Of a DNA stretch of 64,000 nucleotides, positions 1 through 64,000 are shown piece after piece. The stretch lies in assembly GCA_019454045.1 (NCBI GenBank), contig SKCR01023813.1:186001-250000 (forward strand), given 5' to 3'. This stretch comes from Zanthoxylum bungeanum (taxonomy: Eukaryota > Streptophyta > Magnoliopsida > Sapindales > Rutaceae). The notes under the pieces are model-generated. The model did not search any database and was not told the origin of the DNA. It saw only the letters and a list, made by a program, of their open reading frames with translations. Position 1 is the first letter of the stretch, and each line of letters starts with the position of its first letter. A program made the position numbers and the translations under genes.

Positions 1-140
1 CATTTCCGTTCGAACGCGTTAACAAATGCCATACGAACGTGAGCATTCTTTTTCATTTCCGTTCGAACGCGTTATCAAATGCCACACGAACGCGAACCTT
101 CTGTTACCGTTCGAACGCGTTTACGAACGCTACACGAATG
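1..140 (+). repeat. Tandem repeat with palindromic CGTTCGAACG core (copy A)
   Basis: Three imperfect units of about 50-55 bp each carry ccgttcgaacgcgtt followed by an acgaacg stretch. The core is a perfect 10-bp palindrome. The same array recurs at 4018-4240 inside the second LTR. Confidence 0.75.
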
Positions 141-802
141 CGAACACACTGAATTGAGACATATTCATCACATGCCATGTATAATTGTTTCTTAGGTGAT
201 TTTTTATGGAACCACACATAGTCATTCTTATCTTTGTGCATAATAATGAAAAGCATGTTTATTCCATTAGTTGCGTCATTTGCCTTAGTCTTGATTTAAC
301 GCATTACGATTCATATACCTATGCCATGATGACTTTGGAGTATTATTTGTTGTGATATATCGGATGGAAACCCAGACATAAATTCCGTAGCCGATTCCGA
401 ATGGACGGTAATGCGGTCTGTACTTGGGATACAATTCCACGTATCACTTGGAAAAGTGCTCACATGTATGCTTGTGCGGTTATTATGTATGCTTGTGTTT
501 TTCATGAATATGATATGCTGAATGAAGTTGTATGTTCGTTGTTACTTTGAGGTATTTTTAGGCATGTGTTCTTAGATGTGAGATATATGTGAAATGTATG
601 TATAAGTTTTATGTTGTACCCGTGAATTTAGAAGCATGAAACTCTTGGAAATAAGTGCTACTTAAGCCTGATTAAATTATTACATAAATCCTGTCATTAC
701 AAGTGGCATAAGTAAGGGACCATTCCGAACCCAATGGTTTGAGGTCTTCCCTTGCGAGGGGTGAGTGCGGCCTTAAATCTCATTTTCCCGGCTCACACCG
801 GG
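1..802 (+). mobile_element. 3' part of a Tat/Ogre-like gypsy LTR (copy A), cut by the window edge
   Basis: The segment aligns by eye with about 4088-4810: the same TTCGAACG repeats, the same tatatcggatggaaacccag block (near 352-450) and the same gaggtcttcccttgcgagggg block just before TGGCGACTCC. The terminal cacaccggg followed by a TGGCGACTCC primer site is what I expect at the LTR/leader junction of plant Tat/Ogre elements, which are known to use tRNA-Arg. It therefore reads as the R-U5 end of an LTR whose start lies left of the window. No coding sequence is present. Family assignment is inference from the primer site and the very long LTR. Confidence 0.55.
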
Positions 803-812
803 TGGCGACTCC
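803..812 (+). promoter_or_regulatory. Candidate primer-binding site, copy A
   Basis: TGGCGACTCC begins with TGG, as needed to pair with a tRNA 3' CCA, and resembles the start of the tRNA-Arg primer site of plant Ogre/Tat elements. The match stops after ten bases (next atgttatt). An identical decamer stands at the equivalent place in copy B, which supports it as a real landmark. Confidence 0.45.
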
Positions 813-904
813 ATGTTATTTCATACTTCCCAACTAGGCTGCGAGCCCAGAAAAACGTCGCCCAGTTCCTGTGTTCCCACAGTCCCACTGGACACTACAC
901 TCAG

Positions 905-1930
905 CATGAGGTGAATGTCTCACTCGACATGACAGGTATGAGGCTTACACTTATTTAAGATCTCATTCTACAAGACATGGATATCATCTTCCTCATAAGA
1001 CATGAAAGGTTAGTCATCATCTCCATGCTACATTGATTTAATATTGCCAACTCCAGACTACATAGGGAACCTTCTATCATGCCTAGTAGAATGAAAAACT
1101 CTCTTGGATCTCCTTTAGGTCCAATCGACCAACCTTTATCAAGATAGGTAGTATGAAAATTATTTTGGACCTTCATCATGTCTAGTAGAGTGGTGATATC
1201 ATAGACATGCATTAGTTTCATTCGACCGTGTTTCATGGACCTTTGTCATTTCCATTCGATAGTAGTATCATGAATAGGTAGAATGAAGATTCATTTAGTC
1301 TTTTCATCAACTTCATTCGACAGTAGTCTCGTAGAATAGAGATAACAATGATGGTTTTCATCAAGTTTATTTATTGTAGTATCATGGGCCTTCTTCAGGT
1401 CTAGTATAGTGAGTAATGACCTCCTTGGACCTTCGTCAGTTCCATTCGACAACTTCATTCGACAGTAGTCTCGTAGAATAGAGATAACAATGATGGTTTT
1501 CATCAAGTTTATTTATTGTAGTCTCATGGGCAATCATCAAGTCTAGTAGTATGAGAAGGAAAAACCTTCATAGACCTTCATCAGTTCTAGTAGAGTAAAG
1601 ACTCTCATTGACCCATGTTAGATCTTGTAGAATTAGGAATGAAGACCCTCATAGATCTTCATCATGTCTAGAGTGTAGACTCCCATGTACCTTCATCAAG
1701 TATAATAGAATGTGTAGACTTTCATGTACCTTCATCAGGTATAATGGAGTGTGTAGACTTTCTTGGACCTTCATCAGGTCATGTAGACTCTGATGTACTT
1801 TCTTCAAGTGTTGTAGAGAGAAATCTTCTTAGACCTCCATCAGATCTAGTAATATGTAGACTCCATTGTACCTTTATCAATATGTATGGTCGCCTTGATA
1901 CATAAGTGTAGGCATTGCATTTTCGCATGT
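905..1930 (+). repeat. Degenerate minisatellite leader after copy A (tcatcaggtctagtaga motif)
   Basis: Non-coding DNA built from decayed variants of a motif like ccttcatcaggtctagtagagtg, repeated at irregular spacing. One duplication is very recent: about 81 bp at 1308-1388 recurs nearly unchanged at 1450-1530 (period 142 bp). It occupies the place of the internal region between two LTR copies. The small open frames here are chance frames in repeats. Confidence 0.6.
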
Positions 1931-2048
1931 GAAACCCGATGATGAGTCTCATTTGGAGGCACTACCTTTTGAGTCACGAAAGCCGCGAGAACGGATATCG
2001 GAAGGGGAAATTCAGAATAAACAAGCTCACTGTCTTCGTTGGTGCTGC

Positions 2049-2120
2049 GTTCGTTACTTCGTTCGAACGGAAAACAGATTGCGGGCGTTCGTGTAGCGTT
2101 CGAGGGAGCGTTCGAACGGT
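2049..2120 (-). repeat. Inverted copy of the TTCGAACG repeat in the LTR left part
   Basis: Two CGTTCGAACG palindromes (2060-2069 and 2109-2118) sit in a context whose reverse complement matches the unit at about 4198-4235 (ttccgttcgaacg, gaacgctacacgaacg). The LTR therefore carries the motif inverted near its start and direct near its end, which could pair over about 2.1 kb. Confidence 0.6.
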
Positions 2121-2525
2121 GTCGGTAATTCTGGTTTTGCTGCTAGCCTCACACCCAGCCCATTTAGCTCCCCAAAGCCCATAAAACACATCCCAAATTA
2201 AATAAACAAATATTAATTTAAACATTAAACATTAAATAAAATGTTTAAACCATTTACCAATTAAATAAAATATTTACCAAAACTAAAAAGAAGATATGCC
2301 TAATTAAAATCAATCTTAACCAATTAAAGCCAATCATATATTTGACTTCCTAATCTAATAAGATATTTACCAATATAAAATATTTGTATTCCTAAACCAA
2401 CACAAATTAAATATTACAACTTCTTAATTTAAAATATCTTGTCCCCCTTCAATCTTGTGTATGCCTTTCTCATCTCTCCTAATTTGGAAACAAAATCCCT
2501 TACCTTGTCAACCCTAACCCTTCTC

Positions 2526-2533
2526 TATATAAA
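2526..2533 (+). promoter_or_regulatory. TATA box of LTR copy B
   Basis: TATATAAA in an otherwise CT/CA-rich context, followed by a purine-poor leader with many ctctct blocks, a typical plant core promoter. It would start transcription near 2560 and read rightward. Confidence 0.5.
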
Positions 2534-3325
2534 CAACCCCTAACCAAGGCCATTGGTCTCCTTCACACAACACAAATCACGCCCAAGCTTGACACATAGA
2601 ATTCACACCCAAACTCTCTCGAAATCTCTCTAGACTCTCTCTACACACCCAAGACTAAACAAACAAACAAAAAGAGAAAACACTTCACACATACACAAGA
2701 AAGAAAACAAAGAAACCACCACAAGCCACCACCCTCCATAGCCGAAACAGCCACCTATACAGCAGCCCTCCACCACCGAAAATTACCACAAAAACCACAC
2801 CCTAAAACACGCCTAAACAACCTCCTAGATTACCTTAAAACAGCAGCCCCAAATCCTTAAAAAACGGTAACATAAAAAAACTGCATAGATAATCTTAAGA
2901 ATAATCACATTTAATTGCACTAAGAACCCACACAAACTTGGAATAGTTCTTTGAAAACATTAAAACAGGTGGCCCGTGCAGTGAGCAGCAAGACCGAGGC
3001 CGAGTAGGAGCAAAACGGAGTTCGAACCGTAAGCAAAACAGCAAGGCAGTGAGCTAGGACGCTGAACCAGTGAACCAGAAAAGTTGCGGAGCTTTACCCC
3101 CTTTCCGATATTCGTGGAACGCGAGTCCGAGAGACAGCTTAAAAGGTTAGACCTGAGGATATCTTTCACACTTGTTTTCCTTTTCCGCATTATTTATTAA
3201 GTATTTCTTGTATGATTGTAATGTTGAAATGTGTGTTGTGGTCTTTGAGTATATAAATATGCATGAATTATGAGATGTAATATGTTGTGGGTATTGGATG
3301 AATGAGAGATGTGTCAACTCTCGCG

Positions 3326-3421
3326 GTATATCGGATGGAAACCCGGACATAAATTTCATAGCCGATTCCGAATGGACGGTAATATGATCTGTACTCGGGC
3401 CACAACTCCACGTACCGCTTG
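3326..3421 (+). repeat. Dispersed about 96-bp block, middle of three copies
   Basis: The block starting tatatcggatggaaaccc and running through gattccgaatggacggta to ccacgtaccgctt occurs three times: about 355-450, here, and about 4372-4467. The outer two are equivalent positions of the LTR copies. This middle one shows the LTR also contains an internal duplication of about 1 kb spacing. Confidence 0.7.
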
Positions 3422-3513
3422 AGTAAACGGCACCATCTCTCTTTCGTTGTGTTGCTTTTTGTTTATTTAGTTTTCTTTACTTGAATTCAATATGTTGCTT
3501 ATTTATGTATGAT

Positions 3514-3985
3514 TCAATCAAGCGCATGGGCTTAGTGAGTTAGTCCAAAGGTCCTCCATTTGGGAAACAAAGAGCCGAAAAGGCCACCTTTGTGACACTA
3601 CTTCGCCGCGCCGGTTGATGTGTGTTCGGTTGGACGCAAGATACGTTCAATCGGGCATACTTAGTTTGATATTATTGAGTTTATCTTTTATGCATGGATC
3701 AATCAAGCGCATGGGCTTAGTAAGTGGAATGAAAGATCCCTTATGGGGAGGGGTTCAAACCCGTTACCACGATGCTTTGCCGCGCCGGTTGATGTGTGTT
3801 CAGATTGGATGTAAGATGTGTTCAATCGGACATACTTGGTTGAAAGGATTGGTGCTATTTTTGTATGTGTAATGTGACGCGCATGGGCTTAGTACGTTGG
3901 TCTAAAGGTCCTCTATTTGAGAGATCAAGAGCCCCAAAAGGCCACCTTTATGGCAGTGCTTCGCCGCGCCCCTTTATTTTCTGTT
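3514..3985 (+). repeat. Three tandem units of about 175-185 bp inside LTR copy B
   Basis: gcgcatgggcttag recurs near 3520, 3705 and 3879. Each copy is followed by a gatc or caaag block, ccaccttt or ccgttacc, and cttcgccgcgcc; the first two also share ggttgatgtgtgttc. Non-coding; part of the LTR. Confidence 0.75.
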
Positions 3986-4017
3986 TATGTATTGCATCCC
4001 ATTTCATGCATCAGGTC

Positions 4018-4240
4018 CGTGTCCGTTCGAACGCGTTCACGAACGCAACTCGAACGCGCATACATTTTGCCTTATCATGCATCAGGTCTCATTTTCGTTC
4101 GAACGCGTTAACAAACGCCATACGAACGTGAGCATTCTGTTTCATTTCCGTTCGAACGCGTTAACAAACGCCATACGAACGTGAGCATTCTGTTTCATTT
4201 CCGTTCGAACGCGTTTACGAACGCTACACGAACGTGCACA
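4018..4240 (+). repeat. Tandem repeat with CGTTCGAACG core (copy B)
   Basis: Four units with ccgttcgaacgcgtt at about 4023, 4095, 4147 and 4201, spacing 52-72 bp. Equivalent to the array at 1-140. Confidence 0.75.
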
Positions 4241-4810
4241 CACTGAACTGAGTCTGTCTTATTATATTCATGCATAATTGCCTATTGGTTGATCTTTCTT
4301 ATGCAAATGTGTCAATGTATTACAATTCGTATGCTTATGTCATGATAACATTTGAGTATTATTTCTTGCGGTATATCGGATGGAAACCCAGACGTAAACT
4401 CCGTAGCCGATTCCGAATGGACGGTAGTGCGGTCTGTACTTGGGCTACAATTCCACGTACCGCTTGGAAAAGTGCCCATATGTGTGCTTGTATGGTCAAT
4501 ATGTGTGCTTGTGTTTTCCTGAATGTGATATGTAAAGTTGTATGTTCGTTGCTATCTTGATATATGTTAAGCATGCAATTTTAAATATGAGATATATGTA
4601 AAAATGTACACATAAGTTTTATTTTGCATTTGAGAATTTAGAAGCATGATACTCTTGGAAATAAGTGTTACTTAAGCTTAGTTAAATTATTACATGAATC
4701 TTTTCATTACAAGTGACATAAGTAAGTGACCATTCCGAACCCAACGGTTTGAGGTCTTCCCTTGCGAGGGGTGAGTGCGGCCTTAAATCTTTGTCCCGGT
4801 TCACACCGGG

Positions 4811-4820
4811 TGGCGACTCC
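4811..4820 (+). promoter_or_regulatory. Candidate primer-binding site, copy B
   Basis: TGGCGACTCC directly after the LTR end, identical to 803-812. Only the first ten bases fit the Ogre-type site. Confidence 0.45.
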
Positions 4821-4904
4821 ATGTTATGTAATCCTTCCCAACTAGGCCGCGAGCCTAGGAACGGCGTCGCCCAGGTCCTGTGTCCCACAATAAGACAATA
4901 AAAC

Positions 4905-5890
4905 ATCCTTCATATAGGACATCATTATCAACCTTCAGCTCAGTTGACACAACAGACAAGTAAATGATCTCTCATTGTTTCAGTCAAACAGAGTATGCTT
5001 CTTATATTGAAGAGCCATTGACTAGTCACTCGATAGATACTCCAGACGACAGGTATCAATGTTCTCATTTCCTTACTTACCATGATTGTGGTTTTGAAAT
5101 TTGCAAGCAATGCCATATGACATAGTTGAAGACCTGGACTATTCCTAGTCCAGACGACATTGAAGACTCCCCGTCGTATGGAGTGTACCTTGAACATTCA
5201 TTTGGTTCAGTCGTTTGGGAATATTCCCCATGGCTCATATAGAGTCGAGTTCAACAAATGACCTTCATCTGGTCTAGAAAAATTTGAAGACTCCCCTGGT
5301 CTTTGACCAGTAGTATGGAGATTGTCCTGAACCTGCAACTGGTTCAGTCGACCGGGGACATCCCCCATGGACTCATGTCGAGTCAAATGAAGATATGGAC
5401 TTCCTACAGTCCATACGACAATGTCGTGTGAAATAACCCATGAACCTTCATCTGGTTCAGTCGACCGGGGACATCCCCCAAATACTCATGTCTAGTCAAG
5501 TTGTAGACATGGATTATGACGTATATCTTCCTGGCCTCAGCAAGTCCAGACGACCGGGGACATCCCCCATGGACTCATGTCGAGTCAAAGTTGTAGACAT
5601 GGACTACACATGTCTTATGATTTATATCCTGAACCTTCATCTGGTTTAGTCGACCGGGGACATCCCAATGGACTCATGTCGAGTCAAAATTGTAGACATG
5701 AACTACACATGTCTTATGATTTATATCTTGAACCTTCATCTAGTTTAGTCGACCGGGGACATCCCCAATGGACTCACGTCGAGTCAAGGAGTAGACATGG
5801 ATTACACATGTCGTGTAACTTATATCCTGACCTCCATCTGGAACAATCGACTAGGGACATCCCCCATGGCTCTTGTAGAGTTAACTCATA
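4905..5890 (+). repeat. About 100-bp tandem array (gtcgaccggggacatcccc) after copy B
   Basis: The landmark cgaccggggacat, or a close variant, occurs near 5348, 5461, 5551, 5651, 5750 and 5849, giving spacings of 113, 90, 100, 99 and 99 bp. Each unit also has atggactcatgtcgagtcaa and ttgtagacatgg. The left part (4905-5340) is a more decayed version. It fills the leader position after the second primer site, as 905-1930 does after the first, but the two arrays have different sequences. No protein is encoded. Confidence 0.75.
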
Positions 5891-5904
5891 ACTTGACATT
5901 TGTT

Positions 5905-6661
5905 TGGTTCAATCAGTAGGTAGCATCAACGCTCGAGTACACCTACATACTATGGCCTCGTCCCAAGCGACACGCGCATCAAGTACTCTCCAAGCCAATG
6001 ACTCCTTGACTTAGAGAGTAGGAGACAAACTGTACGGGTCAAATTTAGCCCAAGGGCAAATTCGACCTTTTACTTCATGCCCAAGTTGCTATCACAGATT
6101 CACTCTTTTAGGAAGCCTGAATTTAGTGTATATCGGCCCAAAGATTTGCAGGCCCATACCAATACAGATCCAAGGACCCACCGTACGATAACCCATGTAA
6201 CACTCAAATACATAAACATCATTCATGACCCAACCGTTTTCAATCTTCATGACTGCCCATAATTCTCCTTTATAATGCGACCGTTACCAACACACAAAAC
6301 GTATGTCAATTAAACGTATTCATGAGTCTCACCTCAAATAGCTTATAAAAGGAACTGAAGTCTACAAGGAGATGGGGCTCGGAGACTCATAGCCCAATAC
6401 TACTCTCTCCTCAATCTCACCACTCCTCCTACCTACCGCCCTCACGGCATCCTACGGAGTTCAAGGTAGCATCTAACATCGACCTCTCATCTACTACTTC
6501 ATTTGTACACTTACTGACTTGAGCGTCGGAGTGCCCCCGGCACCCACCACACCGGTGGGCATTACTCCCGCTCACCCTACCTCTTTGTTTTGCAGGATCG
6601 CTAGTGCCCTTCTTCTACGAAATCTCGATTGTAGGCCTCGGGCGAAAACCAGCGCCTACAA
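5905..6661 (+). mobile_element. Gypsy-type LTR remnant
   Basis: The stretch has a TATAAAA box at 6344, a CT-rich leader, the block ctgacttgagcgtcggagtg near 6519 followed by a GC hairpin (cccaccacaccggtgggc), and an end ccagcgcctaca. The gacttgagcgtcgg block is a recurring feature of R-U5 in plant Ty3/gypsy LTRs. The left boundary is fuzzy because it runs into the minisatellite. I found no partner LTR in the window, so it may be a solo LTR or truncated. Confidence 0.5.
6344..6350 (+). promoter_or_regulatory. TATA box of the gypsy-type LTR remnant
   Basis: TATAAAA, about 175 bp upstream of the gacttgagcgtcgg block, with a pyrimidine-rich leader between. Confidence 0.45.
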
Positions 6662-7321
6662 GTACTAAGAGACATAATCTTCTTCTCTTGTCTTGCAATA
6701 TAAGAGCAACTCCAAAAAAAAATTCATATAAATTCATTCTTAAAATGCTTATTTGTTTACCGTGGTAAATTGAAGTATGGAAAAATAAGCTTACTTTTAA
6801 GTATAAAATGTGAGATATTATCATTTAACTATTTTATGAATTGAGAAATAATAAATGGGTATTAAAATATTGAACTATGATATTTTACTACTATATCACT
6901 ACAAAACCTTACACATGACTATTATGTTTTTACAAAATCTTACATTTTACTATATTTCATAATAAAAATTTCATATTTTACTATCAACGGAAATATAATA
7001 AAATATAATATTTTATAAAGATATACTGATAAAATATTACACATTATAACTTATTGTATTCATTGGTTATTTTCTAATTTTTTGAAATAATGAAATGATA
7101 ATAACGCAAAAACTTAGGTTGAAATAGTCACACTCTTATATATATATATATATATAGTGTTTTTTTCTTAAAGCGCCCCATATGATTTCTCTTTTCATCA
7201 TAAAACGACTTTTAAGGTTTTTATTTTATTTAAATAATATAAATCATATTCATAATCAAATTTTCCTCGAATATTTTATTATTATTAAAAAATAACATAT
7301 AAATTTTACTTAATTTACATA

Positions 7322-7436
7322 AAGAGCCACCTTAGGCTAGTAAGATGAAAGGGCAGTAAGAAATTTTACCTATTCCGCTTAAGTTCGGAATGAGTGATTT
7401 GACGGTGAGATTTCCAACGATTTTTTTTAAAAAAAT
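7322..7436 (+). mobile_element. SINE, 5'-truncated copy
   Basis: Shares with the full copy at 24529-24718 the order: ttttacct, gcttaagttcgg, gtgatttgacggtgagatttccaacgatt, then an oligo-T/A end. The tRNA-like head is missing. Confidence 0.5.
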
Positions 7437-7990
7437 AAAATGAAAAGCCAAGTAAATGTTTAATTTGATGAAACTCTGATGATAAATCTTGGATAACACA
7501 CTAAATGAGACAGGCTAGCTAGGGACAAGTGGGTGGGATCTCTAATTGTGATGTTTTGTGCTCAATTATGTTGTAAATAAGAGTCTTTCAGATTAGGTGG
7601 TTACATCTACCTAGCACCCTAGTTTTGACCTAATACCACCTCTTTAATTTAATTTTATTTATTCTTGTTGGTTTTATTTAGAGCTTAATATTAGATCTAG
7701 ATTGTTACTAGTGGACACTTGGGTTATGATAATTGACTTTAAACCTTTGTTTTATCTTATTCATTAATCAAATAAATTGTCATGATAAATTAATGGAAAT
7801 ACACAAAATTCCAAAAAGATTATGAGTGATGGATGGCTACACCACATTTTTACAGCCCCAATATCATTCATATCTTATTTTACATAAAATTGTGAACAAA
7901 CTTATTTATTAGAGTTTTATATTTAAAGAACATAGTAGGTGAAAGGAGATAGGCATTTTCTGATGAATAAATATGGGAAATGGGATTTAG

Positions 7991-8150
7991 TTTTTTTTTT
8001 TTTTTAAAAAAAATTTTGGAAATTTCACCGTCAAACCACCTCATTCGATTTAAATGGAACAGGTAAAATCCTCGATTGCCTCAGGCTCTCATAGAAAATG
8101 CACTAATTGAACTCGAATTCAATACCTAACAATCATATTTTAAGCCATTT
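7991..8150 (-). mobile_element. SINE, reverse-strand copy
   Basis: Begins on the + strand with an oligo-T tract (the A tail), then tttcaccgtcaaacca, ggaacaggtaaaatcctcgattgcctcaggctctca, and a decayed tRNA-like end with attcgagttcaat on the - strand. Same family as 24529-24718. I could not fix target duplications. Confidence 0.5.
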
Positions 8151-8303
8151 GCGACCAAGCAAAAAATAATGGGTGTAATTGAAAAGAAATCAATGATTCT
8201 AGTTTTTTAGATTTTAGGAAATATTATTAAAATAAAGCATGTCCTCTGTCAGAGATTTAATTATATGATATTCGTGTGTTTCATCTTTATCTCATCAGGG
8301 CAA

Positions 8304-8305
<2 letters not shown>

Positions 8306-8343
<38 letters not shown>
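8306..8343. repeat. (TA)n microsatellite
   Basis: Alternating TA with one aaata interruption. Confidence 0.85.
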
Positions 8344-8346
<3 letters not shown>

Positions 8347-9071
8347 GACAATTCGATCCGAGATCTTAAAATTGGAATAAGTTCGGCAACGAATCACGAA
8401 ATTTTGGTGATATTCTCTATCTAATGAATAGGGAGTCTGTTTTGAAATCTTCCGCATTGCGCCCATCCTCAAGTATAAGCCTCAACAAGAATCACAAATG
8501 GTAGATTGATATTATAGAAACCTCTGATAAAATATTCGCTTGTAACCCAACGGATAAAGTACATTATATAATATGTTTTAGGAATTAGTAACTTACCTAT
8601 TCAGTGATTTTGACACGAGACGATCCCAAAATTAATACTAATTGATCGAGTGAATTCAATAATAGACTCTTGTTGACATTCTAACCTTCCTTCTCATTTT
8701 AGGGCCTATCCGAAAAAAAGAATTCAGTAATTTTTCTTATTGATCATGAAAATATCTTTATAGGACGAAATGCCCTGCGAATATCTTTCACTCGGAACAA
8801 AATAATTCGAATGAGACTTGACCAACTGATATGTGTATTACCCAAGTAGGGGATCTTCCATTTAAAAGATCCAACAATATGATGTGTAAAGAGGTAGAAC
8901 CATTATTAAATTTATATATTATTTTTGTTATACTAGGAAAGTTTTTAAATTTATAATCCATATCACATTCATAAAATCAATACTAATTTTTTTTATTAAA
9001 TATTTTATGTAGTTAATATTTTTTAAAGTTTTTGGAAATGATTTTTTTAACAAAAATTTAAATCTTAATAT

Positions 9072-9608
9072 TAAGGGTGTTCGAGTCGGTTTTTTCGTTT
9101 AACACTTCAAACCGCGCGGGTTGGCGGTTTAAGAAATTAGAAACCAAAACCGCAATTTTGATAAGGAAAACCGCGACGGTTCGGGTCAGCGGTTTGGGAG
9201 GTTCGGGGCAGCGATTTGGATTATAAACTTTTTAAAGAAATTTTTTTTTGTGTTTTCACATAATAATTGAAGAGAAAATATTACATATTTTTTATACATT
9301 GTATACTGTCATATGATTATTAAATATATTAAATTTCATGATTAAAGAATAAGAAAAATATAAAATAATATTTAATTTGAACGCGAGTCGGCGGTTTATG
9401 CGGTTCGGGTTGCGGTTTAGATCAAAATTTGCGGTTTGGGCGGTTCGGGTCGTGGTTTAGGTCAAAACCGCGTACCGATCCAAAATTTACGATTCGGTTC
9501 AGGCTGACCCGAAATCATTTTCAATATTTTTCCAAACCGCATGGTTCAGTTCGGATCGGTGTGGTTCGGGTCGAATTACAGTTTGAACCAAAATTATGCA
9601 CACCCCTA
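9072..9608. mobile_element. hAT-like non-autonomous element 1 (cggttcgg-rich)
   Basis: 537 bp bounded by the 8-bp direct repeat CTTAATAT (9064-9071 and 9609-9616), with ends taagggtgttcgag and, inverted, taggggtgtgcata. An 8-bp target duplication is the hallmark of the hAT superfamily. The inside is not a normal MITE: the flanks are degenerate runs of gcggtt(c/t)ggg on one side and complementary ccgaacc/aaccgc on the other, with AT-rich DNA between. No transposase. Three or four similar objects occur in this window. Confidence 0.7.
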
Positions 9609-9616
9609 CTTAATAT

Positions 9617-9989
9617 CTTAAACACTACAAAGAAATTTTTATGTCGAGTCAATTAATTTTATCAATAATCGCATTGCCTATCCTTGTTTATTTAATAATA
9701 TGTATGTTTTTATTCTTTCAGAAAAAAAGTTATCATGTCAGATCTAAAGTAGAGAAGGGGAGATATACACGGTTTAATTAGGAATCGATAATAAATCACT
9801 ATATAAGCGATTTATGATTAATCAGAAATAATCATAAATTAATCATAAAATTAATTAGAGAGTCACGGTCCCATTTCCCACACATCCATACCCATTTCTA
9901 CTCAATTCAACAAAGAAAATGCAAAATATAAAATACACCAGGACATGAACACGAATTACACAAAGGGTGGGGCTATTTACATTTTCAAA
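9617..9989. other. Intergenic spacer
   Basis: About 370 bp of AT-rich DNA between the hAT-like element and copia-1. I see no gene or repeat in it. Confidence 0.5.
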
Positions 9990-9994
9990 CTTTC

Positions 9995-10986
9995 TATTAC
10001 AACTTATTTGTTACTGTGTTCTTACAACGGACTTTGAACAAACAGTAAACCGAACACAAAATGTACAATAAATAACTGTGATATAATTATGAAATGTACA
10101 AATAAAACAGAAGTATTCCGAGGCAGTGAATTGAGAATAAGGCACAGTGGCACGAATCAGCAACAAGAACAGTTTAGCAACGAAGAATTCTGAGGCTTGT
10201 TGATGCGGCAACAATCTCCTTAAAACAAATTCGTCTCATACCGATCGGTGCAATAGAACGCGAGATGTCTGTTTCCCAGGATGCAACGGAAAAATAGACG
10301 AAATTGGGCATCACCAAATCCGACTTCAACGAACAGACAATGTGCTTGGACTCTCTAAAAAAAATTTTACTCTTGTGTGTAATGTGTGTCATGCAAAAAC
10401 GAAAACACTACCATATTAAAAGAAATTAACATGCCAATTAAATCTCATCAATGAGAGGCTTTACACTTGTTGTAACCATCAAGTTGATTAATGTCATTGA
10501 TTCAACTGTTATGAAATATTAAAAGGCTTGGAAAAAAAATAAAGAGACATCCAAAAATTGGCTAGGTCGGGCCTGCACATTTTGGTCCGACATTCGTGTA
10601 CGCAGGACACGCGGGTGCACACGAGCCAAGCTTGATTCGGATTTGATTTGCACCCCCCCCCCCCCCCCCCCCCGCGCACGTAGAGATAGCCTATATCCTT
10701 ATAACTCTTACCCATCTACATATGAGCAATCATATATAAGCATAATATTCACTCTATAGCTTTCCCATATGGTACAAGTTTACTTTTTCTTTATTTTCCA
10801 ACACCAATGGGTGAACTTTGAGCAACAATTTCTCATTCACCCAAGCACCATTTTAAGTATATGAATATACCATTTCGAAGTACTCACGGAGGAGTATCTG
10901 AATCATTCAATAACAACCACTAACACGAAGTGGACCATGCTTAAAATTGAGCCTCAAAATGCTTATGCATAAGCATTTTTCCAACA
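9995..10986 (-). repeat. 3' LTR of copia-1
   Basis: 992 bp. It matches 15732-16718 with only scattered differences by eye. On the element strand a TATATA box lies near 10731-10739 and a G tract about 60 bp downstream. Confidence 0.9.
10653..10673. repeat. Homopolymer C tract (G tract on the element strand)
   Basis: Twenty-one consecutive C on the + strand, in the LTR. The other LTR has a shorter tract at 16390-16406. On the element strand it follows the TATA box closely, so it would lie near the 5' end of the transcript. Confidence 0.9.
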
Positions 10987-10997
10987 ATCCCCCACAT
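10987..10997 (-). promoter_or_regulatory. Polypurine tract of copia-1
   Basis: On the - strand tgtgggggat abuts the 3' LTR start (TGTTGG), the expected site for plus-strand priming. The same tract precedes the LTR of copia-2 at about 38498. Confidence 0.7.
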
Positions 10998-11593
10998 GAA
11001 TGAAATTGGCGAAAAACGTCGAATAAAATTATTTTATAAAACATTTTATTTTGACCTAGAAGAGTTCAACGGTTCAACACCTGCATAAGATAGGTAGGCC
11101 TCAGCCTTTGAACCTTCCATTGTGAAAATATATCTCATTTACTGGCTGATAGTGGACGCGATGTCATTGAACTGTAATGCCGTTCATGTAAATGGAGAAC
11201 ATATATCACACAGATGTTTTACCTAACACATCTGAGTTCTCATTGTTATGCTCATTTTGGCCATGAACATCAACCTGGTTCTGCAAGAGTTTCTAAGAAT
11301 TGTGCCCCGTACAATTCCCTTTGAAGCGGCCTCACTTCTCTCTCACATAGGTGATTTCTTATTTAAGAGTATCTTGTAATACTCTGCTCGGATTCCCGAC
11401 GCATAAGAATCATTAAAACCCTTTGCTTAACCTCAATCCATACGAGCATCAATGTTTCATTTCACCATAGGATGGACTAGAGGGTAACCCCCCACAGTGA
11501 ACCAATTATGTTTTTTACGAGTATGTTGTCCCATTGAACCTAGATCTTGGGATCTCCAGTCAACAAGGTTGGATTTTCCTTCGTAATAAACAT

Positions 11594-11744
11594 TTATCTA
11601 ATGGGCTTTAGTCTCATTCCCCTCGATGATTTCACTACCAACTCTCTATTTAACCTTTTGGTTAGCGGATCCGCAATGTTATCATTTGACTTTACATAGT
11701 CAATCGAAATAACTCCAGTAGAGAGTAATTGTCTAACGGTATTG

Positions 11745-11785
<41 letters not shown>

Positions 11786-14754
11786 GTTATGTGCCCTTCC
11801 AATTGCAGATTGACTATCGCAATGAATGCAAATTGCTGGCACTGGCTTTGGCCAACTTGGAATATCCTCTAGAAAATTTCGAAGCCATTCTGCTTCTTCA
11901 GCACACTTGTCTAATGCAATGAATTCTGATTCCATTGTAGATCTGGCTATCATGGTCTGTTTGGAGGATTTCCATGATATAGCTGCACCTGCTAGTGTAA
12001 ACACATAGCCACTGGTAGACTTTAAGTCTTTCATGTCAGATATCCAATTAGCATCACTGTATCCTTCGACTACAGCTGGATATCTATGATAGTGCAACCC
12101 ATAATTACGAGTAAAACGTAAGTACCTAAGTACTCTCACTATTGCTTTCCAGTGATCAACCCCTAGATTACTCGTATATCTGCTGAGCTTGTTTACTGTA
12201 CATGCTATATCATGTCTTGTACAACTCGATAGATATATCAAACTCCCGATCACTCTAGAGTATTCTACTTGAGATACACCATCTCCCATATTCTTCGATA
12301 GGTGTAGACTCACATCTAAAGGAGTTCTAGCCACAGCAGAATCATCATTGTTGAATTTACCAAGAATCTTGTCCACATAGTGCGACTGATCAAGAATAAG
12401 TCCATCAGGACTTCTCGAGACCTTTATTCCCAGAATGACATCTGCTAGACCCATGTCTTTCATGTCAAACTTGGATTTCAGCATATTCTTGGTAGATTTC
12501 ACCATTTTAACATTACTCCCGACAATCAATATGTCAGCAACGTAGAGACATAAAATGACATAGCCAACTTATGTCTCTCTGACATAAATGCATTTATCAC
12601 ACTCATTGATTTTGAAACCATTTGCTAACATGGTGTCATCAAACTTTTTATGTCACTGTTTCGGAGCTTGTTTTAATCCATACAAGGATTTAACCAACTT
12701 AAAGACTTTCTTTTCTTGTCCTGGAGCTATAAAGCCTTCAGGTTGTTCCATGTAAATTTCTTCATCTAAATCTCCATTTAGAAATGCTGCTTTCACATCC
12801 ATCTGATGTACCTCAAGATTGCGCAAAGCTGCAACGCTATTATCATCCTTATGGAATTTATTCTCGTTACAGGAGAATAAGTATCAAAGTAATCAAGACC
12901 TTCACGTTGTCTGTAACCTTTATTACAAGTCTTGCTTTGTACTTGTCAATGATCCATCTGCCTTCATTTTCTTCTTGAAAATCCACTTGGATCCTAAAGG
13001 TTTACATCCTGGAGGAAGATCCACTAACTCCCAGGTGTGATTTTGTAAGATGGATTCAATTTCACTATTGATGACATCTTTCCACAAAGCACCATCAGCT
13101 GACCTTACAGCTTCGTTATAGCTTTGAGGATCATTTTCTAGCAAAAATGTCAAATAATCTGGAACCAAATGATTTTTTCCGTTCTAGCTCTTTTGCTACG
13201 TCTTGGTTCAAGTTCAACAACTTGTTGATCCTCCAGAACATTTATTTGTTCTTGGTCCTGACTATCTTCAATGATAGTCTCATGTACTCGTTTGTGTACA
13301 TTTGAATTCGAATTAGTTTTACAAGGAAAAACGTATTCGAAAAAGGATGCATTCCTCGACTCCATTATTGTATTCTTGTGAATATCTGGTATATTAGACT
13401 CATGCACAATAAATCGATAAGCATTACTGTTATGTGCATATCCTATGAAAATACAATCAACAGTTTTTGGTCATATCTTCACCTTTTTAGGTGGAGGAAT
13501 AACTACATTGGCAAGACACCCCCACACTCGTAGAAATTTGTAGGAAGGTACTCTTCATTTCCATATCTCATAAGGAGTTTTCCCTGCATCTTTCCATGGT
13601 ACCTTATTTAAAAGGTAATTAGCTGATAAAACAGCTTCTCCCCACATATTCTGAGGTAAGCCAGAGTTGATTAACATAGCGTTCATCATCTCTTTCAAGG
13701 TACGATTCTTCCGTTCTGCAATCTCATTGGATTGAGGTGAATAAGAAGCTGTGGTTTGATGTATGATTCCATTTTGTTCACAAAGTGATTCAAAAGGGAA
13801 AACATACTCACCACCACGATCACTTCTCAACTCCTTAATTCTTTTGTTCAGTTGATTCTCAACTTCATTCTTATAGAGAACAAATTTCTCTATAGCTTCG
13901 TCCTTGCTTTTCATCAAATACACATAGCAAAATCTAGTGCAATCATCAATAAAGGTAATAAAATATTTATTACCGCCTCTCGATTGTATTGAATTAAAAT
14001 CATATACATCGGTATGAATAAGATCAAGTGGTTCGGAGTTTCTTTCAATACTATGAAGAGATGATCTAGTTAGTTTTGCCTCAACACAAGTATCACACTT
14101 ATGTTTGTTATCAATTTTAAAATTTGGAATGTGGTTCATGTTAATTAATTTCCGTAATGAATTAAAATTAACATGTCCTAATCTACCATGCCATAGATTA
14201 GAGTACTCAACAATATAAGCAGAAGAACTAGCTTTATTGATATTCTTAGGTTTAACAACCATTACATTGAGCTTAAAGAGCCCATCAGTTACATACCATT
14301 TTCCCACATACATCCCATTTTTAGTTAAAACTACTTTATCAGACTCGAACACCATCCGGAATCCATGCTTGTTCAGAAGTGATACAGACACAAGATTTTT
14401 CCGTATTTCTGGTACATACAGAACGTTGTTCAAAGTCAACTCTTTCCCAGATGTCATCTTCAGAATCACTTTGCCTTGACCTTCAATCTCAGATGTTGCT
14501 GAATTTCCCATGTATAATTTTTCCCCATTACCAGTAGGCTCAAATGAAGAAAACATGCTCTTGTCCGAGCACACATGTCGAGTGGCACCAGTGTCAATCC
14601 ACCACTCTCTTGGGTTAGAACCCACCAGATTCACCTCAGAAACCACAGCTGAAAGGTTAATGTCTGAAACATCTTGAGTCATGTTTTCCATCACATTAGC
14701 CTCTTGATTCTTTTTCTTCTTCGGCAGTCTGCACTCAGAAGACTTGTGACCCAT
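11594..14754 (-). pseudogene. copia-1 pol remnant: protease, integrase, RT, RNase H
   Basis: Reading right to left: a CCHC end (GHKSSEC), a protease core WIDTGAT near 14600, the pre-integrase HxxH-CxxC region (HGRLGH, CDTC) near 14190-14090, integrase acidic residues in HTDV (near 14020), RSDRGGEY (near 13810) and the ERKNRT end (near 13715). It continues with RT (MEQPEGF near 12750; active-site box at 12534-12545 reads YVAD) and RNase H ([10 protein letters not shown] near 12055, [15 protein letters not shown] near 11670). The frame is broken several times: near 13555-13480, 13150 and 12950, and by a stop near 12570. Family function is processing, integration and replication of the element RNA. 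The lost aspartate and frameshifts mean this copy cannot make active enzyme. Confidence 0.9.
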
Positions 14755-15710
14755 TTTGTCACAATTGAAGCATTTTCATCTTGAAATTTAGATTTCTTGG
14801 AAACTCCTCCTTGAGGGCCCATCTTTGACCTTTTTTTCTTGAGGTTCTTGTTCTTATGACCATGTTCAACAACATTTACTTTGGCCTCATGAGTTATTCC
14901 CCTCTTGTCAGATACTCTGTAATCTTCCTCAATTCTAAGCTTAAGAACCAAGTCTTCAATGCTCATTTCTTTTCGCTTATGCTTTAGATAATTCTTGAAA
15001 TCTTTCCAACCAGGTGGTAGTTTTTCAATTATCGAGGCTACTTGGAATGTTTCACTTAAAACCATCCATTCAGCATGAATTTCTGCTAGAATAATTTGCA
15101 ATTCTTGTACTTGACTTAACACAGTTTTGGAATCAATCATCTTAAAATCTAGGAAATGGCCTACGACAAATTTCTTAGTACCGGCATCCTCAGTTTTATA
15201 TTTTCGGTCTAAAGATTCCCAAAGCCCTTTTGCTGTTTTCATTCCGGCGTACACATTGTACAAGGAATCACTCAGCCCATTCAACACATAATTCCGACAT
15301 AAGAATTCAGAATGTTTCCAAGCATCAATGGCACTGATCACTTGAATGTCAGTCTCACCCTCTTTGGGTACATGAGCATCTTCCTTTAGGAACCTCGCAA
15401 GGTTCAACGTGGTCAAGTAGAAAAATATTTTCTGTTGCCACCGTTTGAAATTCTGACCACTGAATTTTTCAGGTTTTTCTGCGGCCGGATTGACATAGCT
15501 CACATGTCCAACTGGTTGTCTAGCCATAGAGGCTGCAACACCTTGGCCAGCCACAACGGCTGCCATATTAAGCCCAGAGGCTGAATGAAGTTGGCCAGCC
15601 GAAGAGACTGTCACTGCAGTTTGGCCAGCCAAAGAGGCTGCCATAGCAATTTGGCCAGCCACAGGGGCTGCCACAACATCTACTGTGTTTGGACTATTTT
15701 CCATATCCAC
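14691..15710 (-). pseudogene. copia-1 gag-like coding region
   Basis: Starts [11 protein letters not shown]. An Ala/Gln/Val-rich head with repeated AGQ is followed by the conserved capsid-like segment from [12 protein letters not shown] (about residue 85) through [27 protein letters not shown] and [12 protein letters not shown], the pattern of the plant copia gag (UBN2-like) family. The frame reads through the nucleocapsid region in the wrong phase: the CCHC residues CFNCDKMGH are encoded one base back, in the pol phase. The same offset is seen in copia-2. Confidence 0.85.
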
Positions 15711-15731
15711 ATAGTCGATTTGTTTTAAGAC

Positions 15732-16718
15732 TATTACAACTTATTTGTTTACTGTGTTCTTACAACGGACTTTGAACAAGCAGTAAATCGAACACAAAAT
15801 GTACAATAAATAACTGTGATATAATTATGAAAAGTACAAATAAAACAGAAGTATTCCGAGGCAGTGAATTGAGAATAAGGCACAGTGGCACGAATCAGCA
15901 ACAGGAACAGTTTAGCAACGAAGAATTCTGAGGCTTGTTGATGCGGCAACAATCTCCTAAAAACAAATTCGTCCCCTACCGATCGGTGCAATAGAACGCG
16001 AGATGTATGTTTCCCAGGATGCAACGGAAAAATAGACGAAATTGGGCACCACCAAATCCGACTTCAACGAACAGACAAAGTGCTTGAACTCTCTAAAAAA
16101 AATTTTACTCTTGTGTGTAATGTGTGTCATGCAAAAACGAAAACACTACCATATTAAAAGAAATTAACATGCCAATTAAATCTCATCAATGAAAGGCTTT
16201 ACACTTGTTGTAACCATCAAGTTGATTAATGTCATTGATTCAACTGTTATGGAATATTAAAAGGCTTGGAAAAAAATAAAGAGACATCCAAAAATTGGCT
16301 AGGCCGGGCCTGCACATTTTGGTCCGACATTCGTGTACGCATGACACGCGGGTGCACACGAGCCAAGCTTGATTCGGATTTGATTTGCACCCCCCCCCCC
16401 CCCCCCGCGCACGTAGAGATAGCCTCTATCCTTATAACTCTTACCCATCTACATATGAGCAATCATATATAAACATAATATTCACTCTATAGCTTTCCCA
16501 TATGGTACAAGCTTACTTTTTCTTTATTTTAAAAACCAATGTGTGAACTTTGAGTAACAATTTCTCATTCACCCAAGCACCATTTTAAGTATATGAATAT
16601 ACCATTTCGAAGTACTCACGGAGGAGTATCCGAATCATGCAATAACAACCACTAACACGAAGTGGACCATGCTTAAAATTGAGCCTCAAAATGCTTATGC
16701 ATAAGCATTTTTCCAACA
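15732..16718 (-). repeat. 5' LTR of copia-1
   Basis: 987 bp. A TATATA box lies near 16464-16472 on the - strand. The sequence just inside the LTR on the element strand is gtcttaaaacaaatcgac, with no TGG primer start. Confidence 0.9.
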
Positions 16719-17140
16719 CTTTCTTTGGATATTTTATTATTAAGTACACTCATGTATTAGTTTTAAATTTTTTATTATTATTTTGTACACTCTTCAATAT
16801 ACCAAAATCACCCTCACTTAAATAATTTATAATAATTATTTTTTTTTTTACTTTACACACTCATAAAAATACTTAGTACAAAAAAAAAAAAATCTCTTAA
16901 TTCTTCTTCCTCTATCTCTCATATTCCATTAATATTTTTATTTCCATTTTATTTTATTAACAAATACACTTTTTATTCTTATATTATATTACAAATTATT
17001 TTATTAATAATTTTAGTTATTTGAACACTTTATCTGGCAGTATGAATGTTACACCAAATTTATAAGATGTGATTATTTTATAAATTTAAATATATTAAAC
17101 AACCAAACAGTAATCCATCAATCAATAGGTTTTAAGTTTC

Positions 17141-17290
17141 CCTTCCGGACTTAAGCGGAGCAAGTAAAACCTCTAACTATCTCAGGCTCTTACAAGAAAT
17201 ATATTCTTTGGATTCGAACATATATTCTCAAGGCGAGATCTTAAACCCTGCACCACCAACCTAGGACCTCAAGGCTCTTACAGGAAAGTG
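17141..17290 (-). mobile_element. SINE fragment, reverse strand
   Basis: On the + strand: cttaagcggagcaagtaaaacctctaact, ctcaggctcttacaagaaata, ggattcgaacat. These are the reverse complements of the body and box B-like gttcgaatcc region of the family at 24529-24718. The A tail end is not preserved. Confidence 0.5.
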
Positions 17291-18321
17291 CAAAAAAAAA
17301 AAAATCAAACAAAAAATTCAAAAGAATAAAATATATGTTTTTTAAAAAATAATAATAATAATAATAATCTCCATCAATAAAAAAAAAATAATAATAATAA
17401 GAAATCACATACAATTTTCTAACTTATTTTAATATTTAAAATTCAATGAATAGCCCCACGAAATTTACCTTAGAAAATATTAATTAATAAAATTAAATGT
17501 TTTATGGTTTGAAGATAGGAGAAAGATGAATGAGTATGTCTTATGAGTGTTCAGAAAAATATATCTACTCTAAGTTGTCTTTAATAATAATTTATATTAT
17601 AAATATTTTAATAATAAATATTTTCATTAAAATAGACGTGTGTAAAGAAATTTTTAAAATACAAATAGCCACACACATTACATAATCAATAAAAATTGAA
17701 TTTGTATTTCTTCAGTTTTAAAACATACTTGATATATCACAAATTTTTTTTTTTAAGGAAATATTCATATTGTAAATATTACTTATTATTCTACTATTCA
17801 TCCACTGCCCCTGCTGTTGATGACTTGTCTCTCAAAGACAATCCTGTTTTGTTTTGTTTTTAGTTTTTGGGTTCACTCTATTTTTCTTGTTTGATTTATT
17901 TATTAATTTTTTTGTTATTGAAAAGGGAAAAAAAATACAAACATGCGAAATATATATTTTATTACTGAAGTTGCCCGACTTTTTGAAATTGGCAAATTGG
18001 AATTCGGGCGAGCAATCGGGAAAAATCTTCTGATTAATTGAATCGTTCATATGCGGTATAGCGAATATTAACGATTAATCAATCATAACTGTCGATTAAA
18101 CTACACAAGTAGAGATGAGTATTTCATCATATTTATGAATAAACCCCAAAATCATTTACTATTATATCAAATTGATCCAATTGTATCGGTTTTAATGTTT
18201 TAAGAGCATCTCCAATTACCTGAAAAATCATGTTCTATATTATTAAATCTAGGAATTCAGATAAAATTTTAGTATCGAACAATACATAGCACTTCTACCA
18301 TATTTAAATTAGCATGGGGTC

Positions 18322-18341
18322 ATATATATATATATATTATA

Positions 18342-18394
<53 letters not shown>
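18322..18394. repeat. (TA)n microsatellite
   Basis: About 70 bp of alternating TA with a few TTA breaks, immediately left of the TR-GAG element. Confidence 0.9.
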
Positions 18395-18424
18395 TGTCTT
18401 GGTTGAGAGAAATTGAAATGCTAT

Positions 18425-19172
18425 TGTTGACGGCTGATTTTGGTCTTAGGGCAATATTGAAATATTACTCCCGAGACAATCCTCCATCAATAGTGAATTT
18501 GTTTGGTTATGGGGGACCAAAAGCAAACTTAGCAAAAGACAGATAAATACGCCAATCGACAAAGAGATTTAACGTGGTTCGGCGGATTTTGGTCCAACCT
18601 ACGTCCACGGGCACAAAAAGGATGATACTTTTATTACTCAAACACGCTTCTCAACTCTGCGTCTTGTTTTTTACAAGTCTGATGGTCATGATTCTGATCT
18701 CAACTCTACCTTGCTCTTTTACTCTTTTCCTTTATGCACACTCTACCATTCTATTTATAATAGTGTAGAAATCAGATTCATTCTCCTATAAGAATTTCCT
18801 ATTTGAAACTATTCCCTTTTCCCATAAGGATTCTTAGTCAAACCTATTCTCTTTTCTCATAAGGATTCCTAATCAAAACTATCTTTACTTCCTTTATCAT
18901 ACTAGGACATTAACTTACTAGTTTGCCCCATGAAAGTATGATAACTTATTATCTTATCTTGTATAGATAGAATGCCTTATCTTCCCGAACATGTCTTGCC
19001 CTATGCTCGGTTTTCAGTCGGTCTTCATGTGGTCGGTCATAATAGTCTTTTGTATTGAGAATGCTGATGTCGACCTGATAATTGCCCGGTCATCCGATCT
19101 CAGGTGGTCGGTCACCTTTTTACCCCTGCTGTGCTGCTTAAATATCATAGTGCCTAAAAAACATCATCAACA
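18425..19172 (-). repeat. 3' LTR of the TR-GAG element
   Basis: 748 bp, near-identical to 22848-23599. The TATA box TTATAAATAG at 18751-18760 (- strand) is intact here. Confidence 0.88.
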
Positions 19173-19392
19173 TCTATCCCCTAGTTCTCGGTAACAACGA
19201 GTTTGTGAGTTGATGCCGGGAACTATAAAAAAGATGGTGTGTCAATGAATCCGTCGGTGGTCACTTCAGGAACTGCAGAGAAAAATGCCTTGGCTGCAAA
19301 TCTGGTCATTTCTGCCATCTTCATGAGCTCAGTTAACGAGGATCTCGATATCTACCTGTGTAAAAAATGCTCTGCCCTTATGCTGATGACGA

Positions 19393-20376
19393 TCGACTCG
19401 GTGGGATGTAACCCGACCCCGAGTTGAGAAGAACATTTGACTCTGGGGGAATGTCACCTCCCCAGACCAATAGAGGGTCGACCATGGGGGAGATGCTCCG
19501 ATCCCATGTCGATGATAAGTCTCTCGGTGGGACGTATCCCGACCCCGAGCTGAAGAAAGACTTGGCACTGGGGGAATATTACATCCCTAGTCCAAAGAAG
19601 CCGACTCGGTGTGACGTAACCCAACCCCGAGCTGAAAAGAAAGACTTGGCTCTGGGGGAATGTTACATCCCCAGTCCAAAGAAGCCGACTCGGTGGGACG
19701 TAACCCGACCCAAGCTGAGAAAGACTTGGCTCTGGGGGAATGTTACATCCCCAGTCCAAAGAAGCCGACTCTGTGGAACGTAACCCAACCCCGAGTTAAA
19801 AGAAAGACTTGGCTCTGGGGGGATGTTACATCCCCAGTCCAAAGAAGCCGACTCGGTGGGACGTAACCCGACCCCGAGCTAAAAGAAAGACTTGACTCTG
19901 GGGGGATGTTACATCCCCAGTCCAAAGAAGCCGACTCGGTGGGACGTAACCCGACCCCGAGCTAAAAGAAAGACTTGGCTCTGGGGGAATGTTACATCCC
20001 CAGTCCAAAGAAGCCGACTCAGTGGGACGTAACCCGACCCCGAGTTGAGAAAGACTTGGCTCTGGGGGAATGTTACATCCCCAGTCCAAAGAAGCCGACT
20101 CAGTGGGACGTAACCCGACCCCGAGCTGAGAAAGACTTGGCTCTGGGGGAATATTACATCCTCAGTCCAAAGAAGCCGACTCGGTGGGACGTAACCCGAC
20201 CCCGAGCTGAAATAAAGACTTGGCTCTGGGGGAATGTTACATCCTCAGTCCAAAGAAGCCGACTCGGTGGGACGTAACCTGACCCCGAGCTAAAAGAAAG
20301 ACTTGGCTCTGGGGGAATGTTGCATCCCCAGTCCAAAGAAGCCGACTCGGTGGGACGTAACCCGACCCCGAGCTGA
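19393..20376. repeat. About 82-bp tandem array in the TR-GAG element
   Basis: About twelve units of 80-84 bp. Landmarks per unit are ccagtccaaagaagccgact, cggtgggacgtaacc, cgaccccgagct and ggctctgggggaatgttac. Units are highly alike, with differences concentrated at the left end. Several frames stay open across the array on both strands, but they are repeat translations. Confidence 0.9.
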
Positions 20377-20377
20377 A

Positions 20378-21090
20378 TAAACCATAAGGCCTCGGCGGAA
20401 TAAAATCCAGCCCCGAGTCGAATAACCAAGAGGCCTCGGCGGAACGAAATCCAGCCCCGAGCCGAATAAACAAGTGGCCTCGGCGGAACGAAATCCATCC
20501 CCGGGCCGAATAAACATCGGTATCGGCGGTACAAGAGCAGACCCGAGCCGGAAAGAGACATCGGTCTCGGCGGTACAAGAGCAGACCCGAGCCGGAAAGA
20601 GACATCGGTCTCGGCGGTACAAGAGCAGACCCGAGCCAGAAAAAGACATCGGTCTCGGCGGTACAAGAGCAGACCCGAGCCGGAAAGACACATCGGTCTC
20701 GGCGGTACAAGAGGAGACCCGAGCCGGAAAGAGACATCGGTCTCGGCGGTACAAGAGGAGACCCTAGCCGGAAAGAGACATCGGTCTCGGCGGTACAAGA
20801 GCAGACCCGAGCCGGAAAGAGACATCGGTCGCGGCGGTACAAGAGCAGACCCGAGCCGTAAAGAAACATTGGTCTCGGCGGTACAAGAGCATACCCGAGC
20901 CGGAAAGAAACATCGGTCTCGGCAGTACAAGAGCAGACCCGAGCCGGAAAGAAACATCGGTCTCGACGGTACAAGAGCAGACCCGAGACGGAAAAAACAT
21001 CGGTCTCGGTGGTACAAGAGCAGACCCGAGCAGGAAAGAAACATCGGTCTCGGCGGTACAAGAGCAGACCCGAGCCGGAAAGAGACATCA
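20378..21090. repeat. 44-bp tandem array in the TR-GAG element
   Basis: About thirteen close copies of a 44-bp unit (acatcggtctcggcggtac, aagagcagacccgagccgg) from about 20510, preceded by three diverged units (aggcctcggcggaa, ccagccccgag) at 20378-20510. The period is exactly 44 over several adjacent copies (for example 20557, 20601, 20645). Because 44 is not a multiple of three, the reading frame rotates, which argues against coding. Confidence 0.9.
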
Positions 21091-21243
21091 AAACCATTGT
21101 GTGAGCCATAACAAAAAAGCATAATCAAATGTCAACCTAAGACAGAAAAAGTCTTACTCACCTTTTTGGGATCCGTTGCCTTTCTTGCAACTCTACAAGG
21201 GTCACTACAAGCAAGACTCTTCTTAATACATCCTCTCTACATC

Positions 21244-22794
21244 TCAGCATTCCAGGCATCCGACCGGATGACTTCCGCTATCAACTTGGTCGACCTCAAA
21301 AACCGAATGGTCGATGTACACACTGAGATAGCATTTTTCCACCAAGTCTTCCACCTTCTCCCGCAGGTCTCTGCACCCATTCGTGGCATGTCCCCTTACG
21401 TTATGGTAGATACAGTATGCCCTACTATTTCCCTCCTCAATCGGGAACCTTTTCAAATTAGGCTCGGCCAACAGACCTTTATCCTGGATTTCCCAAACTA
21501 TCTGGGCCATAGGTTTGTTCAGGGGGTGTATACTGTTCTCCCCGCGACACGGTTGACTTGGAAAGATGACTTTATCTTTTGAACATGACTACTCAGAGGT
21601 GTCGGTCTGAGTTTCTTCTGCTCCAGGATTGGTCTCCTCAAATTTTTAATCGAATCTCACTGATTGTCTGACCTGAGTATCTTAGCCTTTCAGGTGTCTA
21701 CTCCCCGGGCAATCTTTTTCTCCTCCTCTATTAAGATAAACTTCCTGGACAACTCCAGGGCAGTGGCATAATCCGATACGTTTTGAATCCTCAGGTGAGT
21801 CCATAACTTCCCGACCTTCAAACCTTCATTGAGACTTTCTAGCGCTTCCGATGACTCGTACGCTCCGACCTCGATCACCAAATTGTGGTATCTTTCAATA
21901 AAATTCCTCAGGGGCTCATCATCCCCTTGCTTCATCAGTCTCAATTCTCCCACCATTTTCTTGGGGACGTAGGCCCCTTTGAAGTGTCGAACAAACGACC
22001 TTCTGAGTTGAGCGAAGCTACTGATGCTTCCCGAGGCAAGACTTCTGAACCACAGAATGGAAGACCCGCCCAAGGTTAGAGGGAATACTTTGCAAATGGC
22101 ATCCCCTACTACCCCTTGGACCTCCATTAATAGGACGAAACTTTCAATATGGGACTTTGGATATGAATGGCCTTTGTAGGGCGTCATAGATGACATGTTG
22201 AAATGTCTTGGGAATTTTTCCGACCTTATTTCTTCTGTGAATGGAGATTCAACCTCACCGTCCCGAGCATCTGTTGTATCAATTTTGGGGTTTACTCCCC
22301 ACTTGGCCATTTCTTTTCTTAACCAAGACTTTATACTGCCATATGTGTCACTATGCCGCCTCCCGCGGCCTCCTTCGCGTCTGTCACCACGGGTACGGTG
22401 TTCCTCATGACTTGAGACTTTCCCGTACACTTTCGCTATGCTCCATGTCCTCTCTTCTGGAGTCGCGGAGACTGTCATAGGAGGGATCTGGTGATGGTCT
22501 TCCTTCTTCTTCTTCTTCCCATGTGTCATCTGTTTGTGAATCTTTTTCTACAACTACGGATTTTATCCCATAGGGGCCCCTCCTCATGGGTCTATCGTCT
22601 TCACTTGTGTCTATCACCCTTTTCCCTTCTGCTCTTTCACTTCTTCTTCGACTGGTTCCGACGTCTGGTCTCTCATTGTTCGTTCTCTCCATTCTCTCCA
22701 GCCGATCCACCATGGATTTCATACTTTCTTCCATCTTCTTCATCCAATCTGTAGTCGGATTCCCCGACGATTGGTGATTTCCGCCTTCTGCCAT
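21244..22794 (-). pseudogene. Gypsy gag of the TR-GAG element, frameshifted
   Basis: Begins MAEGGNHQSSGNP with an acidic, charged head, then a capsid segment typical of plant gypsy gag (Retrotrans_gag family): FTEEI, FPRHFNMSSMTPYKG, DAICKVFPLTLGG, WFRSLASGSI, LMKQGDDEPLRNFIERY. A later part in another frame (21510-21244) holds the Cys/His motif YCIYHNVRGHATNGC, matching the zinc-knuckle-like end of this gag type. At least two frame changes separate the parts (near 22450 and 21650). Role in the family is virus-like particle formation and RNA packaging. No downstream enzymes follow. Confidence 0.85.
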
Positions 22795-22826
22795 CGTCTT
22801 ACTACGCGAACTGCTTTTTGTTTCGT

Positions 22827-22846
22827 TTTCCCACAGACGGCGCCAA
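22827..22846 (-). promoter_or_regulatory. Primer-binding site of the TR-GAG element
   Basis: On the - strand TTGGCGCCGTCTGTGGG lies one base inside the LTR end. This is the common plant gypsy primer site and fixes the element orientation. Confidence 0.85.
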
Positions 22847-22847
22847 C

Positions 22848-23599
22848 TGTTGACGGCTGATTTTGATCTTAGGGCAATATTGAAATATTACTCCCGAGAC
22901 AATCCTCCATCAATAGTGAATTTGTTTGGTTATGGGGGACCAAAAGCAAACTTAGCAAAAGACAGATAAATACGCCAATCGACAAAGAGATTTAACGTGG
23001 TTCGGCGGATTTTGGTCCGACCTACGTCCACGGGCACAAAAAGGATGATACTTTTATTACTCAAACACGCTTCTCAGCTCTGCGTCTTGTTTTTTACAAG
23101 TCTGATGGTCATGATTCTGATCTCAACTTTACCTTGCTCTTTTACTCTTTTCCTTTATGCACACTCTACCATTCTATTTTTAATAGTGTAGAAATCAAAT
23201 TCCTTCTCCTATAAGAATTTCCTAGTTGAAACTATTCCCTTTTCCCATAAGGATTCCTAGTCAAAACTATTCCATTTTCTCATAAGGATTCCTAATCAAA
23301 ACTACATTTACTTCCTTTATCATACTAGGACATTGACTTACTAGTTTACCCCATGAAAGTATGATAACTTATTATCTTATCTTGTATAGATATAATGCCT
23401 TATCTTCCCGAACATGTCTTGCCCTATGCTCGGTTTTCACGAGGTCGGTCTTCATGTGGTCGGTCATAATAGTCTTTTGTACTGAGAATGCTGCTGTCGA
23501 CCTGATAATTGCCCGGTCATCCGATCTCAGGTGGTCGGTCACCTTTTTACCCCTGTCGTGCTGCTTAAATATCATAGTGCCTAAAAAACATCATCAACA
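22848..23599 (-). repeat. 5' LTR of the TR-GAG element
   Basis: 752 bp. As the upstream LTR it should drive transcription, but the TATA position reads TTAAAAATAG (23174-23183), where the other LTR has TTATAAATAG. Confidence 0.88.
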
Positions 23600-23698
23600 T
23601 CTATTTTTTCTTATAATAATAAAAGATTTGAAGAAAAATCTAGTTATGAATAAAATTTATATATTTTAAATAAAAGACGATTAAGAAGAAAAACATTG

Positions 23699-23700
<2 letters not shown>

Positions 23701-23768
<68 letters not shown>
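23701..23768. repeat. (TA)n microsatellite
   Basis: About 68 bp of TA with one TAA interruption, just right of the TR-GAG element. Confidence 0.9.
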
Positions 23769-23771
<3 letters not shown>

Positions 23772-24516
23772 ATATAAATTGAAATTTTTATATCTATTTT
23801 TAATAACTAGACATTATTCAGACGATAACAAAAGATATTTTTTTTTCTTGGGCTCATGACCTAAACTAATAGAAGATACACACATATTAAAGATAAAAGA
23901 GTGTGCATGTCCAAATAAGAATGGCAATGAGGGGATATATTATGAGATGTCAATATTCATATTTGCCATATTCATTCAACGGGCACGAAAATTATCCATT
24001 CATTTGCCTCTAATGTACCAAATCCCTGCGAGCCCCCATCACCACGAAAATTCTTATCACCCCTATGTCTAAATATATTTTTAACCCATTATCTCTCGCT
24101 AATCAGATTAAGCATTATAGCAAAGCCTTAAAGTCTAAACAATCACTAAACATTTGAATGGGTTCAAACTGACAAGACAAGATTAATGTAACCACCCATT
24201 AAATCTAAAATTCATACGGATGTGATTAAGTCAAGTGATAGAGGTACTATTCTTATTAAATAAGAATTCAGATGATTAGATATATAGTACCAATAAACAA
24301 AAAATTAAATGGGTAGGTGGGCTCAAAGGAGGATTTGCAATTGATGAGACACTAGTTGCCTCATATGGGGCCTAGGAATAAGTTTATAATTGAAAAGAAA
24401 TTCATAAAGATATTAAATTTACTTTTAAGATCATGCACTACTAATCTAGTAACTAGGCATGTTTTGGATTTGCCAAATTTTGAAAAGTGCTTTTGGTAAA
24501 GAAAGGAGTGGTAAAG
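23769..24516. other. Intergenic DNA
   Basis: AT-rich, no gene recognised. The right part (24360-24516) flanks the SINE insertion. Confidence 0.5.
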
Positions 24517-24730
24517 CACTTGTATGTAGGTTTCCAAGGAAGGGACGTGACTTGATGGTGTAGGATTCAAGATCTCACTTTGAGGTCCTGAGTTTGAATC
24601 AAGAGAGTGCGTTTCTTGTAAGAGTCTGGAATAGCCGGAGGTTTTATCTGCTCTGCTTAAGCTCGAAAAGGATGGTGTGACGGCTGGATTTTCAACGATT
24701 CCAAAAAAAAAAAAAAAACACTTGTATGTA
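24517..24730 (+). mobile_element. SINE with 12-bp target duplication
   Basis: Element body is 24529-24718, bounded by CACTTGTATGTA at 24517-24528 and 24719-24730. It has a tRNA-like head (gatggtgtaggattcaag and a box B-like gagtttgaatcaag), a body tcttgtaagagtctggaat, gctctgcttaagctcg and ggtgtgacggctggattttcaacgatt, and an A16 tail. Length of about 190 bp, A tail and long duplication are the signature of an RNA polymerase III SINE moved by LINE machinery. At least four related pieces occur in the window. Confidence 0.85.
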
Positions 24731-25980
24731 CACACAAATATGCTACAGAACAGAGGCTCAAAAGTCATAGTTGGCAAAGTGAATTTTCTTGTAGAATCCT
24801 CAAAAGGAAAGATATCTAACTGGGATTTCCCATTTGTGCTTTTTAATTTTTATCATGGCTTTATCAGCTTAAGCTGTGCGGTTTTGGGCTTTATTTGAAC
24901 CCAAAATCTAAATTTTAGCTGGGCTTGTTGGCCCAATTCCAGGCCCATGTTTACCCTTAGAAAAGTTTATTCAAAGTTTGGACACAATAAAATTGTATTG
25001 GCATCACAATTGATATTATTTGATTATTGAGAATAATGGACCTTAGCTCATTTAGGCCAATGATATTGCTAGATGTGTTTGTATATTTGATGCATTAGAT
25101 GGAGTCTATACATTGGGTGTTTGTCCATAGGATGTAATTTAAATAGAACAAAAATCATAATCATAATCAAATGCAATGGGTCCCCATGAGTTGTGGCTTC
25201 CAAGTTCCAACATCATTAGCTCAAACTAATCTATTATGGAGTTTTGTGTTTCCTCTTCAATAAGCAAGTCTACTCTAATGTACTAACAACACCATTAGCT
25301 TAAGCTTAAAGACATTTTGTTTAATGACGTTGTCATATTTCAAGTAAGATCAACAAAGATTTAAGCTGATTGAGACAAAATTATATAAAATCTAACTTGA
25401 AACAATGATTTCGAATAGAAGATAATGATATTAAATGATTCATATAATCGACTTCATTTAATAAGATTAGATTTTATTTGATTTGGTGAAGCTTAAGAAA
25501 GAATAAAAGGAGATGAAATATTTAAAATATGAAACATGAAAGTTTGGATAATATTTAAACTCTTACTTATGGAGCATTTAACTTTTTGATTGGGATAATT
25601 TTTTATGGGTGGGAAATTGAGGACAATGGAAGAAATTTTGAGTCCCTTTCGATTTGCTTCAACACGTTATCCCACGTGCTAATCGGATTTGTCAACATCC
25701 AACTAATTTTTTCTTTATAATGCAATTTTGGATTTTAAGAGAGTGGCACTATTCATAGTAGCATAGATTAGGTGACAATAATATGATGCTTGGGCGGTTT
25801 GGAAAATACAATCCATACAAATTATTATACTACCATACGAAAAATAAAAGACAATATTAACTAAACATTTAAGATAGGTTGGGATATCTTAATTTTAATT
25901 TTTTATTTAAATTTAGACTTCAAAATATGGACTATTGATTTAAGTCAACAGTAGATATTAAAAGTAAACACAATATTTAT
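24731..25980. other. Intergenic DNA
   Basis: AT-rich sequence of normal complexity. I see no gene, repeat or RNA gene in it. Confidence 0.5.
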
Positions 25981-25989
25981 TTATGTAAA

Positions 25990-26160
25990 TTTTTTTTTTT
26001 GGAAACGTTGGAAATTCCGCCGCCAAATCACCCGACCTGAACTTAAGTGAAGCAATTTAAACTCTTTGCTTCCCAAGACTCTTACAAGAAATAGATTCGA
26101 ACCTAAGACCTGAAATCCTGAATACCAGATCATGAACCCTATAACACCAATAAATATAAA
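25990..26160 (-). mobile_element. SINE, reverse-strand copy
   Basis: On the - strand: AGGTTCGAATCTATTTCTTGTAAGAG-like box B region, cttaagttcaggtcgg, gtgatttggcggcggaatttccaacg, then an A tail (T10 on the + strand at 25990). The box B match (ggttcgaatc) is the best of all copies. Confidence 0.65.
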
Positions 26161-26269
26161 TTCATCTATCATTATTTCCTATTTAATTGATTCAAATCAA
26201 TAAATGTATTGATAATTAAATTTAAGTTAAAATATCTCACTGATTAAGATAATGATGATGCATATCTTA

Positions 26270-26700
26270 TAGGGGTGGCATCGGATCGGATCGGATCCGA
26301 TCCGATCCGATTTGAAAATCCGAACGAATCATGTTGGTCCGGTTCGACGAATTTCGGATCGGATCTATCGTTTTATATTTAGAAAAAAAAAAATTCGATT
26401 CGGATCGGATTTTATCCGATCCGATCCGATCCGCTCGATTTTTTTGACTCAAACCCACCGAATTCGGATCGGATCGGACCAATCCGATCCGAAATAGGAT
26501 GATTTCGGATCGAATTGGTCCGATTCGAATTCGGATCGAACCAATCCGATCCGATCCGATCCGATAATTATCGGATCGGATCGAGTTTGATAACATGATT
26601 CGATCCGATCGAATCAAATAATCATGGGCATTTCGGATCGGATCGGATTCGGATTCGGATTCGGTCCGATCCGATCCGAATCCGATAATGCCCACCCCTA
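26270..26700. mobile_element. hAT-like non-autonomous element 2 (cggat-rich)
   Basis: 431 bp between perfect 8-bp duplications ATATCTTA (26262-26269 and 26701-26708). Ends are taggggtggca and, inverted, taggggtgggca. Almost the whole inside is permutations of cggat and its complement atccg, so it is a near-continuous set of inverted repeats. The ends match element 1 (9072-9608), but the internal motif is different. No coding capacity beyond chance frames. Confidence 0.75.
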
Positions 26701-26708
26701 ATATCTTA

Positions 26709-27240
26709 TGAATTGGACTTGCCAAGATGATTGGCAGCAAATGGGTATATATCTTTTTGTGATTGGGTTTTCTGATGAAAGAGCGTTTAATTTCTCTTCA
26801 CCCAAAAGGAAAAATGTTAGGAAAGCTATGAGGATTGATGACAAAAGAAGTTGAAGTTTGAGGTAAGGATTGGTCGGTTTGAAGGTGTGGTCCAAAATGA
26901 AGACATATACATTATTCAAGTTAGTTAACTTGATGAAAGTTAAAGAATATAGTTTAAATTTAGCTTTTTGGGCCTTTATCTGCCTCATTATTTGAATTAA
27001 GTTAAAAAGAAAATTATTTGAAAACCACTCATTCTAGTCATTGGAGTGCATCTCCGCATTCATTGTAAAAAAATTATAAAGAAACTTGACAAAATGAAAT
27101 GAATGGATAGAAACATCCTTGCAGGAGTTTTATTTGTACAATGCCCAAGAACCTCGAACCCATTTTGGTAGGAAACAAAATCTCTCTAAAATCAAGTCGA
27201 ATATCTAGAGAATCTGCATTTAGCAGTCATTTTGTATTCT
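26709..27240. other. Intergenic spacer
   Basis: AT-rich DNA; nothing recognised. Confidence 0.5.
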
Positions 27241-27249
27241 TGAAACAAT

Positions 27250-27690
27250 ATTGTTAGCGAAGTTTAAAGACGCCACAAAGAATCGCTAGTTTTTTGGAGT
27301 CTTGTGTTTTATTAATGAACAAAGATAATCTCTCTCTCACCAATGCACTCTCGACAATATGCTTGAAAGTTGTATTTCTTTCATTAATGAGAAATAAACC
27401 TTTAAATAATATGTACAATACTTGTCCAACTAAGAAAAAGAAAATAAATCCTAATATAACTCTAATAGGAAACTAATTACCCAATCCTAATAGGGAAATT
27501 AATTACCCAATCCTAATAGGAAATAAAAATTCATTTCGCAAGAAATCATAATACCAAATTAGGAAACTAATAATAACTATTGTTTAAACGAAATAAATAA
27601 CAAAGAAATAAGAATCATAATCTTTGTATTTAAATATTTGAGTTAGATTAATGATGCGATCATCCTCTTTGAAACCCAATTGAAATGTCA
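27250..27690 (-). mobile_element. Possible LTR remnant beside a gypsy scrap
   Basis: AT-rich block starting tgttagcgaag, containing three short repeats of taataggaaa plus taattacccaatcc (27470-27530). It sits on the side where the 3' LTR would be expected for the - strand gypsy scrap at 27699-27890. No second LTR copy is present, so this is context-based inference. Confidence 0.3.
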
Positions 27691-27698
27691 TGTTTCTC

Positions 27699-27890
27699 CT
27701 ATCGCATTCGACCATATGTGCTTATGTTAAGGGCCGTCATTGCTTCTTTGATTTTCTTCACTCTTTGTCTCGTAATTGGTTCAACTGGAACAATCAATGG
27801 ATCTATCATTGACTTGGACGAAGCTTCCTCACGCCCATCTCCTTGTGTGGGTCCTTGATTCACTTCAGGAATAGTAAAATATACATGCAA
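27699..27890 (-). pseudogene. Scrap of gypsy polyprotein tail
   Basis: Encodes an acidic/polar stretch followed by VPVEPITRQRVKKIKEAM, which resembles the PITRxRAKKxKE motif found near the C-terminus or junction regions of plant Ty3/gypsy polyproteins. It is short, with no other domain next to it. Identification rests on this one motif. Confidence 0.45.
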
Positions 27891-27899
27891 TTTCTATCA

Positions 27900-28570
27900 C
27901 TAAAGAGACTTCCTTCATGCACATGTCATTCAAGTAAAAATATTCGAAGGCTAAAGTTTGCTCATTTTCCATGATAAATGATTTTACCTTCCCTATCAAA
28001 TAAAATCATTTGTGCTCCGGTATCAATCTCTGTTAAGGAAATAGTCATAGAGGATAAACAAAATCTGACAAAAATGTTGCATCCGTTATTCAAATACCTA
28101 TTAATACACTCAGATATGGGAACCCACGGGTGCAACAAATGAATAAATGACCTTAGTAAGTATATCCGAAATTGAAGCAAAGGAAGCATCTTACTCGATC
28201 CGATCCCAAAAATACAATTGGATCCACTAAATATGAAAAAAAATCAAAATCAAAAAATCTAAACCAATTCACGTCTCTTTCCTCTCAAACTCTCTCAAAA
28301 TCCCTATTCCTAATAACATCTCTAAAGGGTCCTGAAAATTTATATTTCATCTTGAATGTAGGGAGTGAGATCATATTTTAGTCATTTGATCCTACTTAAA
28401 CTTCTGGTGAGCACACTCTTGAGATTTAAGAAGAAAAATGATATCTTACATATAACCAATGCTGCCATAAAAACCAACCAATTAATATTGCACTATCTAT
28501 TGACAGTTGAGTCATGTAGGGAGAATTGTTATATTTTTATATTATGGAGGATACATGTAAGAAGATTTTT
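27900..28570. other. Intergenic DNA
   Basis: No feature I can support. Confidence 0.4.
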
Positions 28571-28580
28571 GGAGAAAATT

Positions 28581-28825
28581 TAGGGATGGGGCCACGGGAT
28601 CGGTACGTTATGGCTGAGTATGAATATAATTTTATGTACTCGTTGGTTGAATGAGTCGGATACATATATTGATATCTCTGTATTAATAAACATAAAATAT
28701 TTTGTGTGAATATAGGTCTGCCGATACGTTAGAATTGTGTATGTGTAAAATTTTCCACACATTGATTGAAAGGTCCAGTACATATATTAGCTTCTCCGTA
28801 TTATACCATACTTGTTGTCATCCCT
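28581..28825. mobile_element. Short TIR element, probably hAT-like
   Basis: Ends tagggatgggg and, inverted, agggatgacaac, with aaatt on both outer sides (28576-28580 and 28826-28830). About 245 bp, non-coding, with a weak complementary inner part (cggtacgttatgg against ccgtattataccatac). Ends resemble the hAT-like elements at 9072 and 26270 but no 8-bp duplication is visible. Confidence 0.4.
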
Positions 28826-28977
28826 AAATTTCCCCCACATAATTCTATAAATTGAAAGAGGTGTCATTTTTTTTTCCATATATATAGGGAGCATTGTCTA
28901 AGAACAAAAAACATTGAGATTGTTGCTTGTTCAATCGTTCTTGCTCGAGGTGAGTGGAAACTGTCTCTCCTTCTTAT

Positions 28978-29450
28978 TACAAGAAGTTTGTATAGAAATA
29001 GAGGGAGTGGTCCGACATCTAAAAAAAAATACAAGATACAACATTTATAAGTGTCAAGTGGACACTCATATTAAATGGAATAAAACTTGGGCTTGAGCTT
29101 GTGCTTGTATTTGGATGTGTGGTTGGGTTATTGGCTTGGCCTGAGATTAACAAATATATTTAATTAATCAAAAGATGGGTCTTGGGCTTTGAGGCTCTTG
29201 TGATTTATTAATATGTCTTGTGATTTATTATTACAAACACCTAGTAAATTCGCCAGGGTTGAAACTCCAGTGCATAATTTCGACTCATAGATTGTTGAAT
29301 CCAGGTGGCAAACGTCCATCGAACTACAAGCACACGAGTATTGACAAATTTATGATATCTAACATAGCGTTATACATTAACCTCAATCTCTAATACAAGT
29401 CAGTTTCAGTTACTGTTAATTTTTAATTGCTCGTGTTGTAAATAATTATG
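28978..29450 (+). repeat. Left LTR of the copia relic
   Basis: Matches 45678-45900 over its first 220 bp (gtatagaaatag, gtcaagtggacactcatattaaatgga, ttaattaatcaaaagatg). The remainder has no partner because the right copy is truncated. The right end is approximate. Confidence 0.65.
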
Positions 29451-29540
29451 TTTTGTTGATACACGTATAATATAAAATTATTTATTATTATTCTCTGCAT
29501 TCAATTATTATTTTTAATAATCTATTTCAAAAATTTGATT

Positions 29541-30375
29541 ATGGAACAAACTGTGAATGCTGTGAAGCCTCATGTTGAGAAACCAGACAAGTTCAAATGA
29601 CTGGACTTAAAACTCTGGCAATTGAAAATATTATTTTATCTAATAACATTGAACCTTGCACATGTCATTAATGAAGAATGCCATGTGGCAGATAGAGATA
29701 ATATTCATGTGGAAAATTTCAATGCAATTAATGCATGGAAACACATTGAGTTTTTATATAGAGATTACATTCTGAACAGCCTTCATTATATGATATGTAC
29801 ATATCTTATGAGACTACTAAGGATCACTGGGAGTCGCTGGAGAATAAATATGAGATCGAAGATGGTGGTTCAAAGAAGTTCATTATTGGGAAATTTCTAA
29901 AGTACCAAATGGTGGACTCAAAGACTGTTGCCAATCAAATCAAAGAATTGAATATTCTTCTCCATGAACTTGCTACCGAAGGAATGGCTTTACTAGTGCA
30001 ATTTACTGTCGGATCTGTGATAGAGAAATTACCTTAATCTTGGAATGATTTCAAAATACATCTCAAGCATAAAAAGAATGATATGTCAATGGTGGATCTG
30101 GTTCTCAAACTAAGAGTGCAAGAAGATCACCGCAAGAGTGAAGGGCTGAATGTTTCAGAATTTGAAGCCAAAACAAATGTCATTGAGGGTGGAGAAGCGC
30201 TTAAGCTTAGGCCTAAAAACCAGAAGAACAAGTAGAACAATAAAGGCAAAGACAAAGGTCAGAAAGTTCTTGCTGTAAAATAGAAAAATTTCAAGGGAAT
30301 TAAGGGTGCTTGCTGAGTGTGTTGGAAAACTGGACACAAAGCACAAAATTGTCGTCACAAGAAAGGAAATCCTAG
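29541..30375 (+). pseudogene. gag of the copia relic
   Basis: Starts MEQTVNAVKPHVEKPDKF. Recognisable segments: AINAWKHIEFLYRDYILN, HWESLENKYEIEDGG, FLKYQMVDSKTV, then the CCHC knuckle CWKTGHKAQNC (30318-30350). Stops and frameshifts occur near 29600, 29790, 30036 and 30230. The CCHC motif here is in the same frame as the preceding gag, unlike in copia-1 and copia-2. Confidence 0.8.
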
Positions 30376-31915
30376 TCCAAATAAAAATAATAGCAATAAA
30401 CAAGTAAATATTATTGAAGAAAAAATTGTTGGTGTTGTTGTTTCTGAAGTAAATTTATTGATTGACAACAAGGATTGGTGGGCGGATACTGGTGCAACAG
30501 GACACATCCTTGGAAACAGAAATATGTTTGTCACATACACTCCTAACAATGGTGATGAGAAGTTGTTTATGGGCAATGTATTTGCTAAAAACATTATTGG
30601 AAAAAGAAAAATGGTTTTGAAATTCACTTCCGAGAAAGAACTTGTCCTTATGGATGTATTACATGTCCATGAAATTATTAAGAATCTTATTTATGGCCAT
30701 GTTTTAAGCAACAAGCATTTTAAACTTGTATTTGAATCTGACAAATTTATTCTCACTAAGGGGAAACATTTGTAGGAAATAGCTATCTATCTGAAGGGCT
30801 CTTCAAACTCAATGTAATTGATGATGTTATTATTAATAAAATAAATAAGGCTTCTACTAACTTGCTTGAATCTTCTACATTATAGCATGCTAGATTAGGT
30901 CACATTAATTTTAAATATTTACATAAAATGGTTAATCTTGGTTTGCTGCCCAATTGTACAAAGGGTAATATGCATAAATGTGAAATATGTGTAGAATCAA
31001 AATTTGCTAACAAGTCATATAAATTTATGATTAAAAGATCAAATGAATTGTTAGAATTAATTCATTTTGATTTTTTGATGATTTTAAATCAATACCAAAT
31101 CGTGGAGGAAAGAATTACTACATTACTGTTATAGATGAAAGTAGTAGATATTGTTCTATATATTTGATACATATCAAAGATGAAGCTTTGAATATCTTTA
31201 AGACATATAAAACTGAAGTGGAAAAATAATTAGACAAAAAGATCAAAATATTACGATCTGATAGAGGAGGAAAATATGAATCTAATGATTTTGTAAAATT
31301 TTGTGCTTCTGATGGCATAATTCATCAAACAATAGCACCTTACACTTCTCAATAGAATGATGTAGCTGAACATAAAAATAAAACATTAAAGAATATAATG
31401 AATTTCATTCTTAATAGTTCTGGTTTACCACATAATATGTGAGGTGAAGCTTTGATTACTATTAACACAATCTTCAATAAAATTCCACCAGAGTGATCAA
31501 TCTCCATATGAAAAATCGAAGGAAAGACCATCGGCTTATAAAATCCTGAAAGTGTGGGGTTGTCTAGCAAAGATTCAAGTTCTCTTGCCTAAAATAGTCA
31601 AACTTAGACCTAAAATTATTGATTGTGTGTTTATTAGATATGCCAATAATAGTGTAACATACCGATTTCTAGTGATTAAATCTGAAATTTCGGATATCCA
31701 AGTGAATATTATTATTGAGGCTAATAATATTGAATGGTTTGAGCACATATTTCCTAATCAGGATATGCTTGATAAAAATAAACAAAAAGTGCTTGAATTT
31801 AGTCATGAGAATGAGGTTGATGTTGCCTCTTCATATGGTGTTTAAGACAAGGACTTGAAACTAAATAAATCTACAACATCTCACCAAGAGAAAGAGTTAG
31901 AACCTAAAAGAGGAA
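30376..31915 (+). pseudogene. Protease and integrase of the copia relic
   Basis: Protease core WWADTGATGHI (30477-30510), pre-integrase region with HARLGHINFKYL and CEICVESKFA (30885-31010), integrase ELIHFDF (31058), ILRSDRGGKYES (31250) and a decayed C-part to IDCVFIRYANNSVTYRF (31620-31670). Stops occur near 30775, 30885, 31228, 31356 and 31441. The frame runs to the insertion point at 31922. Confidence 0.8.
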
Positions 31916-32598
31916 AAAAAAATATAGGAACTACTTTCCTAGCGTAGCAGAAACAAGTTAGACACCTGGGATTAGACTAGAAATTTTTTTCGGCCATTCT
32001 CTCATTTTGGCTGAAAATTACTAACACCAAGTCTGAAGTTTTGCTTCTGTTTTGGACAAAATATCAGCCCCGAAACAGTCCTGAACAGTCCCCGAACATC
32101 AGCACAAAAACTGGACCGTTTTGGACTCGATTCACGTCCAATTCACTACCCAGACAGCCGCCTATTTGCGTGAATCAGTGCTGTGTTTCGAATCTGATTT
32201 TTCACTCAAAAAAAGCCCCAACACAACCTCAAAATAACCCTATGTGTTCCCCAAAATTATGGATTAAAAATAAAACAAACCGAGCCCCGTCTCAGCAACA
32301 ATGTGCGCTGTAGTGAGCAAAAACTATGCTCACTGCTGTGGGTTTAAGGAAAGGGAAGGATATGAATTTTGGTTCAATACCAAAAGGAATTATGTGCTAT
32401 GTCTCGCAACCAACATAAACTAGTATGGACTAGTCTTTCAAAACTAATCCCTAAACACTTTAGAGATTCAAGTCACACAAGATTTTTCTTTTGTTCTTTT
32501 TTAATTGTATTTCTCAACACTTGAGAGAATTGTTGGATGAAGAAGAATATGACTAGGGTTAGAATGGTGGGCTTTGGCAAAAAAGAAAATTAAAGTTC

Positions 32599-32606
32599 TT
32601 TTTATA
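32599..32606 (-). promoter_or_regulatory. TATA box of the outer solo LTR
   Basis: TATAAAAA on the - strand, followed by a leader with caattctctcaagtg. Confidence 0.45.
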
Positions 32607-33508
32607 CCTAGGGTTATTTGTTTCCAAAACAAAACAAAACCTTTGAGATTCACCATAGCTTATTTTCAGCTATGACATGATTTTTTTAATAATTTTGTAA
32701 CATCTAATATTAATTTCCATAATGGAAAAATATGTTACAAAAATAAAGAGTTATTGCCTTTCAAAAAGGTGTAACTACTAAAATAAAGCCAAGGGTTTCC
32801 AAAACCCAAAATTTGGAAATTCCAAATTTAGCATTATTAAATTATATCATATATAATTTAATTTCATGTATTTAATAATTATCATATAATTATTAAAATC
32901 ATATATTAAATTTTAATTTATAGTTTCAAGTATGACAGAATAATATTATTAATCATATTAATAATATTTTCATTAAATGGACTTTCCAATTATATTTAAT
33001 CTGCTATAATGTATCAAGCTAGCACCGGGACTAAATGGACCTACGGTTCCGAGCTCCAATAATCCAGAAATATTAATTAAGCTCTTAATTAAATATTCTG
33101 AATTATTAACTCTGGGTTATTCCAATAAACCCCCGAAGCTGCACTCTCGTTGTCGCAGATAGATAATTAAGCCGAACCACATCGGTGTCCATCGATATAG
33201 TCATTACATACGGATTAACCCTTCATGAGTATCTCGTAATTAGAGCCGGGTCATAATATCCATTATACCCCTATAATTATTTTTACCTTAAGTACCATTG
33301 ATTCTCTAATGAACGATTTATTCATGACCATTATGAATTTTAATCTTTCTATTCGTAATAGAAAGACTCGAGCGCTCTAACTGTTCAAGTACCAAATAAA
33401 CTCTTAAGGAATATACTCATCTACTTCTCGCAAGAAGGACTGAACTCCGTGTATATGTAAAATGTCCCCAGCTACACACCAAATTATGTCCCCAAAGTAC
33501 GTAGTTAT

Positions 33509-35880
33509 TGTAGGGGTTTTAGGGGCTAAATCCGGTAACGCAGCAGAAGCGGTGGAAAATCAAATTTTCCGATTTCAAAACTTTTTCTCGGATTAATTAA
33601 ATAAACATATTTATTTAATATTCCAATAATCAAATTATGAAAATAAAATTCAATAAATCATATTTAAGTGAATTTACCGAATTGCCCTTACACTTGGTAT
33701 TTTGTTCATTTTAATCTGAAATTGATCAAATCAATTTTGAATGATTCTAAATCATTTCTAAGATGAACTTAGCATGTTCAAAACATCAAAACACCAAGGC
33801 AACACAAAGAACCCAAAATTGGCCATTTGGCCGAGAGCTCCAAAGGGGGGTATATGCATTTTGTGATTTCATGATTCAAAACACATCAATATGTAATCCA
33901 ATCAACATGAAACTTTATATGCATCATATACACATCCTTATACACAACATAAATGAAAAGCCCCAAATTTGGAAGTGGTCATGAACCCTAATTTTTCAAT
34001 TTCTTCAAATTGGACAAATTAGACCAAATAGTTTAAATCAATTACTTAATCATCATTCTTCCATCCAATCAAAGTCTCAACACAATGAAACAACTCAATA
34101 TCAAATCTAGGTCATCTAAGAGTGGGTCAACAACTCTAGATTAGCAACAAGGTTTCCAAAACCATAAAAGAATACTTATAACTACAATAGTCATAAGCTT
34201 CATTCATCATACATGCTCAACACTTTTAACAAAACTTCCATCATCAAAAACACAAAGAATAAAGAAAATAATAACATAAGAACATCACAAGATGTAGCCT
34301 AGATCCTTAGGAACAATTTCATTTCTAATAGTAAGTTGAGAATACTTACTAAAACCAAGCTTTTTCCTTTGTTTTTCTTTCTTTCACTCTAGTTTCTTTT
34401 GCTTTCTTTAATGGAGTTTTGTGTGAAAAGTGTATTAGGTTAGAAATGAAATGAAATGAAAAACAATATATACTTGTTTGGAAAAGCCCTTGGCCGAAAA
34501 TGGTAAAGGCTAATACAAAAATATTAATTTCAATTTCATTTGCAATTTCATTTAATCAACTTGACATAAATATCTAAAACACTTTATTGATATTTATATT
34601 AAGTTAACAAAGGCAACTTAATCATTTTAAATCAAATATCCAAAGTTAAGATATTTATATTTTAATTAATTTAATCATTTAACATTAATTAAATAAATAA
34701 ATACAAATATATTAAATATATGTATTAAATTTACATTAAATATCAAATACATATATTCATATAGGATATAAGTCAAATATCTCAATTTGACTATTAATTA
34801 ATGTGTATTTAAATTAATCAAGTATTAATGTAAATACACAATAATTAAGTAAATGACTATCGGGTCCCTTTAGCATGTATCTTGCGTTTAACCTTTAAAC
34901 GACTTTATAAATAATCAATATTATTTATAAATGTTGCTCTAGTGCTCTACGAGTATGTTTCATTATTGAGACTCTTTAGATTCAGGTATATCCGTCACGA
35001 AATCCAATTTCGTGTCCATAATTTATCCACCCGTAAATTATGACGATCACGAATAATCTCGCTAAATCATACAAGTCTAGGTCATGGCAAATGTATAATT
35101 CCTCTGTCACAAGTATCCGGATAAATCCCAGAGATATAGATGTAATGAGATTATCCAGTCGACTATTCTATTAGCAATCTCTAAAAGAATGTTTAGAACT
35201 AGCTTCTAAACTTTACCACGGGCACATGGTTTTATCTGATTTCTAATCATATGGACTACCTATGCTCTGGTACGCAGAACTGACAGATCCTATCTTGATA
35301 CACATAGGACACCCTGAGGATCTATCTACACCCAACGAACATGCGGAGGTCTGATCTAAATAGATCGTTGACGTGACTGCCATCTAAGTGTAGAAGATGT
35401 CTCATGTGCCCACAATGGCATCTCAAGTCTAAGAATCACAAGTGCTACTCAACCCGAGAAGATTCTTATTGACGTTGGTGTACCATCCATTAAGAATCTT
35501 CGGTGAGTCGTTCAGTGTTTATCCGCTATAAACACCTACACGTCTATACTAGTCTCCAAGACTAATGGTTCATTGAGAAACCATCGGAATCATATATTCC
35601 AGTATACGACATGTACCGGTCTCAACGAGTTTACTATACTGACCAAGTAGTGTAAACCTTGACCAGGAACGGTTTGAGAATAACAACGTCATGATACTAC
35701 TCAATGTCAGTTGCAACGCTTTTGCAACAGTACCATGACTAATATTCTAAGGTCATTACGTCTTTACCATATAAAAAGATACATTATATTATAGAAATTG
35801 CATATATTATTCATAATAATAATGTTTTACAGAAGTATTCAAAAGAAGTACAATTGGCGCTCTGAGCACCAACCCCAACA
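33509..35880 (-). mobile_element. Solo LTR (inner), nested in the outer solo LTR
   Basis: 2372 bp. On the - strand it starts TGTTGGGGTTGG and ends CCCCTACA, giving the canonical TG...CA. The 5-bp duplication GTTAT is at 33504-33508 and 35881-35885. The end region (accgcttctgctgcgttacc) resembles ends of long plant copia LTRs. A TATATAT box lies at about 34465-34472. No internal region remains. Confidence 0.75.
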
Positions 35881-36479
35881 GTTATTGGTTGGGATTGCTA
35901 CACCAACCTCATCTTTGTAAATCAAAGGACATACTCTGCCATGTAGCAGTTCGTAGTACACTCAGGATTAAGATCAATCCATATATGACCATCTAGTAGA
36001 TCGAAATGAATTTCTTTATTTAACGGATATTATAAGAAACTCATTTCTATCTGGGTCCAGTCCTATATGACCACATCATACAAGGTGTCTCCATTCTCAT
36101 GTCTCTATATGGATGATCCCGGATCAAGGTCGCCATACAATTATATAATGGACCGCAGCTATAGATAAACCACAAACAAAGTACCCGCTTTGTTTGCTCT
36201 CTATGGACTATTTTAGATTACTAACTCCATACTTAAATCCTCTTGTGCATGACACTCATATACTAAGTCTGAAGACACATGAGTAATATAAGGTAATCAA
36301 GATAATTTACAATATACAATATTAAATAAACACTTTGATAAATGAATAATACATCATTTTATTTCATAAAATATAATACCGTTTACATTACATGATGCTC
36401 TAGGGCATATATCCCAACAAAAAATAGGTAGCAAAAGATTATGGATCTGATTTTTTAACATTTCTCACTGAAGCTGAAC

Positions 36480-37319
36480 CTCAAACATATAAAGAGGTCA
36501 TGAATTCGTTTAAATCTATTTATTGAAAAGAATCAATAAATAGCGAAGTAGAATCCATTCCATAAAACTATACATGAGAGTTATTAGAGTTACCATCTGG
36601 TTGTAAACCGATTGGTTACAAATGGATTTTCAAAAGGAAGTTGAAGCCTGATGGTACAATTGATAAATACAAAGCTCGACTAGTAGCTAAAGGATACCAT
36701 AAAAAACAAGGGCTTGATTTCTTTGACACATATTCACCTGTAACCAGAATAACATCTATAAGGATATTAATTACGATTGACGCAATTTATCATTTGGAAA
36801 TAAATCAAATGAATGTAAAAACTGCATTCTTAAATGATGGGTTAGATGAAGAAAATTATATGGAACAACCTGAAGGGTTTGTAGAAAAATGACAAGAGAA
36901 AAAAGTATGTAAACTTGTAAAGTCACTTTATGGACTTAAACAAGCACATAAACAATGACATGAGAAATTCGATCATACAATGTTATCACATGGATTTCGG
37001 ATCAATGAATGTGATAAATGCGTTTACATCAAGAAAATGAATAATGATTCATATGTCATTGTATGTTTATATATTGATGATATGCTCATCATGAGACCAA
37101 ATTTAAATTTCACAAACTCCACAATGAAAATATTGAATTCGATTTTGATATGAAAGACATGAAAAAAGTCGATATTATCTTAGGAATTCAAATTCAAAGA
37201 AGTAGTGATGGTTATATACTTAGCCAATCACACTATGTCGAAACAATTCCTCGTAAATTTGGATATTTTGAAAGCAATCCTTCTAAAACTCATTTTGATC
37301 ATAAGAGTACGTTAAAGAA
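36480..37319 (+). pseudogene. Reverse transcriptase segment of the copia relic
   Basis: Resumes the relic after the outer solo LTR. Contains GYKWIFKRKLKPDGTIDKYKARL-type sequence (36616-36690), FDTYSPVTR (36720), EENYMEQPEGF (36848), SLYGLKQAH (36920) and the active-site box YIDD (37069-37080), where most copia have YVDD. Stops occur near 36892 and 36957. Interrupted at 37324 by copia-2. Confidence 0.8.
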
Positions 37320-37324
37320 AAAAA

Positions 37325-38497
37325 TGTATACAACAATTATTACAATTATTACACGGTAATTGGGAAATCCGAATATGACAAAATTACAATTATAATTATT
37401 ATCCTCAAACAGACCCTAACGGCGGACCCTGAGAGTAGACCCTAATGGTAGAGGCTGAGAGCGGAGGCTGAGGGCAGAGGCAGACCCTGAGAGCGGAGGC
37501 AGAGGCTGAAGGGCAGAGGCTGACCCTGAGAGCGGAGGCAGAGGCTGAAGGGCAGAGGCTGACAGCAGAGGCTGATGGCAGAGGCTGACAGCAGAGGCTG
37601 ATGGCAGAGGCTGACAGCAGAGGCTGATTGCAGAGGTTGACATCAGAGGCTGATGGCAGATGCTGATGCTGAGGCAGAAGCTGAAGCTGAGGCAGAGGCT
37701 GTTGGCAGGCAGAGGCAGAAGATGAAGCTGAGGCTGAAGCTGAAGTTGAGGCAGAGGCTGTTGGCAGATGCTGATGCTGAGGCAGAGGCTGTTGGCAGAT
37801 GCTGAGTCAGGCAGAGGCAGAAGCTGAAGCTGAGGCAAATCAGAACTTTCCCGAGGCTTGTTGTAAAACAACAATATCCTTAAAACAAATTCGTCCCCTA
37901 CCGTAGGTGCAGTAGAACGTGAGACGATTGTTTCCCAGGATACAACGGAAACGTACGAGAAAGGGCACCACCAGACTCGTATCCAACGAACCACAAAGTG
38001 TTTGAACTCTCCTTTTAACAAAACAAAGAAAATGATCTTTCGTGTGTGTGCTATGTCTTTCTCTATTTTCTATTTTATATCTTGAAAACAAGAACTGATG
38101 TTGTTTATATAGGAAAAGAAAAACACATCTACTTGCCAATTAAATTTCATAATGGGAGATGTTACACATTGTTGTAACCACTAAGCTAATTAAATTAGCA
38201 CTAATGGAAATTAAACTATGTAACCACCAAGCTAATTAAATTAGCACTTATGGAGATTAAACTTTGTAACCACCAAACTAATTAAATTAGCTGTTATGGA
38301 ATTACAAAAGGCTTGAAAATTGTGAACTTTGAGCAACAATTTCTCATTCACCCAAGCACCATTTTAAGCATATGAATATACCATTTCGAAGTACTCACGG
38401 AGGAGTATCCGAATCATTCAATAACAACCACTAACACGAAGCGGACCATGCTTAAAATTGAGCCTCAAAATTCTTATAAATAAGCATTTTTCCAACA
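37325..38497 (-). repeat. 3' LTR of copia-2
   Basis: 1173 bp. TATATAAA on the - strand at 38104-38111. Includes the cagaggctga minisatellite. Confidence 0.9.
37405..37850. repeat. cagaggctga minisatellite in the copia-2 3' LTR
   Basis: Many imperfect units of gcagaggctga(t/c)g and gctgaagctgaggcagaag. Total length and unit order differ from the equivalent array in the other LTR (43320-43760), so it has changed since insertion. Confidence 0.85.
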
Positions 38498-38507
38498 ATC
38501 CCCCACA
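38498..38507 (-). promoter_or_regulatory. Polypurine tract of copia-2
   Basis: tgtgggggat on the - strand directly before the 3' LTR, identical to that of copia-1. Confidence 0.7.
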
Positions 38508-39103
38508 TGAATGAAATTGGCGAAAAACGTCGAATAAAATTATTTTTATAAAACATTTTATTTTGACCTAGAAGAGTTCAACGGTTCAACACCTGCATAT
38601 GATAGGTAGGCCACAGCCTTTGAACCTTCCCTTGTGAAAATATATCTCATTACTGGCTGACAGTTGACGCGATGTCATTGAACTGTGCTGCCGTTCATGT
38701 AATTGGAGAACACATATCACACAGATATTTTACCTACACATTTGAGTTCTCATTATTATGTTCATTTTGGCCATGAACATCTACCTGGTTCTGCAAGAGT
38801 TTCTAAAATTGTGCCCCGTACAATTCCCTTTGAAGCGGCCCCACTTCTCTCTCACATAGGTGATTTCTTATTTAAGAGTATCTCGTAATACTCTGCTCGG
38901 ATTCCCGACGCATAAGAATCATTAAAAGCTTTTGCTTAACCTCTATCCATACGAGCATCACTGTTTCATTTCATCATAGGAATGGACTAGAGGGTAACCC
39001 CCCACAGTGATCCAATTATGTCTTTTACGAGTAGGTTGTCCCATTGAACATAGATCTTGGGATCTCCAGTCAACAAGATTGGGTTTTCCTTCGTAATAAA
39101 CAT

Positions 39104-39254
39104 TTATCTAATGGGCTGCAGTCCCATTCCCCTCGATGATTTCACAACTAACTCTCTATTTAACCCTTTGGTTAGCGGATCCGCAATGTTATCCTTTGAC
39201 TTTACATAGTCAATCGAAATAACTCCAGTAGAGAGTAATTGTCTAACGGTATTG

Positions 39255-39295
<41 letters not shown>

Positions 39296-40257
39296 GTTAT
39301 GTGCCCTTCCAATTGCAGATTGACTATCGCAATGAATGCAAATTGATGGCACTGGCTTAGGCCAACTTGGAATATCCTCTAGAAAATTTCGAAGCCATTC
39401 TGCTTCTTCAGCACACTTGTCTAATGCAATGAATTCTGATTCCATTGTAGATCTGGCTATCACAGTCTGTTTGGAGGATTTCCATGATATAGCTGCACCT
39501 GCTAGTGTAAACACATAACCACTAGTAGACTTTGAGTCTTTCATGTCAGATATCCAATTAGCATCACTGTATCCTTCGACTACAGCTGGATATCTATGAT
39601 AGTGCAACCCATAATCACGAGTAAAACGTAAGTACCTAAGTACTCTCACTATTTCTTTCCAGTGATCAACCCCTGGATTACTCGTATATCTGCTGAGCTT
39701 GTTTACTGTACAGGCTATATCAGGCCTTGTACAACTCGATAGATACATCAAACTTCCGATCACTCTAGAGTATTCTACTTGAGATATACCATCTCCTCTA
39801 TTCTTCGATAGGTGTAAACTCACATCTAAAGGAGTTCTAGCCACAGCTGAATCATCATCGTTGAATTTACCAAGAATTTTGTCCACATAGTGCGACTGAT
39901 CAAGAATAAGTCCATCTGGACTTCTCGAGATCTTTATTCCCAGAATGACATCTGCAAGACCCATGTCTTCATGTCAAACTTGGATTTCAGCATATTCTTG
40001 GTAGATTTCACCATTTTGGCATTACTCCCGACAATCAGTATGTCATCAACGTAGAGACATAAAATGACATAGCCAACTTCTGTCTCTCTGACATAAATGC
40101 ATTTATCACATTCATTGATTTTGAAACCATTTGCCAACATGGTGTCATCAAACTTTTTATGCCACTGTTTCGGGGCTTGTTTCAATCCATACAAGGATTT
40201 AACTAACTTACATACTTTCTTTTCTTGTCCTGGAGCTATAAAACCTTCAGGTTGTTC

Positions 40258-40290
<33 letters not shown>

Positions 40291-42268
40291 AAATGCTGTT
40301 TTCACATCCATCTGATGTACCTCAAGATTGCGCAACGCTGCAATCGCTAGTATCATCCTTATGGAATTTATTCTCGTTACAGGAGAATAAGTATCAAAGT
40401 AATCAAGACCTTCACGTTGTCTATAACCTTTAATTACAAGTCTTGCTTTGTACTTGTCAATTGATCCATCTGCCTTTATTTTCCTTTTGAAAATCCACTT
40501 GGACCCTAAATGTTTACATCCTGGAGGAAGATTCACTAACTCTCAGGTGTGATTTTGTAAGATGGATTCAATTTCACTATTGATGGCATATTCCACAAGG
40601 CACCATCAGCTGACCTTACAGCTTCGTTATAGCTTTGAGGATCATTCTCTAGCAAAAATGTCAGAAAATCTGGACCAAATGATTTTTCCGTTCTAGCTCT
40701 TTTGCTACGTCTTAGTTCAGGTTCAACAACTTGTTGATCCTCTGGAACATTATTTGTTCTCGGTCCTGACTATCTTCAATGATAGTCTCATGTGCCCGTT
40801 TGTGCACATCTGAATTCGAATTAGTTTTACAAGGAAAAACGTATTCGAAAAAGGATGCATTCCTCGATTCCATTATCGTATTCTTGTGAATATCTGGTAC
40901 ATTAGACTCACTCATGCACAAGAAATCGATAAGCATTACTGTTATGAGCATATCCTATGAAAATGCAATCAACAGTTTTTGGTCCTATCTTCACCTTTTT
41001 AGGTGGAGGAATGACTACTTTGGCAAGACACCCCCACACTCGAAGGAATTTATAGGAAGGTACTATTCCTTTCCACATTTCATAAGGATTTTTCCCTGCT
41101 TCTTTCCGTGGTACCTTATTTAAAAGGTAATTAGCTGATAAGACAGCTTCATTCTCCCCACATAGTCTGAGGTAAGCCAGAGCTGATTAACATAGCGTTC
41201 ATCATCTCTTTCAAGGTACGATTCTTACGTTCCGCAATCCCATTGGATTAAGGCGAATAAGGAGCTGTGGTTTGATGTATGATTCCATTTTGTTCACAAA
41301 GTGATTCAAAGGGAAAACATACTCACCACCACGATCACTTCTTAACTCCTTAATTCTTTTATTCAGTTGGTTCTCAACTTCATTCTTATAGAGAACAAAT
41401 TTCTCTATAGCTTCGTCCTTGCTTTTCATTAAATACACATAGCAAAATCTTGTGCAATCATCAATAAAGGTAATAAAATATTTATTACCGCCTCTCGATT
41501 GTATTGAATTAAAATCACATACATCGGTATGAATTAGATCAAGTGGTTCAGAGTTTCTTTCAATACTATGAAAAGATGATCTTGTTAGTTTTGCCTCAAC
41601 ACAAGTATCACACTTATGTTTGTTATCAATTTTAAAATTGGGAATATGATTCATGTTAATTAACTTTCGCAATGAATTAAAATTAACATGTCCTAATCTA
41701 CCATGCCAAAGATTAGAATACTCAACAATATAAGCAGAAGAACTAGCTTTATTGATATTTTTGGGTTTAACAACCATTACATTGAGCTTAAAAAGCCCAT
41801 CAGTTACATACCCTTTTCCCACATACATCCCATTTTTAGTCAAAACTACTTTATCAGACTCGAACACCATCCGGAATCCATGCTTGTTCAGAAGCGATCC
41901 AGACACAAGATTCTTCCGTATTTCAGTACATACAGAACATTGTTCAGAGTCAACTCTTTCCCAGAGGTCATCTTCAGAATCACCTTTCCTTGACCTTCTA
42001 TCTCAGATGTTGCTGAATTTCCCATGTATATCTTTTCCCCATTTTCAGCAGGCTCAAATGAAGAAAACATGCTCTTGTCTGAGCATACATGTCGAGTGGC
42101 ACCAGTATCAATCCACCACTCTCTTGGGTTAGAACCCACCAGATTCACCTCAGAAACCACAGCAGAAAGGTTAATGTCTGAAACATCTTGAGTCATGTTT
42201 TCTAGCACATTAGCTTCTTGTTTCTTTTTCTTCTTCGGCAGTCTGCATTCAGAAGACATGTGACCCAT
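39104..42268 (-). pseudogene. copia-2 pol: protease, integrase, RT, RNase H, few lesions
   Basis: Reading right to left: CCHC end GHMSSEC, protease WIDTGAT (near 42110), HGRLGH and CDTC pre-integrase motifs (near 41700-41610), integrase HTDVCDF (near 41520) and RSDRGGEY (near 41335), then RT from near 40540 with MEQPEGF (40250) and an intact YVDD box (40042-40053), and RNase [11 protein letters not shown] (39570), [15 protein letters not shown] (39170). Single-base frame breaks stand near 41930, 41310, 40900-40540 and 39965, each small compared with the copia-1 sequence. The enzymes are those of a copia replication cycle. This copy as it stands would not give one continuous polyprotein. Confidence 0.9.
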
Positions 42269-43245
42269 TTTGTCACAGTTGAAGCATTTTCCTTGAATTT
42301 TGATTTCTTGGAAACTCCTCCTTTAGGACCCATCTTTGACCCTTCGTTCTTGAGGTTCTTGTTCTTATGGCCATGTTCGACAAAATTTGCTTTGGCCTCA
42401 TGAGTCATTCCTCTCTTTTCAGAAACTCGGTTATCTTCCTCAATTCTTAGCTTAAGAACCAAGTCTTCAATGCTCATTTCTTTTCGCTTATGCTTTAAAT
42501 AATTCTTGAAATCTTTCCAACCAGGTGGTAGTTTCTCAATTATCGAGGCTACTTGGAAGGTTTCACTTAAACTCATCCCCTCAGCATGAATTTCTGCTAG
42601 AATAATCTGCAGTTCTTGTACTTGGCTTATCACAGTTTTGGAATCAATCATTTTAAACTCTAGGAAACGGCCTACGACAAATTTCTTAGTACCGGCATCC
42701 TCAGTTTTATATTTTCGATCTAAAGATTCCCAAAGCCCTTTAGCTGTTTTCATTCCAGCGTACACACTGTACAAGGAATCACTTAGCCCATTCAGCACAT
42801 AATTCCGACAGAGGAATTCAGAATGTTTCCAAGCTTCAATGGCACTGATGACTTGGATATCAATCTCACCCTCTTTGGGTACATGAGCATCTTCCTTTAG
42901 AAACCTCGCAAGGTTCAACGTGGTCAGGTAGAAGAACATTTTCTGTTGCCACCTTTTGAAATTCTGACCACTGAATTTTTCAGGTTTTTCCGCAGCAGGA
43001 TTGACATGGCTCACATGTCCAACAGGTTGTCTAGCCATTGAGGCAGAAACACCTTGGCCAGCCACAACGACTGCCATATTAAGCCCAGAGGTTGATGCAA
43101 GTTGGCCAACCGAAGGGGCTGCCACTGCACTTTGGTCAGCCACAACATTCTGGCCAGCCGAAGAGGCTGCCATATTCGGATCTACTGTGTTTGGACTGAT
43201 TTCCATATCCACAGAGTCGATTTGTTTTAAGACTGTATACAACAA
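42202..43245 (-). pseudogene. copia-2 gag-like coding region
   Basis: 347 codons. The segment from [12 protein letters not shown] to [12 protein letters not shown] is almost identical to copia-1; the Ala/Gln-rich head differs by indels (for example [15 protein letters not shown]). The frame again passes the CCHC region one base out of phase. The methionine that matches copia-1 is the internal MEISPNTVD, so the true start is probably about 13 codons into this frame. Confidence 0.85.
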
Positions 43246-44412
43246 TTATTACAATTATTACACGGTAATTGGGAAATCCGAATATGACAAAATTACAATT
43301 ATAATTATTATCCTCAAACAGACCCTACGGCGGACCCTGAGAGTAGACCCTGACGGTAGAGGCTGAGAGCGAGGCTGAGGGCAGAGGCAGACCCTGAGAG
43401 CGGAGGCAGAGGCTGAAGGGCAGAGGCAGACCCTGAGAGCGGAGGCAGAGGCTGAAGGGCAGAGCTGACCGCAGAGGCTGATGGCAGAGGCTGACGGCAG
43501 AGGCTGATGGCAGAGCTGACAGCAGAGGCAGAGAGTGCAGAGGCTTGCAGAGGTTGACAGCAGAGGCTGATGGCAGATGCTGATGCTGAGGCAGAAGCTG
43601 AAGCTGAGGCAGAGCTGTTGGCAGGCAGAGGCAGAAGATGAAGCTGAGGCTGAAGCTGAAGTTGAGGCAGAGGCTTTGGCAGATGCTGATGCTGAGGCAG
43701 AGGCTGTTGGCAGATGCTGAGTCAGGCAGAGGCATAAGCTGAAGCTGAGGCAAATCAGAACTTTCCCGAGGCTTGTTGTAAAACAACAATATCCTTAAAA
43801 CAAATTCGTCCCCTACTGTAGGTGCAGTAGAACGTGAGACGATTGTTTCCCAGGATACAACGGAAACGTACGAGAAAGGGCACCACCAGACTCGTATCCA
43901 ACGAACCACAAAGTGTTTGAACTCTCCTTTTAACAAAACAAAGAAAATGATCTTTCGTGTGTGTGCTATGTCTTTCTCTATTTTCTATTTTATATCTTGA
44001 AAACAAGAACTGATGTTGTTTATATAGGAAAAGAAAAACACATCTACTTGCCAATTAAATTTCATAATGGGAGATGTTACACATTGTTGTAACCACTAAG
44101 CTAATTAAATTAGCACTAATGGAAATTAAACTATGTAACCACCAAGCTAATTAAATTAGCACTTATGGAGATTAAACTTTGTAACCACCAAGCTAATTAA
44201 ATTAGCTGTTATGGAATTACAAAAGGCTTGAAAATTGTGAACTTTGAGCAACAATTTCTCATTCACCCAAGCACCATTTTAAGCATATGAATATACCATT
44301 TCGAAGTACTCACGGAGGAGTATCCGAATCATTCAATAACAACCACTAACACGAAGCGGACCATGCTTAAAATTGAGCCTCAAAATGCTTATAAATAAGC
44401 ATTTTTCCAACA
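43234..44412 (-). repeat. 5' LTR of copia-2
   Basis: 1179 bp. TATATAAA at 44019-44026 on the - strand; minisatellite at 43320-43760. The sequence after the LTR on the element strand is gtcttaaaacaaatcgac, as in copia-1. Confidence 0.9.
43320..43760. repeat. cagaggctga minisatellite in the copia-2 5' LTR
   Basis: Counterpart of 37405-37850 with different small deletions and unit numbers. Confidence 0.85.
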
Positions 44413-44417
44413 AAAAA

Positions 44418-45103
44418 TTGGTGATAACATATCATAATTAGAATATTCTCGTAAAATTGGAATACTACAGTATATCACGAATTGTACTAGACCATACATT
44501 GTCTACTATGTGAATAGGTTGGCAAGGTATACTAGTAATCATTCAAATTATCATTGGGATACTTTGGTTAGAGTATTAAGATACTTAAAATACAAAATGA
44601 ATTATGGATTGCATTATACAAAATATCCAACAGTTTTGGAAGGATATAGCGATGCCAATTGAATTTCAAATGATACAGAAAAAGAAACAAATGGCTATGT
44701 TTTTACACTTGGAGGGGCTGCAGTATCTTAGAAATCACAAAAACAAACGTGTATAGCTCATTCAACAATGGAATTCATTGCCTTGGATAAAACTGATGAA
44801 GAAGCGGAATGACTAAAGAATTTCTTGGAGGATATTCCAATATGGCCTCAACTTGTGACGATTATATGTGTGCATTGTGACTGCATGACTACTATTGGGA
44901 GAGCAAAGTGCCATATGTATAATGGGAAGTTAAGGCACATAAGATGTCGACATAACATTATAAAAAACATGCTCTCGACTGACATTATTTCCATTGATTT
45001 TGTAATATCAAAAGAGAATATTACAGATCAATTAACAAATGATATACCAAAAGAGCAAATATTATATTTGTCGAGGGGAAAGAGCTTAAAGCCAGCACAA
45101 TAA
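44418..45103 (+). pseudogene. RNase H segment of the copia relic
   Basis: Continues the relic to the right of copia-2: [18 protein letters not shown] (44490), [14 protein letters not shown] (44575), GYSDAN followed by a stop (44645), NGYVFTLGGAAVS followed by a stop (44690), HSTMEFIALD, then an open part LEDIPIWPQLVTIICVH to the stop at 45103. Clear copia RNase H with several stops. Confidence 0.85.
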
Positions 45104-45677
45104 GAAGTAACCTGACGGATACCCAACCTATCAAATTGGTAAAGCAAGTCTAGGTTCAATGTGACTAGTTGGGTAAAACTCAAGTAATAGAGCATAACAA
45201 GTTGCTCATTCTTATGATAAGAAAAGTTATGCTACATGTGACGATAATGATGAATGATTAATCATTCTTAATGACACTAATAGAAGAATATATTAGTATT
45301 GCAGGATACTTATAATCATTGTGTCACCTATATAGGAGTTATGTGGGGTCGCATTTATGAGAATGAAATGGTCAATTTCTCTAAAGCTCTTATGAATCCA
45401 GGATTGTTCATGATCAAAATGAACTCAGCTGTATGAATCGAAAGGTGTCAAGATTCAATATGCGTGATATTTGTTGTCTTGATTTACAATATATGATATA
45501 CATTCAATATCTCATATATACACTGACTCATCGGTAAATCCAATAAGTACTTACTAAGGAAGGTTCAAGTCCAAAAGACACATCTCCTAATGCATATCAA
45601 TTTTAAGTTTTCTTTGGATCATGCTATGTACAATATTTATGTACAATATGGCCTCTATTCGCTATACAAATGTGGGG
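45104..45677 (+). other. 3' internal region of the copia relic
   Basis: Non-coding stretch between the RNase H end and the right LTR. Nothing else recognised. Confidence 0.45.
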
Positions 45678-45900
45678 TATTGTAAGAAATTTGTATAGAA
45701 ATAGTGGGAGTAGTCCTACATCTAAAACGAAAATGCAAGATATAACATTTACAAGTGTTAAGTGGACACTCATATTAAATGGAAAAAGACTTCAGCTTGG
45801 ATGTGTGGTTGAATTATTGGCTTGACTTAAGATTAATTAAATATATTTAATTAATCAAAAGATGAGTCTTGAGACTCGTGTGATTTATTAATATGTTTTA
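45678..45900 (+). repeat. Right LTR of the copia relic, truncated
   Basis: Starts tgtaagaaatttgtatag and matches the left LTR for about 220 bp, then diverges at 45900. The remaining half is absent. Confidence 0.7.
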
Positions 45901-46050
45901 TCTTAAAAAGTTTTTCTTTTTTCTTTTTCATTTAAATCAGAAGGCTGTATCTGATCAACACAACTCTTCATGATTAAGTGAAAAACATTTGGGATCTTAT
46001 GTTGAAAGCATTGGTTGCTGGGAATGTTCAATATTTATGAGAAACGAAGT

Positions 46051-46269
46051 TAAATTTGGGAGAGTGAGGTATGGTTGATCATTTCTGCTCCTGTTGAAGG
46101 CCTACGTGCAGCTAATGCTGAGATTCGATTTTATTCAGTGAGTAAAATCACTGGAGTCGACAACTTAACTTGGGTGAGGCCAAGCAAACGAGGAGAGGAG
46201 ACTCGTCTTCTTCTTCTTAAAACGGATGCTGAGAATAGGCTGCAGTTGAATCTGGTGCAAAGTCAATAG
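46051..46269 (+). CDS. Orphan exon-like frame of unknown identity
   Basis: An open frame without an ATG at its start runs to a stop at 46269. It encodes a well-mixed sequence (APVEGLRAANAEIRFYSVSK, then TWVRPSKRGEETRLLLLK and a short tail), unlike the AT-driven chance frames around it. It could be the last exon of a + strand gene whose upstream part has been lost or displaced by the copia relic ending at 45900. I do not recognise the family. Low confidence. Confidence 0.2.
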
Positions 46270-46274
46270 TATTA

Positions 46275-47262
46275 GAGCCATTGAGTAGGAATTTGTAATG
46301 TTATTTTGATGTGGGTGTATTTCTTTAATTTTTTTTTAAATTTTTTTGAATCTGCAATTGAATCTTTTGGATTTTTTTTTGTATTGTATATTGTTTAATT
46401 CGTTCACAGGAAAATACTAAAATACTAACGTGACATATATATGTGTGTGTATATATATTTTTTGAGTGCGACTGTTGTTCGAAATAGTAGCGTTCGCATG
46501 TTATTTTCATGCAGTTGCTTACTCAGAGATGACTAACTATATATACAAAAAGTTATATATATATATATATATATAGTGATGTTCCAATGAGGAATTCATA
46601 ATGAGGAATTCATTAACTTAATAAGTTAATGGAAAAATAAAAAGAGAGAGAAAATATAGATATAAATATTTTGTTGTTTGTCTTTCAACAAATTGAGATA
46701 TATATTTTTCTATCATCTAATGTGTCCCTATCTTAATAAATTGATAAATCCGAAATCTCACTGAATTAAATATTTTGAATTGCATGTGATAAAAAAGATA
46801 TAACAATATTCCTTGGAAAGTTTATAACTTGTTTTCTAGGCAAAGAATTGGGCCAATAATAATTTGAGGTACATGGCTTTTGCATCACATGGGGTATTTT
46901 CTTTTCCTCTTTCACCTTCTAAAGAAGACAACAAATTCATATGCTCTTGAAACACGGTCCACAAAGTTCGATGAAATTGAAAACAAGCAAGAGACCTTAT
47001 CATAAACATTGCTTTGCCACTGAGAAAACAAACATCTGCTCCTACTGCAACCATAAACTATATCATTTAAACCAAAGAGATGTTGCCACGTCGTTGAATC
47101 GGCAAAACCAACTGATCAAGACACATTTTGATCGAAGATCCAATATAAAAAACGAAGGGCAGTAAGCGGGCTAACTTTCCATCCAACAGAAACGATTATA
47201 AAGAATAATACAATGAAATAAATTAGCAAATGCTCCTGTGATTGTAAATGTTTTCAGTCATT
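46275..47262. other. Intergenic region between convergent units
   Basis: AT-rich with a (TA) run near 46555-46575. Probably includes the 3' UTR of the VAP27-like gene at its right side. No other gene seen. Confidence 0.5.
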
Positions 47263-50200
47263 TCAATGGGGGTGGAGGTGGGGTGGGGGTGTGAGTGGTG
47301 ATTCTGGTGAAGAGAACAAAAGGTTCAAGAGGAAGCCGACCATGATTCCGACAAGTCCCACAAAGGCTGCAAACATGAGAGAGAAGCCAGGCCCACCTTT
47401 CCGTTGTCCTCGTCTTTTCAGCGTGTCCTAAAAAGGAGTGGCAATATGTCATTTGATTAGCAATTGTAATAGCAAGGAGATGTATAAATGAATATAGTAA
47501 TACTAAACTAATACAACACACAGTAGTTAAAAATGATGTGAACTATCTCTACTCTCCTTTTGTGGATACTAGCAAGATCTAGTTGATTCGCATGTGGAAA
47601 TGTAGCGAGGAATCCTCCTCCAACTGCCCACAGAGGAAATTTAATGCACTGAAAATATACCAACTAGAAGACCATTTGTCGTCAGATATCATAAAATATC
47701 ATTAGTAATTGCCAGTTCTATTATTCAATAGCACCTTCGATCTTTATTGAGCTTTGTAGGAAGCACATAGGAATAGCCTAAAAGAATACCATTCCTTGCT
47801 TTGTTTATTTCACCAAATATTGCCCAATATCTATCTCCATAGTTTAATTATGAACTTTTAGTTCAATTTACCATGGCAAACCGCTGGAAATCCATGTTAC
47901 CGTAGTTACTCTTGAAAGTTCTAATTCCGTAGTTGCTATATGACACACTGATATTCACTTTAGATAGGAGGTGGTTATAGTTATATACATGTCAGTTTCT
48001 ATAGAAAACCGCTTCTTTAGCAGAACCTTGGTAAACAATAATTAGAATCCTAACATCTGTTAACGGTGCGAATAGAAACATGTACCAGATCCTTTTGCAG
48101 TTGCTGTGTTTGCTGAACAGCAGCATCTCTTTCATCCTTCAGGCGCTGTAAAGCCTAAATGCATATGGAAAAGAAAATTTGGAAAAAAATAAGAATAAAT
48201 CAAAAGTTAAAAAAAAAAAAATGCAAGAAAGTAAAATGTCACTAATACAATGTGCCTGCTATGAAATTGAGCACTAGGGCTAGTTGTTTCAAAGAAAAAT
48301 CTCTCAAAAAGAAAAATAAAGCAGTAGTTCAAGATACTTTTGCATTTCAAATTCTCTCACTCAATAAATGACCACGCATTCACAGAAATGTTAATTGTAT
48401 CTCCTCCCTCTAATTCAAAAATCAGCCCTTAATTCGCAGATGCACAAGAAATGGAGGGAGGGATTCTAAGGTGTAGATGCTTATTCTACAGAGTGTAAAT
48501 GAAAACTACTATCCACAAATGGCACCTTGAACATTAACAGTTTGATACAACCAAAAAGAAAGTTGAATAACTAAACACTCTTTGTAGCTTCCCTTTCATT
48601 GTGTTTACATCCTTCTAATCACCAAGTTAGGATTATTCTTTCATTTCCAAACACACCACAACCCATTCATGACTGTTATTATTGTACCTATTATGAGAAA
48701 TAAAACTCCCAAAATTCCTAAAAACAACATGTGCATGTTGAACTGGATACTCAATCTTGGGATTCAGATAATAAAATGTCAATAAGCTTATTTTAGTAAC
48801 TATTACTAAGAACTATCTTGAGAGAGTTTCCATCTGAATTGACAAAATATTAACTGACCACATTGCTCAAAGAAGTTTGTCAAATTGCATAAATGCACAT
48901 GCAGACATTCACTTGCGCAGACAGGACACAGCCACACACCACCAATTCCCATAGGCTAATAACAAAATTGAATAATGGAAACATTAGAATTTCAAAACTC
49001 ACAGAGTTGGCATCCGGACTTCGTGTGGCACTCTGTAATCCTTCATCTTCTATGTTTCCTTGGGCTGAGGTAGGAGGGACATACACAACTCTAAGCCTGC
49101 ACTCCTCCACTGTCTTCCCACTATCTTTGTTAAACTGAAATACAAAATCAATCATCATTTACCCTAAATCAATCAGATTTCAAAATGAATAACAGAGAAC
49201 AGTTGTCTGTTATCCGGGTCAATATTCTTAGTTTCTTACAGTATCTGGAGGAAGATCATCAACATCAGTATTTGGAGGCACTAATGTACTTTGCAACAGA
49301 AATTTGTCTTTGCATTGCATATCTGGAGGAGATTCTCGTTGAGCTTGGAGAATCACTACAAACCCCGCAATTAGTTAAAAAATATATTACATGTTCAAAA
49401 GACAGAAGGAACAAATGGAAAAACTTATCAGTTTATATCGGGATGGTAAACAGTGCCTAAACAATTAGCAAATAGTTGGACAAAACCAGTTTGTACTTTA
49501 CTTAGATAAAAAAAAAAAAACACATCAAAAATTTTGCCTTGCAAATGTCCACCAAGCACCCAATTGGTACTTAGCTCACATTAATATCTCATTCAAAAGC
49601 ATTAACAACAATAAATAACACAAATCACAAGGAAAAATAAGTTCTATCAAGATTGGAAAGAAATAGCATGTATTACCTCTAATAATATACGAATCCCAAG
49701 GTTGTACCACACCTGTGTTGGGTCTTACAAAGTACTTCTTAGGTGAAGTGGTCTTGACCTAGCCAAAAGAAAGGGAACACTTCAATCAAATATAATTTAA
49801 ATGAAATTCGGAAGCTTGAACAAAAGATATTCGAAGACAATAAATTTGAATATATTTGTACAGTATTAGAAATCTATACCTTAAAAGCAACATGATTTTC
49901 TGTATTGTTTATGACTTTAAGATCACAAAAGCTTTGTTTTTCCAGCTCAACTGCAACACGAATATATGTTTCAAAATAATCTTCGAACAAGTTATACTTT
50001 GGTCAAATTAGATTCAAGCTTCGTAGATAAATTTAGACCAACACAGCTGCCATAGTGCCATTAAATGTTTACAAAGTCCACTGTAGCGTTCATTTTATTT
50101 ATCCCAATTAATATCTCTTCTTTAGTGCACGTTGGTAGTATATTACACGAGACACACATGCTAACTTCTTTAATTCTCGAACAAAGCCAAATCTAAAAGA

Positions 50201-50801
50201 AGCTACGAAGCATCCAATGGAAGCAACCATGTGCATAAAAGACCAGTATAAATACAAATGCTATGGAACACAAAGGGTAATCTAGGAAAGCACTTTGAAT
50301 CCAACGGAAGGATAGACCAAGTTGCCAAACTACCTGCATTTAGATCTCAGTGCAACTATCGAAATCTTCATAATATCAGATAAAATATTTCCAGAGTTCC
50401 TAAACACGTTACTCCAGGTCAAACAAACTCGACACTCCAATACAAAAAGATCACCAAAACCATAACAACAACAATAAATAAAAAGATGGTCCATCGTCTC
50501 CTCAATGTCTAAGAAACCTAACAATTTCAAACAAGCGAACACCTAATCATCTCTAATTCCTATCACCGGCCACAGCCGCTTCATGTTCCATACTATCAAC
50601 ATCCACATAGCTATTGATCATAACCACTACTTGCAGAAAGTCATTTCCAAAATCACACACGCAAATATGAACACATAATTCTTATATATAAACAATTACA
50701 TGAGAAAGAATAGAGAATGGAAAACAGAAAAGATACTTACAAATGAACTTGAGCTCTTCAGGATGAACAGAGACGAATTTATTACCGCCATCAGCAGCCA
50801 T
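47263..50801 (-). CDS. VAP27-like: VAP27-like vesicle-associated protein, seven coding exons
   Basis: Spliced product 231 aa. Exons on the - strand: 50801-50741, 49950-49880, 49758-49677, 49355-49240, 49134-49003, 48154-48086, 47427-47263. Every intron has GT...AG ends and the phases close exactly. Residues 1-130 form the MSP domain: KFVSVHPEELKFIFELEKQS, then NNTENHVAFKVKTTSPKKYF, RPNTGVVQPWDSYIIRV and LVPPNTDVDDLPPDT. A linker and a short coiled coil follow (LQRLKDERDAAVQQTQQLQ, exon 6), then a single C-terminal membrane anchor FSLMFAAFVGLVGIMVGFLL (about 190-211). Family knowledge: plant VAP27 proteins are tail-anchored in the ER, bind FFAT-type motifs and hold ER contacts with the plasma membrane and actin. 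Unusual: a proline- and histidine-rich tail (SPESPLTPPPHLHPH) extends beyond the anchor. The 5' exon spacing (790-bp first intron) is normal. This is the one clear host gene of the window. Confidence 0.93.
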
Positions 50802-51325
50802 GACTAGGTCTTTCTTCACGTTCACGATCAATCAATTTTATTGCCTCTCACAAATTGCGATCACGCAATCAGTCACAATACAAGACGCACTAAAAGCACA
50901 TAACAGGACACAACGAACAATCTAGCAAGCAAGCAAACAATCAAACCCTAAGTCAAATCTCAATCCCCTAATCCATCGAGCACACTAGAAGAAAAATTTC
51001 GGATAAATAAAAAAAAAAAGACGGAATTTTGAGTACCTATCAAAATTTTAACGGGAAAAAGGAAAGGAGCAAAAAAATTAATAACACTGTGTGGCGCAAC
51101 GGAATTGCCTCGGTTCAAAACAACCCGTTTTAAGTGACCCGATAATTACGGCGAAAGTGTCGGGTCTAATATTTCATGTGGTCCTAATTAGATTTTTAAC
51201 TCGGGGGTGGTACGGAGATTCTGTGCACTCGCCTCGCTGCTTCTGCGGTTTTACGGTAGTGGCAAAAACACAGAGGCGATTCAATCAGAGAGAGACAGAG
51301 AGGGGGAGAGAGAAATGAAGGCAGC

Positions 51326-51335
51326 GACACGTGTC
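51326..51335. promoter_or_regulatory. G-box palindrome upstream of the VAP27-like gene
   Basis: GACACGTGTC, a 10-bp palindrome with the CACGTG core bound by plant bZIP/bHLH factors, about 525 bp upstream of the VAP27-like start codon. A TTTAAATA lies just to its right. Role is inferred from motif and place only. Confidence 0.4.
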
Positions 51336-51468
51336 GTTTAAATAGGAGGGTGAAGCCCGGTTCAAAGTCCAGCCTGGAAGAGACAGTTGTAAAGTTTAGG
51401 TCTGACGTGTCATTGTTGCGTTTTGGTTACAAGAAACTCTAAATTTTATATAAATTTTACTTCAGATG

Positions 51469-51835
51469 TAAGGGTCGCAAGCCCAGGCCGGGTTCGAGCC
51501 GGGCTTTATCCGATCCGTTTGTTTTAAAAAAATTTAAAAAAAATTAAAAACATACATATATAAAATACATTCACACTATATATAAAGACAATTCATAAAT
51601 AAATCTAAAGTTTCATCGATAAATTAACAATTTAAATACTACAAACAAATAAAAATGCTACAAATATATTAAAATATATATGTATATATATATATTTTTG
51701 GTTTGGCCCGGGCCGGACCGGGCTCGGGTCAAAATTGCTAAGGGCCCGAGCCGGGCTTTTGATTATAGGACCCGACCCGAGTTTTTTTTACCCCGGGCAG
51801 GACCGGACCAGACCCGGGCTTTTCTGCCTCCCTTA
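51469..51835. mobile_element. hAT-like non-autonomous element 3 (gggcccggg-rich)
   Basis: Ends taagggtcgcaagcccaggcc and, inverted, taagggaggcagaaaagcccggg. Flanks are full of gggc, cccggg and ccgga on one strand and their complements on the other, around an AT-rich core. Same design as the elements at 9072 and 26270, but I find no matching 8-bp duplication. Confidence 0.5.
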
Positions 51836-52236
51836 ATGCGCATGTTCACTTTGATTAATGGTGTATGATTTGTGATTGTAATTATTATTATAAAATTATG
51901 AAAATCGAAATAAATTAGATTGAAAATCTAAACCACTATATCGACAACCAAAAACTAATTATTAATTAATGACGGAAAAATAAAATTACAAATCACCGGA
52001 AATCCGGACATGAAATTCTATTTATACATTTAAGATCAATTCATAGTTTCATACATCAAGCACAATCAAATACAAAAAGTATTTGAACTCAAAATAAAAC
52101 AATAATTAGAATCTCAATAGTCCTTGAAATATTAATAGCTATTATGAAGAAATTAATTTTTTTAAACAACCTCAATAAATCCATTAGCTAAAAACTTTTA
52201 GATCATATTTAACTAAAATGCATTAGATCCCACTTC
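51836..52236. other. Intergenic spacer
   Basis: AT-rich, nothing recognised. Confidence 0.5.
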
Positions 52237-53121
52237 ACAAAACACACATCTCACCTTCTAATTTAATTCCAATTTAATCAAAATACATGAATCAAATTAA
52301 CAAAAACACACACTTTCCACACCTACATTTAATTTCAACTTAAAAAAAAATCATTGTTTTTCCCCAAAATAATGAGAGCTCACTATTCACCTTAAATGCA
52401 AATTACTCCTCCCCCTCCCTTGACAAAACCTCTCCCCTTGTCCCTGCGCAATTTCGAAAATGCCAATTCATTTGCCAAAAATTACTTCCCCAATTTACTT
52501 TAATTCCCTTTGCCAATAATTCCGAATTTAATATATATATATTATATATATATTAATTTAAAAATAAATATATACTAATTATAACTCCCTTTTCCATTTT
52601 ATTTATTATTTTTTATATTTATTAATTTATTAATTTTTTTAATAAATATTTATTCATTTTTAATTGAAGTAACACTACTTATGTATAAAAAAAAATATAA
52701 TTTTACCAAATAAAATTAATTTATAAAATAAATTTTTTGATAGTCTATTTGTTTAATAACTCTAATATATTTATTAAAAGTTATTTTTCTTATTTATTTT
52801 CATAAATCAGTATCCATATCTACTTTAACTTTTTTTTTAAAAAAAAATTACATTATTAAAAGTAGTGTTGATTCTGATTCTGATTCTGACTTTATATTTC
52901 TTTATTAAAATTTATTTATCTTATTTAATTTCGTAAATCAGTATTCATGAATAAATTAATTTCGTAAATCAATATTTTCTTTATATTTTTCTTATCTTAT
53001 TTAATTTTATAATAAATAAGTAGTGTTAAATAAATTAAAAAAATCACAAATATTAAATAATAAATGAACACAAAATAAATAACATAAATATGAAATTTTT
53101 AATATTTATAAACAAATAAAA

Positions 53122-53173
<52 letters not shown>

Positions 53174-53260
53174 AGCAAAAAAATATAAATTTTAAAAAAT
53201 AAAATAAAATAAAATATAAAAATTTAATTAAAATAAAATAAATATATATGTTATTTTTTA

Positions 53261-53304
<44 letters not shown>

Positions 53305-53665
53305 GATAAAATTGAGGTATATTTGGTTTATTGGGGAATGAAATTTTTGACAAATGGAGGGGCATTTTCGGAATTGCGCAGGAGACAAGGGGAGGAGGAT
53401 GTGGGGGTGCGAGTAGCCCTCCCTTAAATTAAGGAGAGAATTTTTTTGCATTCGGATTAGTAGTATAATAAAACACACATCTCGCCTTCTACATTTAATT
53501 CAAATTTATTCAAAATACATGAATCCAACTTAACAAAACATACTTTTCATCTTCTACATTTAATTTTAATTTAACCAAATTTCAATATTTTCCCCAAAAT
53601 AAGGAGAGCTCACTATTCACCTTGAATCAAGAAGAGCAACATTTTACATTAGGATTAATAGTACA
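52237..53665 (+). repeat. Pair of about 190-bp direct repeats, the left one split by a TIR element
   Basis: aaaacacacatctc(a/g)ccttcta through ggagagctcactattcacctt occurs at 52239-52397 and 53471-53625. The tail of the left copy (aaggagagaattttttttgcattcggatta) continues at 53430, after the inserted element, and matches the tail of the right copy (aagaagagcaacattttacattaggatta). The two copies were adjacent before the insertion. Confidence 0.75.
52398..53421. mobile_element. TIR element of about 1 kb with 8-bp target duplication
   Basis: Flanked by CCTTAAAT at 52390-52397 and 53422-53429. Imperfect inverted ends of about 100 bp: ctcctccccctccc, ctccccttgtccctgcgcaattt and ccaaaaatt on the left pair with ggggaatgaaattttt, aattgcgcaggagacaaggg and gaggaggatg on the right. 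The core is AT-rich with long TA tracts (53124-53170, 53266-53299). No transposase frame. hAT-type by duplication length; a Mutator-like origin is possible given the long ends. Confidence 0.7.
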
Positions 53666-54691
53666 ATATATATATATATATTTTTTTTTTTGCAATCCAA
53701 CAATTTAAATTTGACTTCAAAAACTAAATTTACACCATAAATATTTTTAAAAAATAAATAAAAGCAATAGCGCATAGTATACAATGCCACATTAAATTTG
53801 ACATGATATTATTTATCTGTGCCATTAATTTCGTTGGAGTGTCAAAATGCCCAACGAACGTCAGAAATACCACCAGATGTGGTTGTTCCAAGTCATTTTC
53901 ATTAATTTTAGTTGGGGAAAAATGTCACTGTTCTTTAAAAATCTTACTCCAGAAACGATTGTTTGCCCCGCGATTTATACAAGAGAAATTAAAAAAGGCG
54001 TTGATATATTTAATCTAACCGTCCTCAAATATGTATTTCTTGTAAAAATTTGATTTCGGATGATTTGACAAAAAAAAATTCAACATTTTCAAAAACAAAA
54101 AATAATCTAGCAAAAAAAAAAAAAAAATGCATCGAGTGCACAAATGATTCTAATGGATATAGTTTTATCTCTATTTTTTTGGTTCTAATGAAATACTATT
54201 TTTTATATTTAAAATCATAATCAAATAGATAATAAATAATATTTGATTAACTTTCTTAATCTAACTACTTATGCTTAGAAATGATTGGAAGCTTGAAGCA
54301 AGACCCTTTTTTTTTTTTTTTTCAAAAAAAAAAAAGAAAAATTGATTAAACAAAAAATAAGGTAACAAAGGGTTTGGGTAACATTTTCTACTTTTCTTGA
54401 AGAGATTTGATACCTTTTCCTTGGATAGAACTTCTAGTTTTAGCTTTTTATGTAACGAAGTTACCTATCCAAACAGAAAATGACCCAAACCGGAAGCTTG
54501 GAATAATCCTTAGAAGCAAACTAATTACAACAGAAAATAAGTTCCTTAACGGATAAGAAATAATTAAAAAGCTAAAAATAATAAATAAATAACGCATAGC
54601 CCCAAAACTATCTACAAGCATTCTTCCATAGTTGGTATGATATTTTCCAAAACATTCTTATAATGGTCATGGTAGAGTGTTACTTAGAGGT
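53666..54691. other. Intergenic DNA with T- and A-rich runs
   Basis: Includes A/T homopolymer runs near 54110-54126 and 54309-54335. No gene supported. Confidence 0.5.
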
Positions 54692-55075
54692 TAGGGGTGT
54701 ATAACTTTTCGGGTTAATTATCGATCCGATCAGTTTTATTTTATTTTTTAAAAAATTAATTTATGTTTGGATTAATCCGTCCGACCCACAGATATCAGGT
54801 CGGGACATGGGTTTGATTTTCAAACCCGGCCCACATTTCATACAATAAATTTTTTACCATTTTTCTAATTTAAAGTTTTTACTATTATTTCAATTGTTTA
54901 CTACTACTGTTATCTTAAAACTTTATATGTATAACATATTTTCGGAACATAAAATAGTTAGTATTTATGTTTCAAAATAATTATTACATAGAGAAAAAAT
55001 TCTTTTTTTTTTTTGGCGACCCGTCCGAGTTTAATAACTCAAATTTCGGATTTCGGGTTTTAGTTTTGCCAATTC
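54692..55075. mobile_element. hAT-like element 4, damaged
   Basis: Starts taggggtgtataac with cgggtt, gatccgatc and gtccgacccac near the left, and gacccgtccgag, cggatttcgggtt near the right, around an AT-rich core. The left end fits elements 1 and 2. The right terminus and duplication are not recognisable. Confidence 0.4.
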
Positions 55076-55319
55076 GCTTTACCTACCAAGCTTGATTAAA
55101 TTGTTGAGAAGCTCAAAGTTTCTCCTTTAAATTTGTGTAGTAATTTGCCTTGCAAGCTGTCCACCAAATGTGTGTCTAGGTTAAGTTATGGAAGATTATG
55201 AGATTTTACCTTAAACTTTAGTTTATATATGTCTAACAAAATATCAACTTTAGTGTTGGAATAATCTCATTTGCCTACATGAAGTAATATGTGTAATGAC
55301 CATTATTAAACTTGTAAGT

Positions 55320-56215
55320 TGATAAAATATCAATTTGCTAGCACACCCAATTTGTAATATATTATAATTAATAATATCTATATACCAAAAAGATATTAAT
55401 TAAATAATATTATAAGTATCATGTAATTATTTATTTAACCATTAAATAAATATGGTTAATCTAATTAATCCCATTTGGTCCAATCAATATTTAATGTTAT
55501 CCAATAATATTTAATTATTTAATTGATAATTATAATATCAAATATTATTTATTATCAAATACATTTGGCTACTCAAGTGCTCAACGATTACATTTCATAT
55601 TGCGGGACTCTCTACGTTCTAATACGTTCTTCAAAATGTACGCAAATCGGCCATATCTTGATTGCGAAAAATACGAACGATCTTTCTAAACTATGTAATT
55701 CGTGATCGTTGCATATGTTTAAAAAATTCCTCCGTCGTAGGTTATCCGAGTCGTGCACATGAAACATAGAATATTCGTCAAGTTTCCAAAGTGCACATCT
55801 CATATTGTCGACAAGTCCACGATTCTTTATAACTAATTAGAACATTATTTCCGATGTATACACGATCAACCCTAGGTGATCGGCTTTGGCCAAAGTCCTT
55901 AGAATCGTGACTCAAAATGATAGATATCTAAACCTCTTAATGGTACACATTCAGGGCGACTGATCCTATCTTGATCCATACTTGATTAATGAATGCATCG
56001 ATCCACATTCAGCGAACATCCAGTGGTCAGACTATAAAAGATCTCTGACATGCATGTCATTTAAGGGTGGATGATCACACGCAAAATCAATGTTATCATC
56101 TAGTTACAGGATTAGATATGCTACTCGACTCTATGAAATCTCTCATTTACGGTAGCGTGCACTACTAACTATTAGGAATCATCCAGTGAGTCATTATTCA
56201 TCTTAACGAACGATG
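55320..56215 (-). mobile_element. Diverged LTR fragment related to the inner solo LTR
   Basis: gactgatcctatcttgatccatac, ccacattcagcgaacatcc, gctactcgactct and catccagtgagtcatt follow the same order as blocks at about 35280-35520 of the inner solo LTR (gacagatcctatcttgatacaca, ccaacgaacatgcgg, gctactcaacccg, cggtgagtcgtt). Similarity is partial, so this is an older member of the same LTR group. The LTR start is missing: the homology stops at the gypsy relic. Confidence 0.45.
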
Positions 56216-56221
56216 GCGTGC

Positions 56222-57377
56222 TCACAATTTCCACGTGCTATTGGTAAATGACCGATTAGATCCAGACCCTAAATTACGAATGGTCATGGGCTCACCATTG
56301 ACTGTAAATACGCAGGTGGAGCTTGCGGGACCTTGGCAAAACATTGATATTTGTCGCACTTTCTCACAAAGTCTAATGCGTCTTACTTCATCGAAGGCTA
56401 ATAGAAACCTTATCGTAGAGCCTTGTGGGCTAGAGAGAACCATATGACGTGATTTCCATAATGATCGGAGTGAATTTCGAGCAAGACTCGAGTAGCATCT
56501 TCTTCGTCGATATATCACAAGAGCGGGGTTACAAACCCTCTTTTGTAGAGTCTTCAATAAAAAATACAGTACCTCGCGGCTCGAGTATGGAGTCTATTTG
56601 CTTCATTCTTGTCTTGAGGGATTGTGTGTATCCATGTACTTTTTCAATTGTTGAAAGACATTCTTGCAATCATTCGTCCATTCAAACTTCTTGTTCCCCC
56701 ACAAGATATTAAAGAATATGACACAATTTTTCGTAGCCTGCGAGAAAAATCTACTCAGTGTCGCGACTTGGTTGTTGAAATGCTACACATCTTTGGGGGA
56801 ACGAGGTGATCGAATGCCTCTCAATGCTTATATTTTCTTGGGGTTGGCTTCAATGCCCCTATATTTTATCACAAAGCCTAATAATTTTCCTGAAGCCACC
56901 CCGAATTCACATTTGAGGGGGTTCAACTTCATCTGATATTCTCTCAAGACCTTGTTATCGACGAATTTTGTGGACTTCACTAGCATGTCTTCAGCATACA
57001 CCTCTATAGTCTTTCCAATCAGCTTCGTGAACATTCGGTTAACGAGTCACTGGTAAGTTGCTCCCGCGTTCTTCAATCTGAAGGGCATCACCTTGTAATA
57101 ATATAGCCATCGATTTGTAATGAATTAGGTGTGATCCTCGTTAGGCCCATATATTGGGATCTGATTGTACCCAGAGTATGAAGTTGAGTAGTTCATGGTC
57201 GGCTGTCACGTCTATCAGCTGATCAATCTTTGGTAGTTGGAAGCTATCTTTGGGGCATGCTTTGTTGATGTTGGTGAAGTCAACACATGTCTTTCATTTA
57301 TCATTCTTCTTTTTTACCAGAACTAGGTTGGCCAACCAGGTCGGGTAATATGCTTCCCTGATGAATTTATTGACTAA
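56222..57377 (-). pseudogene. Ty3/gypsy (Tat-like) reverse transcriptase and RNase H relic
   Basis: Reading right to left: FIREAYYPTWLANLVLVKK (57360-57300), CVDFTNINKACPKDSFQLPK (57285-57225), then the active-site region EVYAEDMLVKS (56990-56960), where the usual YVDD has become YAED. Next are YQMKLNPLKCEFGVASGKLLGF and RGIEANPKK (56940-56830), then a connection with FEWTNDC (near 56680). Further left is decayed sequence to 56222. Sequence and order match Tat/Ogre-type gypsy pol. Stops, a missing central RT part and the mutated box make it inactive. The upstream half of the RT is cut off exactly where the Athila-like LTR begins. Confidence 0.8.
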
Positions 57378-58136
57378 TGACCAACGTTTTCACACGCATA
57401 TAACGCAAGCGCACGTATCGTTCAAGTAGTATAAAAAGTATCGATCCCACGAGGACTTAATACCTAAGCTATTAATTAATGAAGCCAAATTTTTACAAGT
57501 ATCTAATGGATTGGTTGTTTGATTGGGTGGTGACTTTAAAACTTAAAACAAGTAAATAAAATTTCTTGAAAGTAGATTGAAGAAAATTCAAATTTATAAA
57601 ACTATCCAGGGTTATGAATCCTTCCAATATCTTATTAAAAGATGAAATAATTATTTTACGTTTGTGTAATATATTGGTTTATTAACTTGGAATACGAAAT
57701 TATGTAAAAGCCTCTTCCGATTGTCAAATACAAATACCCAGTATAACCCAATTAATCATATTCCTATGTTAACCAAGTTATCTGGCTCCAATTATGGCTA
57801 CCCCCGCCCGACAGGTATATTCCTATCCTGTAAAGAAATCTATTAAAGGGTTATCTATCCTCAAAGAAGATCGTGAGCTATTGAGTTTAAGGTCTTTAAC
57901 CTAAAATCTATTTTCCAAGTTCATTTTAAGTTTACCGAATCAATCTTATTAATGGCCAGTTAACAAGATGCATTAAGACTAAGGCTCAATAAATAAACCT
58001 TTATATTACCCAAACCGTAATTTAACCCCTTATAAACCGGTGATATTGGACTTCATCACAACCCCAGATAACTGGCTTAGTTACGACACATATTTACGGA
58101 TAGTAAAAACTTAAATAAAATAAAAGATATAAAGTA

Positions 58137-58265
58137 AAATGCTGAAATGTAAATGACGGAAAGTAAATGCTGAAATTAAAAACTGAAAATTAAATGCTGA
58201 AAAGTAAATGCTGAAAGTAAATTGCTGAAAAGTAAATGCTGAAAGTAAATTGCTGAAAAATAAAT
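58137..58265. repeat. gctgaaaagtaaat short tandem repeat
   Basis: About nine imperfect 12-15 bp units (gctgaaagtaaatt, gctgaaaagtaaat). A related shorter array is at 58624-58735. Confidence 0.8.
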
Positions 58266-58830
58266 AAAGTAAAAGTACAATAAAAGAAAATATTGAGGTA
58301 AAATGATCCACTTTTATTACTTCTATTTTAGATATCTCCCTTAATATAATATATTAATTTTGTATGATAATTACCAACCAGCCATATATGCGGTATCCAG
58401 ATTAAGTCAAATTAATAATTAATTATAAACCGACCAATCAGGGGTATCTGGTTTAGTCAGGTTAAAACCAATTTAAATAATTATCAACTGACTAATATGG
58501 CGGTATCCTCGTTAAGTCGGGTTTTAACTAGTTTATATATTATAATTAAGGGAGATTAATCTAAATATTAGTAATAAAAGTTTTACCTTTTACCCCAGCA
58601 ATGGAGAGTTACCTCCTCATTACTGAAAAGTAAAAACTGAAAATTAAAGAAAGAAAAGTAATGTGCGTAAAAGTAATTTGCGGAAAGTAAAAACTGAAAA
58701 GTAAAGAAAAGAAAGTGCGAAAGTTGAAATTAATTACTAAAAGCTGTAAATAAACAAACAAGATACAATCTTCTTAGTATTCTTAAGGAATTCCTTAAAA
58801 GAAAGTATGAATTTACCAATGAAATTGCTT

Positions 58831-58840
58831 GATATTTATA
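58831..58840 (-). promoter_or_regulatory. TATA box of the Athila-like LTR
   Basis: TATAAATATC on the - strand. Confidence 0.5.
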
Positions 58841-59430
58841 GGCAAAATTTTGCCTCCATCAAATCATCCACCAAATCCATTATTAATTACTCTACTAATT
58901 GCTCCACCAAATCCATTATTAATTGCTCCACTAATTGCTATCATGTTTGGTGGGAGTTTGACTATATTTATTTATTTATTTATTTGCTTTGAAAATGACT
59001 TTAATAATTACACATAAGACACTTTCGGATGTTTCATCAATTTTGGTCATGAAATATTCAGAATTCGAAATTATTTTATTCTTTAAAGTTTTAGATCATT
59101 TAGTCTTCCTTAATCTGGAACTTGAATCAGCTCAATCCGATATCGGAGTAAAAATTTATGCCCAAAATACGATAATTGCGCAAAACTAGAATTTCCGAAA
59201 CTGCACAGTTAGAACGCCCTTTCAAGTTTCCAATCTCCAAAATTAATATGTCATGTCCAATTTTTGCCCTTATTTGACCCACACTTCGTCATAAATGATT
59301 TTAATTGAGTCCCAATATTATTTTATCTCCAAATAAACTAAAACACATCAAAAAGTTCATCAAACTCGAGAAACTAAACAAAATATTAAGTAAAAGAGGC
59401 GGTAAATATTGATACATTTTCCACTCATCA

Positions 59431-59441
59431 CACCCCCAAAC
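59431..59441 (-). promoter_or_regulatory. Polypurine tract of the Athila-like element
   Basis: On the - strand GTTTGGGGGTG directly precedes the LTR start TGATGAG. This fixes the 3' boundary and orientation. Confidence 0.75.
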
Positions 59442-60089
59442 CGAACATTTTGCTAGTCCTCGAGCAAAACAACAAAATAAAATACAAGAAATAATTAAAA
59501 TTAAACTAAGCCACTTTCGTAGGGATCACGGTTGCATTTAGCGTATGCAACAAGCCTTTAAACCCCAAGGTGTCCCTAGTGGACGAGTTGTAGTCTCGTG
59601 AGGGCTTACAGCAACGATACCCACAAACGTTTGATAAAAGTAAAAAGATAGTAAAACTAATGCACAAAAAAAAGAGAAAATAGAATAAAGAAGTTAGTGA
59701 CTAAACATGTGGAACTTCTAATCCAAGTCAATAATTATTTTGTTTCTTTCTAAATTACCGAATAAGGAAATTCTCCGATTATATTTATCATTCTCCATAT
59801 ACACAGCCAATGAAATATTAATCAACTCATTTTGCCCACAATAGTCACAAGTGCAGTTGAAAAGAAAGTAATATTTTTGTCCTAAAGTTATATCAGAATT
59901 CACACATTTTTTTAAGCAATGAAATAAATTTTTTTTTGATTTTTATTCTTGATTTTTGATTGATTTTTTATTTATTATATACAATATCTTCCATCTATGT
60001 AACGAGCTTTGGGTCAGTGACTCCCAAACCAGTTGGCTTTAGGGTACTAGGTGTTAAGACACCCCTACAGACTTAATTACTCAGACTTC

Positions 60090-60148
<59 letters not shown>

Positions 60149-60770
60149 CATCTTTGATCCATGTAGTGAGCTTTGGGCCAGTGACTCCCAAACCAGTTGG
60201 TTTTAGGGTACTAGGTGTTAAAACACCCTTACAGACTTAATAACTCGGATCTAGGACGTTTTATATATATATATATATTATATATATATATTATATATAT
60301 ATATATATATATCCCATCGCTTTTTTAGGTGCTTCCTCCAATTAAACCATAGCACTGAATATTACAAACTTTTTAATTACAGCTCATGTCCGTATGTTAC
60401 CATGTATGTTGATAATACTTGTCAACTGAGCATATGCAGATTCATTTTAGTCAGTTTTATGGAGAATTCACAAATTAAATAATTTAAAATGAAATAAACA
60501 AAAATTAACTTGTTTCGAAATAGATTGAGATACGTCTCAGGAATGAAAATTCCTTACACAACTATCTCACACCAATTTCACATGATTAATCAAATAAAAA
60601 ACACAAAAATACAAAATATTTTTTTGGTTTTTGTAAGATTTTTCAAATTTTTTGGCTTTTTCAAAAATTTTAACTAAAAATAAAACAATAAAAACAAGAT
60701 ACAATTTAACTATTCTCATCTCCTAAACCTAAATGAGACATTGTCCCCAATGTCTTAAACAGTAGAAGAA
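59442..60770 (-). other. 3' untranslated internal region of the Athila-like element
   Basis: Contains blocks common upstream of the polypurine tract in this group (gtccctagtggacgagttgtag near 59572; cattgtccccaatgtctt near 60740). It also has a tandem duplication of about 164 bp (gagctttggg(t/c)cagtgactcccaaaccagttgg at 60004 and 60168), each copy followed by a long TA tract (60092-60140 and 60262-60312). No protein seen. Confidence 0.6.
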
Positions 60771-60822
60771 GAGTTTAGAAAACCGTACCTGGTTAGCTGA
60801 AATTCTACATCTAAATGAAAAG

Positions 60823-61476
60823 TTAAAGGTTAAGATCCAGATTTATCCGACGCCTCTTACCACGATCATTATCAGACCAGTTTATCTTGGAAAGAATGAG
60901 GTCAATTTGAGGTTCAAAGGCTAAGATTTGGTCAATTAAATCTGTGGCAGTTCTGGCAGTAAAAAGGAGTTCTTTTAGAGGCTTTGACACGAACCCATTT
61001 CTCTGGGCATCATCAAGAAACATACAAAGAAAATCATAAAATCCATCAACATTGTACATTCCAAGCGATTTCTGGTGTATGTTCAAGTTTGCCCAAGATA
61101 GTACTGTAAAAATTTCCTTCATCGCGCCCAAGCCTCCTGGCAAAGAAATAAGAACATCAGCACAGTTAATCATTTCTACTAGTCGTTCAGACATACCTTG
61201 CACAATTAGTTCTTCGTTGTTTGATGATCCAATAAGATTCACCTCTGCCAAGGGTTTTGGGGTGATTCCCAGAACTTGGATGCCTCCATCCTGTACAGCC
61301 TTTGAAACGATCCATATTAGTCCAAGATTGCCACCACCATATACTAAGTGCATATTCCTTGCAACAATGACTTGACCCAATTCCTGTGCTGCTGCTACAT
61401 ATTCTGGTTTAACACCAACACTAGTACCACAAAACACACAAATGTTTACAACTCGTCTTCTTGAAGTGGCTTCCAT
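60823..61476 (-). CDS. LOG-like: LOG-family protein, intronless, inside a retrotransposon
   Basis: 217 aa, normal family length. Family reaction: LOG enzymes release the active cytokinin base from cytokinin riboside 5'-monophosphate in the cytosol and nucleus. Seen here: nucleotide-binding start CVFCGTSVG (13-21), YGGGNLGL (46-53; family usually YGGGSxGL), an Arg at 98 in MSERLVEM equivalent to the conserved active-site Arg, and PGGLGAMKE (113-121) with the active-site Glu. The family motif is PGGxGTxxE, so Thr is Ala here; LMG after the glycine loop is LIW. The tail is basic (KRRR, 207-210) and ends LDLNL, an EAR-like LxLxL pattern. The ATG at 61476 follows a short A-rich leader with TATAAAT 55 bp upstream. 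Plant LOG genes normally have several introns; none is visible. It lies between pol and the 3' LTR on the pol strand. No poly-T at its 3' side, so a LINE-type retrocopy is not supported. Activity is unproven because of the substitutions. Confidence 0.88.
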   Translation of the reverse strand: MEATSRRRVVNICVFCGTSVGVKPEYVAAAQELGQVIVARNMHLVYGGGNLGLIWIVSKAVQDGGIQVLGITPKPLAEVNLIGSSNNEELIVQGMSERLVEMINCADVLISLPGGLGAMKEIFTVLSWANLNIHQKSLGMYNVDGFYDFLCMFLDDAQRNGFVSKPLKELLFTARTATDLIDQILAFEPQIDLILSKINWSDNDRGKRRRINLDLNL

Positions 61477-61530
61477 ATTTTTGTGTTTTTTTTCAGCCCT
61501 GGATGCCTTTAAGAGTGCAATGATGAGTTG

Positions 61531-61540
61531 AATTTATAGA
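61531..61540 (-). promoter_or_regulatory. Possible TATA box of the LOG-like gene
   Basis: TCTATAAATT on the - strand, 55 bp upstream of the ATG, followed by caactcatcattgcactc. If used, the captured gene would have its own start of transcription rather than depending on the LTR. Confidence 0.4.
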
Positions 61541-61940
61541 ACCTGAAAAGTGTGAGTAATAATAGCACAAGTATCTTCCAAATGACGATTAGTGGCAAAA
61601 TAGTAAATCATGAAAGGTCAAAAAGTAGCATGGATCATGTCGGAGAAAATAACAAAACAAATCACAATTATTAAGAAAAGACAAAGAGATATAATATTTA
61701 CAATAATGTAACGGCTTGAATGACGTCTATGCGTCAGGGACAAGCTTCCCATCCAATTTTCTTATAAATTGGCAAACAGGGTCTTTTAGAGTCAGATTCC
61801 CGAGACTTAACTGTTATCTTTCTTTTCGGAATTGTGTATGTATTTTGCGAATGGTTATATGAACATATCCACTGGGATGTGTCTCAAGAGTCGAAGATAT
61901 ATCATCTAAAGACTACTTACTCAAGCCAACCCTAATGAAT
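61541..61940. other. Spacer between the LOG-like gene and the Cys-containing frame
   Basis: About 400 bp, AT-rich with no recognised domain. It may be promoter DNA carried along with the LOG-like gene or element sequence. Confidence 0.4.
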
Positions 61941-62195
61941 TTAATTATTTTTTTTACGATTATCAGATACCATTCCTAAAGAACGACAACGAGTATTGCA
62001 ATTCCAGCGTGCACATTTGTAAAAAACACTCATTTGTTTAGCTCTATGTTTTTTTGCATAGGTGCTTCTTCCAAAACCAGGCAAATAAGAATTACAAGAA
62101 TCAAAATACTCACCTGCTAATCGGACCCGTGCTTCGATTACCCAACGAATATCATTAGGAATACCACGGATCGTCAGAAGTCTCATTCGTTCCAT
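61941..62195 (-). CDS. Small Cys-containing frame of unknown function
   Basis: 84 codons, opening MERMRLLTIRGIPNDIRW, with a Cys cluster FYKCARWNCNTRCRSLG (spacing C-x4-C-x3-C) and a basic end. The composition is more protein-like than surrounding chance frames. It lies between pol and the LOG-like gene on the same strand, so it may be part of the element's extra ORF or a second piece of captured host sequence. I do not recognise the family. Confidence 0.3.
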   Translation of the reverse strand: MERMRLLTIRGIPNDIRWVIEARVRLAGEYFDSCNSYLPGFGRSTYAKKHRAKQMSVFYKCARWNCNTRCRSLGMVSDNRKKNN

Positions 62196-62399
62196 GCGAG
62201 CTTTGTAGACCTTTATCAGAGAATTTTGAGGGAGAGAATGAAATTGCTTGTGAAGATTTACGAGAGCTTATTCCATCCTGAAATGCGTCTAACTTGCAAA
62301 ACTAAACACACAAAAATTAAAACACACCACATCATAATATATACACAAATTGCTTGGGTTGTCTCCCAGCTAGCGCTAAGTTTAACGTCGTCAGCTAGA

Positions 62400-64000
62400 C
62401 ATGATTGCTCGAACGTTATGCTGGATCTGAAAGTGTGACACTTTCTTTTTGTCGCTCAAATGATTCTCCCTAGTAGTGCTTGACACACTGGCTATTGACC
62501 TTGAATGTGTTGCTCGACTTGGGATTGTATATCTTAATAACTCAGTAGGGTAACACCTGAGTAATCACAAATGGACCTGACCATTTTGATTTCAGCTTTC
62601 CAGGAAAAAAGTTTCAACCTTGAATCGTATAACAACACTTGCTGCCCTGGTTCCAATTGTATGCACACTATTTTTCGGTCATGCCATTTCTTGGTCTTTT
62701 ATTTGTACAGTTTGGCATTCTCATAAGCCTGTAGGTGAAATTCCTCCAACTCATTGAGTTGATGAAGTCTTTTCTCTCCTGCAGCTTGTGGATCAAGATT
62801 CAACTTCTTCAGTGCCCAATACGCCTTTGGTTCAAGCTCAACTGGCAGATGACATGCTTTCCCGAACACCATTTGATATGGGGACATACCAATGGGTGTC
62901 TTGTTGATCCAACGGTTCTCTCCAAGATTCTTTTGATCTCCCTATTTGAAACTTCCACATGTCCATTTGACTGTGGATGATAGACAGTGGCAACCTTATG
63001 AGTAACTCCGTATTTGGATAGGAGTGAATCGAAGTATCTGTTGCAGAAATGTGAGCCACCGTCAGTGATAATCGCCCGAGGTGTCCCGAAGCGAGTGAAA
63101 ATATTCTTCTTAAGGAATTTGATCACCACTTTTGAATCATTGGACGGTAGTGCAATCGCTTCAACCCATTTGGAGACGTAGTCTACAGCAACCAGTATGT
63201 ACAGGTTTCCGAATGATGGAACAAATGGTCCCATAAAATCAATACCACATACATCAAATATCTCCACTTCCAGAATGTTTTGCAAATGTCCTTCATTTCT
63301 TATGGAAATATTTCCCGTTCTCTAACACTTGTCACATTGAAGAGCAAATAGATAAGCATCTTTAAAAAAAGTGGGCCAAAACAAACCTAATTGTAGGACT
63401 TTGGCTGTAGTTTTGTTTCCACTGAAATATCCACCGTAAAGTGATGAATGGCAATGCTGCAGAACATTATTGACCTCCTCCCGTGGAACACACCGTCTCA
63501 ATAATTGATCTGCACATCGTTTAAACAGGTACGAATCATCCCAGACATAATGTTTGACTTCTTTGAAGAATTTCTTCCGTTGTTGAGTTGTCCATTCCAA
63601 CGGCCATTTTCCTGATACTATGTAGTTGATATAGTCAGCATACCAAGGGACTTCCTGTTGTTTAATGGCAAAAAACTTTTCATCTGGAAACATTTCTTTG
63701 ATTGTTAGTTCTTTACCAGCTGTATCTCCATTCTCGAACCTTGATAAATGATCTGCCACTTGGTTTTCTGTCCCTTTCATGTCTCTAATCTCCACATCGA
63801 ATTCTTGCAGAAGAAGTATCCAACAGATCAATCTGGGCTTCGCATCTTTCTTCGCGATCAGATAATTGATTGCTGAACGATCTGTGTAGACCACCACCTT
63901 GGGACCCAACAGATAAGATCGAAATTTGTCAAAAGCGAACAAAACTGCAAGCAACTCATTTTCAGTGGTTGTGTAGTTGAGTTGAGCTTCATTCAGAGTT
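62400..64000 (-). pseudogene. RNase H and integrase of the Athila-like element, partly broken
   Basis: Right to left: RNase H part [41 protein letters not shown]; integrase zinc finger ([18 protein letters not shown] near 63330); core acidic residues in CGIDFMG (near 63245), TDGGSHF (near 63065) and GHVEVSN (near 62960). After the third, about 20 codons expected for the family are missing and the frame shifts near 62905. Integrase then resumes as [19 protein letters not shown] (62887-62830) to 62699, with further decayed C-terminal sequence to about 62400 (block ttgggttgtctcccagctagcgct near 62353). Family role: RNA removal and integration. RT and gag lie outside the window. The deletion probably inactivates the integrase of this copy. 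Confidence 0.85.

Follow-up and report, generated by a model that had tools for sequence, protein, structure and literature searches.

The locus described here raises the question of what a LOG-family gene is doing among retrotransposon sequence: whether it belongs to the element or to the host, and whether its product still activates cytokinin. The window, that is, the whole 64,000-nucleotide stretch of Zanthoxylum bungeanum DNA that we analysed, covers part of a 13.1-kb Athila-like Ty3/gypsy element with a LOG-family frame inside it; the 5' LTR lies beyond the window. The frame is on the pol strand, downstream of the RNase H and integrase stretches, in the following setting (window coordinates unless stated otherwise):

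57378..59430, minus strand: 3' LTR with TG...CA ends, 91.6% identical to its 5' partner (blastn).
C20219:254432-256478, outside the window: 5' LTR, the partner of 57378..59430, found by blastn of the left part of the window against the neighbouring contig stretch L062.
59431..59440, minus strand: polypurine tract, TTTGGGGGTG on the element strand, read from the sequence and abutting the 3' LTR.
59969..60249, minus strand: two-copy tandem duplication in the 3' untranslated part, with a 164-bp step, 85% alike and split by an AT microsatellite.
60739..60752, minus strand: CATTGGGGACAATG block, read from the sequence.
60823..61476, minus strand: LOG-like accessory gene, 217 codons, open and intron-free, recognized by Pfam, NCBIfam and PDB sequence comparison and by predicted fold.
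60826..60864, minus strand: C-terminal tail of the LOG-like protein, with a basic patch and LDLNL (EAR-like LxLxL), from sequence comparison.
61542..61549, minus strand: candidate 3' splice acceptor (CTTTTCAGG region), upstream of the LOG start.
61730..62276, minus strand: NABP-like zinc-finger gene, broken here, its two matched pieces being out of register with each other and containing three stops, from profile and relatives.
62809..63321, minus strand: integrase core stretch of pol (PF00665, 1.4e-17).
63322..63999, minus strand: RNase H and integrase zinc-binding stretch of pol, running off the window (PF17917, 1.1e-18; PF17921, 3.9e-6).

As expected of the Athila clade, the LTRs form a pair with TG...CA ends, and their outer 5-bp flanks (ACTAA and ACCAA, one mismatch) fit a target duplication of about 5 bp. 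Pieces of gag and RT lie further on, in the adjoining contig stretch L062, and the order PF03732, PF00078, PF17917, PF17921, PF00665 can be followed in pieces, with gag before RT-RNase H-integrase. What we take to be the end of tRNA-Asp agrees at 16 of 18 positions with a primer site 6 bp past the 5' LTR. Soybean Diaspora is reported to have a tRNA-Asp site 5 bp past its LTR, as in the Calypso group (PMC1142308). The archaeal-type RNase H, described as a mark of Tat (PMC6317226), gave no match in the pieces scanned, which cover only part of the internal region. We call the element Athila-like on its LTRs, pol order and tRNA-Asp primer site, an assignment made from sequence. Rfam returned no match in the window at gathering scores. 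To the left of the 3' LTR, sequence at about 56200-57377 resembles by eye the pol of another retroelement and suggests a nested insertion; a Pfam scan of two frames in this flank found no match.

Comparison of 2027 sites within the LTRs alone shows 80 transitions and 54 transversions (K2P 0.0695). At 1.3e-8 or 7e-9 substitutions per site and year, rates that we assume here, the element would have inserted about 2.7 or 5.0 million years ago, respectively.

If the LOG frame belongs to the element, it should recur with it. In the plant's own genome (3.96 Gb) we scored 150 LOG matches, each spanning 216-217 of the 217 residues and, the window itself excepted, 81-88% identical. (The 69,927 LOG and 44,855 NABP first-look candidates are loose seeds, not copy numbers; 150 of each were scored.) The same arrangement recurs across the genome, and both flanks of the LOG frame return as element sequence around LOG in other copies; CATTGRGGACAATG is present in 39 of 59 other LOG loci. 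The recurrence of both flanks also leads us to reject the idea that a host gene inserted independently into the element. The host's own LOG genes are built differently. A 33-aa exon gave 30 matches, 25 of which we cut as loci. Along the AtLOG3 stretch there are six points at which host exon matches are interrupted, each locus having some or all of these breaks (L087 shows a single exon), whereas the element frame runs through all six without an intron. Thus the first-pass annotation was right to place a LOG gene inside an Athila-like element, between pol and the 3' LTR with element sequence on both sides, and two of the checks it proposed, for further copies with LOG at the same place and for exon joins, both came out in its favor. 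That the frame is an ordinary host LOG gene or retrogene merely flanked by element fragments can practically be dismissed: the recurring flanks, the enclosing LTR pair and the introns of host LOG genes all speak against it, and we found no point in its support.

To place the capture, we built a tree of 45 proteins comprising the window copy, 20 of 40 database relatives, six of the other 42 own copies, 10 of the 25 host loci, two Arabidopsis LOGs and six outgroup rows. The 40 database relatives are taken to be element-borne as well, an assumption based on their relatedness, their intron-free frames and their tail. The 27 element rows form one clade (100/99) and the 12 host rows, AtLOG3 and AtLOG8 among them, form another (100/95); the outgroup rows, which are long, join only weakly (87/79). 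With the element rows in one clade apart from the host clade, the tree is evidence for a single old capture, dated only loosely because the element clade might be displaced outward by rapid evolution. The recent capture entertained in the first-pass annotation is ruled out by the tree together with the deep dS among copies. Elsewhere, full-length LOG frames in other sources are 46-82% identical. Among viral contigs, the LOG alignment found one relative in 15 candidate stretches, 37% identical; it lies at L001:1337-1660, in an IMG/VR contig of 37,984 bases.

Selection on the gene was read from pairwise Nei-Gojobori dN/dS over 43 LOG copies, namely 30 of the first set (one with 216 codons) and the 13 of 30 in the second set that were gapless 217-codon matches, the other 17 being dropped. 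The ratio is 1.02 at dS below 0.05 and then passes through 0.49, 0.36, 0.32, 0.22, 0.21 and 0.23 to 0.13 at dS above 1, so that pairs with dS above 0.2 lie at 0.13-0.23. Such a trend is expected if the active lineage is under constraint and individual copies decay neutrally once inserted. For NABP, the ratio moves likewise from 1.25 (6 pairs) to 0.30 among 24 gapless copies of the 46 with a match, and by this measure the NABP-like gene is also constrained. Ascertainment as the sole cause of the low ratios is rejected, since the same trend appears for NABP in loci chosen by LOG and for LOG in one locus chosen by NABP. In that locus, L090, LOG dN/dS is 0.12-0.16 against L042, L036 and L010 and 0.30-0.38 against L038, L059 and L002. 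These comparisons give good support to LOG as a standing gene of the element family that is under constraint.

The window copy itself is less well preserved. Its product has the LOG fold in the predicted model; it scores 88.6 of 300 bits against the NCBI cytokinin-LOG model, below the cut-off, and in place of the PGGxGTxxE loop kept in most relatives it reads PGGLGAMKE, with Thr119Ala and Glu121Lys (CgLOG numbering). Against the twelve copies closest to it in dS, its dN/dS is 0.37-0.56. Given these ratios and the two lost residues, the copy is probably in decay, although its frame has stayed open. The earlier suggestion that the open frame hints at selection is borne out by the family; the frame of this one copy says little, given that 21 of the 43 copies have no stop (22 have one or more) and given its altered loop motif.

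Does the element LOG retain the active site of the plant enzymes? In CgLOG, Arg99 and Glu122 are proposed to be catalytic, Met96, Lys100 and Glu121 hold the adenine, and the prenyl site consists of Met96, His97, Lys100, Glu125 and Trp129, as described in PMC4979012. For CgLOGII, alanine at Arg155, Lys156, Thr175 or Glu178 is reported to abolish activity (PMC5379747). Upon comparing these positions, we found Lys100 replaced in all 83 sequences compared, that is, in the 40 database relatives (by Leu, Ile or Met) and in the 43 own copies. His97 is kept in one of the 40 relatives and Glu125 in none (one gap), and neither is kept in any own copy. The catalytic positions fare better: among the relatives, Arg99 is kept in 30 and is Gln in 10 (seven of which reach the tail), Glu122 is kept in 38 and Thr119 in 35; among the own copies, Arg99 is kept in 37, including the window copy, with five stops and one Gln. 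By contrast, the 25 host loci all retain Lys100 and His97, and 24 each retain Arg99 and Glu125 (one Glu125 unread). Judged from these replacements, the base pocket of the element LOG is rebuilt. Because the base-pocket lysine is replaced in 83 of 83 proteins, the label 'cytokinin-activating' that the first-pass annotation had given the gene is unsupported, and the Gln at the catalytic arginine in 10 of 40 relatives points the same way. Some activity, perhaps on another nucleotide, is possible, the catalytic residues being kept in most relatives.

The C-terminal tail is a second departure from the host proteins. The window copy ends in LDLNL, which conforms to LxLxL, one of the two forms of the EAR repression motif (LxLxL or DLNxxP) as defined in published abstracts. 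NLDLNL is the C-terminal end in 37 of the 43 own copies, and a strict LxLxL end is found in 19 of the 40 database relatives, or 28 with near-variants counted in; the remaining 12 end short or otherwise by eye, and one subclade ends in LDIDLNR, which is not a strict LxLxL. In a motif search of the 25 host loci, the basic and LxLxL tail was absent from the ten host tails read, which end in -ISR or -IAR. The last eight codons show pN/pS of 0.13-0.26 as compared to 0.27-0.41 for the core. In the predicted model residues 204-217 fall below pLDDT 50, indicating a disordered tail. LxLxL is short and can arise in a tail by chance.

Upstream of LOG, on the same strand, lies a second accessory gene. In the window it is broken, and its frame 61941-62267 (minus strand) weakly matches carlavirus NABP profiles, below both cut-offs (E 0.024 and 0.007). 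A search with this frame gave 36 candidates, 35 of them database proteins at E<=10, and the full-length ones measure about 182 aa. Seven relatives were scanned: five match both PF05515 and PF01623 above the Pfam cut-offs, one matches PF01623 alone and one neither. A profile search returned 694 proteins at E<=1, and the 120 of these that were listed include names from Xanthoceras, Populus, Acer, Rhamnella and Citrus. None of the PDB sequences matched P0121 at E<=1, and the NABP alignment found no relative among 26 candidate stretches of viral contigs. The predicted NABP model is too poor for a fold search (pLDDT 52.6). Like the viral proteins, which are cysteine-rich NABPs of carlaviruses and betaflexiviruses (PF01623, PF05515), the element protein matches both profiles in those five relatives; it differs from them in being about 182 aa long with further conserved parts, and in its place, not in a flexivirus genome but in a retrotransposon, between pol and LOG. 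Cysteine-rich proteins of the viral NABP type are reported to be silencing suppressors, and p12 of Chrysanthemum virus B also a transcription factor (PMC12172455). By this analogy, which is one of sequence, the NABP-like protein would bind nucleic acid.

How regularly does this gene accompany LOG? Of the 29 other best LOG loci, 28 have NABP-like sequence, whole or partial, upstream of LOG and in the same orientation. Conversely, all three stretches cut downstream of NABP matches (picked regardless of LOG from the 150 listed) hold LOG, two with shifted frames. Across the 60 LOG loci, 14 have no NABP match, 13 of them in the second set; among the 14, L048 begins at a contig edge and L055 and L057 show short remnants, and ten (L057 included) have a common, different upstream region. 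NABP is not obligatory in the family, because 14 of 60 loci lack a match and ten of these share another upstream region. In L018, a LOG copy that lacks NABP upstream, the C-terminal sequence of integrase comes nearer to LOG, as a deletion would leave it. One sublineage without clear NABP has another open frame upstream of LOG, acidic and at least 221-247 aa long (L038:3-746 and L047:205-870), which has no Pfam match above cut-off. Swapping of accessory genes may occur.

Both accessory genes are preceded by acceptor-like sites. In 51 of 61 copies the 160 nt before the LOG start contain YTTTYAGG, as against 1.2% of mononucleotide shuffles, and the site lies within a conserved patch; TTTCAGG or TTTCAAG stands directly before the NABP start in 27 of 38 copies, in the window just before 62276 (minus strand). 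Common descent explains part of this pattern, which fits spliced subgenomic messages.

What, then, might the captured gene do for the element? In the reading that we favor, an ancestor of this Athila-like lineage would have captured the coding sequence of a plant LOG gene in intron-free form, for which reverse transcription of a spliced mRNA is the simplest route. The lineage would then have kept this sequence between pol and the 3' LTR as a standing accessory gene, accompanied in many copies by the NABP-like zinc-finger gene. The LOG-derived protein would retain its nucleotide-binding fold and phosphate loop and, because the base and prenyl pocket is rebuilt, would presumably no longer be a standard cytokinin-activating enzyme. 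Rather, its basic patch and LxLxL tail may take it to the nucleus and bind TOPLESS-type co-repressors, allowing it to blunt or redirect host transcription for the element. The NABP-like protein would bind nucleic acid and perhaps counter silencing, as related viral proteins do. Taken as a whole, an old intron-free capture turned standing gene and recast as a nuclear TOPLESS-recruiting factor, this explanation has in our estimate a probability of about 0.4. Its parts differ in strength. One clade, many copies with LOG at the same place, constraint on both genes, the lack of introns and neutral-like decay in young pairs are supported by observation, and the architecture and selection are well supported; the nuclear, co-repressor-binding role we infer from the tail. 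That the two genes form an anti-host module, in which a virus-type and possibly anti-silencing zinc-finger protein acts alongside a LOG turned nuclear TOPLESS-recruiting nucleotide-binding protein, is doubtful; if true, it would be a case of an LTR element making its own effector from a hormone enzyme.

Other accounts of the LOG gene have to be set against this one. The protein could be SLOG-like and process or sense a different nucleotide. It might, for instance, clear or detect a modified one that interferes with reverse transcription or acts as a defence signal, and the tail would then help only with stability or location. We consider this rather unlikely, as it leaves unexplained both a tail constraint as strong as that of the core and the loss of the arginine in some relatives. 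It is unlikely, too, that the element LOG has kept its phosphoribohydrolase activity, releasing cytokinin and thereby favoring division or meristem fate in the cells that express the element. For such an enzyme to persist, it would have to work with Lys100 and Glu125 gone from all 40 relatives and His97 from all but one, with Lys100 and His97 gone from all 43 own copies, and with Gln for Arg99 in ten relatives, seven of them reaching the tail, when host loci retain Lys100, His97 and Glu125 wherever read and a lysine-to-alanine change is reported to abolish activity in a type II LOG (PMC5379747).

Another possibility is that the frame has no function for the element and is a passenger spread by hitch-hiking. 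Young pairs with dN/dS near 1, stops in 22 of the 43 copies and the loss of Thr119 and Glu121 in the window copy are what such a passenger would show. The older pairs, already at 0.13-0.23 where dS exceeds 0.2, the low ratios of the NABP-found L090 against three copies (those against three others being 0.30-0.38) and the full-length frames at 46-82% identity in other sources disfavor it, and we regard it as very improbable.

Compared with the plant LOG enzymes (AtLOG3, 2a33; AtLOG8, 1ydh; type I), the element LOG thus has in common the predicted fold, Glu122 and, in most relatives, PGGxGTxxE and Arg99; it differs in the replaced Lys100, His97 and Glu125, in the basic and LxLxL tail, in the lack of introns and in being element-borne. 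With EAR repressors and TOPLESS-binding pathogen effectors, as described for Jsi1 (PMC8126959) and HaRxL21 (PMC7446885), it has LxLxL in common, although here the motif stands beside a basic patch on a LOG-fold protein of a transposable element, for which TOPLESS binding is a prediction.

Capture of LOG by a plant LTR element is already known, contrary to the earlier view that no such element had been described. Steinbauerova et al. 2011 reportedly found two Athila-like elements with extra ORFs similar to LOGL4. A YgdH/LOG domain is also reported in consensus elements of Citrus sinensis, C. clementina and, with the filter off, Populus trichocarpa (Alvarado-Marchena et al. 2022, PMC9289625), a finding said to agree with that of Steinbauerova et al. 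2011. These elements likewise carry a LOG-type domain in a plant Ty3/gypsy LTR element and very probably belong to the same lineage as ours; an upstream NABP-like gene, loss of pocket residues, a basic and LxLxL tail, dN/dS and a clade test are not described in the accessible part of that report. According to the same source, most extra genes in plant LTR elements have no known domain, and orchid Gypsy elements with an AlkB-type m6A demethylase similarly have a host enzyme gene fixed as an extra Ty3/gypsy ORF; their domain is different, and activity is demonstrated there, whereas the element LOG is known from sequence. In the literature searched, with most subscription journals outside its reach, we found no account of the NABP-like neighbor, the lost lysine, the LxLxL tail or the dN/dS pattern, and a review of additional ORFs (PMC7264820) contains no YgdH, lonely guy, lysine decarboxylase or cytokinin. 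As far as we searched, then, what is new is an accessory gene set with a recast LOG, that is, the NABP-like neighbor, the lost lysine and the EAR-like tail.

A captured hormone-enzyme gene that is constrained in an abundant family, with an apparently rebuilt pocket and a repressor-like tail, and often beside a relative of viral silencing-suppressor-type proteins, allows the role of extra genes in plant retrotransposons to be tested concretely and at low cost. It also carries a warning that frames of this kind can be mistaken for genes of the host. One Citrus x changshan-huyou gene model (P0258, WN944_024084) joins an NABP-like part, the N-part of a LOG and an LxLxL end; a scan at E<=0.001 recovered its LOG-type domain only, and the model appears to fuse the NABP-like gene and partial LOG of such an element. 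Another NABP-like database protein, P0209, ends in NLSLSL, which is EAR-like and perhaps reflects an in-frame fusion to the next gene.
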